From positions 70,916 to 134,915 of the forward strand of contig KV419421.1 in assembly GCA_001630475.1 (NCBI GenBank): a stretch of DNA of 64,000 nt, in the 5' to 3' direction. The position numbers were made by a program, and so were the translations under genes. The DNA comes from Sistotremastrum niveocremeum HHB9708. Lineage: Eukaryota; Basidiomycota; Agaricomycetes; Sistotremastrales; Sistotremastraceae. The notes under the pieces were generated by a model that saw only the letters and a list, made by a program, of their open reading frames with translations, was not told where the DNA came from and did not search any database. This document shows positions 1 to 64,000 of this stretch, in pieces. The stretch's first letter is position 1. The number at the start of each line of letters is the position of its first letter.

Positions 1-470
1 CATACTATCCCGAATGAATACTTTCTAATGTCCTCGTCTATCACTCGACCCTGTATGGCGACTAGCTCGCGTCTGCGTCCAATTGCATTCATCGTGCTAT
101 AACTGTCATTCTGCTCGACTGTGTCTATTTCATTTGAGACCATGTTCTTGCAAACGGTGTCATCTCTCATCGTCAGATCACCTCTGGTCCGCTGCTCCCA
201 GGCAGTCATCGGACGAGAACAGGTACCAACTCCTCGAGGTATGTTCTGAAACCACGATTGCACTGTATATTGCCTAACTGAGATCATAGCGTGTATCAAG
301 GAAAATTCTCGACGCCTGATCGTGAAGCTCTCCTGAACTTGAAGGCGTTTGGAAGATCAGCTGAAATCAAGCTGAAAGTAGAATCTTGGGCGGCGTTCCG
401 GAAAATTGCGCAATTCCGAGGCATTGATTCGAAAGAAGTTGGCGTGTCCGTGAAGAATAAACGCTATTAG
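1..470 (+). CDS. 3' end of an unidentified gene (partial)
   Basis: Only the last two exons can be read. One is at 177-238, after a 'cgtcag' acceptor. The other is at 290-470, after 'gatcatag' and before a TAG stop. The intron 239-289 starts with GTATGT. The two exons join in phase and give 80 residues ending in VKNKRY. The tail is lysine-rich and charged, with the stretch ALLNLKAFGRSAEIKLK, and resembles no family I recognise. The gene continues off the left edge, so function and start cannot be stated. The call rests on splice signals and an open frame, not on homology. Confidence 0.4.
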
Positions 471-1390
471 AAATCAGTTGCATCGATGTCTAGCGGCTAG
501 CCTGGATTTTATCGCAATGTCTCGCGCTTTCTTCTCTTCCACGACCCGAGAGTGATTGCACGCTTATTCCTTGCTCTCGTCTCGCCCAAATCGCTGTCGC
601 ATCGCCATGGACTATTTCTTCCATACAATCTACGTCGAAGACATTGTTCTCTCCTGATCGACATCAACGCCATGACAGCGGTTCCCGTCCCTTGCCTTTT
701 CCAAGAATATAGCAAACCGCTTCCTCCACAAATGATCATATTATTCATAACCCTCAACCTATGGATCCGACCTACTTGATTCTCGTTTTCGTGCCTCCCT
801 GCATCATCCGCTCATATGAGCACTTGATCTCGGAACCGCACGCAAGCGTGTACGAACGCCTTTTCTTGATCCAGGGATCTGTCAATGCTGTCCTCCGATG
901 CCTTCTGGATATCTATTGTCCTTTGAGCTCAATGGCGAGCGCCAGAATTTCTTCGATGATATGATGTCGACCTTTTTGACAGTGTCACCTCACGTTCATC
1001 ATGTGGTAATGTTCTCGATCACGACTTCTCCTATATTCTTCTTTTGTGCCACTCCCTTCTCGTCAAATGTAATATTTGGGGTCCTCTCTGTTCTTCGCTT
1101 TTCAGAGATTTCTACAGTGCACTCTCTGCGTAAATCGGCGATAATATTTGATATTTTAGGCTTCAAGTATCAATACTCTTGCGTGATCCTAGCCTCTCGT
1201 TACAAATGATCTGTAATTTATCTTTTTGATACGTTCCACCCACACAGTAGAGAGGTGACGAGGCTCCGACGTCCGAGAGCGCGACTCCGACGCGTCTTCC
1301 CTGCCACCACCGCGACACTGCGAGCCAAGCTGCGAGCCTCTGTCAGTTTCCCATCCGCACGCTTCGAACGAACACCAACGAACCGTCGAT
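471..1390. other. Intergenic stretch with no clear gene
   Basis: Several short open frames lie here on both strands. None joins across splice sites into a convincing protein or shows a known motif. The last 150 bases probably hold the promoter and leader of the F-box-like gene that starts at 1391. Confidence 0.4.
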
Positions 1391-2940
1391 ATGTCTTTTG
1401 ACCATCTGGCTGTTGAACTTGTGGAGGAAATACTCGAACTCTATGTATCTAAACCCCGGGATCCAAAATTGAAACCGTCGCTTTACGATTTTGACAGGAT
1501 GCGAGCGGTGATGAGATTGACTTTAGTGTGCGTTTCTCACCCATCTCATGTCCTTCATTCTGTGCTGAATGTTTCTGAATGTTTAGTAATAAAAGAATAC
1601 GACAAATAGTACTCTCTCGTCCAGCCTTCTGGCGAGTCATCTACCTGCACGCTCCAATGCCCATCGTCGAGATGTTCTTCGAACGAGCCCTCAAAAAGAA
1701 CATTGACCTCTCTCTCGACCAAATTTATCAATGCTGCGAAAATCTCTGCAAAAATAGCACCCCCGCCGACCAAATAGCACAACGAGCCAGCTTTATCCAG
1801 TCAAACATGTCCGCATTCCAACACCTCACCCTGCTGCCAATCAAATTAAACAACATTGATTACTGGAAGACACTTTCTGTCGCGCTCCAGACTCCCGCCC
1901 CAAATCTGCGATCCATCGATATCCGATTCTCCCAAGACATGCAATGCCCGAATCTTTTTGATCAGAATGCCCCTAAACTCCGTACCGCTCATCTCCTCAC
2001 GAAAGAAGATTGGAATCTGGACGCTTTCAAATCACTCACCACAGTCAGCGTATACATCGATCAGGATACGTGCCAGGGGATGATATCGACTCTTGAATCC
2101 ATGGAGGGACTGCAAGGCATCACTTTGATCCGTCGGGACACAATCCTTCATGGTCCTCTGCAGCCTCTAGAACATCCTGCGCATGCGATATTCACCTCAT
2201 GTCGTCGATTTGAGGTTCAGAAGATGGACTCTGACTGGGTGCTTACGCTCCTGTCAGCCATCCAACTCCCTGCCTTGACGGAACTTTATATTCATGAAAC
2301 AGCGAATCTCGCAAACCTGGATGGGGAAACAACCCTGCCATTGGAACTCATCCTGTCTTTCTCACGCGCACTTACTTCTCTTCACAACCCCCACCATCTC
2401 CCTACCTCAATATCCATTGCAATTGATTATAGGAACCTGAAGATCACAACAAACGGCACTCCCAGCATTTGCTACGAAAGCCGCTTTCCTCCGCACTGGA
2501 CGTACTTTGGGCCTGAAAATTCTCTTGTCCTCGATGCCGTCTCAAACGTCTGCACCACCTTGTCGACAATCCCAAATGTTGCAGTACGCGAACTCACCAT
2601 TCTCTATGACATGAGTTTCGTCCGGGATGACATGTCCACCTTGAGTTCCATGAATGCTGCAGTCCTTCTACGCAGAATCATAGCAGCCTATCCCCTCATC
2701 ACACGGCTAACGCTCCGTGCTGACGTGGATGAGGCCATTCATGTCCTTTGCGCCGAACCGCACCTTCTACCATCGCACACTCGTCTCGAAATTTGCACAC
2801 TCGTCGTCCCGGAATCGCCCCGCGCTACGCATCTCTTCCAAAACCTCCTTCACCTCGAAGCCCTTACAGGATGTGCAATAGACGTTCTGCCCCGCACTTC
2901 GTCAGCTCCGATTGGCCGACAGTTTCCAGAGTCTCACTAG
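1391..2940 (+). CDS. F-box-like protein with leucine-rich C-terminal region (496 aa)
   Basis: Exons 1391-1527 and 1587-2940; the 59-bp intron is GTGCGT...TTTAG, phase 2. The N-terminus MSFDHLAVELVEEILELYV fits the first half of an F-box. The second half follows the intron (QIVLSRPAFWRVIYL). The rest is a run of leucine-rich segments without exact periodicity, including the family signature ALQTPAPNLRS. F-box proteins usually bind Skp1 in SCF ubiquitin ligases and use the C-terminal repeat to hold a substrate; that role is inferred here. The start is the first ATG in frame and keeps the F-box whole. The gene converges on the next F-box-like gene. Its partner is unknown. Confidence 0.8.
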
Positions 2941-3489
2941 CCCTCCGAGTCGTTCGACTGCATTTAGTTCTTCTTCCTACTCCGATTATCAGCACTTCTC
3001 CTTATTCAAGCATCCTGAAACTCTCGCCTTTGCCATCATTAGTGTAGTACTGTACCTCGCATTGTCCCATTCATGTATATCTCATCCGAATTGCCAATCA
3101 TCCATCTGTAATGCAGCCATGTACTCTACTCTAGCTAGTTCCTCGTGTGTTCGTCTTCTCTACTCGTATCTCGTGTTTGACTCACTGCTCGTCTCTACCT
3201 GCGTAGAATATCAACCATCAAACGAAGTTCACGTAAGACCGATGCATGAGACCTTGAACAAACGGAATCCATTACAAGCACGTACAATGTACGACTGGAA
3301 TACACAATCCGTAACATGACACAGCGAGACATTGAGACCATTACAATAAAGTGGCGTGCAACTGACGAGTACACAGGATATGACCAAAGAAAGAGTGAAA
3401 CACGGAGAAGCGACGACTGCAGAGAAAGGTCTTTGGTAAGCGGAAGAAAAATCAATTCGAGAGCTGAGAGCGATTGACTGGGTTTCGAA
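2941..3489. other. 3' intergenic region between convergent genes
   Basis: This 549-bp stretch separates the 3' ends of two convergent F-box-like genes. It is pyrimidine-rich on the plus strand. It shows no coding signal beyond short chance frames and probably holds both 3' UTRs. Confidence 0.5.
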
Positions 3490-4981
3490 CTAAGAGTTCA
3501 CAACTTGTACTTCACATTCTCGCGCGGCTTCGATAAGCGTGACGTTTTCCGCAAGCTGCTGCCTTTCCTCAATGGCCATGGGATCGCCGTATCCCCAGTC
3601 AGTCTTGATCTTGATGCGTGAGCAGATTGGTAGAAGATGTTGATCGACTCGAATGATTACCGTAGCTGGACCTACGCGACCAGAGAGGTCGAGGTTGACG
3701 ATATGATGGTACGTTTCGAAAAGTTCGCGAAAGAAGAGAGTTGGATCGATCGATGATAACGCGGTGTTTTGCCCGTGGCTTGGGTGAATGTTATAGCGAA
3801 TGACGAGATCTGTGGGTTGCACGCCGAGCGTGCTTAAGAGGCATGTACACATATCGATAAGGGTGGGAAGAACGCATTCGTTGTCCGGCGCTTCGAGCAG
3901 CTGGTCCATGCCAGTCCCTATCCAACTACTAGTATACGTGATCGAGGGCGTTCCATTTGTCTTGATGATGACACGACTCAGATAAACGGCAATGAACAAG
4001 GAAGTGGGAGGAATCCATGTTTCGGACGGGGCAGCGAGGGTACGTGGAATTGATGCTCGGACGATTTCGGTAGGTACTTCGGTGTGTAGGTTTCGGGTAT
4101 AGAGAGTTTCGTTGATTGTGAGTTTCTCGAGAATGGGAAGTCGGACGCTGTCGAGGATGTATTGGGCGGTCGACGCGGTCAACTGTTTGATCTCGAACCG
4201 ACGGCAAGAGGGGAGAACGATGGACCCGGGGATACTCGGGGGCGGGATGTCGACGTCGTCGCGCCTGTCCTGCCAGTTGGCGCCAGTTAGCGTGATGGCC
4301 TCCGCGTTGCGCATATATTGTAGTTGGAAGACGTTTTTTCGGAGATTTTCCTGGGAGATATGTAGAGTGAGGGTCGTGACGGACCGGAGTGGCTCGAGCT
4401 TCCATGGAAGACGAGAGAGAATTTTGGCGGTCTGCAAGCTGGGCGCTTGACCAGAAAAAAAAGTCATGCTCGAAGGGTATTCCTGCTGCACAAAGTTGAC
4501 GGCGAGGGAGCGAAGATTGGGGGCTGGTGTCTCGAACGCGCCGATGAGTTTTTTGAAGGCCACCGTGCTGCGGACACGCAGGTCGAAGTGCTCGACGGCG
4601 TTCATGTTGGAACGTATGAAAGCGATCCATTGCTCGGCCTCGGACGTTGAGGCAGCGTGGGGCTTCCTAGTGTCAAGATAGAGGCGGATTTTGTGCCCCT
4701 CAGCGCGTTGAAAGAAGAGGTTTGAGATGTCGGGGTGAAGGTGAAGGTGGATCGTACTCCAGAGAGCGGGACGATCAAGCATCAGGTTTCGAGTCCGGCG
4801 GTGACTAGCAGTCCAAGGTGATCAGCGAAAGCGATCCGAATGTGAGCTCGTCGTCGTCGACTCACATTTGAGTCATGCGTATGAGAGCTTCGGCCCTCTT
4901 TTTAGCACTTTCCCTACGCAGGATTCGAACGTATTCATTGATAATCTGGACCAACAATTCTGTTGGCAAGAGGTCGAGCAT
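3490..4981 (-). CDS. F-box-like protein, duplicate of the gene at 26222 (476 aa)
   Basis: Exons, transcribed right to left, are 4866-4981 and 3490-4804, with a GTGAGT...CTAG intron in phase 2. The protein starts MLDLLPTELLVQIINEYV and continues after the intron with NLMLDRPALWSTIHLHL, completing an F-box-like motif. The 116-nt first exon has exactly the same length and phase as in the gene at 26222. The two proteins stay collinear to near the end, for example RSTVAFKKLIGAFETPAPN in both. The C-terminal region is leucine-rich with no enzymatic motif. It shares a compact divergent promoter with the gene at 5518. Adaptor function in an SCF complex is inferred from family knowledge. Confidence 0.82.
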
Positions 4982-5517
4982 GATCCCAGAAGAAAGTATG
5001 AGAGCTGAGTGTGGAGGCAAGAAATAGAAACGTCCAAAGATGGTGATGGACGTAAGAGAGAAGGGATGGCATTTCCGACCTGCAACGTAGCTGCAACTGC
5101 AATCGTTCTAGCCACCAGCACACATTTTGCTCACCGGCCGCATGCGTCAAAGGTTCTGAAAATTCTCGCGAAAATCTGACTCCTCTTCGTTGACAGTACT
5201 ATCGATGGCTGGCCTATTGGCTTGGATAATAGAGGTCATGTACAATTGCAGAAAATGAGCAGGCGGCGAGGCTCGAACGCGGATCCATAATTTGAGACCA
5301 GTGTCATCGACGACTGACAGGACTTGTGCTTCGGAACCAAACAGGAAAACCTTCCCACGAACGCGTCAGAAAATGACGTAAGCTGACCCACGTGATCGTG
5401 TCTTCCACGTGATAGTCCGGATTCGTTCTCCTCGCTTTGCTCCTTCGTCCCCACCTTCGTCTTCGTCCTCTCGCAACCCGTCGCAGTCGAATCGAAACCA
5501 CACCTAAGCCCTTCCAG
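4982..5517. promoter_or_regulatory. Bidirectional promoter with two CACGTG sites, duplicated elsewhere
   Basis: This 536-bp interval lies between two divergent F-box-like genes (start codons at 4981 minus and 5518 plus). It contains palindromic CACGTG at 5388-5393 and 5405-5410, the core site bound by fungal bHLH factors. The part from about 5235 to 5517 is repeated, in the opposite orientation, at about 25690-25960 upstream of the paralogue at 26222. Both CACGTG sites are kept there at 25780 and 25797. Regulatory function is inferred from position and from conservation between the two copies. Confidence 0.55.
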
Positions 5518-7382
5518 ATGTCTGTCGATGGTTATGGACTTCGAACACGCGCGATAGACCAGGATATACGGGATTTGATCACCCAGCTGAAGGCCAAATA
5601 TGCCCTCAAAAAGTAAGCGACTCTTGTTCAAGTTTTCTTGTTCTGTGCTGACGGAGATCTAAGTCAACTACTCCCCCCAACGCTAGATATTCACTTCATC
5701 CACGATGCTGACTTCCCTTATGTTCAAGATGGTCTCAAAGACATCCGGGAGTGGGGGCGGGAGCTTGCAGCTATCGATTCCGAAGCCAAAAGACATTATG
5801 GAGGATACCTAAACAAGGGATCCAACCTCTGCCGATTGCCCGAGGAAGTCCAAGTCAAGATCATGTCGATGTGCCTTAGGAACATAGATGAAACTTTATC
5901 TGGTCAAGAAAACCCCACGACGAAGCTCTTGAACTCGCTGCTCGAGGATCGCCTTCTCATCACACACATGTCGGTTCATTGTTGGGATGGTTCTCTACGC
6001 TGCTGACACTGACCGCTCCTAATAGCTGCTCGCCATGGCGAAAACTGTCCTCGCGGACACCCAGCATCTGGAATGAAATATGTCTTCTCTGGCACCCAGA
6101 GGCAATCGAGATGTTCGAGACTCGATCGGGCGCTCAACTACTCTCAGTCACTCTGCCTCAAACGCGTTCCACCCATTTCTCTCCGTCTGAGCCGATCCTC
6201 TCCTCTTGGACCCAGTTCCTGACAACGAATCTCCCTCGGATACGTCACCTGGACATGGAATTCTTTCTAGCTTCTTCCCGAAAGACCACGCCGCTGGTTC
6301 CCCTCTATCAGAAGTTATTGGTTGAAGTGAACGAGCACCCAGCGCCGCAGCTTGAAACGTTTAGCTTAATCAATTCTCACCAGCATCCCCACATTGAATG
6401 CACCGCCGCTGGCTTGTTCTACAAGCATGCTCCTCACCTACGGAAAATCCATCTAGAAGGCTGCACGTCGTACAAAGGTTTCGATCCTTCTGAATTCGAA
6501 TCGCTGGTGTCTCTCAGCATACAGGCCACATCCGCAAACTCGTTCTCGAAAATCACGGATGTCAAAAACATTCTTTCCCATGCCCTTCGACTCATCGATT
6601 TCACCTTTGACGGTCGTGGAGTCGATATTCAGGAGTATTGCGAACCACTGCCCTTAACCGAAATCACCAAGGAAATCAAGCTGTCCAACTGCGTCACCAT
6701 TACCATTCATGCCTTATTCTCAGATCAAATTGCGTTCTTATTCTCCGCGATATCTTTCCCATCATTACGACATCTTACGATCAACGCGACACATCGACCG
6801 GTACTGAAAGATGGTTTCGAAATCCAATTCAATATTTTCTCATACCTTCCTACGACATTCAAAGCTGCTTTCACCGATGCTCTCGATCTAGCCATTGAGC
6901 TCCAAGATACTCGAATCGCCATTGAAACCAAAACGCCGACCGATTACAGTCTTCATTTTAGCGAGGAGAGGTCTCCGGAGCCCCGTCCTCTGCCTTGGAA
7001 GCGAGCTTGGGCTACGCATATACTATCCGCACCCGCTCAACAGCTCAACATTGCACCTACTCATCTCAAAATTTCAGCTACCGGGAACCAAGCAACTCGA
7101 CTCGAAATATTCTCGATGGTGACTTGGATCAACATCCTTCGTACTCTCCCTGCTCTCACGCGCATAACCTTCGACCCCACTGCCCCCATGCCTTTTCCTT
7201 CGCTCATGGTCGCTTTGACTGATCCGATCACAGTGTGTCCCGGTTTGGCATACCTGCATATGACGTCTCGGGCAGATCGGAGAGAGAAGAGCGAATTACA
7301 CGAGCTGCTTCGAACACGGAAAACGATTACTCTCAGTACTGATACCGGCCGTACCGCCACTGGCTCCAACTCTAATTCTTGA
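5518..7382 (+). CDS. F-box-like protein with long N-terminal extension (585 aa)
   Basis: Exons 5518-5612, 5664-5969 and 6026-7382; both introns are GT-AG and phase 2. The ATG at 5518 is preferred over 5638 because the 51-bp intron 5613-5663 (GTAAGC...CTAAG) joins the exons in frame. The N-terminus has a charged helix-like part (RAIDQDIRDLITQLKAKYAL) before the F-box-like LCRLPEEVQVKIMSMCL at about residues 88-104. The box finishes after intron 2 with SPWRKLSSRTPSIWNEI. The C-terminal two thirds are leucine-rich, ending in a Thr/Ser/Asn tail. It is longer and more distant than the other family members here, and nearer to the decayed gene at about 25.3 kb. Confidence 0.8.
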
Positions 7383-7780
7383 GACGACAAGATTCTTAAT
7401 CAGGTCGGTACTTTTGACTGCCGCTTTGGATCAGACCATGACACGGTTCTCACTCAGGGCGCTCCCTCGATCAATTAAATCAAAGCTTGATGTAGACATT
7501 CAACTTCAACGAAATTCTTTAGCAGCACTTTTTATACTGTATTTCTATGGTCTAGTAGCTTTCACATTCTGTCTGTCGATTCACCTCGTTTCGCATTTGC
7601 CAAATCAAATTCAATCGTTTGTAAGCTTGATGCAGACGTGACTTTGAATTCAATGATTTATTAGTTCGACGCTATGTTTACAGTTGTCATACGATATCAA
7701 GCCAGTCAGCTGGCGAAGATGTGAATAAGGAGGAAAATTAATGATGGGTATGGATATCGTAGTCGTATCCGTGTTGGACA
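7383..7780. other. 3' flank of F-box-like gene; nothing else seen
   Basis: AT-rich sequence following the stop codon at 7382. A 75-codon open frame at 7414-7641 has no splice context or recognisable features and is not called. The stretch ends where the terminal repeat of the foldback element begins. Confidence 0.4.
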
Positions 7781-9734
7781 GAAAGAACCTCAAAAATTCA
7801 GATTAGCGGACGATGAGATGAATAGCAGATGGTACTCGCCGAAAGGATGATATCCATCGTCTGTTCCAAGTAAATGGAGAAGACGATGGCAAGCGGGACT
7901 CCCAAGATGATCATGAGACCATAATGCACCAACGGAAGCGAAACCGAGCACTCATGAATCTCTCCACAGCTGGACGTGCGCAAAAGGAAGCAAGCTTCAA
8001 TCGAGCACATTGAGGCCTGGTGATTAAACACCCAGGGGCCCCGCTGTGGATTTCGTGGAGAACGGCGAGACCTGCACTGCAAGCAGGCAGGTGAGTGCGG
8101 TGGGGGGAAGGAGGAGAGGATCCCAAGGTGGTCGCCACTGGTGACCCAGAGACAGCCACACCCAGCGTCTTGAAGCTTTGGCACTCGCCTGTGGTCGCAC
8201 TCGACGACGACAGGAGTCTTGAGAGATACAGCGGCAGCCAGTCCGAGCACTCATTGATCTCTCCCAGCTGGACGTGCGCGAAAGAAGCAAGCTTCAATCG
8301 AACACATAGCGTCTTGGTTACTAGGTACCCAAGGGCCCCGCTGGGATTTCGTCGAGACGACGGCGAGACCTGCTCTCAAGCTTGCCTGCAAGCAGGCATT
8401 GCAAGAGGGCAGGTGAGTGCGGAAGGAGGGATGGGGAGCGGAGACCAAAAAATGGCGAGATGATATGGAAAATTTGAGAGCTGAGTTTCAAGAAAGAGCA
8501 TGTGAATTGAAGTCCAAAGAATGGTCCAATTGAGGATATCTGAAGAGCAGGATGAATGGGCGTGAGCGCAGAGCAGAGCAGCAGTGTTGTAGTCGTCGTT
8601 GCCAGAGAGTGAGCGGCAACGGCGGGCGTCTAATAGAACATCGGCGTTGCTTTCGGAGCCGGTGCCGAAGTTCCCAGCTCGGAGCCGGTAGCNNNNNNNN
8701 NNNNNNNNNNNNNNNNNNNNNNNNNNNNNNNNNNNNNNNNNNNNNNNNNNNNNNNNNNNNNNNNNNNNNNNNNNNNNNNNNNNNNNNNNNNNNNNNNNNN
8801 NNNNNNNNNNNNNNNNNNNNNNNNNNNGCTACCGGCTCCGAGCTGGGAACTTCGGCACCGGCTCCGAAAGCAACGCCGATGTTCTATTAGACGCCCGCCG
8901 TTGCCGCTCACTCTCTGGCAACGACGACTACAACACTGCTGCTCTGCTCTGCGCTCACGCCCATTCATCCTGCTCTTCAGATATCCTCAATTGGACCATT
9001 CTTTGGACTTCAATTCACATGCTCTTTCTTGAAACTCAGCTCTCAAATTTTCCATATCATCTCGCCATTTTTTGGTCTCCGCTCCCCATCCCTCCTTCCG
9101 CACTCACCTGCCCTCTTGCAATGCCTGCTTGCAGGCAAGCTTGAGAGCAGGTCTCGCCGTCGTCTCGACGAAATCCCAGCGGGGCCCTTGGGTACCTAGT
9201 AACCAAGACGCTATGTGTTCGATTGAAGCTTGCTTCTTTCGCGCACGTCCAGCTGGGAGAGATCAATGAGTGCTCGGACTGGCTGCCGCTGTATCTCTCA
9301 AGACTCCTGTCGTCGTCGAGTGCGACCACAGGCGAGTGCCAAAGCTTCAAGACGCTGGGTGTGGCTGTCTCTGGGTCACCAGTGGCGACCACCTTGGGAT
9401 CCTCTCCTCCTTCCCCCCACCGCACTCACCTGCCTGCTTGCAGTGCAGGTCTCGCCGTTCTCCACGAAATCCACAGCGGGGCCCCTGGGTGTTTAATCAC
9501 CAGGCCTCAATGTGCTCGATTGAAGCTTGCTTCCTTTTGCGCACGTCCAGCTGTGGAGAGATTCATGAGTGCTCGGTTTCGCTTCCGTTGGTGCATTATG
9601 GTCTCATGATCATCTTGGGAGTCCCGCTTGCCATCGTCTTCTCCATTTACTTGGAACAGACGATGGAGATTATCCTTTCGGCAAGTACCACCTGCTATTT
9701 GACTTATCCATTTCTAACTTGCAATTTGAGGACC
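7781..9734. mobile_element. Foldback (long inverted-repeat) element, copy 1
   Basis: Two arms, about 7781-8692 and 8828-9734, are reverse complements and meet at a gap of Ns. They are essentially identical from the gap out to about 7855 and 9665; outside that they drift. The outer ends carry an imperfect terminal repeat with core GAACCTCAAAAATTCAGATT. Each arm contains two diverged copies of a ~190-bp unit (GAGCACTCATTGATCTCTCC up to GGCAGGTGAGTGCGG). A second element of the same build lies at 22277-24265 with different flanks, so this is a repeated element rather than a one-off artefact. No transposase is visible, so it is probably non-autonomous. The strand-symmetric open frames inside it are products of the palindrome. 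Confidence 0.7.
8693..8827. other. Assembly gap at palindrome apex (135 Ns)
   Basis: Run of Ns flanked by exactly complementary sequence (GAGCCGGTAGC on the left, GCTACCGGCTC on the right). The flank holds repeated CGGAGCCGGT motifs, which suggests a GC-rich minisatellite at the hairpin tip. The gap size may be arbitrary. Confidence 0.9.
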
Positions 9735-10171
9735 TCCGTCCTTGTTTATGCTTTGCCTTCTGTACCCAAACCAACACCACCACCGAATCACCAGTTGGCG
9801 AAGATGAAGCATCACCTATTTAGATTCCGTGACCCGGGGTATTCACGACTCTCCGCTCTGCAAGCTGGTAGGTGCTCGAAGAAGCGAGTGGTATGGTCCC
9901 TCTATGTCGTTTCTATCGTCAATATTGGTTGATGTTAGACAGCTTCCTCTATTCCCTCTCAATATATCATACTTTATCATCCTACGTTTTACAACTCCTA
10001 AGAACAACATTCTAGTTTCGAGGAGTGATCAGATCGCACAGAATACGACACTAATGCTCGACATCCTCGGTGACCTAAAGATTGGAAGGCGTAAGTAAGG
10101 TCCAAATACACGTCCCGCCTTGAGCGACAACCTACCATGTACGTGCCACAGGATGTCAAATACTTCTCCAC
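9735..10171. other. Intergenic, no supported gene
   Basis: Lies between the foldback element and the 3' end of cdc37. An open frame at 9829-10098 has no recognisable motif. The part next to 10172 is probably the cdc37 3' UTR. Confidence 0.4.
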
Positions 10172-11866
10172 TTAATCTTCAGTCGTATTTCCAACAGGCT
10201 CTCCCGAATCGTTCAAAGAGCTGCCCTCTAGATGATCCTCGGGTTTGCTGGCACTCTGTACGCCCGGTGCCGAAAACCTAAGCATAGCTGAGCTTTGCAA
10301 TTTTTCAACCAATGCCTCCGCTTCCTCGACACTCATATCCGACATAGCTTCGTTCAGTTGATCCAAGCTATGTGCCTGTAAAGCTTCCTGAACCGGAGTG
10401 CTGAGGCTCTGATATATATTCCACTGAGTTTGCAACACCTCTCGGACTTCTTCCACGTCGAGGTCTTCAGTTCCTGGGCCTTCGAGAACCAGGTTCTCCG
10501 GTGGTGGGCCTTCAGGGATGAACCACGCGATATCTGCAGCATCGCTCTCGGGAACGAGTTGAATGGTCTCCTTGTCCGTTGTCGTAGGCTCCGTCTTGAT
10601 TTCTTCCACTCTTTTTACGACGTGGGCGTACGTGTCTTGAACGTCTTTCAAGAAGCCTTGCTCCGCAGGCTGGATGCGCTCGATCATTCTGGGAACCGCC
10701 GGTGAGCATTACAAAACACAACTTGGCCAAAGAAAACGCACTTTTTGAAGAAGGGGCCAATCCCGTTGACGCCCAGCTTCTCGCAATATTGAAGTAACAG
10801 TGCTTGATGAATGCATTGCTTGGCATACTTGGTCTCACCCCTACTTTGAGCAGACCAAGCTTCGACGAAAAGGGCATCGTAGGCGCCCGGAGCCACGATC
10901 GCGTTGTGCTTTTGGAGATATTCGTAGGATTGCTGATACTGCCTGATTGGAATTTTGGCGAAGCCCGCGAGTTCAGGAGTGAGTTCTGGAAGGTCATCGC
11001 CGTCATCATATTGCGTGGTAGGATCGATTTTGGGGATGGATGAGGGATTCAAGACTTCGTATTCTGTCGTCGTCTGCTTCTTCGCGGGTTCTTTGCTGGC
11101 CTTCGGCTTGGCGAGAGTTGGCTCTGAAGCGGGAGATATGTGCTGGACGAGAGCTTCATCTCGAAGATGCATTGAGAGTCACCGGAGAACGTACGTGGGA
11201 GTCCCATCCGTCTTTCAAATCGTCGCTCGTGATGTGTTTCGCTTGCTCCTTCAATTCCGACTCGAGCTCTTTCTCCCTTCTAACCTTGAACTGATCCATC
11301 AACTTAAGGTGCTCCTGAATTCTATCCGCCAGCAGCTCTGGCAGTTTGCGGTCATCGTGAGCGACTTGCATCTTCTTTACTTCTTCGTGGACCTGCATTA
11401 GGACGTCGACAGTCATGGCGTCGTAAGTGGGCTGTCCTTCGGCATCGGTAGGCTTTTGGGGTGATGGATTCCGCTGAAGCCTTTCGACTATCTGGTTGAA
11501 ATAGGGGACCCCTTTCTGTAGAATATCCTGCCGAAATGTAGCAAGTCGGGGGCGAAGAACTTCATGGGTCGTCAGTTCTGCTCTGATTCTCGCGATATTC
11601 TGCTTTCTTTTATCGCGCTCTTGGTGTATAGCCTCCCTTTTCAATCTGTAATATTCGATAATTAGACAATCTCTCCATGAACACGCTCATGGAGGTGCCA
11701 GAAAAATGAGAATACTGACCGAATGAGCATGTTCTTGTCGACATTGGGATGTCCCTCGATATCAGAATCGTCAGAGAGCTGTGAACAATGTCAATATCAG
11801 CATTCGTGTGCGGTCGTGGCTTAATCGTGCCTCGAGTTGATCCCATTTTGAGTAGTTGAGAGGCAT
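10172..11866 (-). CDS. cdc37: Hsp90 co-chaperone Cdc37 (487 aa)
   Basis: Five exons, 5' to 3': 11831-11866, 11720-11778, 11195-11645, 10742-11142 and 10172-10688. Together they give 488 codons including the stop. The N-terminus MPLNYSKWDQLELSDDSD is the conserved Cdc37 start; Ser14 and Ser17 fit the CK2 site known in yeast Cdc37. The middle holds the Hsp90-binding domain, with YCEKLGVNGIGPFFKK and an acidic linker. The C-terminal part (IERIQPAEQGFLKDVQ) is also typical. The protein delivers kinase clients to Hsp90 in the cytosol; that role is family knowledge. Intron 1 (11779-11830, 52 bp) begins GCACGA instead of GT. The exon join there is fixed by the conserved protein sequence. Length is normal for a fungal Cdc37. 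Confidence 0.95.
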
Positions 11867-12168
11867 TAGAAGAAAGAGCGCTGGGACCACGACAATGCCT
11901 CACTTCAATGGGCTAGATCTTCTGGAAGCAAGTCATTGATAGATCACATCTTAACGCTGCTCTCTAGAATCTGGGAGGCTTTCAGCACTAACGCTGTACT
12001 ATATGACATTAGTACGGTATGTGCTTGCTGAGCCTTGCTCTCCTGGCAGAAATAATGATAACGTCGGCTGACTAAGCCATCATCCTGCTAGTCGCCACCA
12101 CCGTCAACGCAGGTCATTTTCCGTCCTGTTATACCATCGTCAATACCATATAGCCTTCTAATTTCAAA

Positions 12169-13309
12169 ATGTTCTCCTTCATTCGTTTTGCCACGACACC
12201 GACCCAAAGAGACATCAGCCTTGCAAGGATCGAACCGCCTCTCCTCGTTCCCGTCGTCGCACTCCAAGCCACCGATCATTTTATCTCTCGCCCAGCACCA
12301 AACCGAGTCTTACCCGACATTTTCGACAACCCAATACTCTCTTTTTGTCTTATGTATTTCTTCGGAGTCCTCACTGGGATAGCAGTCACTTCACTCTCTC
12401 GTACGGGCTATGATGCAAACCCCTCGATACTACCTACGAACAGAGTTCTCGAACCTCTGGAAAAGAAGACATGGTCATCATGCTGGGTCTCCCTTCGATG
12501 TTACCCGAGGAGTGTAGCGCGGATGTCGTGGAGTCTAGCTCTCCGGTTGACGTTGACAGGCTGTGCCCATACCAGTCAACTCCTACGATCAGCACCACCC
12601 GTCTCAGGCAATGTTCCATCGCACTTTTGGGCTTTTATTCGATTCTCCGTGACGAAGGCACACCTCACGCACGAACTGCCCTATAATCCGAAAGCGACAC
12701 GGAAAGCCATTGAATACTGGTTATCATACATCCTTTCTCCGGCTATAAAAGTTTCCGGTACGTCCTGCTTCATTATATATTTCTCGTCTGTCACCTGCCG
12801 ATGCTGATGATCCCTCAGGTCTCGCGACTCTTTGCGGAGTACAACCGAACATTCATAACGATATAACTCCCTCTAGTTCAAACTCGTCCTCATCCACGCT
12901 CGTCGAATCGACTCCTGCTTCGAGTCCCCCAAAATCGCTCAGACGTCGCCCATCGAAATCGTTCATCCCTTCCACTAAGCTAGCATCCGAGAAAACTTGG
13001 GAGATATATGCGTTCCGCCGGGGACAACGAACATCTCTTTTGTCACAAGCACACTACTTCTATTTAGAGCCCATCATCGAAGAACGAAATCGACAGACCC
13101 GACTCGCCGATGCGATGAAAAATCCGCCTATCTCTCTTACACGAAGGCTCTCGAGAAAGCGTGCGCCTAGCGTCAGTATTGTCAGAGGGGTCAAACCGAA
13201 GCCGATCTATGCTCCCGCCTATTCCAAGGAGACGAGTTTGAGTTGGTTGAGCGAGACAATCCATGACAGGATTTCCAGCTCGTCCACTGGAGATCGTCTA
13301 GTTGAGTAA
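12169..13309 (+). CDS. Hypothetical protein, splicing of 5' part unresolved
   Basis: The last exon, 12819-13309, is well supported. It follows an intron at 12758-12818 (GTACGT...CCTCAG) and joins in frame after SYILSPAIKVS. It is Ser/Pro/Arg-rich (SLRRRPSKSFIPS) and ends STGDRLVE. An open frame runs upstream to an ATG at 12169 and includes a hydrophobic stretch (ILSFCLMYFFGVLTGIAV) that could span a membrane. Between 12470 and 12690 a second frame is equally open, so one more intron may be present. I do not recognise the family. It lies between cdc37 and the bbc1-like gene. Confidence 0.45.
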
Positions 13310-13645
13310 GCGAAGATCTCCATTCATTCGAACCGAATTACATGTACGAATATCACATTTACACGAGTATATACGACGCGAAACTCGAAGAATGTAATGT
13401 TATCAATCACAGTTCTGCGTGTCCAGAGATTCAGAGCAATTGGACGCGCCTTTGAACACGATCTGCGTGAACTGCTCTAAAGGAAGCTTTGCCCAACAGA
13501 GGAAAAGACGGCGTTTGAGACTCCGATCAGTCAGGCACCCCTCTCCTGACCTCGCACGAACCTCAAGGCATTGGTCAATTCAACAATCTCCTTCAATTTG
13601 TCTAATCCAATATTCACTTCATTTACTTCTAGATCCAAATTTTCA

Positions 13646-16600
13646 ATGTCTGATAACACCCCTCCGAAACCGAAACCTGGGTCGCTACGCGACAGGATCG
13701 CGGCCTTCGAACAGAAACCGGCCGCGAACACAGAGCCATCTCATGCTCTTCCTCGACCTAAGCCAGCGGGTGTCGCTCGAGAATGGAAACCCAAGCCTCT
13801 CACTCCCCCTGCGTCGCCTGGAAATGCAGCTGCAGCCGAAGAACGGAAGACGACGGGCACAATGAGCGCCAGCGACGCGAAGGAGAGTATTGGGAAGGGT
13901 GTCAGTTTGAAGGAGCGTATGGCAGCTTTACAAGGGAAAGGCGCGTTTGGAGCGGGACCAGCTTTGCCTCCACCGATTCCCTCGTCGGGACCTAAGCCTA
14001 CTTGGAAGAAGCCTACTCCGACTTCTCCTCCCGAGGGCACAGCGGAAGCGCCAGTCCAACCCTCAGACCAGCAGCCAGAAGAGGATAAGGAGGCAGCTTC
14101 TGACGACAATCCTCCTGTGGCCGAAGAAGCCCATGATGCTCCTCCTGCATCCAGTGAAGAAGCTGACGAGCAAGAGAAGAGTCCCGAAGAGGAAGAGAGA
14201 GAAAGGCGAGCAGCTATCGCTGCGCGTATGGCTCGTTTAGGAGGAGCAAGACTTGGAATGGGTCCTCCCGTTTTTGGGATCAAACCTAATGTCCCCAAGA
14301 AACCAGTTGAATCTGAACTCCCGAAACCCAGCGACGATATTCCCGCAGAGCAACCTGACCCATCTCTCTCTGAAGCGCTTGACAACCATACTCCTGTCAC
14401 GCTGACAGCAGAGTTGCCCCCAGGTGCGTGCGCTCTGACGTGCAAGCCATCATCTAACAGAGTTTTTATAGCCCCTGTCGCCGAAGACGCACCACAACAT
14501 GGAGAGAAGTCTGTCGATCTCAAAGGTGAACCAACTCAGCCTCGATTGAGCAGATATTGACGTGAAGCAGATCCCCAATTGACAGTCCCTCTCCCTCCTC
14601 CCGTCGCTCCTTCATTGCCTTCCCCACCCGAAGATGTCACGTCGCCGTCGGACTCCGTACGGTCTGCAGGCTCAGGTTCCAGTGCCAACCTCCTGGTTGG
14701 ACCTAAACGCGCTGGACCTCCCCGCAAGAAGAAAGCTGCGGTTACTCCCCAGGTCGAGGTGCCTCCTGAACCCGAGGCTTCCTCTGCTCAAGACGTCCAA
14801 GTGATCTCACCATCTGAAGAGGCGGTAGCTGAAGCTGCGAGCATTGCTTTGCCTCCCTCTCGCAAACCTACTCTGGATGAGCACCCTGTCGCTACCCCGG
14901 GAATACCTGCCCCGGTCGCTGATGAACCGGAGACCACCATTGCTGAGGCCGAGCGAGACGATCCGAGCGAGGAGAAGCACTTTGACGTTGAGACTAAAGA
15001 GTCTGGAGGAGTACCACCGGCTCAAGAAGCGAAAGCTGACGAACTTGACGTCGAAGGCGATCAAGGTAAGGTGGATTCCCTTTGAAGAAGGATACGTCTC
15101 CTGTTATTCCCATTATTCCCCAATCCCAAATTATCTTGTAAATGCACATTCTGAAATTCAACTTGTTTCAATAGATTCACTACGAGAAGACGACACGCGT
15201 TCTATGCCCCAGTCTCAAGAAATCGACGAGGATTCGCCTGAAGACGAAGACGATCATCACAACGAACGAGAATCGTCTGTCCCTCTCACAGAGGACAGTG
15301 CGGCCGAGTTGCCTCCGAGATCAATCACGCCTACATCCGACTCTGTCAGAGGGTCAGTGATGGATGAAGACGAAGACGAGCATGAAGACTATGGTCAGGC
15401 AGGACCCGTTGAGATGGAACGTGATCCGACAATGCGCGTCTCCGGTTATGAAGGATTGGGAGTTCTGGATACCGAACCTGTTCCTGACAATCGGGACGAT
15501 GTGGACGAGGATGAGCTACTGACCCCGAAGGGAGAGAAGAGGGAGGATGAATCAGTGGCCCATGGCTGTGAGTATTCAAAGTTGACTGTGCGGATATCAA
15601 GTTCATCAAATGACCTTAGTGATACCCTCTGATGCTCGATTCTCTGGAGTCACAATTCCCAACCATACAGGTAAATACTTTTCACGCTGGCTTGCAACGT
15701 TCATGTCCTAACACGTCACCTGAAGACCCAATAGCTGAGAGAAACGATGCACTTCCCGAGACTGAAGATGTTGGGAAACCTGAAGAACCTCACCCGCCGG
15801 CCGATGAAGAGGAAGACGAGACCGCCCGGAAGAAAAGAATCGCTGAACGACTGGCGAGAATGGGTGGTTTCAATCCTTTTGGCGCTCCTCCCAAAGTTCC
15901 AAATAGTGTGATCCCTCCGCCTACATCGTCAATGACATTCAAAGATCGAGACATCGCCGTTTCACCGAAACAAGGTAAATAAACTTTGACTTGCTACAGT
16001 TGCCTATCCTGATAATGCGTCCGTTTCGGCAGTCACCGACCAATCGGAGAATGTTGTCCAGGCTGACGAAAGTGAGGCACCTGCACCTCCTCCACGAGGA
16101 CACGAGGCTGCCACGCCAGATGCGGAAGGCTCTCAAGATGATGAAGAGCAAGGGGACGACCCAGGTGCGGAGTCAGACATCCCTCCCGTCGTTATACGCC
16201 CTACAACTGGTCTTTCCACTGAACCTAAATTTGCGCCACCCGAATCTCATTGGACCGACGACGAAGACGAGCAAAGCGAAGGAGACGAAGAAGAAATGCC
16301 ACCTCCACGAATCACCAGACCCATACCAGCGATCCCTCCTGCTGCTCATAACATGAATGGGATCGAGGCTACAATGGAGCAGCCATCTCCACCTGCTCCT
16401 ACGAGAAAACCTATTCCTACTCCTTCCACCAGTGATGCAGTTCCGCCCCTAGGTAATTCCAGCGATTCTTCAAATGAACAGCGCGTGGCATCGCCAGTCG
16501 CACGTTCAGTCTCCCCTCGACGAAAGTCTCCTCCAGCGCCAATAGTACCTCCTGATTCTAGTCAAGACGAGCCCACAAGTCCAAGTAGCCCCGTAAATGC

Positions 16601-18925
16601 AGCCGTTCGTGCCGCTTCTCCCAGGAGATCGATTCCTCGGCCGCCGGTTCCTTCCACCGACCTCGTACGCCAACAGAGTCGTTCAATAAGCCCGTCAGCG
16701 AGGGTGTCATCTCCCAGAAGATCTATACCTGCAGCACCGAAGCCTTTGATCGTTGACGAACCAACGAAGTCGCCCAGCAGCCCTAAGTTTTCGCGATCGC
16801 CAGAGCGCCAAGATTCGCCTCCTGCCACTCCACGGGACACTGTGCCTCGACGTAAGTATTCTCATATTGTGCACAAAAATATTCACCGAAGCACTATGCA
16901 GGCCCAAGCAGCCCGGATACGCCTCCGAAGCGAACTTTCATACACAAGCCTGGCTTCTCCATCGACCTTCCTCACCTCGCTCCGGAAGCTCCAAATCGAG
17001 AGGAGTCTGCCATTGGAAAACTGACTCCAGAAGAGGAGCTAATGGAAGAGGAAGACACAGGTTAGGATGATTGCGTTGCGATTGCTCTTGTCCCGCTGAA
17101 TTTCATCGCAGATCCGATTGACCCAACGTTTATCTCTTCCAAAGTATCGGCGCCACCGACCCCTTCTCAAGGCTCTTTCCCAGCACGGTCCGCATCACCC
17201 CCTCGGGCGTCACAGTTGGAACCAGATGAAACTGCCGCGGCATCCACTGAAGATGCCGAGGGCAGTCGTCGGCGAACCCTCGCAGAACGAATGGCCCGGC
17301 TAGGGGGAGTGAAATTTGGAGCATTACCTCCTGTACCCCAGAAGCGAGCTACTGTTTCAATTCCAGAGGATAGTACTCACCTTGCGCTGTCTGACCCGGA
17401 GTCCGAGGTGCAGCCGGAAGAAGAGACCGTCATGTCTGAGGAAGATGAACGAGAACGGAGACGAGCTATCGCAGCACGACTTGCTTCGAAGCATGGCGTT
17501 GGGATGGGAATGTTGCAAACACCATTGGCTCCTCAACTCCCGTCCATCGCGAGCCCACCTGCCGCTGTTTCACCTAGAACCCCTGTTCCACCTCCGCCGC
17601 CCTCAGCTATCCCACCCAAAGTACCCGTTACTTCTAAACCCTCTGCACCGCCTCCGCCACCGGTAACTGCAGAGCATGACTCGGAATCCGATCTGCTAAG
17701 TCTGTGGTCAGAAGGCAATCAACCGGACAGTGAGATTGAAGAGATCAACTTCGAGGAGGCCGAGGATGGCGACGACCCTGAGGAACAAAGTGAAGATGTT
17801 CCACCGCCTGTTCCTAATCGCACTGGACGACCAGCAGTCCCTGTCGCCTCGCCCCCAGTTGTCGTTCGGCCGACAACCATATCTCCTCCAGCCCCTCCAT
17901 CGCGCCCTCCGCCTCCTCCTGCGAATAAAGACTTCAGGCCCAGTATGGAGAGCAGTCGCACATCTCCTACTTTGAGAGACGTACCCGCCCCTGCTTCTGA
18001 CTTTGTAATGGTAGAAGATGAAGCCCTGCCGACTCCTCCACCTCGTAGTTCCAGGAGCTCACATATCAGCCGATCATTGGCGCCTCCCTCTCGTATGTCC
18101 GATAATGAGACGGGCACAATCGCATCATCGCAATGGGAGCTTCCCTCTATACCTAGTGGGTCACTGGACCTCTCTCCTGCGGATGTTGACATGAGTTTGT
18201 CAACGTCGACTCACTGGTCCGAAGATTCAACCTCTTATGGAGCTGTCCAAGAGAGTGGCACTGTGCGGGGTTCATCATCAGCGGCACCTCAAGGACTTTC
18301 ACGCTCCCGTTCGATCGCTTCACGCCCTCAACCATCTGCCGACGATCTTATGGCAATATGGGGCAAAGTCGGCACTCAAATACTGTCAGTCTCAAATGCT
18401 CTCTATGCCAGTTCCAAGTCTGCGCTCATCGGTGATGGGTCATTTGAAGGGTTCGTTGACAGTGTCTTGTCAAACGTGCCTTCTGCGGCCTCGCCTTCTG
18501 AGCCGTTTGTCTATGGACATCTTGTTTACTCCCAAACGATCAGCTCCGTTACACGGCGAGTCAGTGATATAATGCCGGGCGATGTGGTCGTTCTTGAGGA
18601 CTGCCATTTCCATGGACGAAAGGGGTTACAAACATATAATACCCGCATTGGAAAGAATGATCAACCAGCCTGTGGCATTATCAACGAATATGAGCAAAAG
18701 AAGCACAAGTTGAGGGTCTATCAGGCGAATCAACGTGTGGGGAATCAAGTAGGTCATGGTATCAACGTCAGGATATCAGAACTGATCAGTGACTCCTCTA
18801 GACTGTTGAGCTAGCAAGCTATCGCCTAAATGACTTAAAAGCAGGGACAGTCAAGGTTCGTTTTGTTGTACTTTCAGCTGACTGATACTCATGTCTGCTA
18901 GATCTATCGCGTCGCAGAAGCATAA
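13646..18925 (+). CDS. bbc1: Bbc1/Mti1-like actin patch protein (1567 aa)
   Basis: Eleven exons: 13646-14423, 14472-14525, 14571-15065, 15175-15567, 15620-15670, 15735-15974, 16033-16851, 16902-17060, 17112-18748, 18802-18855, 18902-18925. The sum is exactly 1568 codons. Most of the protein is disordered, acidic and proline-rich (poly-Pro runs near 1130-1290), as expected for a ligand of SH3 and actin-nucleation proteins. A basic motif close to RRAAIAARMARLGG recurs near residues 190, 620, 1048 and 1107. The C-terminal ~160 residues (from DDLMAIWGKVGTQIL) fold-match from memory to the Bbc1/Aim3 C-terminal cysteine-protease-fold domain, ending TVKIYRVAEA. Yeast Bbc1 restrains Las17/WASP at endocytic patches. 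No SH3 domain is visible at this N-terminus, unlike yeast. The first ATG starts MSDNTPPKPKPGSLRDRIAA. Confidence 0.85.
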
Positions 18926-19243
18926 TATATACCCCAAGATGCAGGCTGGATTAATCAATATTATATTCGCTCTTTTTACAATGCTATTCTCCATTCAACC
19001 CTATACGCCATCTATGTTACACAAGGACGGAGCCTTCGAACATCTGTAATAATATATCATCTCATTGCCACCAGTAAATAGGCAAAATCTGAGTCGGGTG
19101 AGAAAACAACGCTGGAAGTCCGTGAGGGACGGCATGGATGAGGTTTCCTGTTCAGTCCATTTCTATAGCGTCAACAGCCATATCGGAAGACAGCACTCGG
19201 ACAAAAAAGGGCTTACACGCAATACTTGTTGACCTTGTCTAGA
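18926..19243. other. Convergent 3' intergenic region
   Basis: About 320 bp between the bbc1-like stop and the TRIR-like stop. It is AT-rich with a TATTATATTC stretch near 18959 and shows no gene. Confidence 0.5.
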
Positions 19244-19878
19244 CTACTTGATAAGTGGCCTGACACCGGCACCGACGTCTTTGAGGCTTTTGTGCTCGGT
19301 GTAGAGTTTGACATCTTGCTCATATTTGGCTATTTCGGATGAGAAAAGATATTCTGAGTAGACGATTATCAGACTTACTGGGTGGCTTTTCAACCTCCGA
19401 TTTTGATTTCTTCGCAGCAGGTTCTTCGGGGGTAGTGGTCTCGGTCTCGGTAGTTGGAGCAGGACGCTTGCCTCTTCGTTTCTGTTCTAACCATAAGCCG
19501 CGATCAATACTGGCAAGGAAGATTTACTCACAAAGCGCTCATCAAAGTTACGTTTCCTGATCACGATCGAAGTGTAAGACATCATGAAACGCTCTAGGAT
19601 AGTGAGCCCACCTCAAAAGCATCTCCTCCTGTTTCTTCTTCTCTTCTTCTTCCTGTTACGGACATCTTGATATTTAGCAAATTTGTTCAGGATACAAAGG
19701 ACAGACACAAATGAATCACCCTCTTGGTGCGATAGAGCCGATCCAAGAATGAGCCATCGTTCGAGAAAACATTAATTGGCTTGGGCTTGTGAGGCGCCGA
19801 AGAAGAAGACGGGGCAGGGGAAGGAGAGTGAGTCGTGGCTGGACTTGCAGAACGTTGAGGGGTTGGAACAGAGGACAT
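19244..19878 (-). CDS. TRIR: TRIR/C19orf43-like small protein (137 aa)
   Basis: Five exons, 5' to 3': 19720-19878, 19612-19652, 19532-19556, 19379-19481, 19244-19329. All junctions are GT-AG and the sum is 138 codons. After a Ser/Pro-rich N-terminus comes KPINVFSNDGSFLDRLYR, then a charged helix (EEEEKKKQEEMLLRKRNFDE), a basic segment (KRRGKRP, AAKKSKSE) and the end KYEQDVKLYTEHKS...VRPLIK. From memory, human TRIR has the same order: a 'LFANDGSFLE' box, a Glu/Arg helix, KKQK, and 'KYMAEVKKYK...TRPLVK'. TRIR was reported as a telomerase-RNA-interacting RNase; whether that holds in fungi is unknown. Two exons are only 25 and 41 nt. The start chosen is the first true ATG. An open frame upstream might add another exon. 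Confidence 0.75.
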
Positions 19879-20150
19879 GGCAGGAGAGAACGAGCTCGAC
19901 GGCAACCGGAAAATATGTCTGGTCGTTCTGGATAGTTCGATCCGTTATCTCCGAATTAAGGTACACTTCCTTCAACTTCAACAACTCGTCTTGCGGTAAT
20001 GCTGTCTCAGGCTGCCTGGTCTCTGCAAGTGCTCCGTTTGAGAAGAGAGCCTCTGAGGGAGAATATTGGAATGGAGACTTTTCAACTCGAGGCCGAAACT
20101 CTGCAAGAGTCTTCAAGTCCAAGTTCTCGTCCGAGTCGTTCTGAAAAATA
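19879..20150 (-). other. Exon-like open frame upstream of the TRIR-like gene
   Basis: On the minus strand an open frame follows a strong acceptor (TTATTTTTCAG). It reads NDSDENLDLKTLAEFRP and continues to about 19890 in a different frame from the TRIR-like exon 1. Composition looks coding, but I found no intron of normal size that joins it to the TRIR-like frame. It could be a 5' exon of that gene, part of a separate short gene, or chance. Confidence 0.3.
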
Positions 20151-20391
20151 AATTCATCGGTTCACGAGGCGTCGACAAAAGGGACCCATCTACACTGGAC
20201 ACGGACTAGGACTGTCAACATGCTCATGCCTTGCAGACTCAAGGGTTTCGCTGTGATCTTATCAGACTGCGGATGAAAATGATACCGATGCTAGCTGCTG
20301 GGCGCCTAAAGAGCTAGACTACTCAGTACTGTTGACAATCTGAAGATCTATGGCGCCTGCATTTCTTAGAACACGCCACAACGAAGTTCTA

Positions 20392-20760
20392 TCAAAGCTG
20401 CGCGCCTCGCCTGAGAACCATAGGTCTCGGCTGCTCGGCAGTTCCTCGTTCCTGGAAAATTTGAACCCGCTTTTTCGTCAACTCAAGTGCACGAATGCGG
20501 TGCACGTCTAAACATGCTCCATCATCATCCTCGACACCTCGATTTGATGCCGCAGAAATGATGAAAAATTTCCGATCATGCCATGTGGCAGAGCAGCGTC
20601 CTTGAATTTTATGCCTCGGCATCACCTCGTGGACTTGCCTCTTACGCTCGGAATCGGACGTCTTGTACTTTAAGTACTCTATCCATCGCACACGGACGCA
20701 CTCTTTGCAGTGCTTCGTGACAGTCTCACGTGCATGTGTGGCACTGCATCAGGCTCAAAT
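20392..20760 (-). CDS. Hypothetical open frame (about 99-120 codons)
   Basis: An ATG at 20691 opens 99 codons ending RRGAQL. The same frame stays open upstream of that ATG to about 20758 (HARETVTKHCKECVRVRW). It is rich in Arg/Lys/Glu, with LELTKKRVQIFQERG near the end. No domain is recognised and no introns are needed. It may be a short gene or the remnant of a longer one. Confidence 0.25.
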
Positions 20761-21254
20761 CAACTACCCTTAACTAAAATTGTCGGCCACGAAAGACTCT
20801 TTGGGATACAGTACTGGCGATCCCACGAGCCAGATCGCCTTCCTCCAGAACTAACCAGACGCGGATTGGACCTGACGTCGTGAGTGCGTCAACTTCCTTC
20901 ACAACCTTCGATCAGCGGTGCTCATTGTTGAATGAAGAGCTAGTTAGTATTCACGTGGAGGCCCGGATCATACATTGTGCCATTCTTTCTCAATTCTCAC
21001 AAGTGACGACCAGCTAAACTTGAGGCAGTATCGTTCTTGTGCGTTCTGAACCACGATATTGATTGTGCCTATCCGATCGAGCGTGACCATGGACGACAAA
21101 TCGGATCTTCTTTGATCCCAGTATCAAGAATTCAGGAATCCTACGGGTATCCGCGTCTATCATACTACGGACGGTAAGTCGCGTAAGTGTAAATCTGAAA
21201 TTCCCAATAATAATCCGTACCCTTTAAAAGGACGACGGCTATGAGCCCAATCCA
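20761..21254. other. Upstream region of the bHLH-like gene
   Basis: No gene is supported. A possible intron at 21175-21233 (GTAAGT...AAAAG) could place an extra 5' exon or a leader intron ahead of the ATG at 21255, but the upstream frame cannot be fixed. Confidence 0.35.
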
Positions 21255-22090
21255 ATGGATCCCTCTCGAAGTCTCCGACCGCTTTATCGCGAGCCCGCAG
21301 CTGATACTGGAGAGAGATCCCAGTCACCCCCGAGGTTCATTGGAGATTTTCATGACGCTGTCTCCACCGGCCCGGCAGAGATAGCCTATCTTCTCCCGAG
21401 CTATGATAATGCCGGTCCGCCTGAGGATGACCAAATCCGTCTTCTTCCCCAGCAACATTACGATGTTTCGCCCGGTTCGTCCTATAACTTTCATGGCGAT
21501 ATTAAAATCTAACCAGGCCCTTTTAGACATGATGGATTTTCATGACCATTCTCATACGCACACATCTTCCTCATCCGCGTCTACCGTGGAAGACCCGGGT
21601 CCTTCGATTCAGACTGCGACAAGGGGAAGAGGTAGACCGAGGCGGTTTCAAATCGAAAGGAGATGCAAGGATAGGCGAAATGACTCTCTCAACCGCGTGA
21701 AGGACCAATTGAAAGTACGCGGGTACCCAACCGAGAGAACCGATGGCACTCAAGCTAATGTGATGTATAAAGCCGCAGATATTATGAGGTAAGTCCTTTG
21801 GCCATCCGAAGTCTTCCGCTCACTAACTTGTCAACAGACAAGAACGGATGCTACTGGCGTATGTTATCTTTTCTAGTCATCAAAATGTAATCTGATTGTG
21901 ATATTTCCCCAGCTCACAGCAGCAGGATGTTCAAAGGCTCCGTGGTGAGTTGAACTTCATGGAGAGGAGAATGCGTGGGACTATGACTTTACCCATGATA
22001 CACGAATATGACGAGATGACTGGGCTGCATGAAGATAATGCCTTCCATCCCGACTCGCTTCCATCACACAGCTCACATGCGACGGGGTAG
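21255..22090 (+). CDS. bHLH-zip-like transcription factor (226 aa)
   Basis: Exons 21255-21474, 21527-21788, 21838-21858 and 21913-22090, all GT-AG, totalling 227 codons. After an acidic, disordered N-terminus comes an AT-hook-like GRGRPRR and a basic stretch RRCKDRRNDSLNRVKDQL. This looks like the basic region and first helix of a bHLH domain. Then follow a loop (VRGYPTERTDGTQ), a second helix (ANVMYKAADIMRQERMLL) and a heptad-like segment (DVQRLRGELNFMERRM). The usual Glu of E-box-binding bHLH proteins is not obvious, so DNA specificity is unclear. A 21-nt exon lies in helix 2. The start at MDPSRSL is the first ATG of the open frame. Assignment is by pattern, not by a database match. Confidence 0.6.
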
Positions 22091-22276
22091 ACTGATGACA
22101 ATTCTGCTTTTGATGATTCAATATTTATAAGTGAGGATAAATTATGTGTGCTTGTAATTTATTGAGGCTACCGCTATCTATTATATGACATATTTATCTC
22201 TATGCGTTCTAAGGTGACCGAGGAATAAATGGAGATGTGCATGGCCAACCAACTGATATATGTGTTTGACATATGA

Positions 22277-24265
22277 TAATGTCAGGGGAAAGAACCTCGA
22301 AAATTCAGATTAGCGGTTGAATGACATGAATAGCAAAGAGCACTCGCCGAGAAGATGATCTCCATCGTCTGCTCCAAGTAGATGGAGGAGACGATGGCAA
22401 GCGGGACTCCCAGGATGATCATGAGACCGACAGGAGCGAGACCGAGCACTCATTGATCTCTCCCAGCTGGACGTGCGCAAAAGAAGTGAGCTTCAATCGA
22501 ACACATGGAGTCTTGGTTATTAGATAGCCAATGGCCCCGCTGGGATTTCGTCGAGATGACAGTGAGACCTGCGCTGCAAGCAGGCAGGTGAGTGCGGAGG
22601 GGGGAGGGGAAGAGAGGAGAGGATCCCGAGGTGGTCGTCGCTGGTGACCCAGATACAGCCACCCCCAGCGTCTTGAAGCTTGGGCACTCGCCCATCGCCG
22701 CGCACGACGACAGGAGTCTTGAAAGATACCGCGGCAGCCAGTCCGAGCACTCATTGATCTCTCCCAGCTGGACGTGCGCGAAAGAAGCAAGCTTCAATTG
22801 AACACATAGCGTCTTGGTTACTAGGTACCCAAGGGCCCCGCTGGGATTTCGTCGAGACGACGGTGAGACCTGCTCTCAAGCTTGCCTGCAAGCAGGCATT
22901 GCAAGAGGGCAGGTGAGTGCGGAAGGAGGGATGGGGAGCGGAGACCAAAAAATGGCGAGATGATATGGAAAATTTGAGAGCTGAGTTTCAAGAAAAAGCA
23001 TGTGAATTGACGTCCAAAGAATGGTCCGATTGAAAATATCTGAAGAGCAGGATGAATGGGCTTGAGCGCAGAGCAGAGCAGCAGTATTGTAGTCGTCGTT
23101 GCCAGAGCGTGAACGGCAACGGCGGGCGTCTAAAGAAACATCGGCGTTGCTTTCGGAGCCGGTGCCGANNNNNNNNNNNNNNNNNNNNNNNNNNNNNNNN
23201 NNNNNNNNNNNNNNNNNNNNNNNNNNNNNNNNNNNNNNNNNNNNNNNNNNNNNNNNNNNNNNNNNNNNNNNNNNNNNNNNNNNNNNNNNNNNNNNNNNNN
23301 NNNNNNNNNNNNNNNNNNNNNNNNNNNNNNNNNNNNNNNNNNNNNNNNNNNNNNNNNNNNNNNTCGGCACCGGCTCCGAAAGCAACGCCGATGTTTCTTT
23401 AGACGCCCGCCGTTGCCGTTCACGCTCTGGCAACGACGACTACAATACTGCTGCTCTGCTCTGCGCTCAAGCCCATTCATCCTGCTCTTCAGATATTTTC
23501 AATCGGACCATTCTTTGGACGTCAATTCACATGCTTTTTCTTGAAACTCAGCTCTCAAATTTTCCATATCATCTCGCCATTTTTTGGTCTCCGCTCCCCA
23601 TCCCTCCTTCCGCACTCACCTGCCCTCTTGCAATGCCTGCTTGCAGGCAAGCTTGAGAGCAGGTCTCACCGTCGTCTCGACGAAATCCCAGCGGGGCCCT
23701 TGGGTACCTAGTAACCAAGACGCTATGTGTTCAATTGAAGCTTGCTTCTTTCGCGCACGTCCAGCTGGGAGAGATCAATGAGTGCTCGGACTGGCTGCCG
23801 CGGTATCTTTCAAGACTCCTGTCGTCGTGCGCGGCGATGGGCGAGTGCCCAAGCTTCAAGACGCTGGGGGTGGCTGTATCTGGGTCACCAGCGACGACCA
23901 CCTCGGGATCCTCTCCTCTCTTCCCCTCCCCCCTCCGCACTCACCTGCCTGCTTGCAGCGCAGGTCTCGCCGTCCTCCACAAAATCCACAGCGGGGCCCC
24001 TGGGTGTGCAATCACCAGGCCTCAATGTGTGTGATTGAAGCTTGCTTCCTTTTGCGCACGTCCAGCTATGGAGAGATTCATGAGTGCTAGGCCTCGCTCT
24101 CGTCGATGCATTATGTCCTCATGGTCATCTTGGGAGTCCCGCTTGCCATCGTCGCCTCCATCTACTTGGAGCAGACGATGGAGATCACCTTATCGGCGAG
24201 TATTCTCTGCAATTCATGTCATTCATCGCTAATCTGAATTTTCGAGGTTCTTTTCCCTGACATCA
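22277..24265. mobile_element. Foldback (long inverted-repeat) element, copy 2
   Basis: Arms run from about 22277 to 23168 and 23364 to 24265. Inner portions are identical as reverse complements from the gap to about 22570. Beyond that the left outer unit differs and resembles the inner unit, as if internal units had recombined. The terminal repeat is sharper than in copy 1: GTCAGGG followed by AAAGAACCTCGAAAATTCAG at both ends, one A or G apart. Weaker mirror similarity continues out to about 22256 and 24291, so the exact ends are uncertain. It shares with copy 1 the two ~190-bp units per arm and the GC-rich apex. No transposase or clear target duplication was found. Confidence 0.7.
23169..23363. 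other. Assembly gap at palindrome apex (195 Ns)
   Basis: Ns flanked by complementary GGAGCCGGTGCCGA and TCGGCACCGGCTCC. The same GC-rich motif borders the gap in copy 1, so the unsequenced tip is probably similar in both. Confidence 0.9.
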
Positions 24266-24645
24266 CCATACTATGTCAAGCACATATGTGAGTCGGTTTG
24301 CGATGCACGTTTCGAATCGCGTTCATAGACAGTTTGATATAACATTATGTCACACCTGTACACATGTCTCGAACTAATAAATTGCTGTGTTCAATTTCAT
24401 CTCATCGAGCCGACAAAGGATTACACTCGAGTCCGCGAAAATTATTTGATCCCGGTGGTCAAAGACGACACGAGAACTGCTACTTTGTAAAAGGACAGCA
24501 CGAAGAGTCCCGGTTGCTCATCTTCCTCAAATTACATGTCGGCAGCAAGCCTCGATTCGGAATCGGTCGCAAGAACAGCCTAGATCGGAAGCGTGTCATG
24601 GTCATTTCCAAACGTCGATTGAAAGTGCCAGCTTACTTCGTAGTC

Positions 24646-25600
24646 TCATTTACTGACGAGTTGGGCCTGGGGTCCTTGACGCGATCGATACTGGAAGAGA
24701 ACATTTAGTCGATTCTGAAGCATCTTCTGCAACTTGAGTTCATCCATTTTATGTTCTAGGGCAAACTGTGTTCGGAGTAAGAAAACCGACCGCAAACGAA
24801 GCAAATGGCCTGGAGATCTGGGCTTGACAGTCATGCACATCAGAGGAGGCAGAGTAAGACGGACCTCGACCCATGTCGGCTTCGAGAATATTCCCGGACG
24901 TTCTGAGCGGCAGCGGGTCGCTGCGGGTGACTGAAAGCCTGAGTTGAGCGAGCATCATGTCGAGGTATCCGGAGAGTGCGAAAAGCATATGCGAAGCCAA
25001 TGTCTTTCGCAATCGTGGGGACAGGACCAGCAGTCCAATTCCTCGCTCACTCGAACAGGGGTGATAGTGGGTCAAGGTCCGGAATCTTCTCATTAAAAGG
25101 GCACCGAATATCTTCGAGATCCATTCAAGCCAGAGGCAGGGATCACGCAAGCGAGATCTGTACTATTCAGAGCAGCTGTCAGGCGGCGTCAGTATATCGG
25201 GAGCAGTAAAAGTTCTCCAACGACGGACCGGCGTGTGAGCATGATATTACATGTATAAGGAGGCGTTCCCGGAGGAGCGAGTTCAGACTTGCGTCGTGGC
25301 CTCTGATGACCGGATAAAATTTGGTGCCTTCCCCCGAAGCAGATCGAGATAATGTTGACAAAGATATCGCGAGGCAATCGGCAGAAAAGAAAATCATTCT
25401 TGAGCTACATTTAATGCGGTGTGGATGACGAAGCTTCGCCAGTGGGCTGTCTCCGGCGAGTCTTCGCGAACGCAGTATTTTGATGAGAAGGTCTTGACCA
25501 GATGTGGGTTTGGCGAAGTTGTGGATGTTGGCTTCGAGCGTTGGTTCGAGCTGCTGCCTCAGATCTCCGTCAGTCTATAGGACGAGAAATCTTTGAATGA
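24646..25600 (-). pseudogene. Decayed F-box-like gene
   Basis: On the minus strand, coding-like pieces lie in the order expected for the family, but in different frames. From about 25585 there is GDLRQQLEPTLEANIHNF and ILRSRRLAGDSPLAKLRH. Then comes an F-box-like LFCRLPRDIFVNIISICF near 25370. After that come RDPCLWLEWISKIFGAL and a leucine-rich segment to about 24750. The LCRLP box resembles the gene at 5518. I could not join the pieces with normal introns into one protein, so a broken copy is the simplest view. An intron-rich functional gene is not excluded. Confidence 0.4.
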
Positions 25601-25689
25601 ATCAGAATGATAGAGGCTCACTTTTTGTGTGCGTGATAAGTATATTGATAGACTTGTCCATGGCCGAGATTGGGAGTCCATGAGGATCG

Positions 25690-26221
25690 CTCAAGACAAA
25701 GCAAACCTCAGATGTGGTTTGGAATTGGCTGCGACGGGTTGCGAGACGGACCAAAGGACGAAAGGTGAACTCGAGGTATCACGTGGAGTACACGATCACG
25801 TGCTTATGTTTACGTCATTCCTTGACGCGAAGCGTGCGAAAGCTTTCCAGTTTGGTTCCGAAGCACAAGGCCTCTCAGTCGTCCCAGAGATTCGCCTTGA
25901 ACTAGTGTGGATTCGCGTTCGACCCTCGTCGCCCGCTCCTTTTTATCAAGCATGCACCTATTGCACGGGCTCTCGTTCATTCAAGCCAACAATTGCTTCA
26001 TCGAAATTGCTGCCAACAATGGCCTCCCTGATTTTTGCAAGGAATTTTGAGGCCGATGTCAGTCTCGGACAGTGAGCACGATCTGGCTCTGTCGCTCTTC
26101 CAAATAGTCCCGCAGGTCTCTCGGGAAATGCCATCCCTTCTCTCTTCCGACCATCATCATCCTCCCTGGACGTCTATATTTCTTGCCACCATACCCAGCG
26201 CTCATACTTTCTTCTACGAAT
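25690..26221 (+). promoter_or_regulatory. Duplicated promoter region upstream of the F-box-like gene at 26222
   Basis: The part 25690-25960 is homologous to 5235-5517 in inverted order. Shared blocks include GCGACGGGTTGCGAG and TTTGGTTCCGAAGCACAAG. Two CACGTG sites (25780-25785, 25797-25802) are kept. At the first copy this DNA sits between two divergent genes; here the second gene of the pair is missing. Spacing to the ATG is similar in both copies (about 260 bp from the inner edge). Confidence 0.55.
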
Positions 26222-27796
26222 ATGCTCAACCTCTTGCCGCCGGAGGTGCTCCTCATGGTTGTTGAAGAGTACCTTCGAATCTCACAGGGGAAAAGCGCTA
26301 AGAAAAGGGCCAAAGCTCTCCTACGCATTAGTCAAATGTGAGTCGACGATGAACTCACACTTTATCCCTTTCGCTGATCACCTTCGACTCCTAGTAACCG
26401 CCAAACTAGAGCCATCACGCTTGGTCGTCCCGCTCTCTGGAGCACGATTCACCTTCACCTTCCACCCAACGTCTCGACGCTCTTCTTTCAACGCGCTGCG
26501 GGACATAAGATCAAGCTCTATCTCGACACTAAGAAGCCCAACGCTGCCTCAGCGTCCGAGCTTGAGCATTGGATCGCGTTCATGCGTTCAAATATGGGCG
26601 CCGTCGAGCATTTCGAGCTGCTGGTCAGGAGCACGGTGGCTTTCAAAAAACTCATCGGCGCGTTCGAGACACCGGCCCCCAATCTTCGCTCCCTCTCCGT
26701 CAAGTTCGTCCAGCAGGAGTTTCCTTCGAGCATGGCTCCTTTTTCTGGCGAAGCGCCCAATTTGCACACCGCCATCATCCTCTCTCGTCTTCCATGGAAG
26801 CTCGAGCCATTCCCGTCCGTCACGACCCTCACTCTACATATCTCCAGGGAAAACCTTCAAAAAAATGTGTCCCAACTACAGTATATGCACAACGCAGAGG
26901 CCATTACGCTTACTGGAGCCAACTGGCAGGACAGGTGCGACGATCTCGACGTCCCGCCGCCTAGCCTCCCGGGGTCCATCGTTCTCCCCGCCTGCCGTCA
27001 GTTCGAGATCAAGCAGGTGACCGCGTCGACCGCCCAATACATCCTCGATAGCGTCCGACTTCCCGCTCTCGAGAAACTCATAATCAACGAAACCCTCTAC
27101 ACTCGAAACCTACACACCGAAACACCTACCGAAATCGTCCGAGCATCTGTTGCACATGTCCTCGCTGCGGGGCCCAAAACCTGCATCCCTCCAACTTCAT
27201 TGTTCATCGGCATCCATCCACGTCGTGTCGTCATCAGGACCAATGGAACACCTTCGATCGACTACACTAGCAGTTGGATCGGGACTGGGATGGACCAACT
27301 CCTTGATGCGCCGGACAACGAATGCGTTCTTCCTACCCTTATCGATATGTGTACATGCCTTTCGCGAACGCTCGGGGTTCAACCAACAGACCTTACTATT
27401 CACTATAATATCTGGCCGAAGAAGTTCAAGATCGATAAGCAGAATAACAAGCACCCGATTGAACCGACCGCGTTATCATCGATCGATTCGGCTCTCTTCT
27501 TCCGCGAAGTCTTCGACGCGTACCCTCATGTCGTCAATCTCGAGCTCTCTGGTCGTCTAGGTGCAGGTGCGGCAGTCCTTCGAGGTGATCAAGCTCTTCT
27601 GCCGATCTGCTCTCGCATCAAGATCAAGACTGATTTGGGGAACTTCAATGACAATTCCGAGAATTCCACCCTGACCCACGAGGAAAGGCAACAGGAAAGG
27701 CAACAGTTAAGAACGAACGTCGCGCTTATCGGAGCCACGCGAGGATGTGAACTCGTTGTTCAATACCAGGTCAGGCGCTCTCAACTCTTGACGTGA
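26222..27796 (+). CDS. F-box-like protein, duplicate of the gene at 3490 (505 aa)
   Basis: Exons 26222-26337 and 26395-27796 with a 57-bp GTGAGT...CTAG intron in phase 2. The start MLNLLPPEVLLMVVEEYL and the post-intron AITLGRPALWSTIHLHL form the F-box-like region. The body is a leucine-rich series collinear with the protein encoded at 3490-4981. Compared with that copy it has an insertion near the C-terminus (about residue 395, KKFKIDKQNNKHPIEP) and a different tail, explaining the extra 29 residues. The promoter was copied along with the gene. The substrate is unknown. Confidence 0.82.
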
Positions 27797-30182
27797 TCTC
27801 GAAGTCACTGACAAATTTTCTTTCGTCCACAGCCGGGCTTCCTCTAGATCTTTGTTTCTCTGAGTCTCACTCTTTCTTTGGCCATACTCTCTGCTATTCG
27901 TGGGCTGCGCCTTAATATCATATTCTCAATTCTTCGTCGTGTTCGTATTATCGATGGTCTATTTTCCGTTATAATTTGTTGTGATTGTTTGTAATCGATT
28001 CGATTTGTTCCACTCTCATGTATTCCGTGTACCAGTCCTAAATGTGAACCTGTGTCGCTCTTTATTCAGCTTGACTTCCAACATGTCGGTATCAGTTTTC
28101 GTGCCTGCGAACATGGACCCTTGCTCAACGCGCGATCTTCGGCCTGGACGCTTGGCCGCCATCAAATATGAGATCTCAACCACGATGAGCTCGAGCTCGC
28201 AGCTCAAAGGAAGGTCCGGAATCCTCGAACATGTATGTTCATTTGTTGGCGCCTTTCTTGTGCGTTATTCTATCGAGCGTCTGTTTCAAAATCGCTTGAA
28301 ACAGAGAACACAATGGAGACCGTCCCAGAGCGCAGTATGATCCATTCGACCTACCAAACCAAGTTGTACCAAACTGTGGAACAGCCGATCTGCCTGAGGA
28401 TGCACTGCTAAAGTAATGCTGGACTGTCGACATCTTAATGCATGTGACCCGTGATCAAGTCGATGTCCTCATCTGCCAGGTCTCTCTCGAGCCACCAATG
28501 GCCGAACGACCCCAACGCAACAGTCTTCTCAGAAAGCCATCCTCGCTTCTCAGCACATTGACATGTATTTATCTTCGATAAATATTGTAGGATGCCTTTG
28601 TGCAAGTGCTCGTACGCCCCCTCATCTTGGCATGCCATTCTCGGACCATGTTTTCCATTCATTGCTGAGCCGAGCTTCACATAGCACTATGACGATTAAC
28701 ATGCTGCTGAGAATAGGGACCTCCGAACGCTAGTTTCCGAAGCGGCGTTGTACAATGCTCTATCACATCTCACCCAATATTCAATATCACGCCGCCAAAA
28801 AGAATTCATTCTAGGTAAAGAACACACTTATGAAGTCCTGTGATCGCCGGCTGACGTCGTAAATCTCGTGCAGGGTGCTGATTCTATCATTCTTCTATAT
28901 TGATCATGGGTTCTCCAGCCGTTCGAAACGCAGCCGCCACAATTGTCGTGTAGACGCTCATTTCAACATACCCCTAGACTTGGTACATGTCACGGTCTTT
29001 GGAGCCCTTTGCCAATAGGGCCACCGGATGTTGGCCCCGGCCCATGGTTCAGGACGTCTCTAGTCCTCGTGATCCTTGTTCTCGCGGCAAGAATCCCGAA
29101 AACTCAATATTACCTGGTGGCGTTGATCTTATAATGTGACCTTTACTTGCATCTTCTCGCCCGAGTGTCTTCTCCCGAGTTGTCACGATATGCGCTTAAA
29201 ATCGAGGTTAAAATCTCAGCGCTCGAAGTCAGCCACTCTGTTTTCGTCGCGAATCTGTCAGCAAGAAAAAAGAACCGAATTAACCAGAATCACTGGGTTA
29301 ATCACGGCTTGTGCTCTGTGCTCTGTGCTCTGTGGTATCTTGGTCCGATTTGTTCCTTAGAACGTGCGCGGACGTCTTATACCGTCGTTCTCTGGATAGG
29401 AGGCGTTGATGTCCCACCGATACTTCGAATGGTCTGGCCTTCGATTGATACGCACAACATTATGTGTACCTTAGATACAATAGTCGAATGTATACCTTTG
29501 GAAAGTTTTGATCGCTGAAATGGCTCGATTTGAGTCGCGGAAGCAGATAAGATATCCGATCAGGTTTAGCGAGGGGCAATGACTCCGATCACTTGGCCTC
29601 AGCGCGACACTGCTTTACCCTACTTTCCACGGTCACTCTGCAGCGTTCAACGGCTGCTTGAAACATCCGCTCTATAGATGTCTTCCAAATGAAAAGGGTT
29701 CCCATTTCAGCTGTCAATCCATCGCCCAGAACTTTGATTGTGGGAGCGCGGTGTCGACGGATGGCTCAAAATACGCTATTCCCCTGTTCTAGGTCTCGCA
29801 GTCAAGCCAAGTCGGGCTGGTACGGCTACAACGTACTCTTCTCTTGCCAAAAGTGTCTGGCGCTATTGCACAGCCTGCATTGACTTCTGGCGCACGAGAT
29901 GACTTCGACCGGGTCGTACCTATCCCTCCAGACCTGGAGGTACAACTTCTCCAATATGTGAACGTAATGGTAAGCGACCATTCAGCTCATCTCGCTTCAT
30001 TCATTGGATCCGTTGACAATTGATTGTATCATTTCAGGGTGAAACACCCCGCCTCCGCCTACGTAGCTCCAAGGCTTCCAGCGCGCGGAGGATTCGATTC
30101 ATTTCAGTATATATACCTCGTCCCTTCAGAGATGTGGTGGCGAGTTTTCTCTCTTGACTATAACGGCTCGAACCTTTAAGCA
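27797..30182. other. 2.4-kb intergenic region without a supported gene
   Basis: Several 60-125-codon frames occur on both strands, but none shows a motif or joins through splice sites. A short run of the 7-mer GTGCTCT appears at 29311-29333. The final ~80 bases hold the tyrosinase 1 promoter. Confidence 0.4.
30107..30117 (+). promoter_or_regulatory. TATA box of tyrosinase 1
   Basis: AGTATATATAC lies about 66-76 bp upstream of the tyrosinase 1 ATG, a usual distance for a fungal TATA element with a short leader. Confidence 0.5.
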
Positions 30183-32469
30183 ATGGGCGACAACGAAAAC
30201 AACACATATCCCATCACGGGAATCCAGGAAGGACTGGGACCAGCTGCTGGCCAAGTCCCCCTTCGACAGGAGATCGATGCATGGTCTCAAAATCCCGCCA
30301 ACGCTACGCAGGTCAACTTGTTCATCCTCGCGATGGCTCGCTTCCAGAACCTGAAAGTGGAGGACAAGCTTTCCTTTTGGCAAGTCGCTGGTGAGTGTTC
30401 CCTATTTCCAAGCTATCTTGATCGAGCGAGCGCTGATCATTTGTAGGTATCCATGGTCAGCCTCTCGTACCGTGGGATGAAAATACCGAGTCTCAATCTC
30501 CGGGATCTGGTTACTGCACGCACGGGAGCATTCTGTTCCCGTTGTGGCATCGCCCGTACATCGTGCTATTCGAGGTAAGTCATCGACGACATGAATTTCG
30601 ATGATTAATCTAATTGAGTATCCAGCAACGCCTCTACGAGATCATGAGAGACGACATCATCCCCTCCTTCCCGCAAAACCAACAAGCGGACCTGCTGGCC
30701 GCCGCTCAGACCTGGCGATTCCCCTACTGGGATTGGGCCGCAAAGAAATCCAGGCCAGGATTCAAGGCTCCCAATTACGACGTACCCTTGCTCGTCAAGT
30801 CTGCGAATGTGGACGTGCTGAGCTCTACTGGCAAACAAACCATCGCAAACCCATTGTATAGCTTCAAGACCAAGACTCCCATGGGTAAACACGGCATATA
30901 TGGTTTACAGCCAATAGACAGTGCACCGGTACGTGATCAATATGATTCTAGAATCTCGCTCATTCTCTTCAAAGTATGATATCTGTGAGGCAACGAGCAA
31001 ATGCCCTCCCGCCCCTGGACCTAGAACTCAAGCACAATGGGTTGATGGAGTCCAAAATTATGATGAAGTTGTGTCGAGTCTTCGTGGTCACCAGTGGTAC
31101 GAAGGAGAACAATATACGGATACGCTTGGCGAAACCGTATATCGTCTTTTCTCGGAGGATTATTTCAGCAGCTATGATACCTTTTCGTCCACCGCTTATG
31201 TTGAGCAGGGCGGTTCCGCCGATTACTTGTCTTTAGAGGACATTCATAAGTAAGTCCTCGTCTCTTTAGGAAAGATTTCAAACCTGATTGTGTTTGACAG
31301 TAATATTCACAATTGGGTTGGCGGAGAAAATGGTGGACATATGGCAAATGTGCCAGTGGCCGCGTTTGATCCTATCTTCTGGTTCCATCACTGGTACGAT
31401 CTCTATTCGTTCGACGTGCGATTGACTTCTGATGCATGATTATAGCAATATCGACCGTCAATGCGCCATCTGGCAAGCCCTAAACCCAAATGCCTGGTTT
31501 GACGACCCAAGCCAACAGCTCGTCGACAACAGCGGCAATTGGTCAACTCCCCCCGGCACCACCGACACTCCCAACTCGGCTCTCGCCCCTTTCCACACTG
31601 ATACTCAAGGCACATACTGGATTGCAAATGACGTTCGCGATTGGACGAAGCTTGGATATTCTTACCCCGAACTTCAACCATGGCTTCCTCAATATAACCC
31701 TAATGGCCAATTCAGCCAGGACCTTTATTCGGCGGATATATCAAAGCAGGTTAATGCGCTGTATAGTAATGCTCGTACGCTGTTGTTGAAGCAGCCTGCT
31801 CCTGCTGCTTTCTCGGCTCGCGGGCCGACAGACGTCCATCATGGTGCGAAGATCGTTGAAGAGAATGACTATGTCGTCAACGTGCTTTACGAAAGGTGGG
31901 AAATTTTGACATTCCTTCCACCGGCGTGATTGACAACAAAGATATAGGTTTGAACTCGGCGGTCAACCATTTACGATCCACATCTTCATCGGCAAAGATA
32001 CTCGTGTCGGTAGCGTGTACAATTTCAGTACTCCAGCTGACACTACCGGTGGAACGGAAGGGTGCGACAACTGTCGTAGTCAAGAATCGAACAATAAGCG
32101 CTCAACTGGTCAAGTTCCCATCATCGGTGCTTTGATCAAGGATATCGCAGATGAGAGCAAACCTTTGAATTCTCTGGAGCATGTGCATGTGCAGGAATAT
32201 TTGAAGGAGACTCTTCATTGGAAAGTCACTAAGGTTCGTTGATTTCCTCGGAAGGCAACCATTTATTGACGACACTATGCCAATTCCAGGTTCACGGAGA
32301 AGAAGTCGAGCTCAACTCGCTCGTGGTGTCTTTGGCTGCCGGTACCGGACGTCATTACGGCGACCATGCGCGTCGATCGAAATATCATAACTATAAGATC
32401 CTGCACGTCCCCACCGAAGGCCGTCCCGGTGGATATAGCCGCCCGGGCCATGGTCATGGACATCACTAA
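30183..32469 (+). CDS. Tyrosinase (polyphenol oxidase) 1 (640 aa)
   Basis: Eight exons: 30183-30390, 30447-30574, 30626-30928, 30975-31249, 31301-31393, 31446-31895, 31948-32233, 32290-32469; the sum is 641 codons. The type-3 copper site is complete. CuA has His72 ([10 protein letters not shown]), His95 in YCTH with Cys93 placed for the thioether bond, and His104 (LWHRPY). CuB has His304 and His308 (DIHNNIHNWVGG) and the FWFHH pair at 334-335 before NIDR. A C-terminal domain follows, with GSVYNFSTP and a His-rich end (GHGHGHH). The enzyme oxidises monophenols and diphenols to quinones, leading to melanin. No signal peptide is seen, as usual for fungal tyrosinases. It is intact, unlike the copy at 52778. 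Confidence 0.93.
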
Positions 32470-33679
32470 TGGCGCAGTCGCTCTCTGGTGTCACCCGATC
32501 AAGTGAAATCAAGTTCTCTCATATTCAGTAATAAACGAATAACGAAAATCTTCGACTCGAATCTGTAAAAGTATGCAATGTCTCGATTTATGTGACGTCT
32601 TCGGAGCCTTCCCACCGATACGACAAGCTCACGAACGTCGCAACGAATTGGTATTCCCGAAGCGCTGCGAGTTCCGCAAGTTCTACAAGGATTGAGGAAT
32701 CTGTTCCCTGTGTCCTGGAAAAGTGCGGGTGCGATTCACGGTCGATCTCAGTGCGAGTTCATGCACATCTTTGACTTCTTGGGTCGATCTGTTTTTGATG
32801 AAAGTTCAAGCGGAGATCCTTGTCTGACAGTTTCTTCCGAACTGGTGGCACTGGAGAAACTGACGGCCGCGGAATACGATGCTGAACAGGTGTTCAAGCT
32901 CCTTCAGGCTCGCCAGCGCAGCTGCATAAAACAAGTAAATCATCCAAAGTCGATCGATCATCGTTTCCGATTCAAAGGCCTGAAAATAGAGCCAGTGATG
33001 CTGTGATCGCGTTCCTGAAGATTTAAGAAGAAAATAGGCAGCATCGATGAGAAGCTTCGGGCAGCCTTCGGTTTATTCATTAGGTCACGCATGATTGCCA
33101 GATGCCGGAGCACTTCGAAGGAGCAAAAATAGGCTCGTTGAGGGTTGATGGTGTCGTGGCTTCTGCGGCAACCTGTGTGCATATCGTGACCGGGCAAATA
33201 AATAATTGACGTCGTGCAAATATAGGCTGCAAGGAATAGCTCGGAGCGCCCAGGGTGGACCGTCGGCAGTCCGCTTCGGAAGCAGAGTCGCCGGATGCAC
33301 GACTTCCTTACCAGCTCGACGCTACGCTGGCCACTGTGATGTCTCCCTCTAATGATCTGAGGACCTTGCTGACGGTTGACTGTTCTTTTCTGAGGACATG
33401 CCAATCCATTTCTCCGCGGCGTTGGACCTCAGTCGACTGACAACATCACATGGCAGCAACTCGTACTCTCGCCAGTTCCACCGTTGTTCTTCCTGTTTTA
33501 TTTTTGGCTCTCGGGGCATTGGAAGGCATGCGTGCCAGAACCTGCATCTTCAGCCTGACTTGTGATCTACGACGCCGAAGTCTCTTGATGAGGTCACCGA
33601 CGATGACCCGGTGCAAAGATATATATTGCCTTGCTTTTTGGGGTTGCAAAAATCAGAACATTTCGCTCTCATATCCGGC
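32470..33679. other. Intergenic region and xylanase promoter
   Basis: No gene is supported. Frames at 32592-33006 and 32958-33404 lack motifs and splice context. AGATATATATTG at about 33616-33627 is a likely TATA box, some 55 bp before the xylanase ATG. Confidence 0.45.
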
Positions 33680-35352
<1,673 letters not shown>

Positions 35353-35766
35353 TTTTCTTAGCAGAATGTCTGTATATTATTATGAGATTCTACAGGCTGC
35401 CTTTTGTCATTGGATGAAAATCGATTAGATGCAGCTAGTCAACATATGTCTTCGGATTCAAAGCTCTAGCTTGTAATTCATACCCCACGGCGCGAACGAA
35501 ATGGATCTTGATGCCTCTGAAAGTGCCCATTTCCGGATCATTGGGATCAACGACTTAAAATGCTATTCTCCCAGAGTGATGGAGACCAAATCATGATGAC
35601 ACATTTTTGGCAGAGAACTACAATACAAAGACTCGCATGAGGTACAGTACCAGAATGAACACTTCGAAGAGAATTCGTGGAAGACATGAGACTTTATCGA
35701 ACTGGGGAAAGTGGTAGGGATTCATGTATTTGATAGAAGGGCGTGAGACGAAGAAGCATGAGACGG
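35353..35766. other. Convergent 3' intergenic region
   Basis: Separates the xylanase stop from the stop of the minus-strand F-box-like gene. No coding signal seen. Confidence 0.5.
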
Positions 35767-37262
35767 TCATGATGTGATCGGGGATTTTAATGCATGTCGA
35801 TTCGGGAGTTGTTCAACGCGTAGCGACAACTGGCGATCACGTTCAAGGTCCGACAATGCATCCAGCAGGGCCGGAGCAGGAAGGTCTTTGTGGCTGACTT
35901 CGAGCTTAGCCATGAGCGGAAGATACTCTGCCACTTGATGCAGCGTCTCCACCATATCCTTGACATAACCGACGAGTTCCAAATGCTCGATGGTAGAGTA
36001 GGTTGTGAAGATTTGATTCCAAAGAAGATGGAAGTCTAACATCCTCATCGCGGTGGGAGTGGCGTGCGCTCTGGTAGAGATATTGTTGCGGATGATGAGA
36101 TGGGTGGGCTGGACTTTGGATTGTCGATGAGGGAGAGTTAAAATGTTGATTACGGTATCGTAGATGCGCGCATCGTGAAGGGGAAGGGTTTTGCCCAGGT
36201 CGTTCCACCGAGAGCTATAACGGTAGTTGAGGGTTCCCTCGACTTCGAAAGTCGCGGAATGCTCTTCGATTTCGATTAAGAGGGATGCAACTTCAAGTTT
36301 GACGACTGGGACCGAGCGAAGTACTTGAGTAATGGTCGTGGGTGCTAGCTTGTTGTCGTACAACACCATTCGTTCGGAGATATTTGCCTTTTCTAATGAG
36401 GGCAGGCGGATAGCAAGCATTAAACAGCGGACTCCCTGAGGAAGTATTTTAGACAGTTTGAAGTGGCGGCAAGTGCGAAGTATTGTGGATTTTGGCAAGA
36501 GTTGCGGGATATCTTCGGGTTTGTTCTGCCCGATCAGAATAACGGATAAGATGGCAGGCATCGCTTGTAATGTTGCAAGAGTTTTCTTGCAGTTCTCTGG
36601 GCCAACCGTTATCTCGACGTTTGAGATTGAATGGAAACGCGACAAATCCCAACACCTGGTCGTGACGAAATTAACAGATCGAAGTTTTGGGGCTTGGGAA
36701 GAGAATATGTTGACTAGGGCGAGGAGTGTGTCCATTTTCAAAGTCAGGGTCTGGAGGTTCACGGCGGGTGTTTGGAGAGCACTCGACAAGGCTTGGCTGC
36801 ATTTCGTGCTGTCGATGCGTAGGAAGAGATGTTGGATCACTGGCATATTGGCTTTCAAAAATGCGGCCCATGTCTGCCATTCAACGACTGCATCCGCGGG
36901 GTCTCGGGTGCCCTTCGTGGAGTCAAGATGAATAGATAGTCCAACATTTTGGGCGCGAGTGAGAAAATGCTCGATGGCTGAAGTAGGCCAGCAAAGATCT
37001 ATCTCTCTCCAGAGAGTTGGGCACTCCAAAACGATAGCACGCGTACGATGAGTACTATGAGAGCCATGATTCATCAGAAATTGGCCAGACAGTATGGATG
37101 AAAATAGCCCCCAACTCACATCTGTGCGAAGCGTACTGTTGTCCTCATCCTTGCTCTCAATTTCTCGGATGCCTTTTTATCTAGAAAGTTCTTTTCGTCC
37201 GTCATGACGAGACATTCCCAGATTATAAGCAGGACTTCGGGGGGTAAATCATCGAATGTCAT
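35767..37262 (-). CDS. F-box-like protein (476 aa)
   Basis: Exons 37120-37262 and 35767-37054, with a 65-bp intron GTGAGT...CATAG in phase 2. The F-box-like start is MTFDDLPPEVLLIIWECLV, completed after the intron by AIVLECPTLWREIDLCW. The family signature ALQTPAVNLQTLTL appears near residue 145, followed by FSSQAPKLRSVNF. The C-terminal part is leucine-rich and ends in a short polar tail. The predicted length equals that of three other members in this window, which suggests a stable fold. The start is the first ATG giving a complete F-box. Confidence 0.8.
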
Positions 37263-38476
37263 GGCCGTCGAAAGTCCACAAGTAGGAAATGACTTTGAGT
37301 CCTGGGGGCACTGATATCCGTTGGTCGTCTCCTGTCAGGCGGATGTGGTCGAATGGTGAGGGGGCTCTACTGGCTGAGATCCGTTGCAATCGCGTTGAAG
37401 ATGTCGGCCAGAGATGCGGACAGAACGCTTGACAGAACAGAGAGTGTCACGGAGTAGAGTCGAACCGTGACACTAACGTGATCTGATTACGTGAGACGTG
37501 ACCGATCGTGAGACTTTCCCACGTTAACCTGAGCCGACGGCGAGCTCGGCAAGCGTTCTTCAGCACACCGTCTTGTGCTCCTCTTTCGAATTCTTTGGAT
37601 TTGCTTCACAAGCTCGTCCCATTATAATATTCGGAGTCAGCCTGGCGACATTCGTCACCTTTGTCACTGATTCTTTGCCCTTTGCTCAGACTTCCCAGTC
37701 ATGATTACAAAATTCAAAGAAAGGACTCCTTAATCAGCTTGAGAGGTGGCCCAGTCGCAATATCAATGGAATACAAATTACTCTCACACTGGGCAACCCA
37801 TTATCAATCGCTATTGTGGTCAGGCTCTTATGGTCGCTGTGTAGCATCGTTCCCTACAAAACGCACTTTCCCAAGTCGAGACTTTGACCCTCACCAACTG
37901 TCATAGTTGTCTGATGTGGATGCGAGTGGAGAAGTGGTCTCGACAGAACGTCGAAGTTTGACCAGGATAGAGTACAAAGGATTCACTGGCAACCCATGCT
38001 TGACCAACGCCACGAACTCTTCGCTTTTTCTCTCGTTAGATGACTGTCGTTGTGCGAGGATGGCTTTAATGTATATCAGCTTCAGGATGCCACCATTCAA
38101 GTCTGAACGCCGCTCAAAGAGACTATCCTGCAGTCTCGATGGGACGAAAATTTCCACCAGAGCGTTCTGCCAGCGGACGTGGTGCCCGCAAAGGCAAGTC
38201 AAGGCTGATTAATCCGATCACGTGCCAAATCGATCGTGATGACGCGTGACGCGACTTTCCGTCGCTTTCTCGCTTTGCCTCCTCTCTTTGCCTCCTCTCT
38301 TCAGGCTCCCATCTCTCCTTCAAGCCTCGGCGACCAACTTGTCCTTCGCTCTTTTCAGTCCAGCGCTCCTTGACCATTCCTCTCCTTTCTCGATTCTTTC
38401 TCAATCTTTGCAACACGAATACTTCCCTGGACTCCTTGCTGCATTCCCCAACAAGCGTTACCCCTATCTTTCTACC
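37263..38476. promoter_or_regulatory. Divergent intergenic region between F-box-like genes, with CACGTG
   Basis: About 1.2 kb lie between the starts at 37262 (minus) and 38477 (plus). CACGTG occurs at 38219-38224, 258 bp before the ATG at 38477, followed by a GACGCGTGACG block. The same arrangement, CACGTG plus GCGTGACG, is found 257 bp upstream of the paralogue at 45432. Near 37484 the other side has ACGTGA repeats. No gene was identified. Confidence 0.5.
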
Positions 38477-39970
38477 ATGCCTTTCAACGCCTTTCCGAAC
38501 GAAATTATCCACGAAATCTTTGTTGAATACGCTGCGGATGGAACCTTGTATAAAAAGCCTACGGATCGCTTGACCGTACCTCTCCGAGTTTCTCAGATGT
38601 GAGCGTTACGCCTACGTCGTCAAAAGCACTTGACTAACAGCTCCCGCTTTCGTCTCTGTAGAGATCGTCGCACTCGTTACGTCGCACTTCAATGCAGGCC
38701 GTTGTGGAGACTCATATATGGATATTGGCCCTCAGCGGCACGAGAGGCGTTTATGGAGCGCGCGGGCAGCCGACGTGTTACCATGATCCTTGACACTAAA
38801 GATGAAGACAACATGAAAGATGAACCAGATGATCTAGACAAGCTTCATCGTTTCAGATGGGCTGACTTTATTACTCGTAACATCGAAGCTTTCCTTAACC
38901 TCGAGATCAAGATCCACACTCCTCGCTCTCTACGAGCCCTCGCTCCCGCTCTCGCCACACCCTCTCCCAACCTGGTCTCTTGTTCTATCACGTTCTGCAA
39001 AGAGAGGCAGAGCGATTTCATGCCACGAACTTTCTTCTCTCTACAAGCGCCAAAATTGCAGAATGCTGTTTTCCGCACATCGCTGTTTGTCGACGTCAAA
39101 AAATTTCAATCGTTGACCGCTGTCACTTTAGAGATCGAGCGAAGCACGAGCCGCAGGATCATCCTCGCTTTACACGGCATGCCAAAACTCGAGAGAGTCA
39201 TGCTGATCGGGACGCTCTCACACAACGACTTGCCTGAATATATGAACCGGCGGACTAAGGAGCCGCTCACCATGTCGTTCTCTTGTCGCGACCTCACGCT
39301 TAGAAACATGATGCCCTACGCCGTCAATCGATTCCTTAAAAATGTCCAATTGCCCTCGATGCATCGCGCGCGTATACATGAGACGATGATATCCGAGGAC
39401 TTGGATTTTGTTGGCGAGGTGGTCGGAGATGGGCAAACAAATCCCAATACGATTGGCAAAATCTTCATGACCGTCCCGACCTACCTACATCACGTTCAAT
39501 CCCTATCCATCACTCTTCGTCCGACAAATTACGAAATCAAAGTAGAAGGGAACATTCAATGCCATTACAAGTCCGACTGGACGGCAATGGATCCAACGAT
39601 TACCAATGACCCTCGTGTCTTCGAGACCATTGCATGTATGATTGAATCACTCTACGTCGAACTGGGGAAAGAACCTGATAGGCTTACCATCAACGACGGG
39701 ATTCTCCATGGGCAAGAACCAAAAGCGTTGTCAGGGCTCAACCGCATTCTTCTGTGGCGACGCGTGTTTCAGTGTTACCACCAAGTCGTTCACTTAAAGA
39801 TGACTGGGTGTTCTGAGACGCTCATTCCTGCCCTCCATATGGCAGCGAATGACCTTCCTCTCCTTGCCACACTGGACTTGGGCTGCCAGCTTCCCGCAGA
39901 TAATGAAGATTTGATTTCAGCCCTATCCGAAATCAACGATCATCGCGACATCGAGATCAATTTTGTATGA
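38477..39970 (+). CDS. F-box-like protein, one of a convergent pair (476 aa)
   Basis: Exons 38477-38598 and 38662-39970; the intron is GTGAGC...CTGTAG, phase 2. It starts MPFNAFPNEIIHEIFVEY and continues YVALQCRPLWRLIYGYW. The 122-nt and 1309-nt exon lengths are identical to those of the gene at 43939-45432. The proteins align end to end, for example LAPALATPSPNLVSCSI in both and the shared C-terminus RDIEINFV / RNIEINFK. A leucine-rich body follows the F-box-like part. Together with its partner it forms an inverted duplication around the foldback element at about 41.5 kb. Confidence 0.83.
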
Positions 39971-40869
39971 TCAGCTAGACTGCTCGGGGATCCCATCTTC
40001 CTGTTTTGGGTCTTCTCGCAACGCTTTTGCAATCCACTTCTTCCTCGTATACAGTCATACCATCATGGCCGTTTTTCGCTGTTCTTATTTCTAAATTTTC
40101 ATGGCCCATTCTCCAATTTGCCGACACTTCCGGGCTCACCGAGTATTACACAAAATGATTCTGCAGTTCTGTATTCATGGGCATGCGTTTTTCCCATCAT
40201 TCGATGCCATACAATGTAGTATAGAATTTACATCAGCGGCTTCAGAGCCAAACGCGATGCGCCACATGTTTAATATCATGACCCTCACCACGCTTTCATA
40301 TCAGGAGCTGACATGTGAGCCTACAATCTTCGACCAACATAGATTTGCTCGCCCTTCCTCGCCCTTCATCCCGAGCCTAAGGTTCCGCAACCGGTTTTCT
40401 TGTGGCTACTGCCCCTGAATGACTTGTGGTGTGGTATCACACTGTTCTCATTCGACGGTCATCAATTGAATGCACCAGGTCAACGCAGTGCTCACCAACC
40501 CATGTAAGAGGAGAATGATAGTAACAGCGAGATTTGCGAGGATAGAAAGGCGACCTTCGGAATCTTCAGTAAATGAAAATTGTAGAAACCTGAAGAGGCA
40601 AGACCTACATGTAGCTTAACTTTGAAAGCGTATCCTGATTCACGACTTCAATGGATCATCAACCGCCACCAGGACAGTCCACGAGGAAGCATCAGCCTGC
40701 GCGGCTCTGAACTTTCGGTTGATGATGGCATTGAACTTGGGATCCCGAGTGTGAGAAGGGGTGCGAGGAAAGGATGATCAGATAGACAGCGAGCACGAGA
40801 TGTGTGCAAAAGCTCACTTGTATTCTTCTTGCGCACTGGCGGTCGCGCCGGGTATCGTTGCTTTGGCGG
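39971..40869. other. 3' flank and spacer before foldback element 3
   Basis: No supported gene. A long open frame on the minus strand begins inside the element arm and runs out to 40648; it is not conserved in the other arm and is not called. Confidence 0.4.
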
Positions 40870-42157
40870 CGACCGGTTTTGGACGTCGAGATGGATGGAT
40901 CGAAAGCTTGCAACACCGAACAGCTGGGCTCTTGATGCAGTGACACCAGGTTTCAGAAAAGGTGCCACCACGCTCGGCTGCGCACTCTCTGCAGCTGCCG
41001 CCGAAGAACAAGTCGCAAGACGGTGAACTTCAGTATCGTCGCAGATAATCCGCCACGGGCTGCATCCTCCACGATGACAGACTGCTCTATGAAGAAGACA
41101 GCCCTCAAAGACCGACGGTGCAAGGCCGCCAGTCCGTGTCATGCACAGAGTCTGTCCAAAGGACAGTAAAACCTGCAGAGCAGGTGAGAGTGGGTGGAGG
41201 AATGGGGAAAAAAGCGCGTACCGCAGGCGAATTGATATAGAGAATTTGACGGTGCTTTCTCGGACAGAAACTGTGCTGAATGGGAGTATGACTAGCATAA
41301 GTGAAGGGTACTCGGAGAGGCCTGAGTCAGAGCTGAGCAAGAGCTGCATGAGCTGAGGATGCTATAGCAGAAAGTAAAGAGGCAGCCGGCGGACATCCGA
41401 AAGAAGTGCGTCGTCGCAACCGACGGCTCGTTGCCGGCNNNNNNNNNNNNNNNNNNNNNNNNNNNNNNNNNNNNNNNNNNNNNNNNNNNNNNNNNNNNNN
41501 NNNNNNNNNNNNNNNNNNNNNNNNNNNNNNNNNNNNNNNNNNNNNNNNNNNNNNNNNNNNNNNNNNNNNNNNNNNNNNNNNNNNNNNNGCCGGCAACGAG
41601 CCGTCGGTTGCGACGACGCACTTCTTTCGGATGTCCGCCGGCTGCCTCTTTACTTTCTGCTATAGCATCCTCAGCTCATGCAGCTCTTGCTCAGCTCTGA
41701 CTCAGGCCTCTCCGAGTACCCTTCACTTATGCTAGTCATACTCCCATTCAGCACAGTTTCTGTCCGAGAAAGCACCGTCAAATTCTCTATATCAATTCGC
41801 CTGCGGTACGCGCTTTTTTCCCCATTCCTCCACCCACTCTCACCTGCTCTGCAGGTTTTACTGTCCTTTGGACAGACTCTGTGCATGACACGGACTGGCG
41901 GCCTTGCACCGTCGGTCTTTGAGGGCTGTCTTCTTCATAGAGCAGTCTGTCATCGTGGAGGATGCAGCCCGTGGCGGATTATCTGCGACGATACTGAAGC
42001 TCACCGTCTTGCGACTTGTTCTTCGGCGGCAGCTGCAGAGAGTGCGTAGCTGAGCGTGGTGGCACCCTTTCTGACACCGGGTGTTGCTCCATCAAGAGCC
42101 CAGCTTGTCAGTGTTGCCTGCTTTCGATCCATTCGCCTCGGCATTCAAACCGGGACA
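40870..42157. mobile_element. Foldback element 3, divergent family member
   Basis: Arms are about 40870-41438 and 41589-42157. They are identical near the gap (one change near 41031/41997) and drift outward until similarity ends at TTCGATCCAT. Part of the arm matches elements 1 and 2: GCAGGTGAG, then GGAGG.ATGGGGA, then TTGATAT.GA.AATTTGA in the same order and spacing class. It therefore looks like a distant relative. The apex again is a gap flanked by GC-rich complementary sequence. No transposase is seen. It sits between two convergent, duplicated F-box-like genes. Confidence 0.6.
41439..41588. other. Assembly gap at palindrome apex (150 Ns)
   Basis: Ns flanked by complementary CGTTGCCGGC and GCCGGCAACG. 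As in the other two elements, the centre of the palindrome is unsequenced. Confidence 0.9.
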
Positions 42158-43938
42158 GTTCATGATCTATCTCTCCGCCTAGAAGAGCTTCAGAATATCG
42201 AGGCAAGATATTGTGCTCGGCTAGCACAAACTCATAATCAGCCTACAGTCCAATCCAAAGGGTTCGCCGGCAAGGCTGTTTACGAGCCGTTGAGGCCCCA
42301 TGCCCCCACAAATGTAAGCGTGGATAACCTTTGTATCAGATCGAGTTCTGACCGAAGCCAGAGCGCTTTCATAAAACGACACAGTTCCTGGGGTCTTGAT
42401 GTCTCCAAGACGCTCGTCGTAGACGCCCTGCCTGAACTCGAAAGTGGGGATTCAGAACTCTTCACACATTTGAATGCTCACATCGTTGGAGACATGAGCA
42501 CTCCAGCGTCAGACGTGTGGTGCGTTCTCTCGAACCCACCCATTCCAGTCCCATCTCAATAACTGGTTGTCAGTTTTCGACAGGTTTTCTGTTTGGACAA
42601 GACAATATCACACACATCATCCCGAATGTGGTTATGATGGAGAGATTAGCCGCCCGGACTCCGAGGAGCTCACCCGGGTGCGACTGCCCTCTTCATGCTA
42701 TAATTGTTTTTGATTATTCAGACCGTTTCCGTTATCCTGTCAGACGGCAATCATTTGCTTCGACCAAGACGGAAAGCATATCCTCTTGTTGCTATTTGCC
42801 GCAGCAGACTGGTGCTTCCTTTCCAGAATACGCATCATTCTGTAACTCAGTACGTTTCCGGATTTTTCCGACCTATGCACGATGTAGCTAAATTTATCTT
42901 CAAGGCTCCTCGATAGTGACATGGCGATACGTATTAGAGGATGTTCCCGTTCCCCATACGATCACACTTGAATTTGAGCTCTCGGAGGACATCACTTTTA
43001 ACAACGAGCGGGCAACCTTCCTCAATGAGAAAACGCAGATTGCCAAGCCGTAGCAAAAAACTCGCTGGACGGAGACGAAGACTCGGAGGAAGATGAAAAC
43101 CCTAGGCCTAAATCTGAGACGCTGGCAGTTGACGACGGCGTATGTTTGGGAGATATGGCCATAACACCGGACGACTCATTTCTCGGCCCTTTGGCTGTCG
43201 ATGACCTGCTCACGGGTCCCCCACCTGTCCCTTGCAGGCTCTTTGGCGCCATGCCTGTCAAGACATCGTTATACCTCATGTCGCACATTATATTGTGTTT
43301 GCGTTGTCATTTCTCCCTTGTGGAATCTCCCATCGACGAGACTGGGTCTACAATATAAATGCCATTTCACCTTCTCAATGGCGTGATTCTTTTGCAGCTT
43401 CAAAATTTCGTCTCGTTATTGTGGGTTTGCGCTTTCGAAACATAAGATAGTTTTTGCCTATTTTTTAGAATATGCCATATATCGTTTAAAGATCTGGAGT
43501 GATCCAACCTGTTGGTGAAATGCAAGAAAAAGGTCAATGTAGACGCTCAGCTCTCCCAAAACCTCGAAGACGATAGTCAGGGTGAGTTGGGGTGAGTGAC
43601 GAGGTCAGTCCTAGACTGTTTTCTTCGCGTCATTGACGAAGGCATTCTTTTCAACAGTTTTGGATCTGAGAATTCGCTGAGATTACATGGCGTTCTACTA
43701 GTAAATTACATGAGGGGACGAATGCTTTGTCTATGAATACAGACCTGCGAATCGCAAACATTATGGACCTGGCGATGCCGGCAGTTCGAAGAGGGAGACT
43801 TGAAGAAGAAGACAGGAATGCAGCAGGAGTGTGGCAAGACTATTTGACTGCATCCGGAAAATTTGTCGAATGCAAAGGCATCGGAAAGAAGAAGAGCAAA
43901 GACATGAAGCAAGAAAACGAACACGGCAGGGCAGTCAA
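42158..43938. other. Region with coding-like fragments, no complete gene
   Basis: An open frame continues from the element arm to 42562 and looks coding in its second half (LEELQNIEARYCARLAQ, ALPELESGDSELFTHLN). Another stretch at 42920-43053 reads VPHTITLEFELSEDITFNNE, and one near 43060-43200 is acidic. They lie on the plus strand in different frames. They may be exons of an unrecognised gene or remains of one disrupted by the element. Confidence 0.3.
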
Positions 43939-45432
43939 TCACTTGAAATTGATTTCAATGTTTCGACGATTGTTGATTTCATGGAGAGCTGAGATCAACT
44001 CTTCGCTATCTGCAGGAATATCGCAGTGCAAATCCAGAGTCTCGAGATCGGCAAGAGCGTTTCCTGCCATATGCAGGGCAGGTATCAGCGCCTCCGGATA
44101 CCCCGACATCGTCAAGGTTGCAACTCGGCGATAACAACCAAATACTGTTCTCCATAGAACCATTCGATCAGGGCAGGAGAAGGTTCTTCGACGTGGGGTG
44201 GTGTCGGAAATCCCATCGTGGACGAAGAGTTGGGTGGGTTCCTTCGCAAGGTCCGCGTACAATGATGTGAGGATCAGAACAATGGTTTCGAACAGGTGAG
44301 GATCGTCGATAATTCTTGGTCCCATGGCTGACCAGTTAGACCGATATAACAAGTTGAAAGTGCCAATGATCTTCACTTCATAGACATCGGGGTATAAAGC
44401 AATAGAAAGAGTTTCAGCGTGAAGATGATCGGTGGCGACGGAGGAATAGATTTTGTTGACGGTATTAGGATAGATTTGATTATTGCCAAGAATACCTTCA
44501 AGAAAGTCTCCGTCCGGTGAAACCATGGTCTCATATACACGAGCGTGCTTCATGGAAGGTAAGCGAACATTCCACAGAAATCTGTGCACTGAGGTCGGCC
44601 TCAGCTTTCTGAGTAGAAGCTCCTTGCAAGAGAAGGTCACGGCGAGCGGTTCATGATGTAGATGATCCATGAACTCCGGGATATCATCATCCGAGGACTG
44701 CCCGATAAGACCGATTTTTTGAAGTTGCGGCAACGCGGTTAGAGCAGTGATGACTCTGCGGCTGTTTGAGCGATCCACTGTCAGAGTGACATCGGTCAAA
44801 GACGGAAATTCGTGGAGATCGATGGATAGGGAAGTGTCGAAGACAGCGGTACGCAGCCGCGGCGCGTCGTAAGAGAAGAATTTGCGCGGGTCGAAATCGT
44901 TTTGCCTTTCCTTGCAGAGCTTAATAGAGCAAGAGACTAAGTTGGGAGAAGGCGTTGCGAGGGCAGGGGCCAGGGCTCGAAGACAGCGAGCGTTGTGGAT
45001 GTCGAGTTCGAGAGCAACAAATGCTTCCATATTCTTGGTGATGAATTTCTCCCATCGAAATCTATGGAGCAAGTCGAGACCGTCATCTTCATCCTTCATT
45101 TTGGCTTCTTGTCTGGTATCTATGATCATCGTGATATCCTGGCGAGCACGGGTGAGGAATGCCTCTCGAGCCGCAGACGGCCAATGTCCGTAGATACGTT
45201 TCCACACCGGCTCACAACGTAGGGCGACACGACGCGTAAATCTGTTTCTGCAAAGACAAAGGCGAGTGCTGTCATGCGATTGTCTGAGTCATTGCAGACG
45301 AGACACTCACATATGGGAAAGTCGCAGAGGAAGGGTTAAGCGATGTTCCGGCTTCTCATAGATCTTTTCATCGGCAACATAGAATGCAAAGATTTCTCGA
45401 ACAACCTCAGCAGGACAGGCATCGAAAGGCAT
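43939..45432 (-). CDS. F-box-like protein, partner of the convergent pair (476 aa)
   Basis: Exons 45311-45432 and 43939-45247, intron GTGAGT...TTGCAG in phase 2. It starts MPFDACPAEVVREIFAFYV; after the intron RVALRCEPVWKRIYGHW completes the F-box-like region. Exon lengths and total length equal those of the gene at 38477. The promoter with CACGTG and GCGTGACG is conserved too. The leucine-rich part contains LAPALATPSPNLVSCSIKL. The ATG at 45432 is preferred over an upstream in-frame ATG at 45501 because it matches the start of the partner gene. Confidence 0.83.
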
Positions 45433-45841
45433 TGAGTAACAGAGATAGGGGTCACAAATGGATCGTGTTGAAGCCTGAGGCCTGCGGAAAGAGATCGACA
45501 AGAGAACTCGGTTGACGGAAGGTTGATGGTCGTGCGAGGTCTGAGAGGAAGGCGTGGAGGAAGACAGGACCTGCGAAAAAGGGCTATTCTGAAAAGACCG
45601 TACTTGGCTGAGCTGCCAGCTGTTGAACGAGCGGAGGACAAGTGAGAGGCAAAAAGCGATGGTACGTCACGCGTCACGATTTACACGTGATCAAAGATCA
45701 CGGGGCTGACTTGCCTTTTTGGGTGGCGCCCAGCCCTCGCCACCCAGCGCGCACCGAATTTTGTGTTGTATTGAAGCGGATGAGTTTGCATGAGAAATTC
45801 AGATAGGGAAATCGCACGTATTTGCCTTCTCTATTAGTGTT
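45433..45841. promoter_or_regulatory. Promoter region of the F-box-like gene at 43939-45432
   Basis: Contains CACGTG at 45684-45689 next to a GTGACGCGTGACG-type block (reverse strand), copied from or to the region at 38219. The remaining bases up to 45841 show nothing coding. Confidence 0.45.
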
Positions 45842-47500
45842 ACATGGCGATTCTAATAAGTCCAACCCAATGGACCGACGAAAGTGGCCGTCGAATTTCT
45901 AAAAGCGCATCAAAAACTGGCAAAGTGATGTCTATAAGATGATTGATTTTCTCTGGCTTCGCAACTCTTGTGCTACACCCGTCAAACAGTAGCTCCAAAA
46001 CAGAGTCGACAGTACCGACGCAACTATCATATGAGGCATCGCATAGGCACATCAGAATGAATTCCGAAAGCTCGTCGAACACCAAAATCAAATCATTTGA
46101 TTTGAATCTGGAGAGCATTGTGATCTGAAAGCCATAAACTGTTGTCGATCGCAAGCAGTGGAATGTGCATATCTCGTCCAGGAAGAGCGCATTCTCACAC
46201 TTCAGTGAAGCGACTGATATCGACGGCGTTTCGACATGGACTTCGGCAATGATGCTTGAAGCAGAGATCGCGAAGGAAGCCCGTGGTCCATCTGTACGTC
46301 TGTGTGCGCGATGAGAAGGAAAGAATGCCGTCTTTACTCACGACGATCCACCAAGACTTGCGCAAACTTATGTGGTAAAATAAAAGACGAGATCTTTGTT
46401 AGCTTTAACGTCGGAGGCAATGCCATCAATCAGAAAGGAGCTACTGACAAGGCATGAGACGAATGTCTAACTTAGACAATCCAAGTCGACGTACAGTGGT
46501 TCCTGACACCTTGATGGAGACTACTTGTATTCCAAGCATCGTCGCCTTCTGCCCCAGATCCATGGCGCGGCCCTTTTCTCCTACTAGACAGCCTCAAAGT
46601 GAAATAGCGGTGCCGCTTATAGACACAACACCATAGAATCTATGGATATAATGTTTCGAAGACAGATGCGATATCATTTAAAGGGTACTCACAATCGAGA
46701 CAATCGCGAAGGTGGGACGCTCAATTCGTGAAATGAAACGAGGACGCGTTTTTCACAGCGACGAGCCTAGAAGAGTCAATAGCACGGGCTTGGATTGACG
46801 ACATTTATAATGCGTGATGACGGAGTCTCGAAATGCCACCGTAGGGTTTCCCATGCGATGAAAACGATATCTTTGGGATGGAGCGCGTTTGACGATGGAG
46901 ATCGAAGTCGTATGGCAGGCTTATATTCTCAACCTGCACATTAGCTCAGAGGCAACCAGCAGCCGGAGTGAATACCACGTACGTCTTCGATTACAGTATA
47001 GCCCCGCTCCAAGACCATCCTGCTGGAGGAATTGTCTGGACATCAGCTTGATATCAACGGCGTGACACATTCGCATTGTAACACTAGCTGCTAGGCATGA
47101 AGGTCAATCTCGTGATGCTTTCAGGAAGATGATAATCTGTTGGCTCACCGATATTTCGGATGAGGAGCAACGCCTTGGAAGCTTCGATGTACGCTAGCGA
47201 TTGGAGCCGACTTGAAAGCTTCATCGATCGATATTGACAGTGATATCGGGCTGTTCAGAATACTAGCTTCTCTGATTCATTGAGATACTTTGCCAACGCC
47301 GACTCGACGCGACGACTGCATGCATCTGAAGCTGACATCCGTGAAACACGACCGCTCAATACGCCACCTAGCTAGACCATGCTCCGATAGATTCGATGCC
47401 TTAATATGTCCTGATACCATCTTCAGTCTCGTCAGCAACGGGTGTCAACCGTGACGGATGAATCAGGATGAAGACTGACCGGTCTCAAGCGACGAAGTTA
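45842..47500 (-). pseudogene. Possible intron-rich LRR/F-box-like gene or its remains
   Basis: The last exon on the minus strand is convincing. From about 46290 to the stop near 45842 it reads ASFAISASSIIAEVHVETP, then CTFHCLRSTTVYGFQITMLS, then DITLPVFDALLEIRRPLSS. Upstream pieces look leucine-rich (VVSIKVSGTTVRRLGLSKLD near 46510, ESITRLTFMPSS near 47110) and are separated by possible short introns. I could not assemble a full frame or find the F-box. The style recalls intron-rich basidiomycete F-box/LRR proteins. Whether it is active or decayed is open. Confidence 0.3.
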
Positions 47501-47935
47501 CGCGAATATTGATCACACAACCACTTCTTGAAACGACAGATTCCAGAATGAGGCTGGCAAGCCATTGAGTGAGCTCTCCAGCGGCCGAAGACGTCGACTC
47601 CAGGCTGCAAGTCCCGTGCAGGAAACAGTTTGTGGCCATCGAGTTCGCCGAGGTGGATCAGATGGGGTCATTATTAGTAGTATTGGTCCGTTGACGGCGA
47701 CGAGAAGGTTTAGAGAATATGTCCTCCCGAAAACAAAGTTCAATGAACGCCTGCTCATTTCATGCTGGAGTTCAGCTTGAGTTCAGCAAGTGGTTCAGCC
47801 TGAGCAGCTGTTCGTCGGAGTTTCTATCACATCCTCAAGCTCATCCTCTGCACTTGCCTCTGCATCAGCACGACCGTTTCATAGAGAAGGGCTAGAGAGC
47901 GCCTGTCTGGAAGCAGAAGGCAGCATACTCGGGCG
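47501..47935. other. Upstream region of the F-box-like gene at 47936
   Basis: A minus-strand open frame at 47513-47758 is possible coding of the neighbouring uncertain gene, but has no recognised motif. No other feature seen. Confidence 0.3.
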
Positions 47936-49697
47936 ATGTCTGCTAGTGTAGAAGCCAGGTCAGATTCAGATCAATCTATATGTACGAAGGCCAAAACTTC
48001 CACAGTAGGAGGAGCACTGGCACTGGCACGACTTCATCGAACCTTGATCCAGAAATTCTCAGAGAAATTGGTACGTCGCGATACACCTAGATTACTCTTC
48101 GGGAATAGTGACAATGTACCTCCCATAGAACCTCCTTCCATGACTCGTAGGCCTCAACAGCGTCCCAATTCTCGACTAGTAGCCTTGTCCTTCCCGAACG
48201 AAATCATTTCCAACATTCTCGAATGTTCTCTTCAAGATGCACTCATCTCTATCGGGAAACCTCTCGATGCTCGGCGAACGTTGCGGGATATCCTAGACGT
48301 CACCCATGTGTAGGTGTCCTCTCTTGTGCAACCTCGGCAAACACTGACACCGCTTAATCACCTTTAGATGCAACAGGTGGAGAGAGGTCGCTGTAGCGGA
48401 CTCGCGGCTGTGGAGCACTATTGTCTTGTCGTGGCCCGAGGAAGCGATAGAGGAATTTATCACAAGATCGAACGGTGCTCGGTTGCGGTTTATCCTGAAT
48501 ATGTCGAGCTGCGAGGACGATTGTTATGCGGACGCTACTGTTTCGGTCACCAAGTTGAAGCGCCTTGGGAAGCTCATTTTCGAAAACATGACAAAGATTC
48601 GTTCGTTGGAGTTGGCCCTGTCAGCCTCTGAAGCTGAGCTCGCTTCGGAATCGGACGACGACGACGCCGACCAGACCGATTTTCTCCTGTCCGAGATCTT
48701 TTCTCCCTTCCTGCACTCCGAGGCTCCTTCTCTAGAACGTTTTACACTCTCGACGGAATGCGAAGCCGAGCACAGTACCTTCGCAGTCGAAAATCTCTTT
48801 CAGAACAATGCATTGAACTTGCGGCATATTAAGCTCCATGGGAACAACATACGCCTCACCAAAGTGTCATTCCCTTTGCTTACTACTCTGCACTTTGAAG
48901 TTAGTGGAGTGAACGGCGTTCTCTATCGTCTAATGGATATACCTGCACTACTCTCGCAATTCCCCTGTCTTAAATCCCTGTCTTTGGAACATCATTCAGA
49001 ACGCCTTTCGGCCGAGGAGATCCTAGCCTTCCGCAGCCTCACCAATTCCCCTCACTTTGTATTGCCAACTATCAATTTCATAAAACTGGATGGTCTATCC
49101 GGAAATGAACTCGAACAATTTCTTTCTCGCCTCGAACTTCCCGCTATCGAAACACTCATCACATGCCCGCCAAGACAAAGCTCAGACGAAATTGCACCGA
49201 TACCTCTTTTCCCCCCTTGGATGCATACATTCTTCAAGGACGTGTCAGCTCTCAACCTCTGCTTCAATCATCTCGGAATCAGAATCGAGTTTCCGATGAA
49301 GATCAAGAAACCGAAAAAGCTTTTCTCATGGCAAATTCATCATACATCGGAGAGCATTGGTATGTGCCTGAATTGGTGCATCCCAAACTTCCAACTTCTT
49401 AACCCCGAAACTCTACGTATCACTCGTGCTCCGGACAATGTCAACTGCTATGAGCCTCACTGTGGCAAATGGCGAGATGTTCTCTCTTGCTTTCCGAGCT
49501 TGATTGCAATTGTCGTTGAGGACAAAATTCGCATCCTGTCTCTCATCAAAGCCCTCACAGTGACCGAGTTTGTATGCCCTGCGCTCAGGGAATTAGATAT
49601 TCGTGGCGCTCCGTCGAAGGGTGTCAGAAAGGACGACATTGAAGAATTGGGGGCGAGTCGGAGGGCGAGTCGGAAGGCGATTCGGATGAAGTGGTAA
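47936..49697 (+). CDS. F-box-like protein (567 aa), tandem with the gene at 50374
   Basis: Exons 47936-48309 and 48368-49697; intron GTAGGT...CTTTAG, phase 2. A basic, polar N-terminal extension of about 85 residues precedes ALSFPNEIISNILECSL. The F-box-like part ends after the intron in CNRWREVAVADSRLWSTIVL, the clearest F-box match of the set. The body is leucine-rich, with an acidic insert (ELASESDDDDADQ) near residue 205 and FLHSEAPSLERFTLS. It is most similar to the next gene downstream, so the two are probably a tandem duplication. The C-terminus is basic (GASRRASRKAIRMKW). Confidence 0.8.
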
Positions 49698-50373
49698 ACG
49701 AAAGTCTCCTTGCCAGAGGTGGTGCTGTCTCTCGCTCCTTGATCTGAGTACACAGAGAGCAGATGGAATGTGCGAGCGGTGAGGGAGGGCAGAGATAAAG
49801 AGTATATTGCCTAAACGTGCTTGCAGCTCTTTTATCGTGCTTTGCTGGCAATTATTATTCAGTTACTGTATGACTTATTGGGTCTGAAGCGAACCCCCAA
49901 AATACATAAATAATATGTTGCGCTCATAAGGGCAATCGAGGAGAACCTAGTGTCCAAACTCACGGAAATCCACCATAAAACCAGCCCTAGGGTGGACGCA
50001 AGTATCCCTAGAATGCGATTAGTGGTGGCTGAAAGAGATACACGCTGATTTCCAAGTCGTCGACGTTCACGGCGCCTCGCCCTAGTTGCCTCTCGCGTCC
50101 AGTACTTATTCAACCGCACTGGACTCGAAAATCAGCCCAAAATTCTGGCGTTCAGTATTGGATTCGCTCTCGTGCCTCTGGCTCTTCAGCCATAGCGGCC
50201 CAAAACTTGGACGTGCCAGTGTGAGCACAGTGAGCACTCCATTGCGTTTTTGATCTCTAGTGCAGTGCTCATCAGGGGCTTTCAGCCAATACATCTCCTT
50301 CGACCAACGTGAAGATCCATCACCACTGAATTACAACCGTTCCAAAACCAATTCTCCCTGCTCGTCTCTGCTC
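49698..50373. other. Spacer between tandem F-box-like genes
   Basis: No gene supported. Open frames at 49859-50119 and 50106-50294 (minus) lack motifs. An in-frame ATG at 50260 could extend the next gene by 38 residues. Confidence 0.4.
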
Positions 50374-52138
50374 ATGTCCTCGTCAAGCTCTCACGATTCC
50401 ATTGTATTCGGCTCTTCTTGTCCAGATGAGGTTCTCGCCCATATCTTCGAATACCACTGCGAGCAATCCTTTGTACCCAATACTAGTATGACCTCTAGCA
50501 ATCTCTTACATCGCCTACGCAAAGCTCTGACTCTTACACGAGTGTATGTTCAATGTGCATCAGAGCGTACTTGATGTCAAATACTGACTCGCTCTGGGCC
50601 TTCATAGATGTTCCAATTGGAGAACAGTCGCGATTGCCGATCCCTGGCTTTGGGGACACATCAATCTTTCATGGCATATTGATGCAATTGATGCTTGCTT
50701 TGAACGATCTCGATCTGTCGATTTGAACCTCTACCTCACAATAGACGCAAAGAACCGAAGCTATGTCGAGCCGAACTTAGAATACCTCCAGGGCCTCATC
50801 TCTGCCTACATGCCTTGCATCCGCGAATTGCATTTGTTTCTTCTCACTCAAGATCGACAAAATACGCCGGAGATCGGAGAGCTCGAAGAAGATGACGACG
50901 GGTGGGGTCCGCCCAGTACGATGATGTCGGATTTCTACTCCCCCTTTCTGACACTCGAAGCTCCCGCTCTCATGAAATTCTCTCTGTCGCTCTACAGTAG
51001 AGGAGATGACAACAATCACCCTCCCGTCGCAAACTTTCTCGGAGGACGTGCTCCAAACCTACGACATCTCGATCTTCGCGGGGTTGATATACCACTATCG
51101 GGATCCCCTTTTGACAAACTCGCCTTTCTCACGCTCGACACCATGGGAAAAAATGGAGCTTTTTACACCTTGAAAGAGATCGTCTCAACACTTTCTTCTT
51201 TTCCACGCTTAGAAACACTGCACCTGGAACATCGTCACGAGAAGTTCACTGAAGACGACGAAGATCATTTCAATGACTTCGACCCTCCTCGTGCACCCAT
51301 GGTCTTACCTTTCTGTAGGGATCTACTACTGCGTGGGTTACTGGGCCGACAGATCGTGTATTTCTTCACCCACGTCGAATGCCCTTCGATGCAAACTCTA
51401 CACATGCGCGCTAATTTGGCCGATTCGCCCTATCTTCCTGATGATGTTTTGCCTCCCAAATCCGCTTTGCCTTCTTGCCTGCATCCTATCTTCGAGGGTC
51501 TCCAAACCCTGGAAATTTCTTTCGACTATGGCAGCATAACGTTCGAGAGCGTCAGCGAGAATGTGCCATTCTCTTGGCAGCTTGTCTGTGACGGAATCGA
51601 TGTATCCGATGATCGCTACGACCGTCGTGGCATTGACATCCTTGATAGCTATTTTACGGGATGCTCCGGGGTTATCACCCTCCTCGACCCTGTAAAAATA
51701 TGTCTGCAATACGGCCAGGAGATAAATTATGCGGAACCTTCAAAGGGCGCCTGGATCGACTTCCTTTCACATGCGACTCGTGTAACGACGCTTTCGCTCA
51801 AGTGCACCCCGATCAACTCTCTGATTGAGTCACTGGGCGATCGACAAGACATCTGCCAATCTCTCGAAGAAATCGACATCAACCGAGCATTCTTTGCGGG
51901 AAAGGATCTGAAGCAGATGTTGCATTGTAGAAAACAAAAGGGGTATGGTGTCAAGAGATTGAAGTTGGACATGACGGTAGATAGGAACTATCCTACTCCG
52001 CGGAGACAGAGGATGTCCAGCTTTGACTTCGAGCGTCAATTAGATATCGCCGATCTTGTGGATACTTTCACAGGCTATGCTGAAGACCTCGAGTATAAGT
52101 GGCGCCCTTACGATGACTTCTCGTTCACGTCGACCTAG
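50374..52138 (+). CDS. F-box-like protein (566 aa), tandem with the gene at 47936
   Basis: Exons 50374-50543 and 50608-52138; intron GTATGT...CATAG, phase 2. The F-box-like region is SSCPDEVLAHIFEYHCE plus, after the intron, CSNWRTVAIADPWLWGHI. The body has acidic and leucine-rich parts, with FLTLEAPALMKFSLS matching FLHSEAPSLERFTLS of the upstream neighbour. A conserved FSWQ (VPFSWQLVCDGID / LFSWQIHH) appears in both. The start at 50374 (MSSSSSHDS) is chosen over 50260 because the added residues are not similar to the neighbour. Adaptor function is inferred. Confidence 0.8.
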
Positions 52139-52777
52139 GTGAAGTGTCCCATATCTCTTGTTGATGCCGTGCTTAGTTTTTCCTGCAAAGTCAGATCACC
52201 TGAGCTATCTTCTCCCTCAAAATTACGTCTTCCCATAAATGTTCCGTTAATCATCAAATTCGCGTATCATTGCTGCTGTATTCTTCATTCTGTACCAAAT
52301 GTGATGAATCATGATTCACTTTGAAAGTCTTTGGGTTTGACTTTGACCTTGCTGTCATTCATTTTTGCCTTGCAATTGCGTAATCATGTCGACTTTGGCA
52401 AGAATCAAGTTTCAAGATGTTGACTACCGCCGATGTCGCAATCAGGGAATATTAACGAGCTCGAGGTCGTACTTCCTGCCCTCTGTGAAAGAGATGGTAA
52501 GAGGGCACTCAGAGGCAAGGTCATGCTCATACGAAACCTTTACTCAACAATTGTTGCCCCTGTCATTCTGTAGTCCCGTCGTTGACCGCAAAACTGCAGC
52601 TGCTTTGCGAACCCCTTATAAGAGATCTAGATGTACCGCACTCTCAGGCCTGATAATCGGTCTCACAAATCAGAAACGCATTTGATCGTTGGATATTTGA
52701 CCGACACTATTGTTACATTGTCAAAGTTACTCTTGTTCTGCCATCCGTACAAGTCCAACTGCATCCACGTCAGTACC
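52139..52777. other. Convergent 3' intergenic region
   Basis: Between the F-box-like gene and the stop of tyrosinase 2. A plus-strand frame at 52365-52685 has no features and is not called. Confidence 0.45.
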
Positions 52778-55632
52778 CTATGCGAAAGCCGCTTCAGCAT
52801 GTGGCGGGGGCGGCGGCGGGTTGGGACGACGATAACCGCCGGGACGACCCTCGGTGCAGCCAGGCAAGACTCTATAGCTGTGATATTTAGACAACCGAGA
52901 ATGGTCCCCATAGTGGCATCCGGTCCCTACGGCTAGGGAAACTTCGAGGGAAGGAATACTAGAGACGGGAACATCCTCTCCGTAGGCCTATAGCAATGTT
53001 AGGACTGCGATGGTCATGAGCTCGCTCGATGTGTTGCGCACCTTGGTAATTTTCCAAGTGAGATTCTTCTTCAAGTAGGCTTCTACCTGTTCCGGTTCCA
53101 TAGAGCTCAAAGGTACTCCGTCATCAGCCACATATTTGAGCAAGGAGCTTGTGATCGGAACTTGTCCCGTGCAAAGCGCGTGTCCGGACTCTTGACGACG
53201 ACAGTTCTCGCACCCGTCATTGACGCCAGTCGTATGAGCGGGAGTACTGAAGTTGTACAGTGTTCCGACACAGGTGTTTTGCCCAATATAAATATGGATG
53301 GTGAATGACAATCCTGCCAGGGCGAATCTAGTGATTCTTGATGAGATCGATCCGCGTCAAGATGAATATGGACATACCTTTCGTATGCCACGTTGACGAC
53401 GTAGTCATGACCTTCCACAGAGCTGACGATATGACCAGCTGATCCACGAGAACTACGAGACGATTGTGGACCTCGAGTCAACAGAATTTGGCGAGTATCG
53501 CTATACAGCGCATTGACTTGTTTGGCAATATCGGCTTTGTAGAGTTCTTGATTGAATCTGCCACCTGTGCGGTACTTTGGAAGCCATTGCTGCAGCTCAG
53601 GATAGGAATAGCCGTATTTCAACCATTCACGCGCATCGTTCGAAGTCCAATACGTTCCCGCGGTGTCGGTATGGAACGGAGCAAGAGGTGTATTCTCAGG
53701 CGTAGGAATAGCTCCCGGAGGAGTAGACCAGTTGCCCTCGGGGTCTGCCAATTGTTCGCGAGGATCTTCAAACCAAGAATCGGAGTTCAACGCTTGCCAG
53801 ATAGCAAATTGGCGATCAACATTGCTAACGACGTTGATCAGTCGAATATAAGAACAACACGATGAGACGCTAACCAGTGATGGAACCAGAATATTGGATC
53901 GAAGGCTGCCACAGCGGGACTGCTCATGTGGCCACCATTTGGGCCTCCGACGCTGTTGTGAATGTTGCTGTGGATACAGATGAGGAGGTCAAACACGAAG
54001 TCAAAGCCACGACATACTTGTGAATTGATTCCAATGAGGAGAAATCGGTCGGAGTTTGACTTTGCCGATGGGCCGTCGAGGCAAAAGCACTAAAACTGCT
54101 GAAATATTTCTCAGAGAATAAACGGTAGACTGATTCGCCCAGAGTGTCTGTGAATCTGCCGCCTTGGGACAACTGGAGCCCACGGAGGTTGTTGGCGAGC
54201 TCCTGATTATTCTGCACTCCGTTGACCCATGCTTGGTATGCAAGAGCCTTACGGCTGAGATCTGGAGGAGGTGGACATTTGCTTGTCGCTTTGAATTCGT
54301 GGTACTGCGAGAAAGGATCAGACCTTGCGCTTTCCCCGAATGATTCAGAGTACATACTGGCGGATTCGATTGGAGCAGGCCGTTAGCACCAAGAGATGGG
54401 TCTCCCATTGCTATAGCGGTCTTGAAAGCATAGACAGGGTTCGAAATAGTTCGCAAGCCAGTTGGCGTCAAGACTTCGATGTTAGGGAGTGTCACGATGG
54501 TCGGCGCATCATAGACGGGGGTGTTGGATCCTGCTCTAGCCTTCTTTGCCGCCCAATCCCAGTAAGGGAATCGCCATTGGTTGGCTGCAGTCAACAAGGC
54601 TGCTTGCTGATTTTGAAGAAATTCAGGGATGACGTCATCCCGCATGATCTCGAACAAGCGTTGCTTTTGGCACCGTCAACTTCAGAGTCGTGTAGGGACA
54701 AGGTCGAACGTACCTCAAACAATAACATGTAGGAACGGTGCCAAAGTGGGAACAAGTTGCTGTTGTGAGTGCAGTATCCGAGCCCTCGTCCTGCAGTCTT
54801 GGACTGAGTCTTTTCCCCCACGGAACAAGGGGTTGGCCGTGGATACCTGTCGACGCATTAACATATGTACCGTGTAAGGAGCGCAACTACATACCGCAAA
54901 CTTGCCAGTATGAGAGCTTCGCGTCGGGCGGTAAAGACTGGAAGCGACTCATCGCAAGGAAGAAAAGATTGATTTGATCCTTGTTCGCCGGATTTCCGTA
55001 CCATTCGTCGACTTCGTATCGGAGAGGCACTTGCTCAGGAGCAGGTCCCCAGCCTTGGCGAATGCCGATGATAGCATAGGTCGAGTTCTTCGAGTCGGGA
55101 CCACCTTCTTCGTCATCCGGCTTGGGTTCCTGGACGCGACTGAGAACCCGAAAGATAATGACAGAATGAGCAATCCACATGCTGGGACTGGAATAGGTAT
55201 GGTAGGATATCCCTCGTCTTTCGTATCTTGTCCGGAGCCCGGATATCCATTGCCGGGGATTTCCTGATGCAGAAAAATAAACGATGGTGAGAATTGACTA
55301 CACAAAGCACCACTTTATATACGACTTACCGAGGGGAGACACCATGCTCCTTTTCCAGAGCTCCTTGCCACGCGTCTCTTTGTCGGGCCAGTGAGAACGA
55401 TCTTGTGTGTAAGCGTCACGACCAGTTTGTCGCAATCTAAGGTTGCTTCACAAGTGATGGGCTCTTCCGAGTGATCGAGGGTGACATTGACCGCAATGTC
55501 ATCTGGGGAGAGCCCATGGGGGATAGCTCCTTTGAAGTAGAATAGATCCGGGAAAATTTGTTCGGTCGGAGAGATGACCTGCACCTGCGTGCCGTCGATC
55601 TTGATGAGAGGATTTGACGATTTATCTGACAT
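52778..55632 (-). CDS. Tyrosinase 2 with an extra N-terminal domain; one base short in exon 4
   Basis: Ten exons, 5' to 3': 55330-55632, 55189-55263, 54895-55129, 54714-54846, 54358-54663, 54018-54304, 53875-53967, 53378-53824, 53042-53327, 52778-52987. Exons 3-10 parallel tyrosinase 1 in order and phase, with both copper sites present: [38 protein letters not shown]. Exon 1 (101 codons) is a domain shared with the gene at 57504. Exon 2 (25 codons) is Gly/Tyr/Pro-rich ([16 protein letters not shown]). The exons sum to 2375 nt, one short of a whole frame. The missing base is in a run of five Gs (54814-54820), where tyrosinase 1 suggests six. This could be a consensus error or a recent disabling change. 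The exon 2-3 donor (GTCCCA) is weak; the alternative start at 55180 would drop the extra domain. Phenol oxidation to quinones is the expected activity. Confidence 0.78.
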
Positions 55633-55634
55633 AA

Positions 55635-55686
55635 CTGGAAGGGGGTCACATATATCATCCTAACTTCAGTGGTATGGGTCACTCAC
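55635..55686 (-). other. 5'-UTR intron of tyrosinase 2
   Basis: On the minus strand GTGAGT follows 'cgatcatag', and the acceptor CTTCCAG lies two bases before the ATG at 55632. The gene at 57504 has an intron in the same relative place, which supports both. Confidence 0.55.
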
Positions 55687-55756
55687 CTATGATCGCTGCT
55701 AGAGGTCGACGTTTGAGAGCGTCCGAATCTGTTTTATGACAGCCAGGACGGTGATC

Positions 55757-55768
55757 TTTATATATAAG
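55757..55768 (-). promoter_or_regulatory. TATA box of tyrosinase 2
   Basis: CTTATATATAAA (minus strand) about 125-135 bp upstream of the ATG, just above the proposed 5'-UTR intron. Confidence 0.5.
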
Positions 55769-57503
55769 CCTGGATCGTCGAATCTACCTATTCAATGGTT
55801 TCAGGAAAAGAGATCGATATTCCCGACGACAAGACCTGAATCGCACCGGTGGAATTTTAACACCGGCTCACAAGGTACAGTACAGCCATTCGAAATGCAG
55901 GCTAGGACGTGAGCCATCTCAGAAGTCAGCTGAGGATGCCACTTTAGTTCCAATTTCCGCAGCTGCAGCACTCGGCTCGTTCTGAGAATTGTCACGAGAA
56001 TCATATCAAGATGCAGTTCTTTCACTATGGATACAAGACGAACCATGAATGCTGTCGGCGCATGTTGGCAAGACTGGATCCTCGAAGAAATCTCCGGAGC
56101 AATTGTGATAGAATCTCGCAGCCTGAGGGAGCATTAGATGCATCAACTTCACCAATATGGTCCTCGAGGTCAAGAGGAGGGGGATAATGAATCTATACAA
56201 GGAAAGTTGAACAACATCAAGAAAAAAGCTGAGCGGGAACCGAGTATCGAGGGGTGAGAATCGGGTTCTTGTTTGATACCCGATTGGCGGAGTCAAGTTC
56301 GGCAGTAATGCCGGCCGTCGGCATCGGCAGAGTCAGCCTCGGCGGATAGCGGTTTGAACTTTCTCCCATGCTGGCTGTTCGCTGCGTGTGGGCTCAGAAA
56401 CTTGCGAAAGTTATAGATCTATGCCACAAGATCCAAGAAATTCCTGGGTGTCAAATCTTTTGGAAATATGTTCTGGAAGGCTGCTGTCTCATCAAGCTCG
56501 TCTCATCAAGCTCTGGACCAAGTGCAAACTCTGAACGCTGATCTGAAACATTGTTTTCATGTCAATTGCATGCAATGAAGGCGATTGAAGGTCCACAGTG
56601 TTTGCGCTAAGCTCTCACTGCGGACTCATCCTTCCATCATTCCGAGTCATGTGTCCCAGTGAGAAATTTTTACCGCGGAATTCCTTGTGGTGCGATGCTA
56701 CGACTGTCAGGCAGACTCAGGCTGCAGCATATGCTCGATAACTCGCGAGTCGATATCGGATACGTGAAAGGTTCAAAGAAGCCTCAATTAGAAGATGACA
56801 TCAGATCTATTGTTTGCGATGCATTTCAGGGTCGAAGCTCAACGGTTTCTCCTCCCGTCGACGCATAAGGCCCCTTTTCTGCCTCCGAATCCTCGCTACT
56901 CTACGGTGATTGTATGTTCCGTGCCTCACCATCAAAGCTGGATTATGGATGCACTATGGTCAATACTTATCTCGGGTACTCCTCGTCATTGAGCGTGTGA
57001 GCTGCTACCTTGAAGACCATGCTAAACGGTTGACGCACTCCGGCATTTCTTGACGAAGCTTTAAACAACCAACTTCACCGGTGTTCAGGCGCAGTATTGT
57101 GATCCACAATGATATTCTTTGCGACCCTCCGTGATAGAGAATTCCTCTTTTTTGTGGGAACGCTTTGATCAGACTTGGGCCAACTTCAGTCATTGCTCCG
57201 GAAGAATCTCTGGTCCGCGCGCAGGACAAGGCGCAGTCGAATGTCTACGTAAGCTCGTGACCTTGTGTAGCGAACCTAATGACCTGAATTCTTCTCTTTA
57301 CGTCCGGTTTGTCGATTCACCGAGGCCATTCATCAATAGGGTGGCCTATATAGACTGCCCTCAGTCAGCTCTTCTTCATCCCCACTGGTAGTTCCTGAGC
57401 CCAAAGCATCGCTAGCTTAGAAAAACCCCACCCACAACACAGTAAGTTATCTATATCCCATCTTACCGATTTATTTTTCTGAAAATTGCATTTGCTTTTA
57501 GCC
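55769..57503. other. Divergent intergenic region with promoter of the gene at 57504
   Basis: About 1.7 kb between two divergent, related genes. No gene is supported. CCTATATAG at 57345-57353 is a likely TATA box for the plus-strand gene. A 5'-UTR intron is likely at 57442-57501 (GTAAGT...TTTTAG), ending two bases before the ATG. Confidence 0.45.
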
Positions 57504-58775
57504 ATGACAGGCCGCGTCGCTACACAACCTTCAACCTACGGACCACACGTCGAGATCAAAGGAAGAGACGTCGAAGTCGTCTTCCCAGCAGAGAAAATCT
57601 TCCCCAGTATCCTCTGCTACAACGGCGACATCGCTCAAGAGCTCTCCACAGACCACATATCAGCCGACGCTTCCATCTGCCAGTCAGATGAAAGCGTCAC
57701 TTGCGAAGCTTCTCTCGACTGCGATCAACTCGTGGTTATTCTCACTCATAAAATTGTCATCACTGCTTCGACTCAGCGGTGTGTGGTGAAGAGGACCGGA
57801 ACGGGAAAATGGGGGCCTCACCCGTTGGCGGTACGACACTTCTCAACCGTCCTCCACTTCTTGTACTGATTATGGTATTCAGACTGGCTATAAACGTGGA
57901 TATTCGACTTCTACTTCTACTCCGGGTGTTCCGAATCTTGCATACCCAGTTACGCCAGATCAGGTACGTCTAGCTGGGGCAGCTCCCGACCAATAATTCG
58001 TCTTGACCACGGATGATACAGAACGGAGATAAAAATGGCTATGAACAAGATGACTCCAGTTCTTACACAGGCACGGGCGGAACGACATATCCAACCACCC
58101 CCAGCAGTGGAACAAGAGTGCGTCACATCCCCGAGCACGATTTCAAGGCATTGATAGCTGAGCATCAATCCTGCAGGGCCCTCTAGGAAGTGAACATGGC
58201 ACCGATTATTCTGGCACTACCGAGACTGGCACGACCACTTATCCCAACACGCCTTCCGTTGTAAGCTCCCTTTTCCGGTTTATTCTCTTTACAGGGTCTG
58301 ATTTTCAAAAAGAACCCGTCTGCTGCCGGCTACGAGACCAGTTATTCAGGTTCTGAAACTCAGGCTGGATATACGACATCGGTCACATCGGTGAGCTGGC
58401 TTATACGACCAATTCTGGTTCATTGTCATCAAACAATGTTTATAGGGAGGAGCGAAGAGTGGTGATACCGGTACAGGTGCAACATATACTATCACGGAAA
58501 CCCAAAGAAAAACCACGTACTCGAGCTCTTCCACGACGGTAAGGCACCATAGAAACTCAAGTCATAGTAGCCCTGTTGATTCCGATTCTCTATCTAGGAT
58601 ACGCCAAAGACTGAGCCCGGAGCAGGGTATTCTGTTGCCGGGACCGGCACACCGAGTGTTAGCTATCCCAAGCCCAATACTGTGAGCTAACTAGTCATTG
58701 CTCGCTCCTTCGATCGTGTCCTGAGCATTAATTCGACAGAAACAACCCAAGACAAGCACCCCTAAAGGATATTGA
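57504..58775 (+). CDS. Protein with tyrosinase-2-type N-terminal domain and Gly/Tyr-rich exon repeats (292 aa)
   Basis: Eight exons, every junction in phase 0: 57504-57830, 57883-57963, 58022-58117, 58177-58260, 58313-58390, 58446-58538, 58598-58681, 58740-58775. Exon 1 (109 codons) matches exon 1 of tyrosinase 2. Shared points are an IFP box, a CEASLDCDQLVVILTHKIV block against [19 protein letters not shown], and a closing basic G-x-G-x-W. Exons 2-7 (26-32 codons each) are similar low-complexity modules: a GY, then a Ser/Thr/Gly run, then often a Y-P-x-TP or TYP end (TTYPTTPSSG, TTYPNTPSV). The last exon ends TPKGY. There is no signal peptide, cysteine framework or catalytic motif. Such Tyr-rich repeats could be tyrosinase substrates or a cross-linked scaffold; that is speculation. 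I do not recognise the family. Confidence 0.75.
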
Positions 58776-59691
58776 TAGTCGGATGAGCATATCGAGACAT
58801 TCGAGAGAGCCATAAGGCAGCAAAGGGAGTTTCATACGACTTTGGTGTAGTGGTCGTACTATTATATCAAACTCAAGTCATGTAATTTACCCTCGCTTTC
58901 GTCAATCATTTGTGCTAAACTTTTCGGATGGTGATGAGAGGGGTGCTTTCATAGCACCGATGAAATCTTGAATTAATTAGATGGAAGGAAGAGTGTTCGC
59001 ATACTTTTATGCTTTGTTGACAAGAGGTTTGGAGGGTTTGGAGGTGAGTCAAATGGCGGAAGAAATATTACGTAATGTGGTCATTCAGCGCTCTCTCCTC
59101 CTTCGCCGCCTCTGCTGTTGCAACGCGCTTCTTGTCAGCCTCTACTAGGACCAATTCACGTCAACAAAATGCATAACAGATCATGTCTAGCATTCTCTCA
59201 AGGGGCAATGCTCCAGTAGCCTCGCATCGATCGCGTCTCGGGCCCTGTTCGACTATGCCAAAGCCCCTCTCAGGCTCTCACGACAAGGACATTCCCTCTA
59301 AAACAATAAATGGAATTCTGCCGCTTTACGATCATAGCAGATATCACGAGTGCAAGGACTAGGACTGTACCCACGGGGCCGCTTGGATCCTGATCCACAT
59401 GTCTTCCGTCTTTGCGCCATTGCAACGTGTACGACTGAATCCATGGCCATGCTTTGATGCGGAGGTAGCGCGAGTCAGGTACCATGAGCCTGAGGATGCC
59501 CTGGACTGTGGGAGCCATGTATTGAGTTCGGCCCATGCACTAGTACTGATGGAAGGTCCAGGTCAGATGGTGACATCTTCACTCCGATGTGCCTTACTCA
59601 CTCTTTCTCAGATATAAAGCCGGAGAAGACATGGACCTGTCCCTCCCTGAGCTTGACACACTCTATTCCCTAGTCGACAATCGCTGAGAAG
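58776..59691. other. Intergenic region and promoter of the secreted protein gene
   Basis: No gene supported; a minus-strand frame at 59270-59536 shows no clear features. GATATAAAG at 59611-59619 is a likely TATA box, about 75 bp before the ATG at 59692. Confidence 0.45.
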
Positions 59692-60502
59692 ATGCACGCT
59701 CTTCTTGTTGCTTTATTGGCGGTTTTTGCGTTTTCAGTTGCAGGAGCGACTCCTACGCCCGCCATAAAGCCTCCCGCGCTCGTCAAGCTCCGGATTGAAG
59801 GCGACGTCGACACTTTATTCGAGGCTTTCGTGAGTTCGCAGGATTCCCTCTATAATCAATCTCACCCTTCTTGTATTATAGGTCCTTACGGAAGGCCACG
59901 ACGTCACTACTGCTACAGGTGGCACTCATCATTGCGACGGAACGAATCTCGACGCAAATCCCACGCCTGGACCGACATGTACGAGCGCGCTTGACACCGG
60001 AAGTCTTCATCAACATCGATTCGTATGGGATGGGTACGCGTATTTAAACTTCATCATCTACAGAGACTAATCGACCCAATAATCCTCGCTCAGATCATTC
60101 GACACCGAATTCGACGATTTCTTCATCACGACCATTGCTGGTGTTGCCGAAACAGCCACCCAATTCTGGGGCATCCTCCTCGATTTCCAATTCACACCTG
60201 TCGGAGGGTGTCAACAGGAAGTCACGAGCGGACAAGAAGTCCTCTTTGCATTCGATGCATTCAACAAGAGTTTCTTCTTGAAAGCCTCCGGTCCGCCGGT
60301 GGCGAAATTAGGAAAGGCGGTGGTGGTGACTGTTATTGATGGGATGAGTGGGGTGCCGATCCAGGGAGCCAGCATTGGCGGAGTGCTGACGGATGTGAAT
60401 GGTCATGCCAGTATCACCTTTGCAACTGTCGGGTTGAAGAAATTGAAGGCGACGAGGAGTGATTCAATTAGGTCAAATGCCGTGGAGATACTTGTTGTTT
60501 AG
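59692..60502 (+). CDS. Small secreted protein, DUF4430-like plus Ig-like fold (232 aa)
   Basis: Exons 59692-59829, 59882-60033 and 60094-60502; GT-AG introns, 233 codons. A signal peptide MHALLVALLAVFAFSVAGA is followed by VKLRIEGDVDTLFEAF. Next come HHCDGTN, CTSALD and FFITTIAGV, then WGILLDFQFTPVGGCQ. This pattern recalls the transcobalamin-C-like DUF4430 fold found in fungal secreted proteins. Three cysteines (CDGTN, TCTSA, GGCQ) may stabilise it. The C-terminal part (VVVTVIDGMSGVPIQGA, LTDVNGHASITFATVG) resembles a carboxypeptidase-regulatory or Ig-like beta domain. No catalytic residues are evident. The ligand and role outside the cell are unknown. Confidence 0.7.
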
Positions 60503-60901
60503 TCATAGTGTGAGTGTACTGGAAGTTTACACCAAAAATGTGTACGCTCAGGCCTCAGGTTTGAAATGCCAATAAAGTAATAATATTACTCGCATATAGT
60601 GACGGAGGACCATCGGACTGATATAGGCTTGTTCGGTGTCGAGGTAAGGTGAACATTATGGGGGAGGGGAATCGAAATTGCAAAAGGAGTGCTTGAAAAT
60701 ACTCAGCAGTAACTTTGTTCGAATATTCAAAGGGGCAGTTGCTGAGGGAACGAGCGGAAGCATCGGATATCGGAAGTCCACCCCTCGTCCCTCTTGTCAA
60801 TTCGCCCGCCAATTTCGACGATACTATCCGCGAGCCAGATTTCAAACTCCCCATTCCTTTCCTTCACTCAACCACCATCTCTGGTCCTCCAGAGACAGTG
60901 G

Positions 60902-61860
60902 TTGAGTGTGAGCTCGCTGCCCTCCGGGCGGATCAAATAGAGGACTGGCCAAAAGCCATCAGCAGCTGCGTTCATCCCATCCAGTTCCTGCCTTTGCTAG
61001 GATCTGTCGATGCGATTCCGGTGACCGTAGTTGGCCTCGAGAGCTCTGTATTCTGGATCAAGAACGAAGACATTGGAGTGTAGCAAGTCCCGAGCTTTCG
61101 ACTGTTCACTATATTCAAGGTGCGCTCTTTCTGACCTCTGCTCTTTCTCTGTGCATAATCGGCATTTTCAGATTCATATCTCGACATCTCCCCCACTCCC
61201 CCACTTGATCATCACCCGATGGTCGGGTGTGAGCTCGCTGCCCTCTGGGCGGATCAAAGAGAGGACGGGCCAAAAGCCACCAGCAGCTACGTTCATCCCA
61301 TCCAGTTCCTGCCTTTGCCAGGATCTGTCGATGCGAAAACGGTGACCGTAGCTGGCCTCGAGAGCTCTGCGTTATGGATCAAGAACGAAGATATGGGAGT
61401 GTGGCAAGACGCAAGCTTCCGGACGTCCTTCCTCCCATTTGTTCAAGAGATGCGACGGGAGGTGCTCCATCTTCGACAAGTACCGGTTTTATTGCATTAT
61501 CTCGATTCTTACCTACCTCAGCTCCTAGCAGCCTTCTTTTGACGATCTTGTCCTTCACAGTTTACCGTATCCAATGTGTGTTCATTCTGACCTTTGCTCC
61601 TTCATAGTACATAACCCGCGTTTTCAGGGTTCTCCTTCGCGACCTCCCCACCACTCCCCCACTCGATCGCTACCCAGTGATCGAGTGTGAGCTCGCTGCC
61701 CGCTCGGCGGATCAAAGAGAGAACGGGCTAAAAGCCACCAGCAGCTACGTTCATCCCACCCAGATCTGCAGCAGCGCCGCGATCTGTCGATGCGATACAG
61801 ATGACCGTAGTTGGCCTCGAGAGCTCTGTAGCCTGGACAAGAACGAAGACATCAAAGTAC
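60902..61860 (+). repeat. Three tandem exon-like repeats
   Basis: A core of about 185 bp occurs three times, starting near 60902, 61225 and 61679, spaced about 320 and 455 bp apart. All begin GTGTGAGCTCGCTGCC and contain GTTCATCCCA. Translated in one frame each core reads close to CELAALRADQIEDWPKA, then HPIQFLPL, then VTVVGLESS and a KNED end. Copies 2 and 3 are preceded by TTTTCAG, like exon acceptors. Copy 3 differs in frame after the middle. This may be a tandemly duplicated exon of an unrecognised gene running from about 60740, or its remains. Confidence 0.55.
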
Positions 61861-62317
61861 AAGTTCCGAGAGTGGACGTGGGATCGACAGGAGACGGTGT
61901 CAAAGCAGTGCGTCACCAAAATTCTGGGCGGAAATCACTTCAGAACTTGTTCGATGGCTCTCTTGCAGAGCTCTTCCGTCTGATAGGAAAACTTTTGCCT
62001 ACGTAATATGTTTCAGGTACACCCGCTATGCCGCATCGACCGTTTTTATTTCCGTATTACGTGTAATTTAATATGCCATTCTCCCCAGTGAAGATTCGAA
62101 TTGATATTGTATTGCAATTTGTTCAAGAACATCGGGAGGACGAATACAATGAGCGACAACAATTGGATAACATGACAACTGAGAGCAATGGGCAAGCTTG
62201 GAGTAGTACAGAGACATTGAAGGGGGCATATACAATTCTTCGGGAAATTTGAGAAATGAGTCGTCTCGGGACTCTCATACGTTGAACGATGTTTCGAAGG
62301 CATCTGGCGCGTCGCGA

Positions 62318-63088
62318 TCAGTATCTGTTGAGCGATGAAAGGCAAGACCAACTTCTGCCGATGACAACGCTCTTCCAATATTCTTCGTCTTGAGGGTAAG
62401 TAGCGTTGTCATTCAGGAACTCGATAGCAATCTGCTTCCAGGCTTCCGATTCTTCCTTTTGAGCTTGGAGCTCTTCCTTGAGTCGGGCACTGTGGATGCT
62501 GAATGTCCACGACGTATCATGATCACGGTAAGGACTTACTAGGCCCGAACATGAGCTTTGAGCTCTTCTTCGCGGGAGCTGCGAGTCATGAGTGTTAAAG
62601 AAGGACTCTTAGTGAGAGCGAAACCTACTGGGCTCCTCTAGGAGATGGTCAGTGAGTGTTTGCGTTAATTCGAGAACGGCAGAGGCTCACCGAATGATAA
62701 CCATCGCCCTTGCCGCAGCGTCCGCTGTACATTTGATCGATTGGCGATCGCTGTCTGCTGAGCATTGCTTTACCAACAGTGTAAGCTTGTCGAGTGCTTC
62801 TTTTCTCTTGGCAGCGCTGGCAGCTTCGATCTCCCTGCGACGTTCTCGTTCCGCCTGACAAGTGTTAATGAGAACATTGAACAGATGAGGAGCTAACAGG
62901 TACATTTGAACTTCTGCAATCAATATTAGGCCTGGGACGAAGGTTATCTGAGTATATGGGTCAAATTCGAGAACACTGTCGGAAACGTGTAGTCCACGTG
63001 TACCGTCCTCCAGACCCGATGACATTTGAGAGGACGCAACTCGGGATATTCTTTTAGTATTGCCAGGAGCAGATTGTCTAGGAGACAT
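62318..63088 (-). CDS. Coiled-coil protein of unknown function with a 9-nt exon (205 aa)
   Basis: Exons 5' to 3': 62691-63088, 62629-62637, 62540-62578, 62318-62489; 206 codons in total, all introns phase 2. The start MSPRQSAPGNTKRISR is Ser/Arg-rich. A charged helix follows (ERERRREIEAASAAKRKEA) with more helical segments after the introns (REEELKAHVRA, ARLKEELQAQKEESEAW). The second exon has only 9 nt (AGGAGCCCA). Without it and its flanking introns the frame stops at once. In exon 1 the part reading ITFVPGLILIAEVQMYLL might be an unspliced intron, though the frame stays open. No family recognised. Confidence 0.6.
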
Positions 63089-63707
63089 GTCGGATGGAAG
63101 TATCAGGAGATGTTGTTCGGGAAAAGCTAGAAAAATGGGAATGATATTGGCAGGAGAGAACCTGTCGGGCGACTTCTGGGGAGTATTTAAAGCGCTTTAA
63201 ACAGTGTGCCAACTCAGGAGATTTCATGGTTTTCAAAGCAGGTAGGTCGAAGAGATCGAAGTACAAAACGCGGGGAGGAAGGGATGGTAAGCGGGTAAGT
63301 TGCGCTTATTTGACCAAGCGTGGGAAGCTTTGTGAACTCTGCCTATCATTGAATACTGTTACACTGTGCAATATTCGCAGAAGCTTTTATGCTGAGTTTC
63401 GCTCTTGATACCAAACATTATAAGACATCTCGGTATCATGGAAGATTTCTGAGAAGCCCTACGTAGTCCCATAAATGTAAACATTCATGTTAGAGATCGG
63501 CATGCACGTATTAGCTAATCAGCAGAGCAAATTCGGAGACTGCAAGCTTTGCGATGCGGAGTTCCCAAATCAAGAACTCAGTTGAAGGTTCCGAGAACCA
63601 CAGCTCATAACATAGTAGCGCCCAAGTTTCCGACATCCGACCCGAAACTCCACAACGCGGAAATTCCACAGTCTTCCGCAGCTGATACTTCCGCTATGTC
63701 CGTAAAA
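63089..63707. other. Upstream region of the coiled-coil gene; nothing else clear
   Basis: Holds the leader and probably the promoter of the minus-strand coiled-coil gene. Short frames at 63226-63408 and 63549-63758 have no motif and are not called. Confidence 0.4.
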
Positions 63708-63776
63708 CCCAGTCAAAACTCGGTTCTATCGGCTGTTGCTCTCCGTTGCAGCCGATAGAACCGAGTTTTGACTGGG
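63708..63776. repeat. Perfect 28-bp inverted repeat with 13-nt loop
   Basis: Arms at 63708-63735 and 63749-63776 are exact reverse complements (CCCAGTCAAAACTCGG... and ...CCGAGTTTTGACTGGG) around a loop TTGCTCTCCGTTG. The 8-mer CGTAAAAC stands on both sides, at 63701-63708 and 63777-63784. It overlaps the first arm base by one. This may be a tiny insertion, a template-switch product or a hairpin that is transcribed. Confidence 0.85.
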
Positions 63777-64000
63777 CGTAAAACACAGTGATGCGCAGCC
63801 TACGGTCGTAATATTAATGGAGCGCCAGGAAGAGAATCAAAAAGTGATCCGGTGAGCGGCTTCGGTTCAGACAGTTCGGCCGTAGGAATCAAGAGTCATA
63901 CTAGTAGCAAAGTTCCAATCCCAAAGCCCACACGAAACACTACCTTCCACAAGACCTTCCAATTCCCCAATCCACCGAAACATGTAAATTAAAACTGTAT

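Follow-up and report, generated by a model that had tools for sequence, protein, structure and literature searches.

Layout of the tyrosinase 2 locus

The window analyzed here is a 64-kb stretch of a genome of 34.7 Mb in 111 contigs, which we take to be that of a basidiomycete from the shortness of its introns and its gene content. It contains two related genes, which we call tyrosinase 1 and tyrosinase 2. The features of tyrosinase 2, and the position of tyrosinase 1, are as follows.

52778-55632, minus strand: tyrosinase 2 gene (open reading frame list and spliced alignment against tyrosinase 1)
55757-55766, minus strand: TATA box TATATATAAA upstream of exon 1 (motif scan)
55635-55686, minus strand: putative 5'UTR intron of 52 nt, GTGAGT...TTCCAG, ending 2 nt before the ATG (splice motif)
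55330-55632, minus strand: exon 1, N-terminal domain, 101 codons (matches exon 1 of the neighbor gene and a copy on contig C10)
55264-55329, minus strand: intron 1, phase 0, 66 nt, holding TATATAAA at 55314-55321 (splice scores)
55189-55263, minus strand: exon 2, Gly-Tyr-Pro module, 25 codons, phase-0 start (module likeness and codon score)
55130-55188, minus strand: intron 2, 59 nt (53 nt with a GC donor), weak donor, holding the in-frame ATG 55180
54895-55129, minus strand: exon 3, first tyrosinase exon (spliced alignment; start from splice and codon scores)
54714-54846, minus strand: exon 4, CuA site (GIHG, CTH, LWH), with a frame break at 54815-54819 (spliced alignment)
54358-54663, minus strand: exon 5 (spliced alignment)
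54018-54304, minus strand: exon 6 (spliced alignment)
53875-53967, minus strand: exon 7, CuB site (spliced alignment and motif)
53378-53824, minus strand: exon 8 (spliced alignment)
53042-53327, minus strand: exon 9, most of the Tyrosinase_C domain, PF18132 (spliced alignment and Pfam)
52778-52987, minus strand: exon 10, with the stop at 52778 (open reading frame list and spliced alignment)
30183-32469, plus strand: tyrosinase 1, the closest paralogue, without the extension (spliced alignment and tree)

The sequence-only reading had placed a 101-codon exon and a 25-codon exon ahead of a complete set of tyrosinase exons, with phase-0 ends. Both exons are present at 55330-55632 and 55189-55263 on the minus strand; the end of exon 1 and the start of exon 2 are both in phase 0, and tyrosinase 1 (30183-32469, plus strand) has no such N-terminal extension, as that reading also held. 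The set of tyrosinase exons is complete in that all eight and the stop at 52778 can be placed, but the frame of exon 4 is broken. Neither this break nor the weak donor of intron 2 nor the TATA-like site within intron 1 figures in the sequence-only reading. Splice sites were scored with models built from 101 introns of the same genome, in which the 5% quantile for donors is 2.3 bits. The intron 1 donor, GTAAGT, is strong at 8.9 bits, and its acceptor scores 6.1 bits.

The catalytic part is that of a long fungal tyrosinase

The eight tyrosinase exons (about 55129 to 52778, minus strand) are separated by the same seven introns as in tyrosinase 1, in the same places and phases by spliced alignment. 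Across 628 columns the two proteins share 60.7% identity, the dS of the pair is saturated, and in a tree of 13 tyrosinases from this genome, one of which (L015) is partial, they are sisters with support of 99/95. The branch to tyrosinase 2 is twice as long as that to tyrosinase 1 (0.53 vs 0.25), which fits relaxed constraint as well as a new function. PF00264 matches residues 58-349 of tyrosinase 2 at 1.2e-43, with an X at the frame break, and PF18132, the Tyrosinase_C lid domain, matches at 1.2e-28. All six copper-binding histidines are present by motif, their roles being those usual in the family, and the Cys two residues before the second CuA His, the thioether partner, is also in place (GYCTHNS).

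The N-terminal domain belongs to a small family

A search of the 34.7-Mb genome with exon 1 reveals two further copies of its domain. One is exon 1 of a divergent neighbor gene (57504, plus strand), with 46% identity and an E-value of 3.8e-23, and the other lies on contig C10 (L012, about 3270-4060, minus strand), with 36% identity and an E-value of 4.4e-12. No other copy at E ≤ 10 was found among the matches listed, in a search that scores the best candidates only, and none of the matches listed lies at any of 11 other tyrosinases. For the pair of exons in tyrosinase 2 and the neighbor, dN is 0.41 and dS is 2.4, which is near saturation, giving a dN/dS of about 0.17; the gap between dN and dS indicates that selection has maintained the domain. 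The codon score of exon 1 is modest: its 0.18 bits per codon correspond to the lower quartile of CDS windows 16 codons long.

The likeness between the three genes extends upstream of the coding sequence. Each of them has a TATA-like site and, assigned by splice motif, a putative intron in the 5'UTR that stops 2 nt short of the ATG; the introns are 52, 60, and 55 nt long, and the placement in the C10 gene is the same as in the other two. This shared 5' anatomy argues that the whole front end, including the promoter, is homologous. In tyrosinase 2 and the neighbor the domain exon ends in phase 0 and is followed by a tail exon, and by eye this may also hold for the C10 gene, whose tail appears charged, with Ser, Glu, and Lys and without richness in Tyr.

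The domain had been called unknown in the sequence-only reading. With at least three members in the genome it does not stand alone. Sequence searches gave no relative in Pfam (no match up to E 10) or in the PDB (best chance match E 0.34 with the single sequence, none with a three-row profile). Searches of IMG/VR contigs and of 84,980 prokaryote genomes, both poor sets for a fungal domain, gave 8 and 23 pattern matches, respectively, and confirmed none of them. AlphaFold models of the domain from two-row alignments are poor (mean pLDDT 47.1 and 36.7), and the strands that they contain are at most a hint that the domain may be all-beta.

A divergent neighbor encodes a row of Tyr-bearing modules

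The neighbor lies head to head with tyrosinase 2 at a distance of 1.9 kb. Its features, most of them from hand-read splice sites, are listed below.

57347-57353, plus strand: TATA-like site TATATAG (motif)
57442-57501, plus strand: putative 5'UTR intron, ending 2 nt before the ATG (splice motif)
57504-57830, plus strand: exon 1, common domain, 109 codons, phase-0 end (genome search and hand-read model)
57883-58775, plus strand: exons 2-8 overall (hand-read splice sites)
57883-57963, 58022-58117, 58177-58260, 58313-58390, 58446-58538, and 58598-58681, plus strand: modules (hand-read)
58740-58775, plus strand: last short exon (hand-read)

In this hand-read model eight coding exons are separated by seven introns of 52-59 nt, all in phase 0; the acceptor before 58313, AAAAAG, is unusual. 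The predicted protein of 292 residues consists of the domain, six modules of 26-32 codons with two to three Tyr each, and the short last exon. Its 183-residue tail contains 42 Thr, 27 Gly, 26 Ser, 17 Pro, and 16 Tyr. Among the genome-search matches listed, the neighbor itself is the only copy of the module row. No signal peptide was seen by eye on tyrosinase 2 or on the neighbor protein, so both should be cytosolic. The earlier suggestion that the short exon of tyrosinase 2 relates to a Tyr-rich partner gains support from this gene, which combines the same domain with a row of Tyr-bearing modules.

Elsewhere in the window, a small protein encoded at 59690-60500 on the plus strand has what looks by eye like a signal sequence at its start and matches DUF4430 weakly (21.0 bits, cut-off 23.8), and at 50588-52138 on the plus strand a 516-residue open reading frame has a weak leucine-rich-repeat match (24.9 bits, cut-off 27).

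Exon 2 resembles a module of the neighbor

Exon 2 aligns without gaps to module 7 of the neighbor over PGxGYxxxGxxTxxxxYP. Compared with shuffles of itself, it is similar to the six modules at P 0.0018 for the summed score and P 0.0076 for the best module, and none of 1310 25-mers from tyrosinases reaches its summed module score. Its size and phase are also consistent with the neighbor modules. The module family is loose: module 7, the likest to exon 2, is only marginally similar to the other modules (P 0.065), and module 6 has no likeness to them (P 0.47). A DNA repeat, D3, shared by exon 2 and module 7 was rejected as a sign of kinship, because both copies lie on the plus strand while the two genes run in opposite directions.

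The join between exon 2 and exon 3

A phase-0 join into the tyrosinase part, as claimed in the sequence-only reading, does exist, with an acceptor ending at 55130, but it is not distinctive. The possible donors of intron 2, GTCCCA (−0.1 bits) and the GC-type GCATGT (1.7 bits), both score below the 5% quantile. In a simulation on 3000 random segments of the window an in-frame join was possible in 93%, and 40% equaled the best one here; the splice between exons 2 and 3 was therefore rejected as proof of a fusion. Given weak donors and the joinability of random DNA, the case for the join rests on coding composition. Among CDS windows, exon 2 read in the Gly-Tyr-Pro frame ranks at the 96th centile and the beginning of exon 3 at the 95th. 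The DNA between ATG 55180 and exon 3 falls at the 1.25th centile of these windows but sits mid-range, at the 49th centile, among 89 open intron readings, and a reading from ATG 55250 reaches the 6.5th centile of coding windows. High scores in both exons and low ones between them favor an exon-intron-exon arrangement.

The 5' ends of the other tyrosinases also bear on this question. In each of the 11 whose 5' end can be read, an in-frame ATG precedes the conserved TYxITGI by 2-32 codons, in nine by no more than 8 codons and in the other two by 15 and 32 codons (the latter in L020); the twelfth, L015, was left out of the count as its 5' part reads N. The sole unspliced in-frame ATG of tyrosinase 2, at 55180, is 33 codons before this motif. 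In the 64-kb window TATATAAA occurs twice on the minus strand, at 55764 and 55321, and nowhere on the plus strand. Its presence within intron 1 as well as before exon 1 makes an internal tyrosinase start possible. In our judgement, a fusion transcript running from exon 1 through exon 2 to exon 3 is probable.

A frame break in exon 4

Exon 4 (54714-54846) contains a one-base frame change at a run of five Gs, 54815-54819, between VPW and GYCTH. In all 11 other tyrosinases that have exon 4 it reads through in one frame; the aligned part of L015 begins downstream of it and is outside the count. The aligner reported no frame breaks anywhere in the 12 other tyrosinases, but the 8-11 introns that it gave to four of these (L013, L014, L018, and L019), against the usual seven, could hide frame breaks elsewhere in those genes. 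With four genes over-introned and L015 partial, the statement that none of the 12 has a frame break was narrowed to exon 4.

At 110 sites that are invariant in the 11 others, tyrosinase 2 has four changes and the break. The same test on the full-length paralogues (L015 dropped) gives 0-7 changes at 105-112 sites. So few changes imply that tyrosinase 2 was under ordinary constraint until lately, which in turn makes the frame break either a recent loss or a homopolymer error. The assembly is gapped, with runs of N in the window at 8693, 23169, and 41439. The copy in the sequenced strain thus appears to be either freshly inactivated or mis-sequenced in the homopolymer.

A tyrosinase with a probable new front end

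As far as its sequence tells, tyrosinase 2 combines an ordinary long tyrosinase and a new front end, the source of which is in sight. Homology of the domain, the common 5' anatomy, the likeness of exon 2 to a module, and the intact catalytic motifs can all be read at the locus. The exon shuffling put forward in the sequence-only reading is upheld as a joining of exons or genes, and becomes specific, with a member of the apparent source family 1.9 kb away and head to head. We propose, at about an even chance, that this is a fusion gene in which a tyrosinase was joined to the duplicated front half of a neighbor-type gene, and in which the common domain links the enzyme with a Tyr-rich substrate. 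The promoter, the 5'UTR intron, the domain, and one Gly-Tyr-Pro module would derive from the duplicated front half of a member of the small gene family, and the catalytic part is a long fungal tyrosinase of the standard kind whose sister is tyrosinase 1.

Tyrosinases oxidize phenols to DOPA and then to quinones, which go on to cross-link. By self-association or through a common anchor, the shared domain would bring the enzyme and the Tyr-rich protein together; the common domain, the head-to-head genes, the module within the enzyme, and the lack of a visible signal peptide all point to such a meeting. The enzyme would then oxidize the module tyrosines to DOPA or quinone, and the oxidized modules would be cross-linked or the modular protein pigmented. 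We infer the joined transcript, the co-assembly, the identity of the substrate, and the cross-linking. More tentatively still, and with a chance well below even, the two genes might encode a matched enzyme-substrate pair, in which a divergent Tyr-rich modular intracellular protein recruits its own curing enzyme through the common domain, the tyrosinase carrying that assembly domain together with a single copy of a module from its substrate.

Other readings of the locus start from the same features. The domain and the Gly-Tyr-Pro exon could be a truncated copy of the neighbor and the tyrosinase a second transcription unit, driven by a promoter in intron 1 with its TATA at 55321 and starting from ATG 55180 or, if a short intron is spliced out, from ATG 55250. 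The confinement of TATATAAA to 55764 and 55321 on the minus strand, the weak intron 2 donor, and the start of L020, also 32 codons ahead of TYxITGI, are in keeping with this, as are distances: the nearest TATAWA-to-ATG spacing is 58-101 bp in eight of the 11 paralogues, namely those with a TATAWA within 450 bp, and from 55321 it is 71 bp to ATG 55250 and 141 bp to ATG 55180. However, the readings from both ATGs score as poorly coding (1.25th and 6.5th centiles), while the Gly-Tyr-Pro frame stands at the 96th. Should exon 2 be a module, the site at 55321 would fall within domain-gene territory and not represent an inherited tyrosinase promoter, and the 8 bp between the end of exon 2 and ATG 55180 leave no room for a terminator. 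We consider two units unlikely. That exons 1 and 2 are chance open frames is far less credible: the missing Pfam match, a PDB search no better than E 0.34, and the modest codon score of exon 1 would allow it, but conservation at two other loci (E 3.8e-23 and 4.4e-12) and a dN/dS of about 0.17 at near-saturated dS make it very hard to believe, and for exon 1 it is refuted by the genome copies together with the common 5' anatomy.

A fusion, whether real or partial, could also sit in a dead locus, the exon 4 break being true in the organism and the enzyme not made. The break, set against 11/11 other genes that read through, the long branch of tyrosinase 2, and the weak intron 2 donor all speak for a pseudogene. 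Yet a single frame break is all that has to be assumed over the roughly 640 residues, which are 60.7% identical to those of tyrosinase 1, the catalytic motifs are intact, and the break falls in a homopolymer of a gapped assembly, the usual place for base-calling errors. With one break and intact motifs any inactivation must be recent, and we see loss of the gene as a serious but minority possibility. Finally, the domain and module may be a localization tag, such as a condensate "sticker" or an anchor, with the Tyr-rich neighbor not being a substrate. The charged tail of the C10 member indicates that the domain can occur without a Tyr-rich tail; the member beside tyrosinase 2, however, does have such a tail, and the module fused to the enzyme resembles those in it, so that a tag of this kind appears doubtful to us. 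The fusion with a neighbor-type gene remains our preferred reading.

Relation to known systems

In a PDB search with tyrosinase 1, the best single-enzyme structures are 3W6Q/6JU4, which we take to be A. oryzae MelB, and 4OUA/5M6B and 2Y9W, presumably Agaricus bisporus PPO4 and PPO3, respectively; multi-unit hemocyanins rank higher by summed score. Tyrosinase 2 resembles the long fungal tyrosinases in its PF00264 domain, Tyrosinase_C lid, six copper-ligand His, and Cys near the second CuA His, and differs from them in the extra domain and Tyr-Pro module ahead of the catalytic part.

Mussel foot proteins and trematode eggshell proteins are Tyr-rich structural proteins cured by tyrosinases. Like the pair described here, these systems combine a repetitive Tyr-rich protein with a tyrosinase as enzyme and substrate, a relation that is presumptive in our case. 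They differ in that tyrosinase 2 and the neighbor have no secretion signal by eye, and we know of no domain common to enzyme and substrate in them. For most fungal tyrosinases, to our knowledge, the natural substrate has yet to be settled; a tyrosinase that carries its neighbor's domain and one of its modules points to a candidate and makes a direct test possible. The locus also offers a readable case of phase-0 exon joining, with a member of the source family 1.9 kb away.

According to the available text of a review on polyphenol oxidases (PPOs), the elements of a PPO are a signal peptide, a central domain, and a C-terminal domain, and insect enzymes and PaPvdP have an N-terminal domain (PMC11608171). 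No fungal tyrosinase with an N-terminal extension of the present kind appears among the literature matches listed, as far as their titles and abstract openings go. The Streptomyces MelC1/MelC2 system, as presented in the same available text, is comparable in that a partner encoded next to the tyrosinase has a tyrosine reaching into the enzyme, whereas the MelC1 caddie, unlike anything proposed here, delivers copper and shields the site (PMC11608171). In tyrosinase 2, by the proposed fusion, the common domain is part of the enzyme itself, which already possesses a lid domain.

The genome contains at least 13 tyrosinase genes, derived from 24 matches, with seven on contig C38 and three on contig C28. 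Two of the genes have peculiarities of their own. In L021 (679-3036, minus strand) the linker between the catalytic and C-terminal domains is about 35 residues longer than that of tyrosinase 1 and is rich in Pro and Ile, and L017 (1320-3514, plus strand) carries LYMHH instead of FW[FL]HH at its CuB site and SIHG instead of GIHG at its CuA site.
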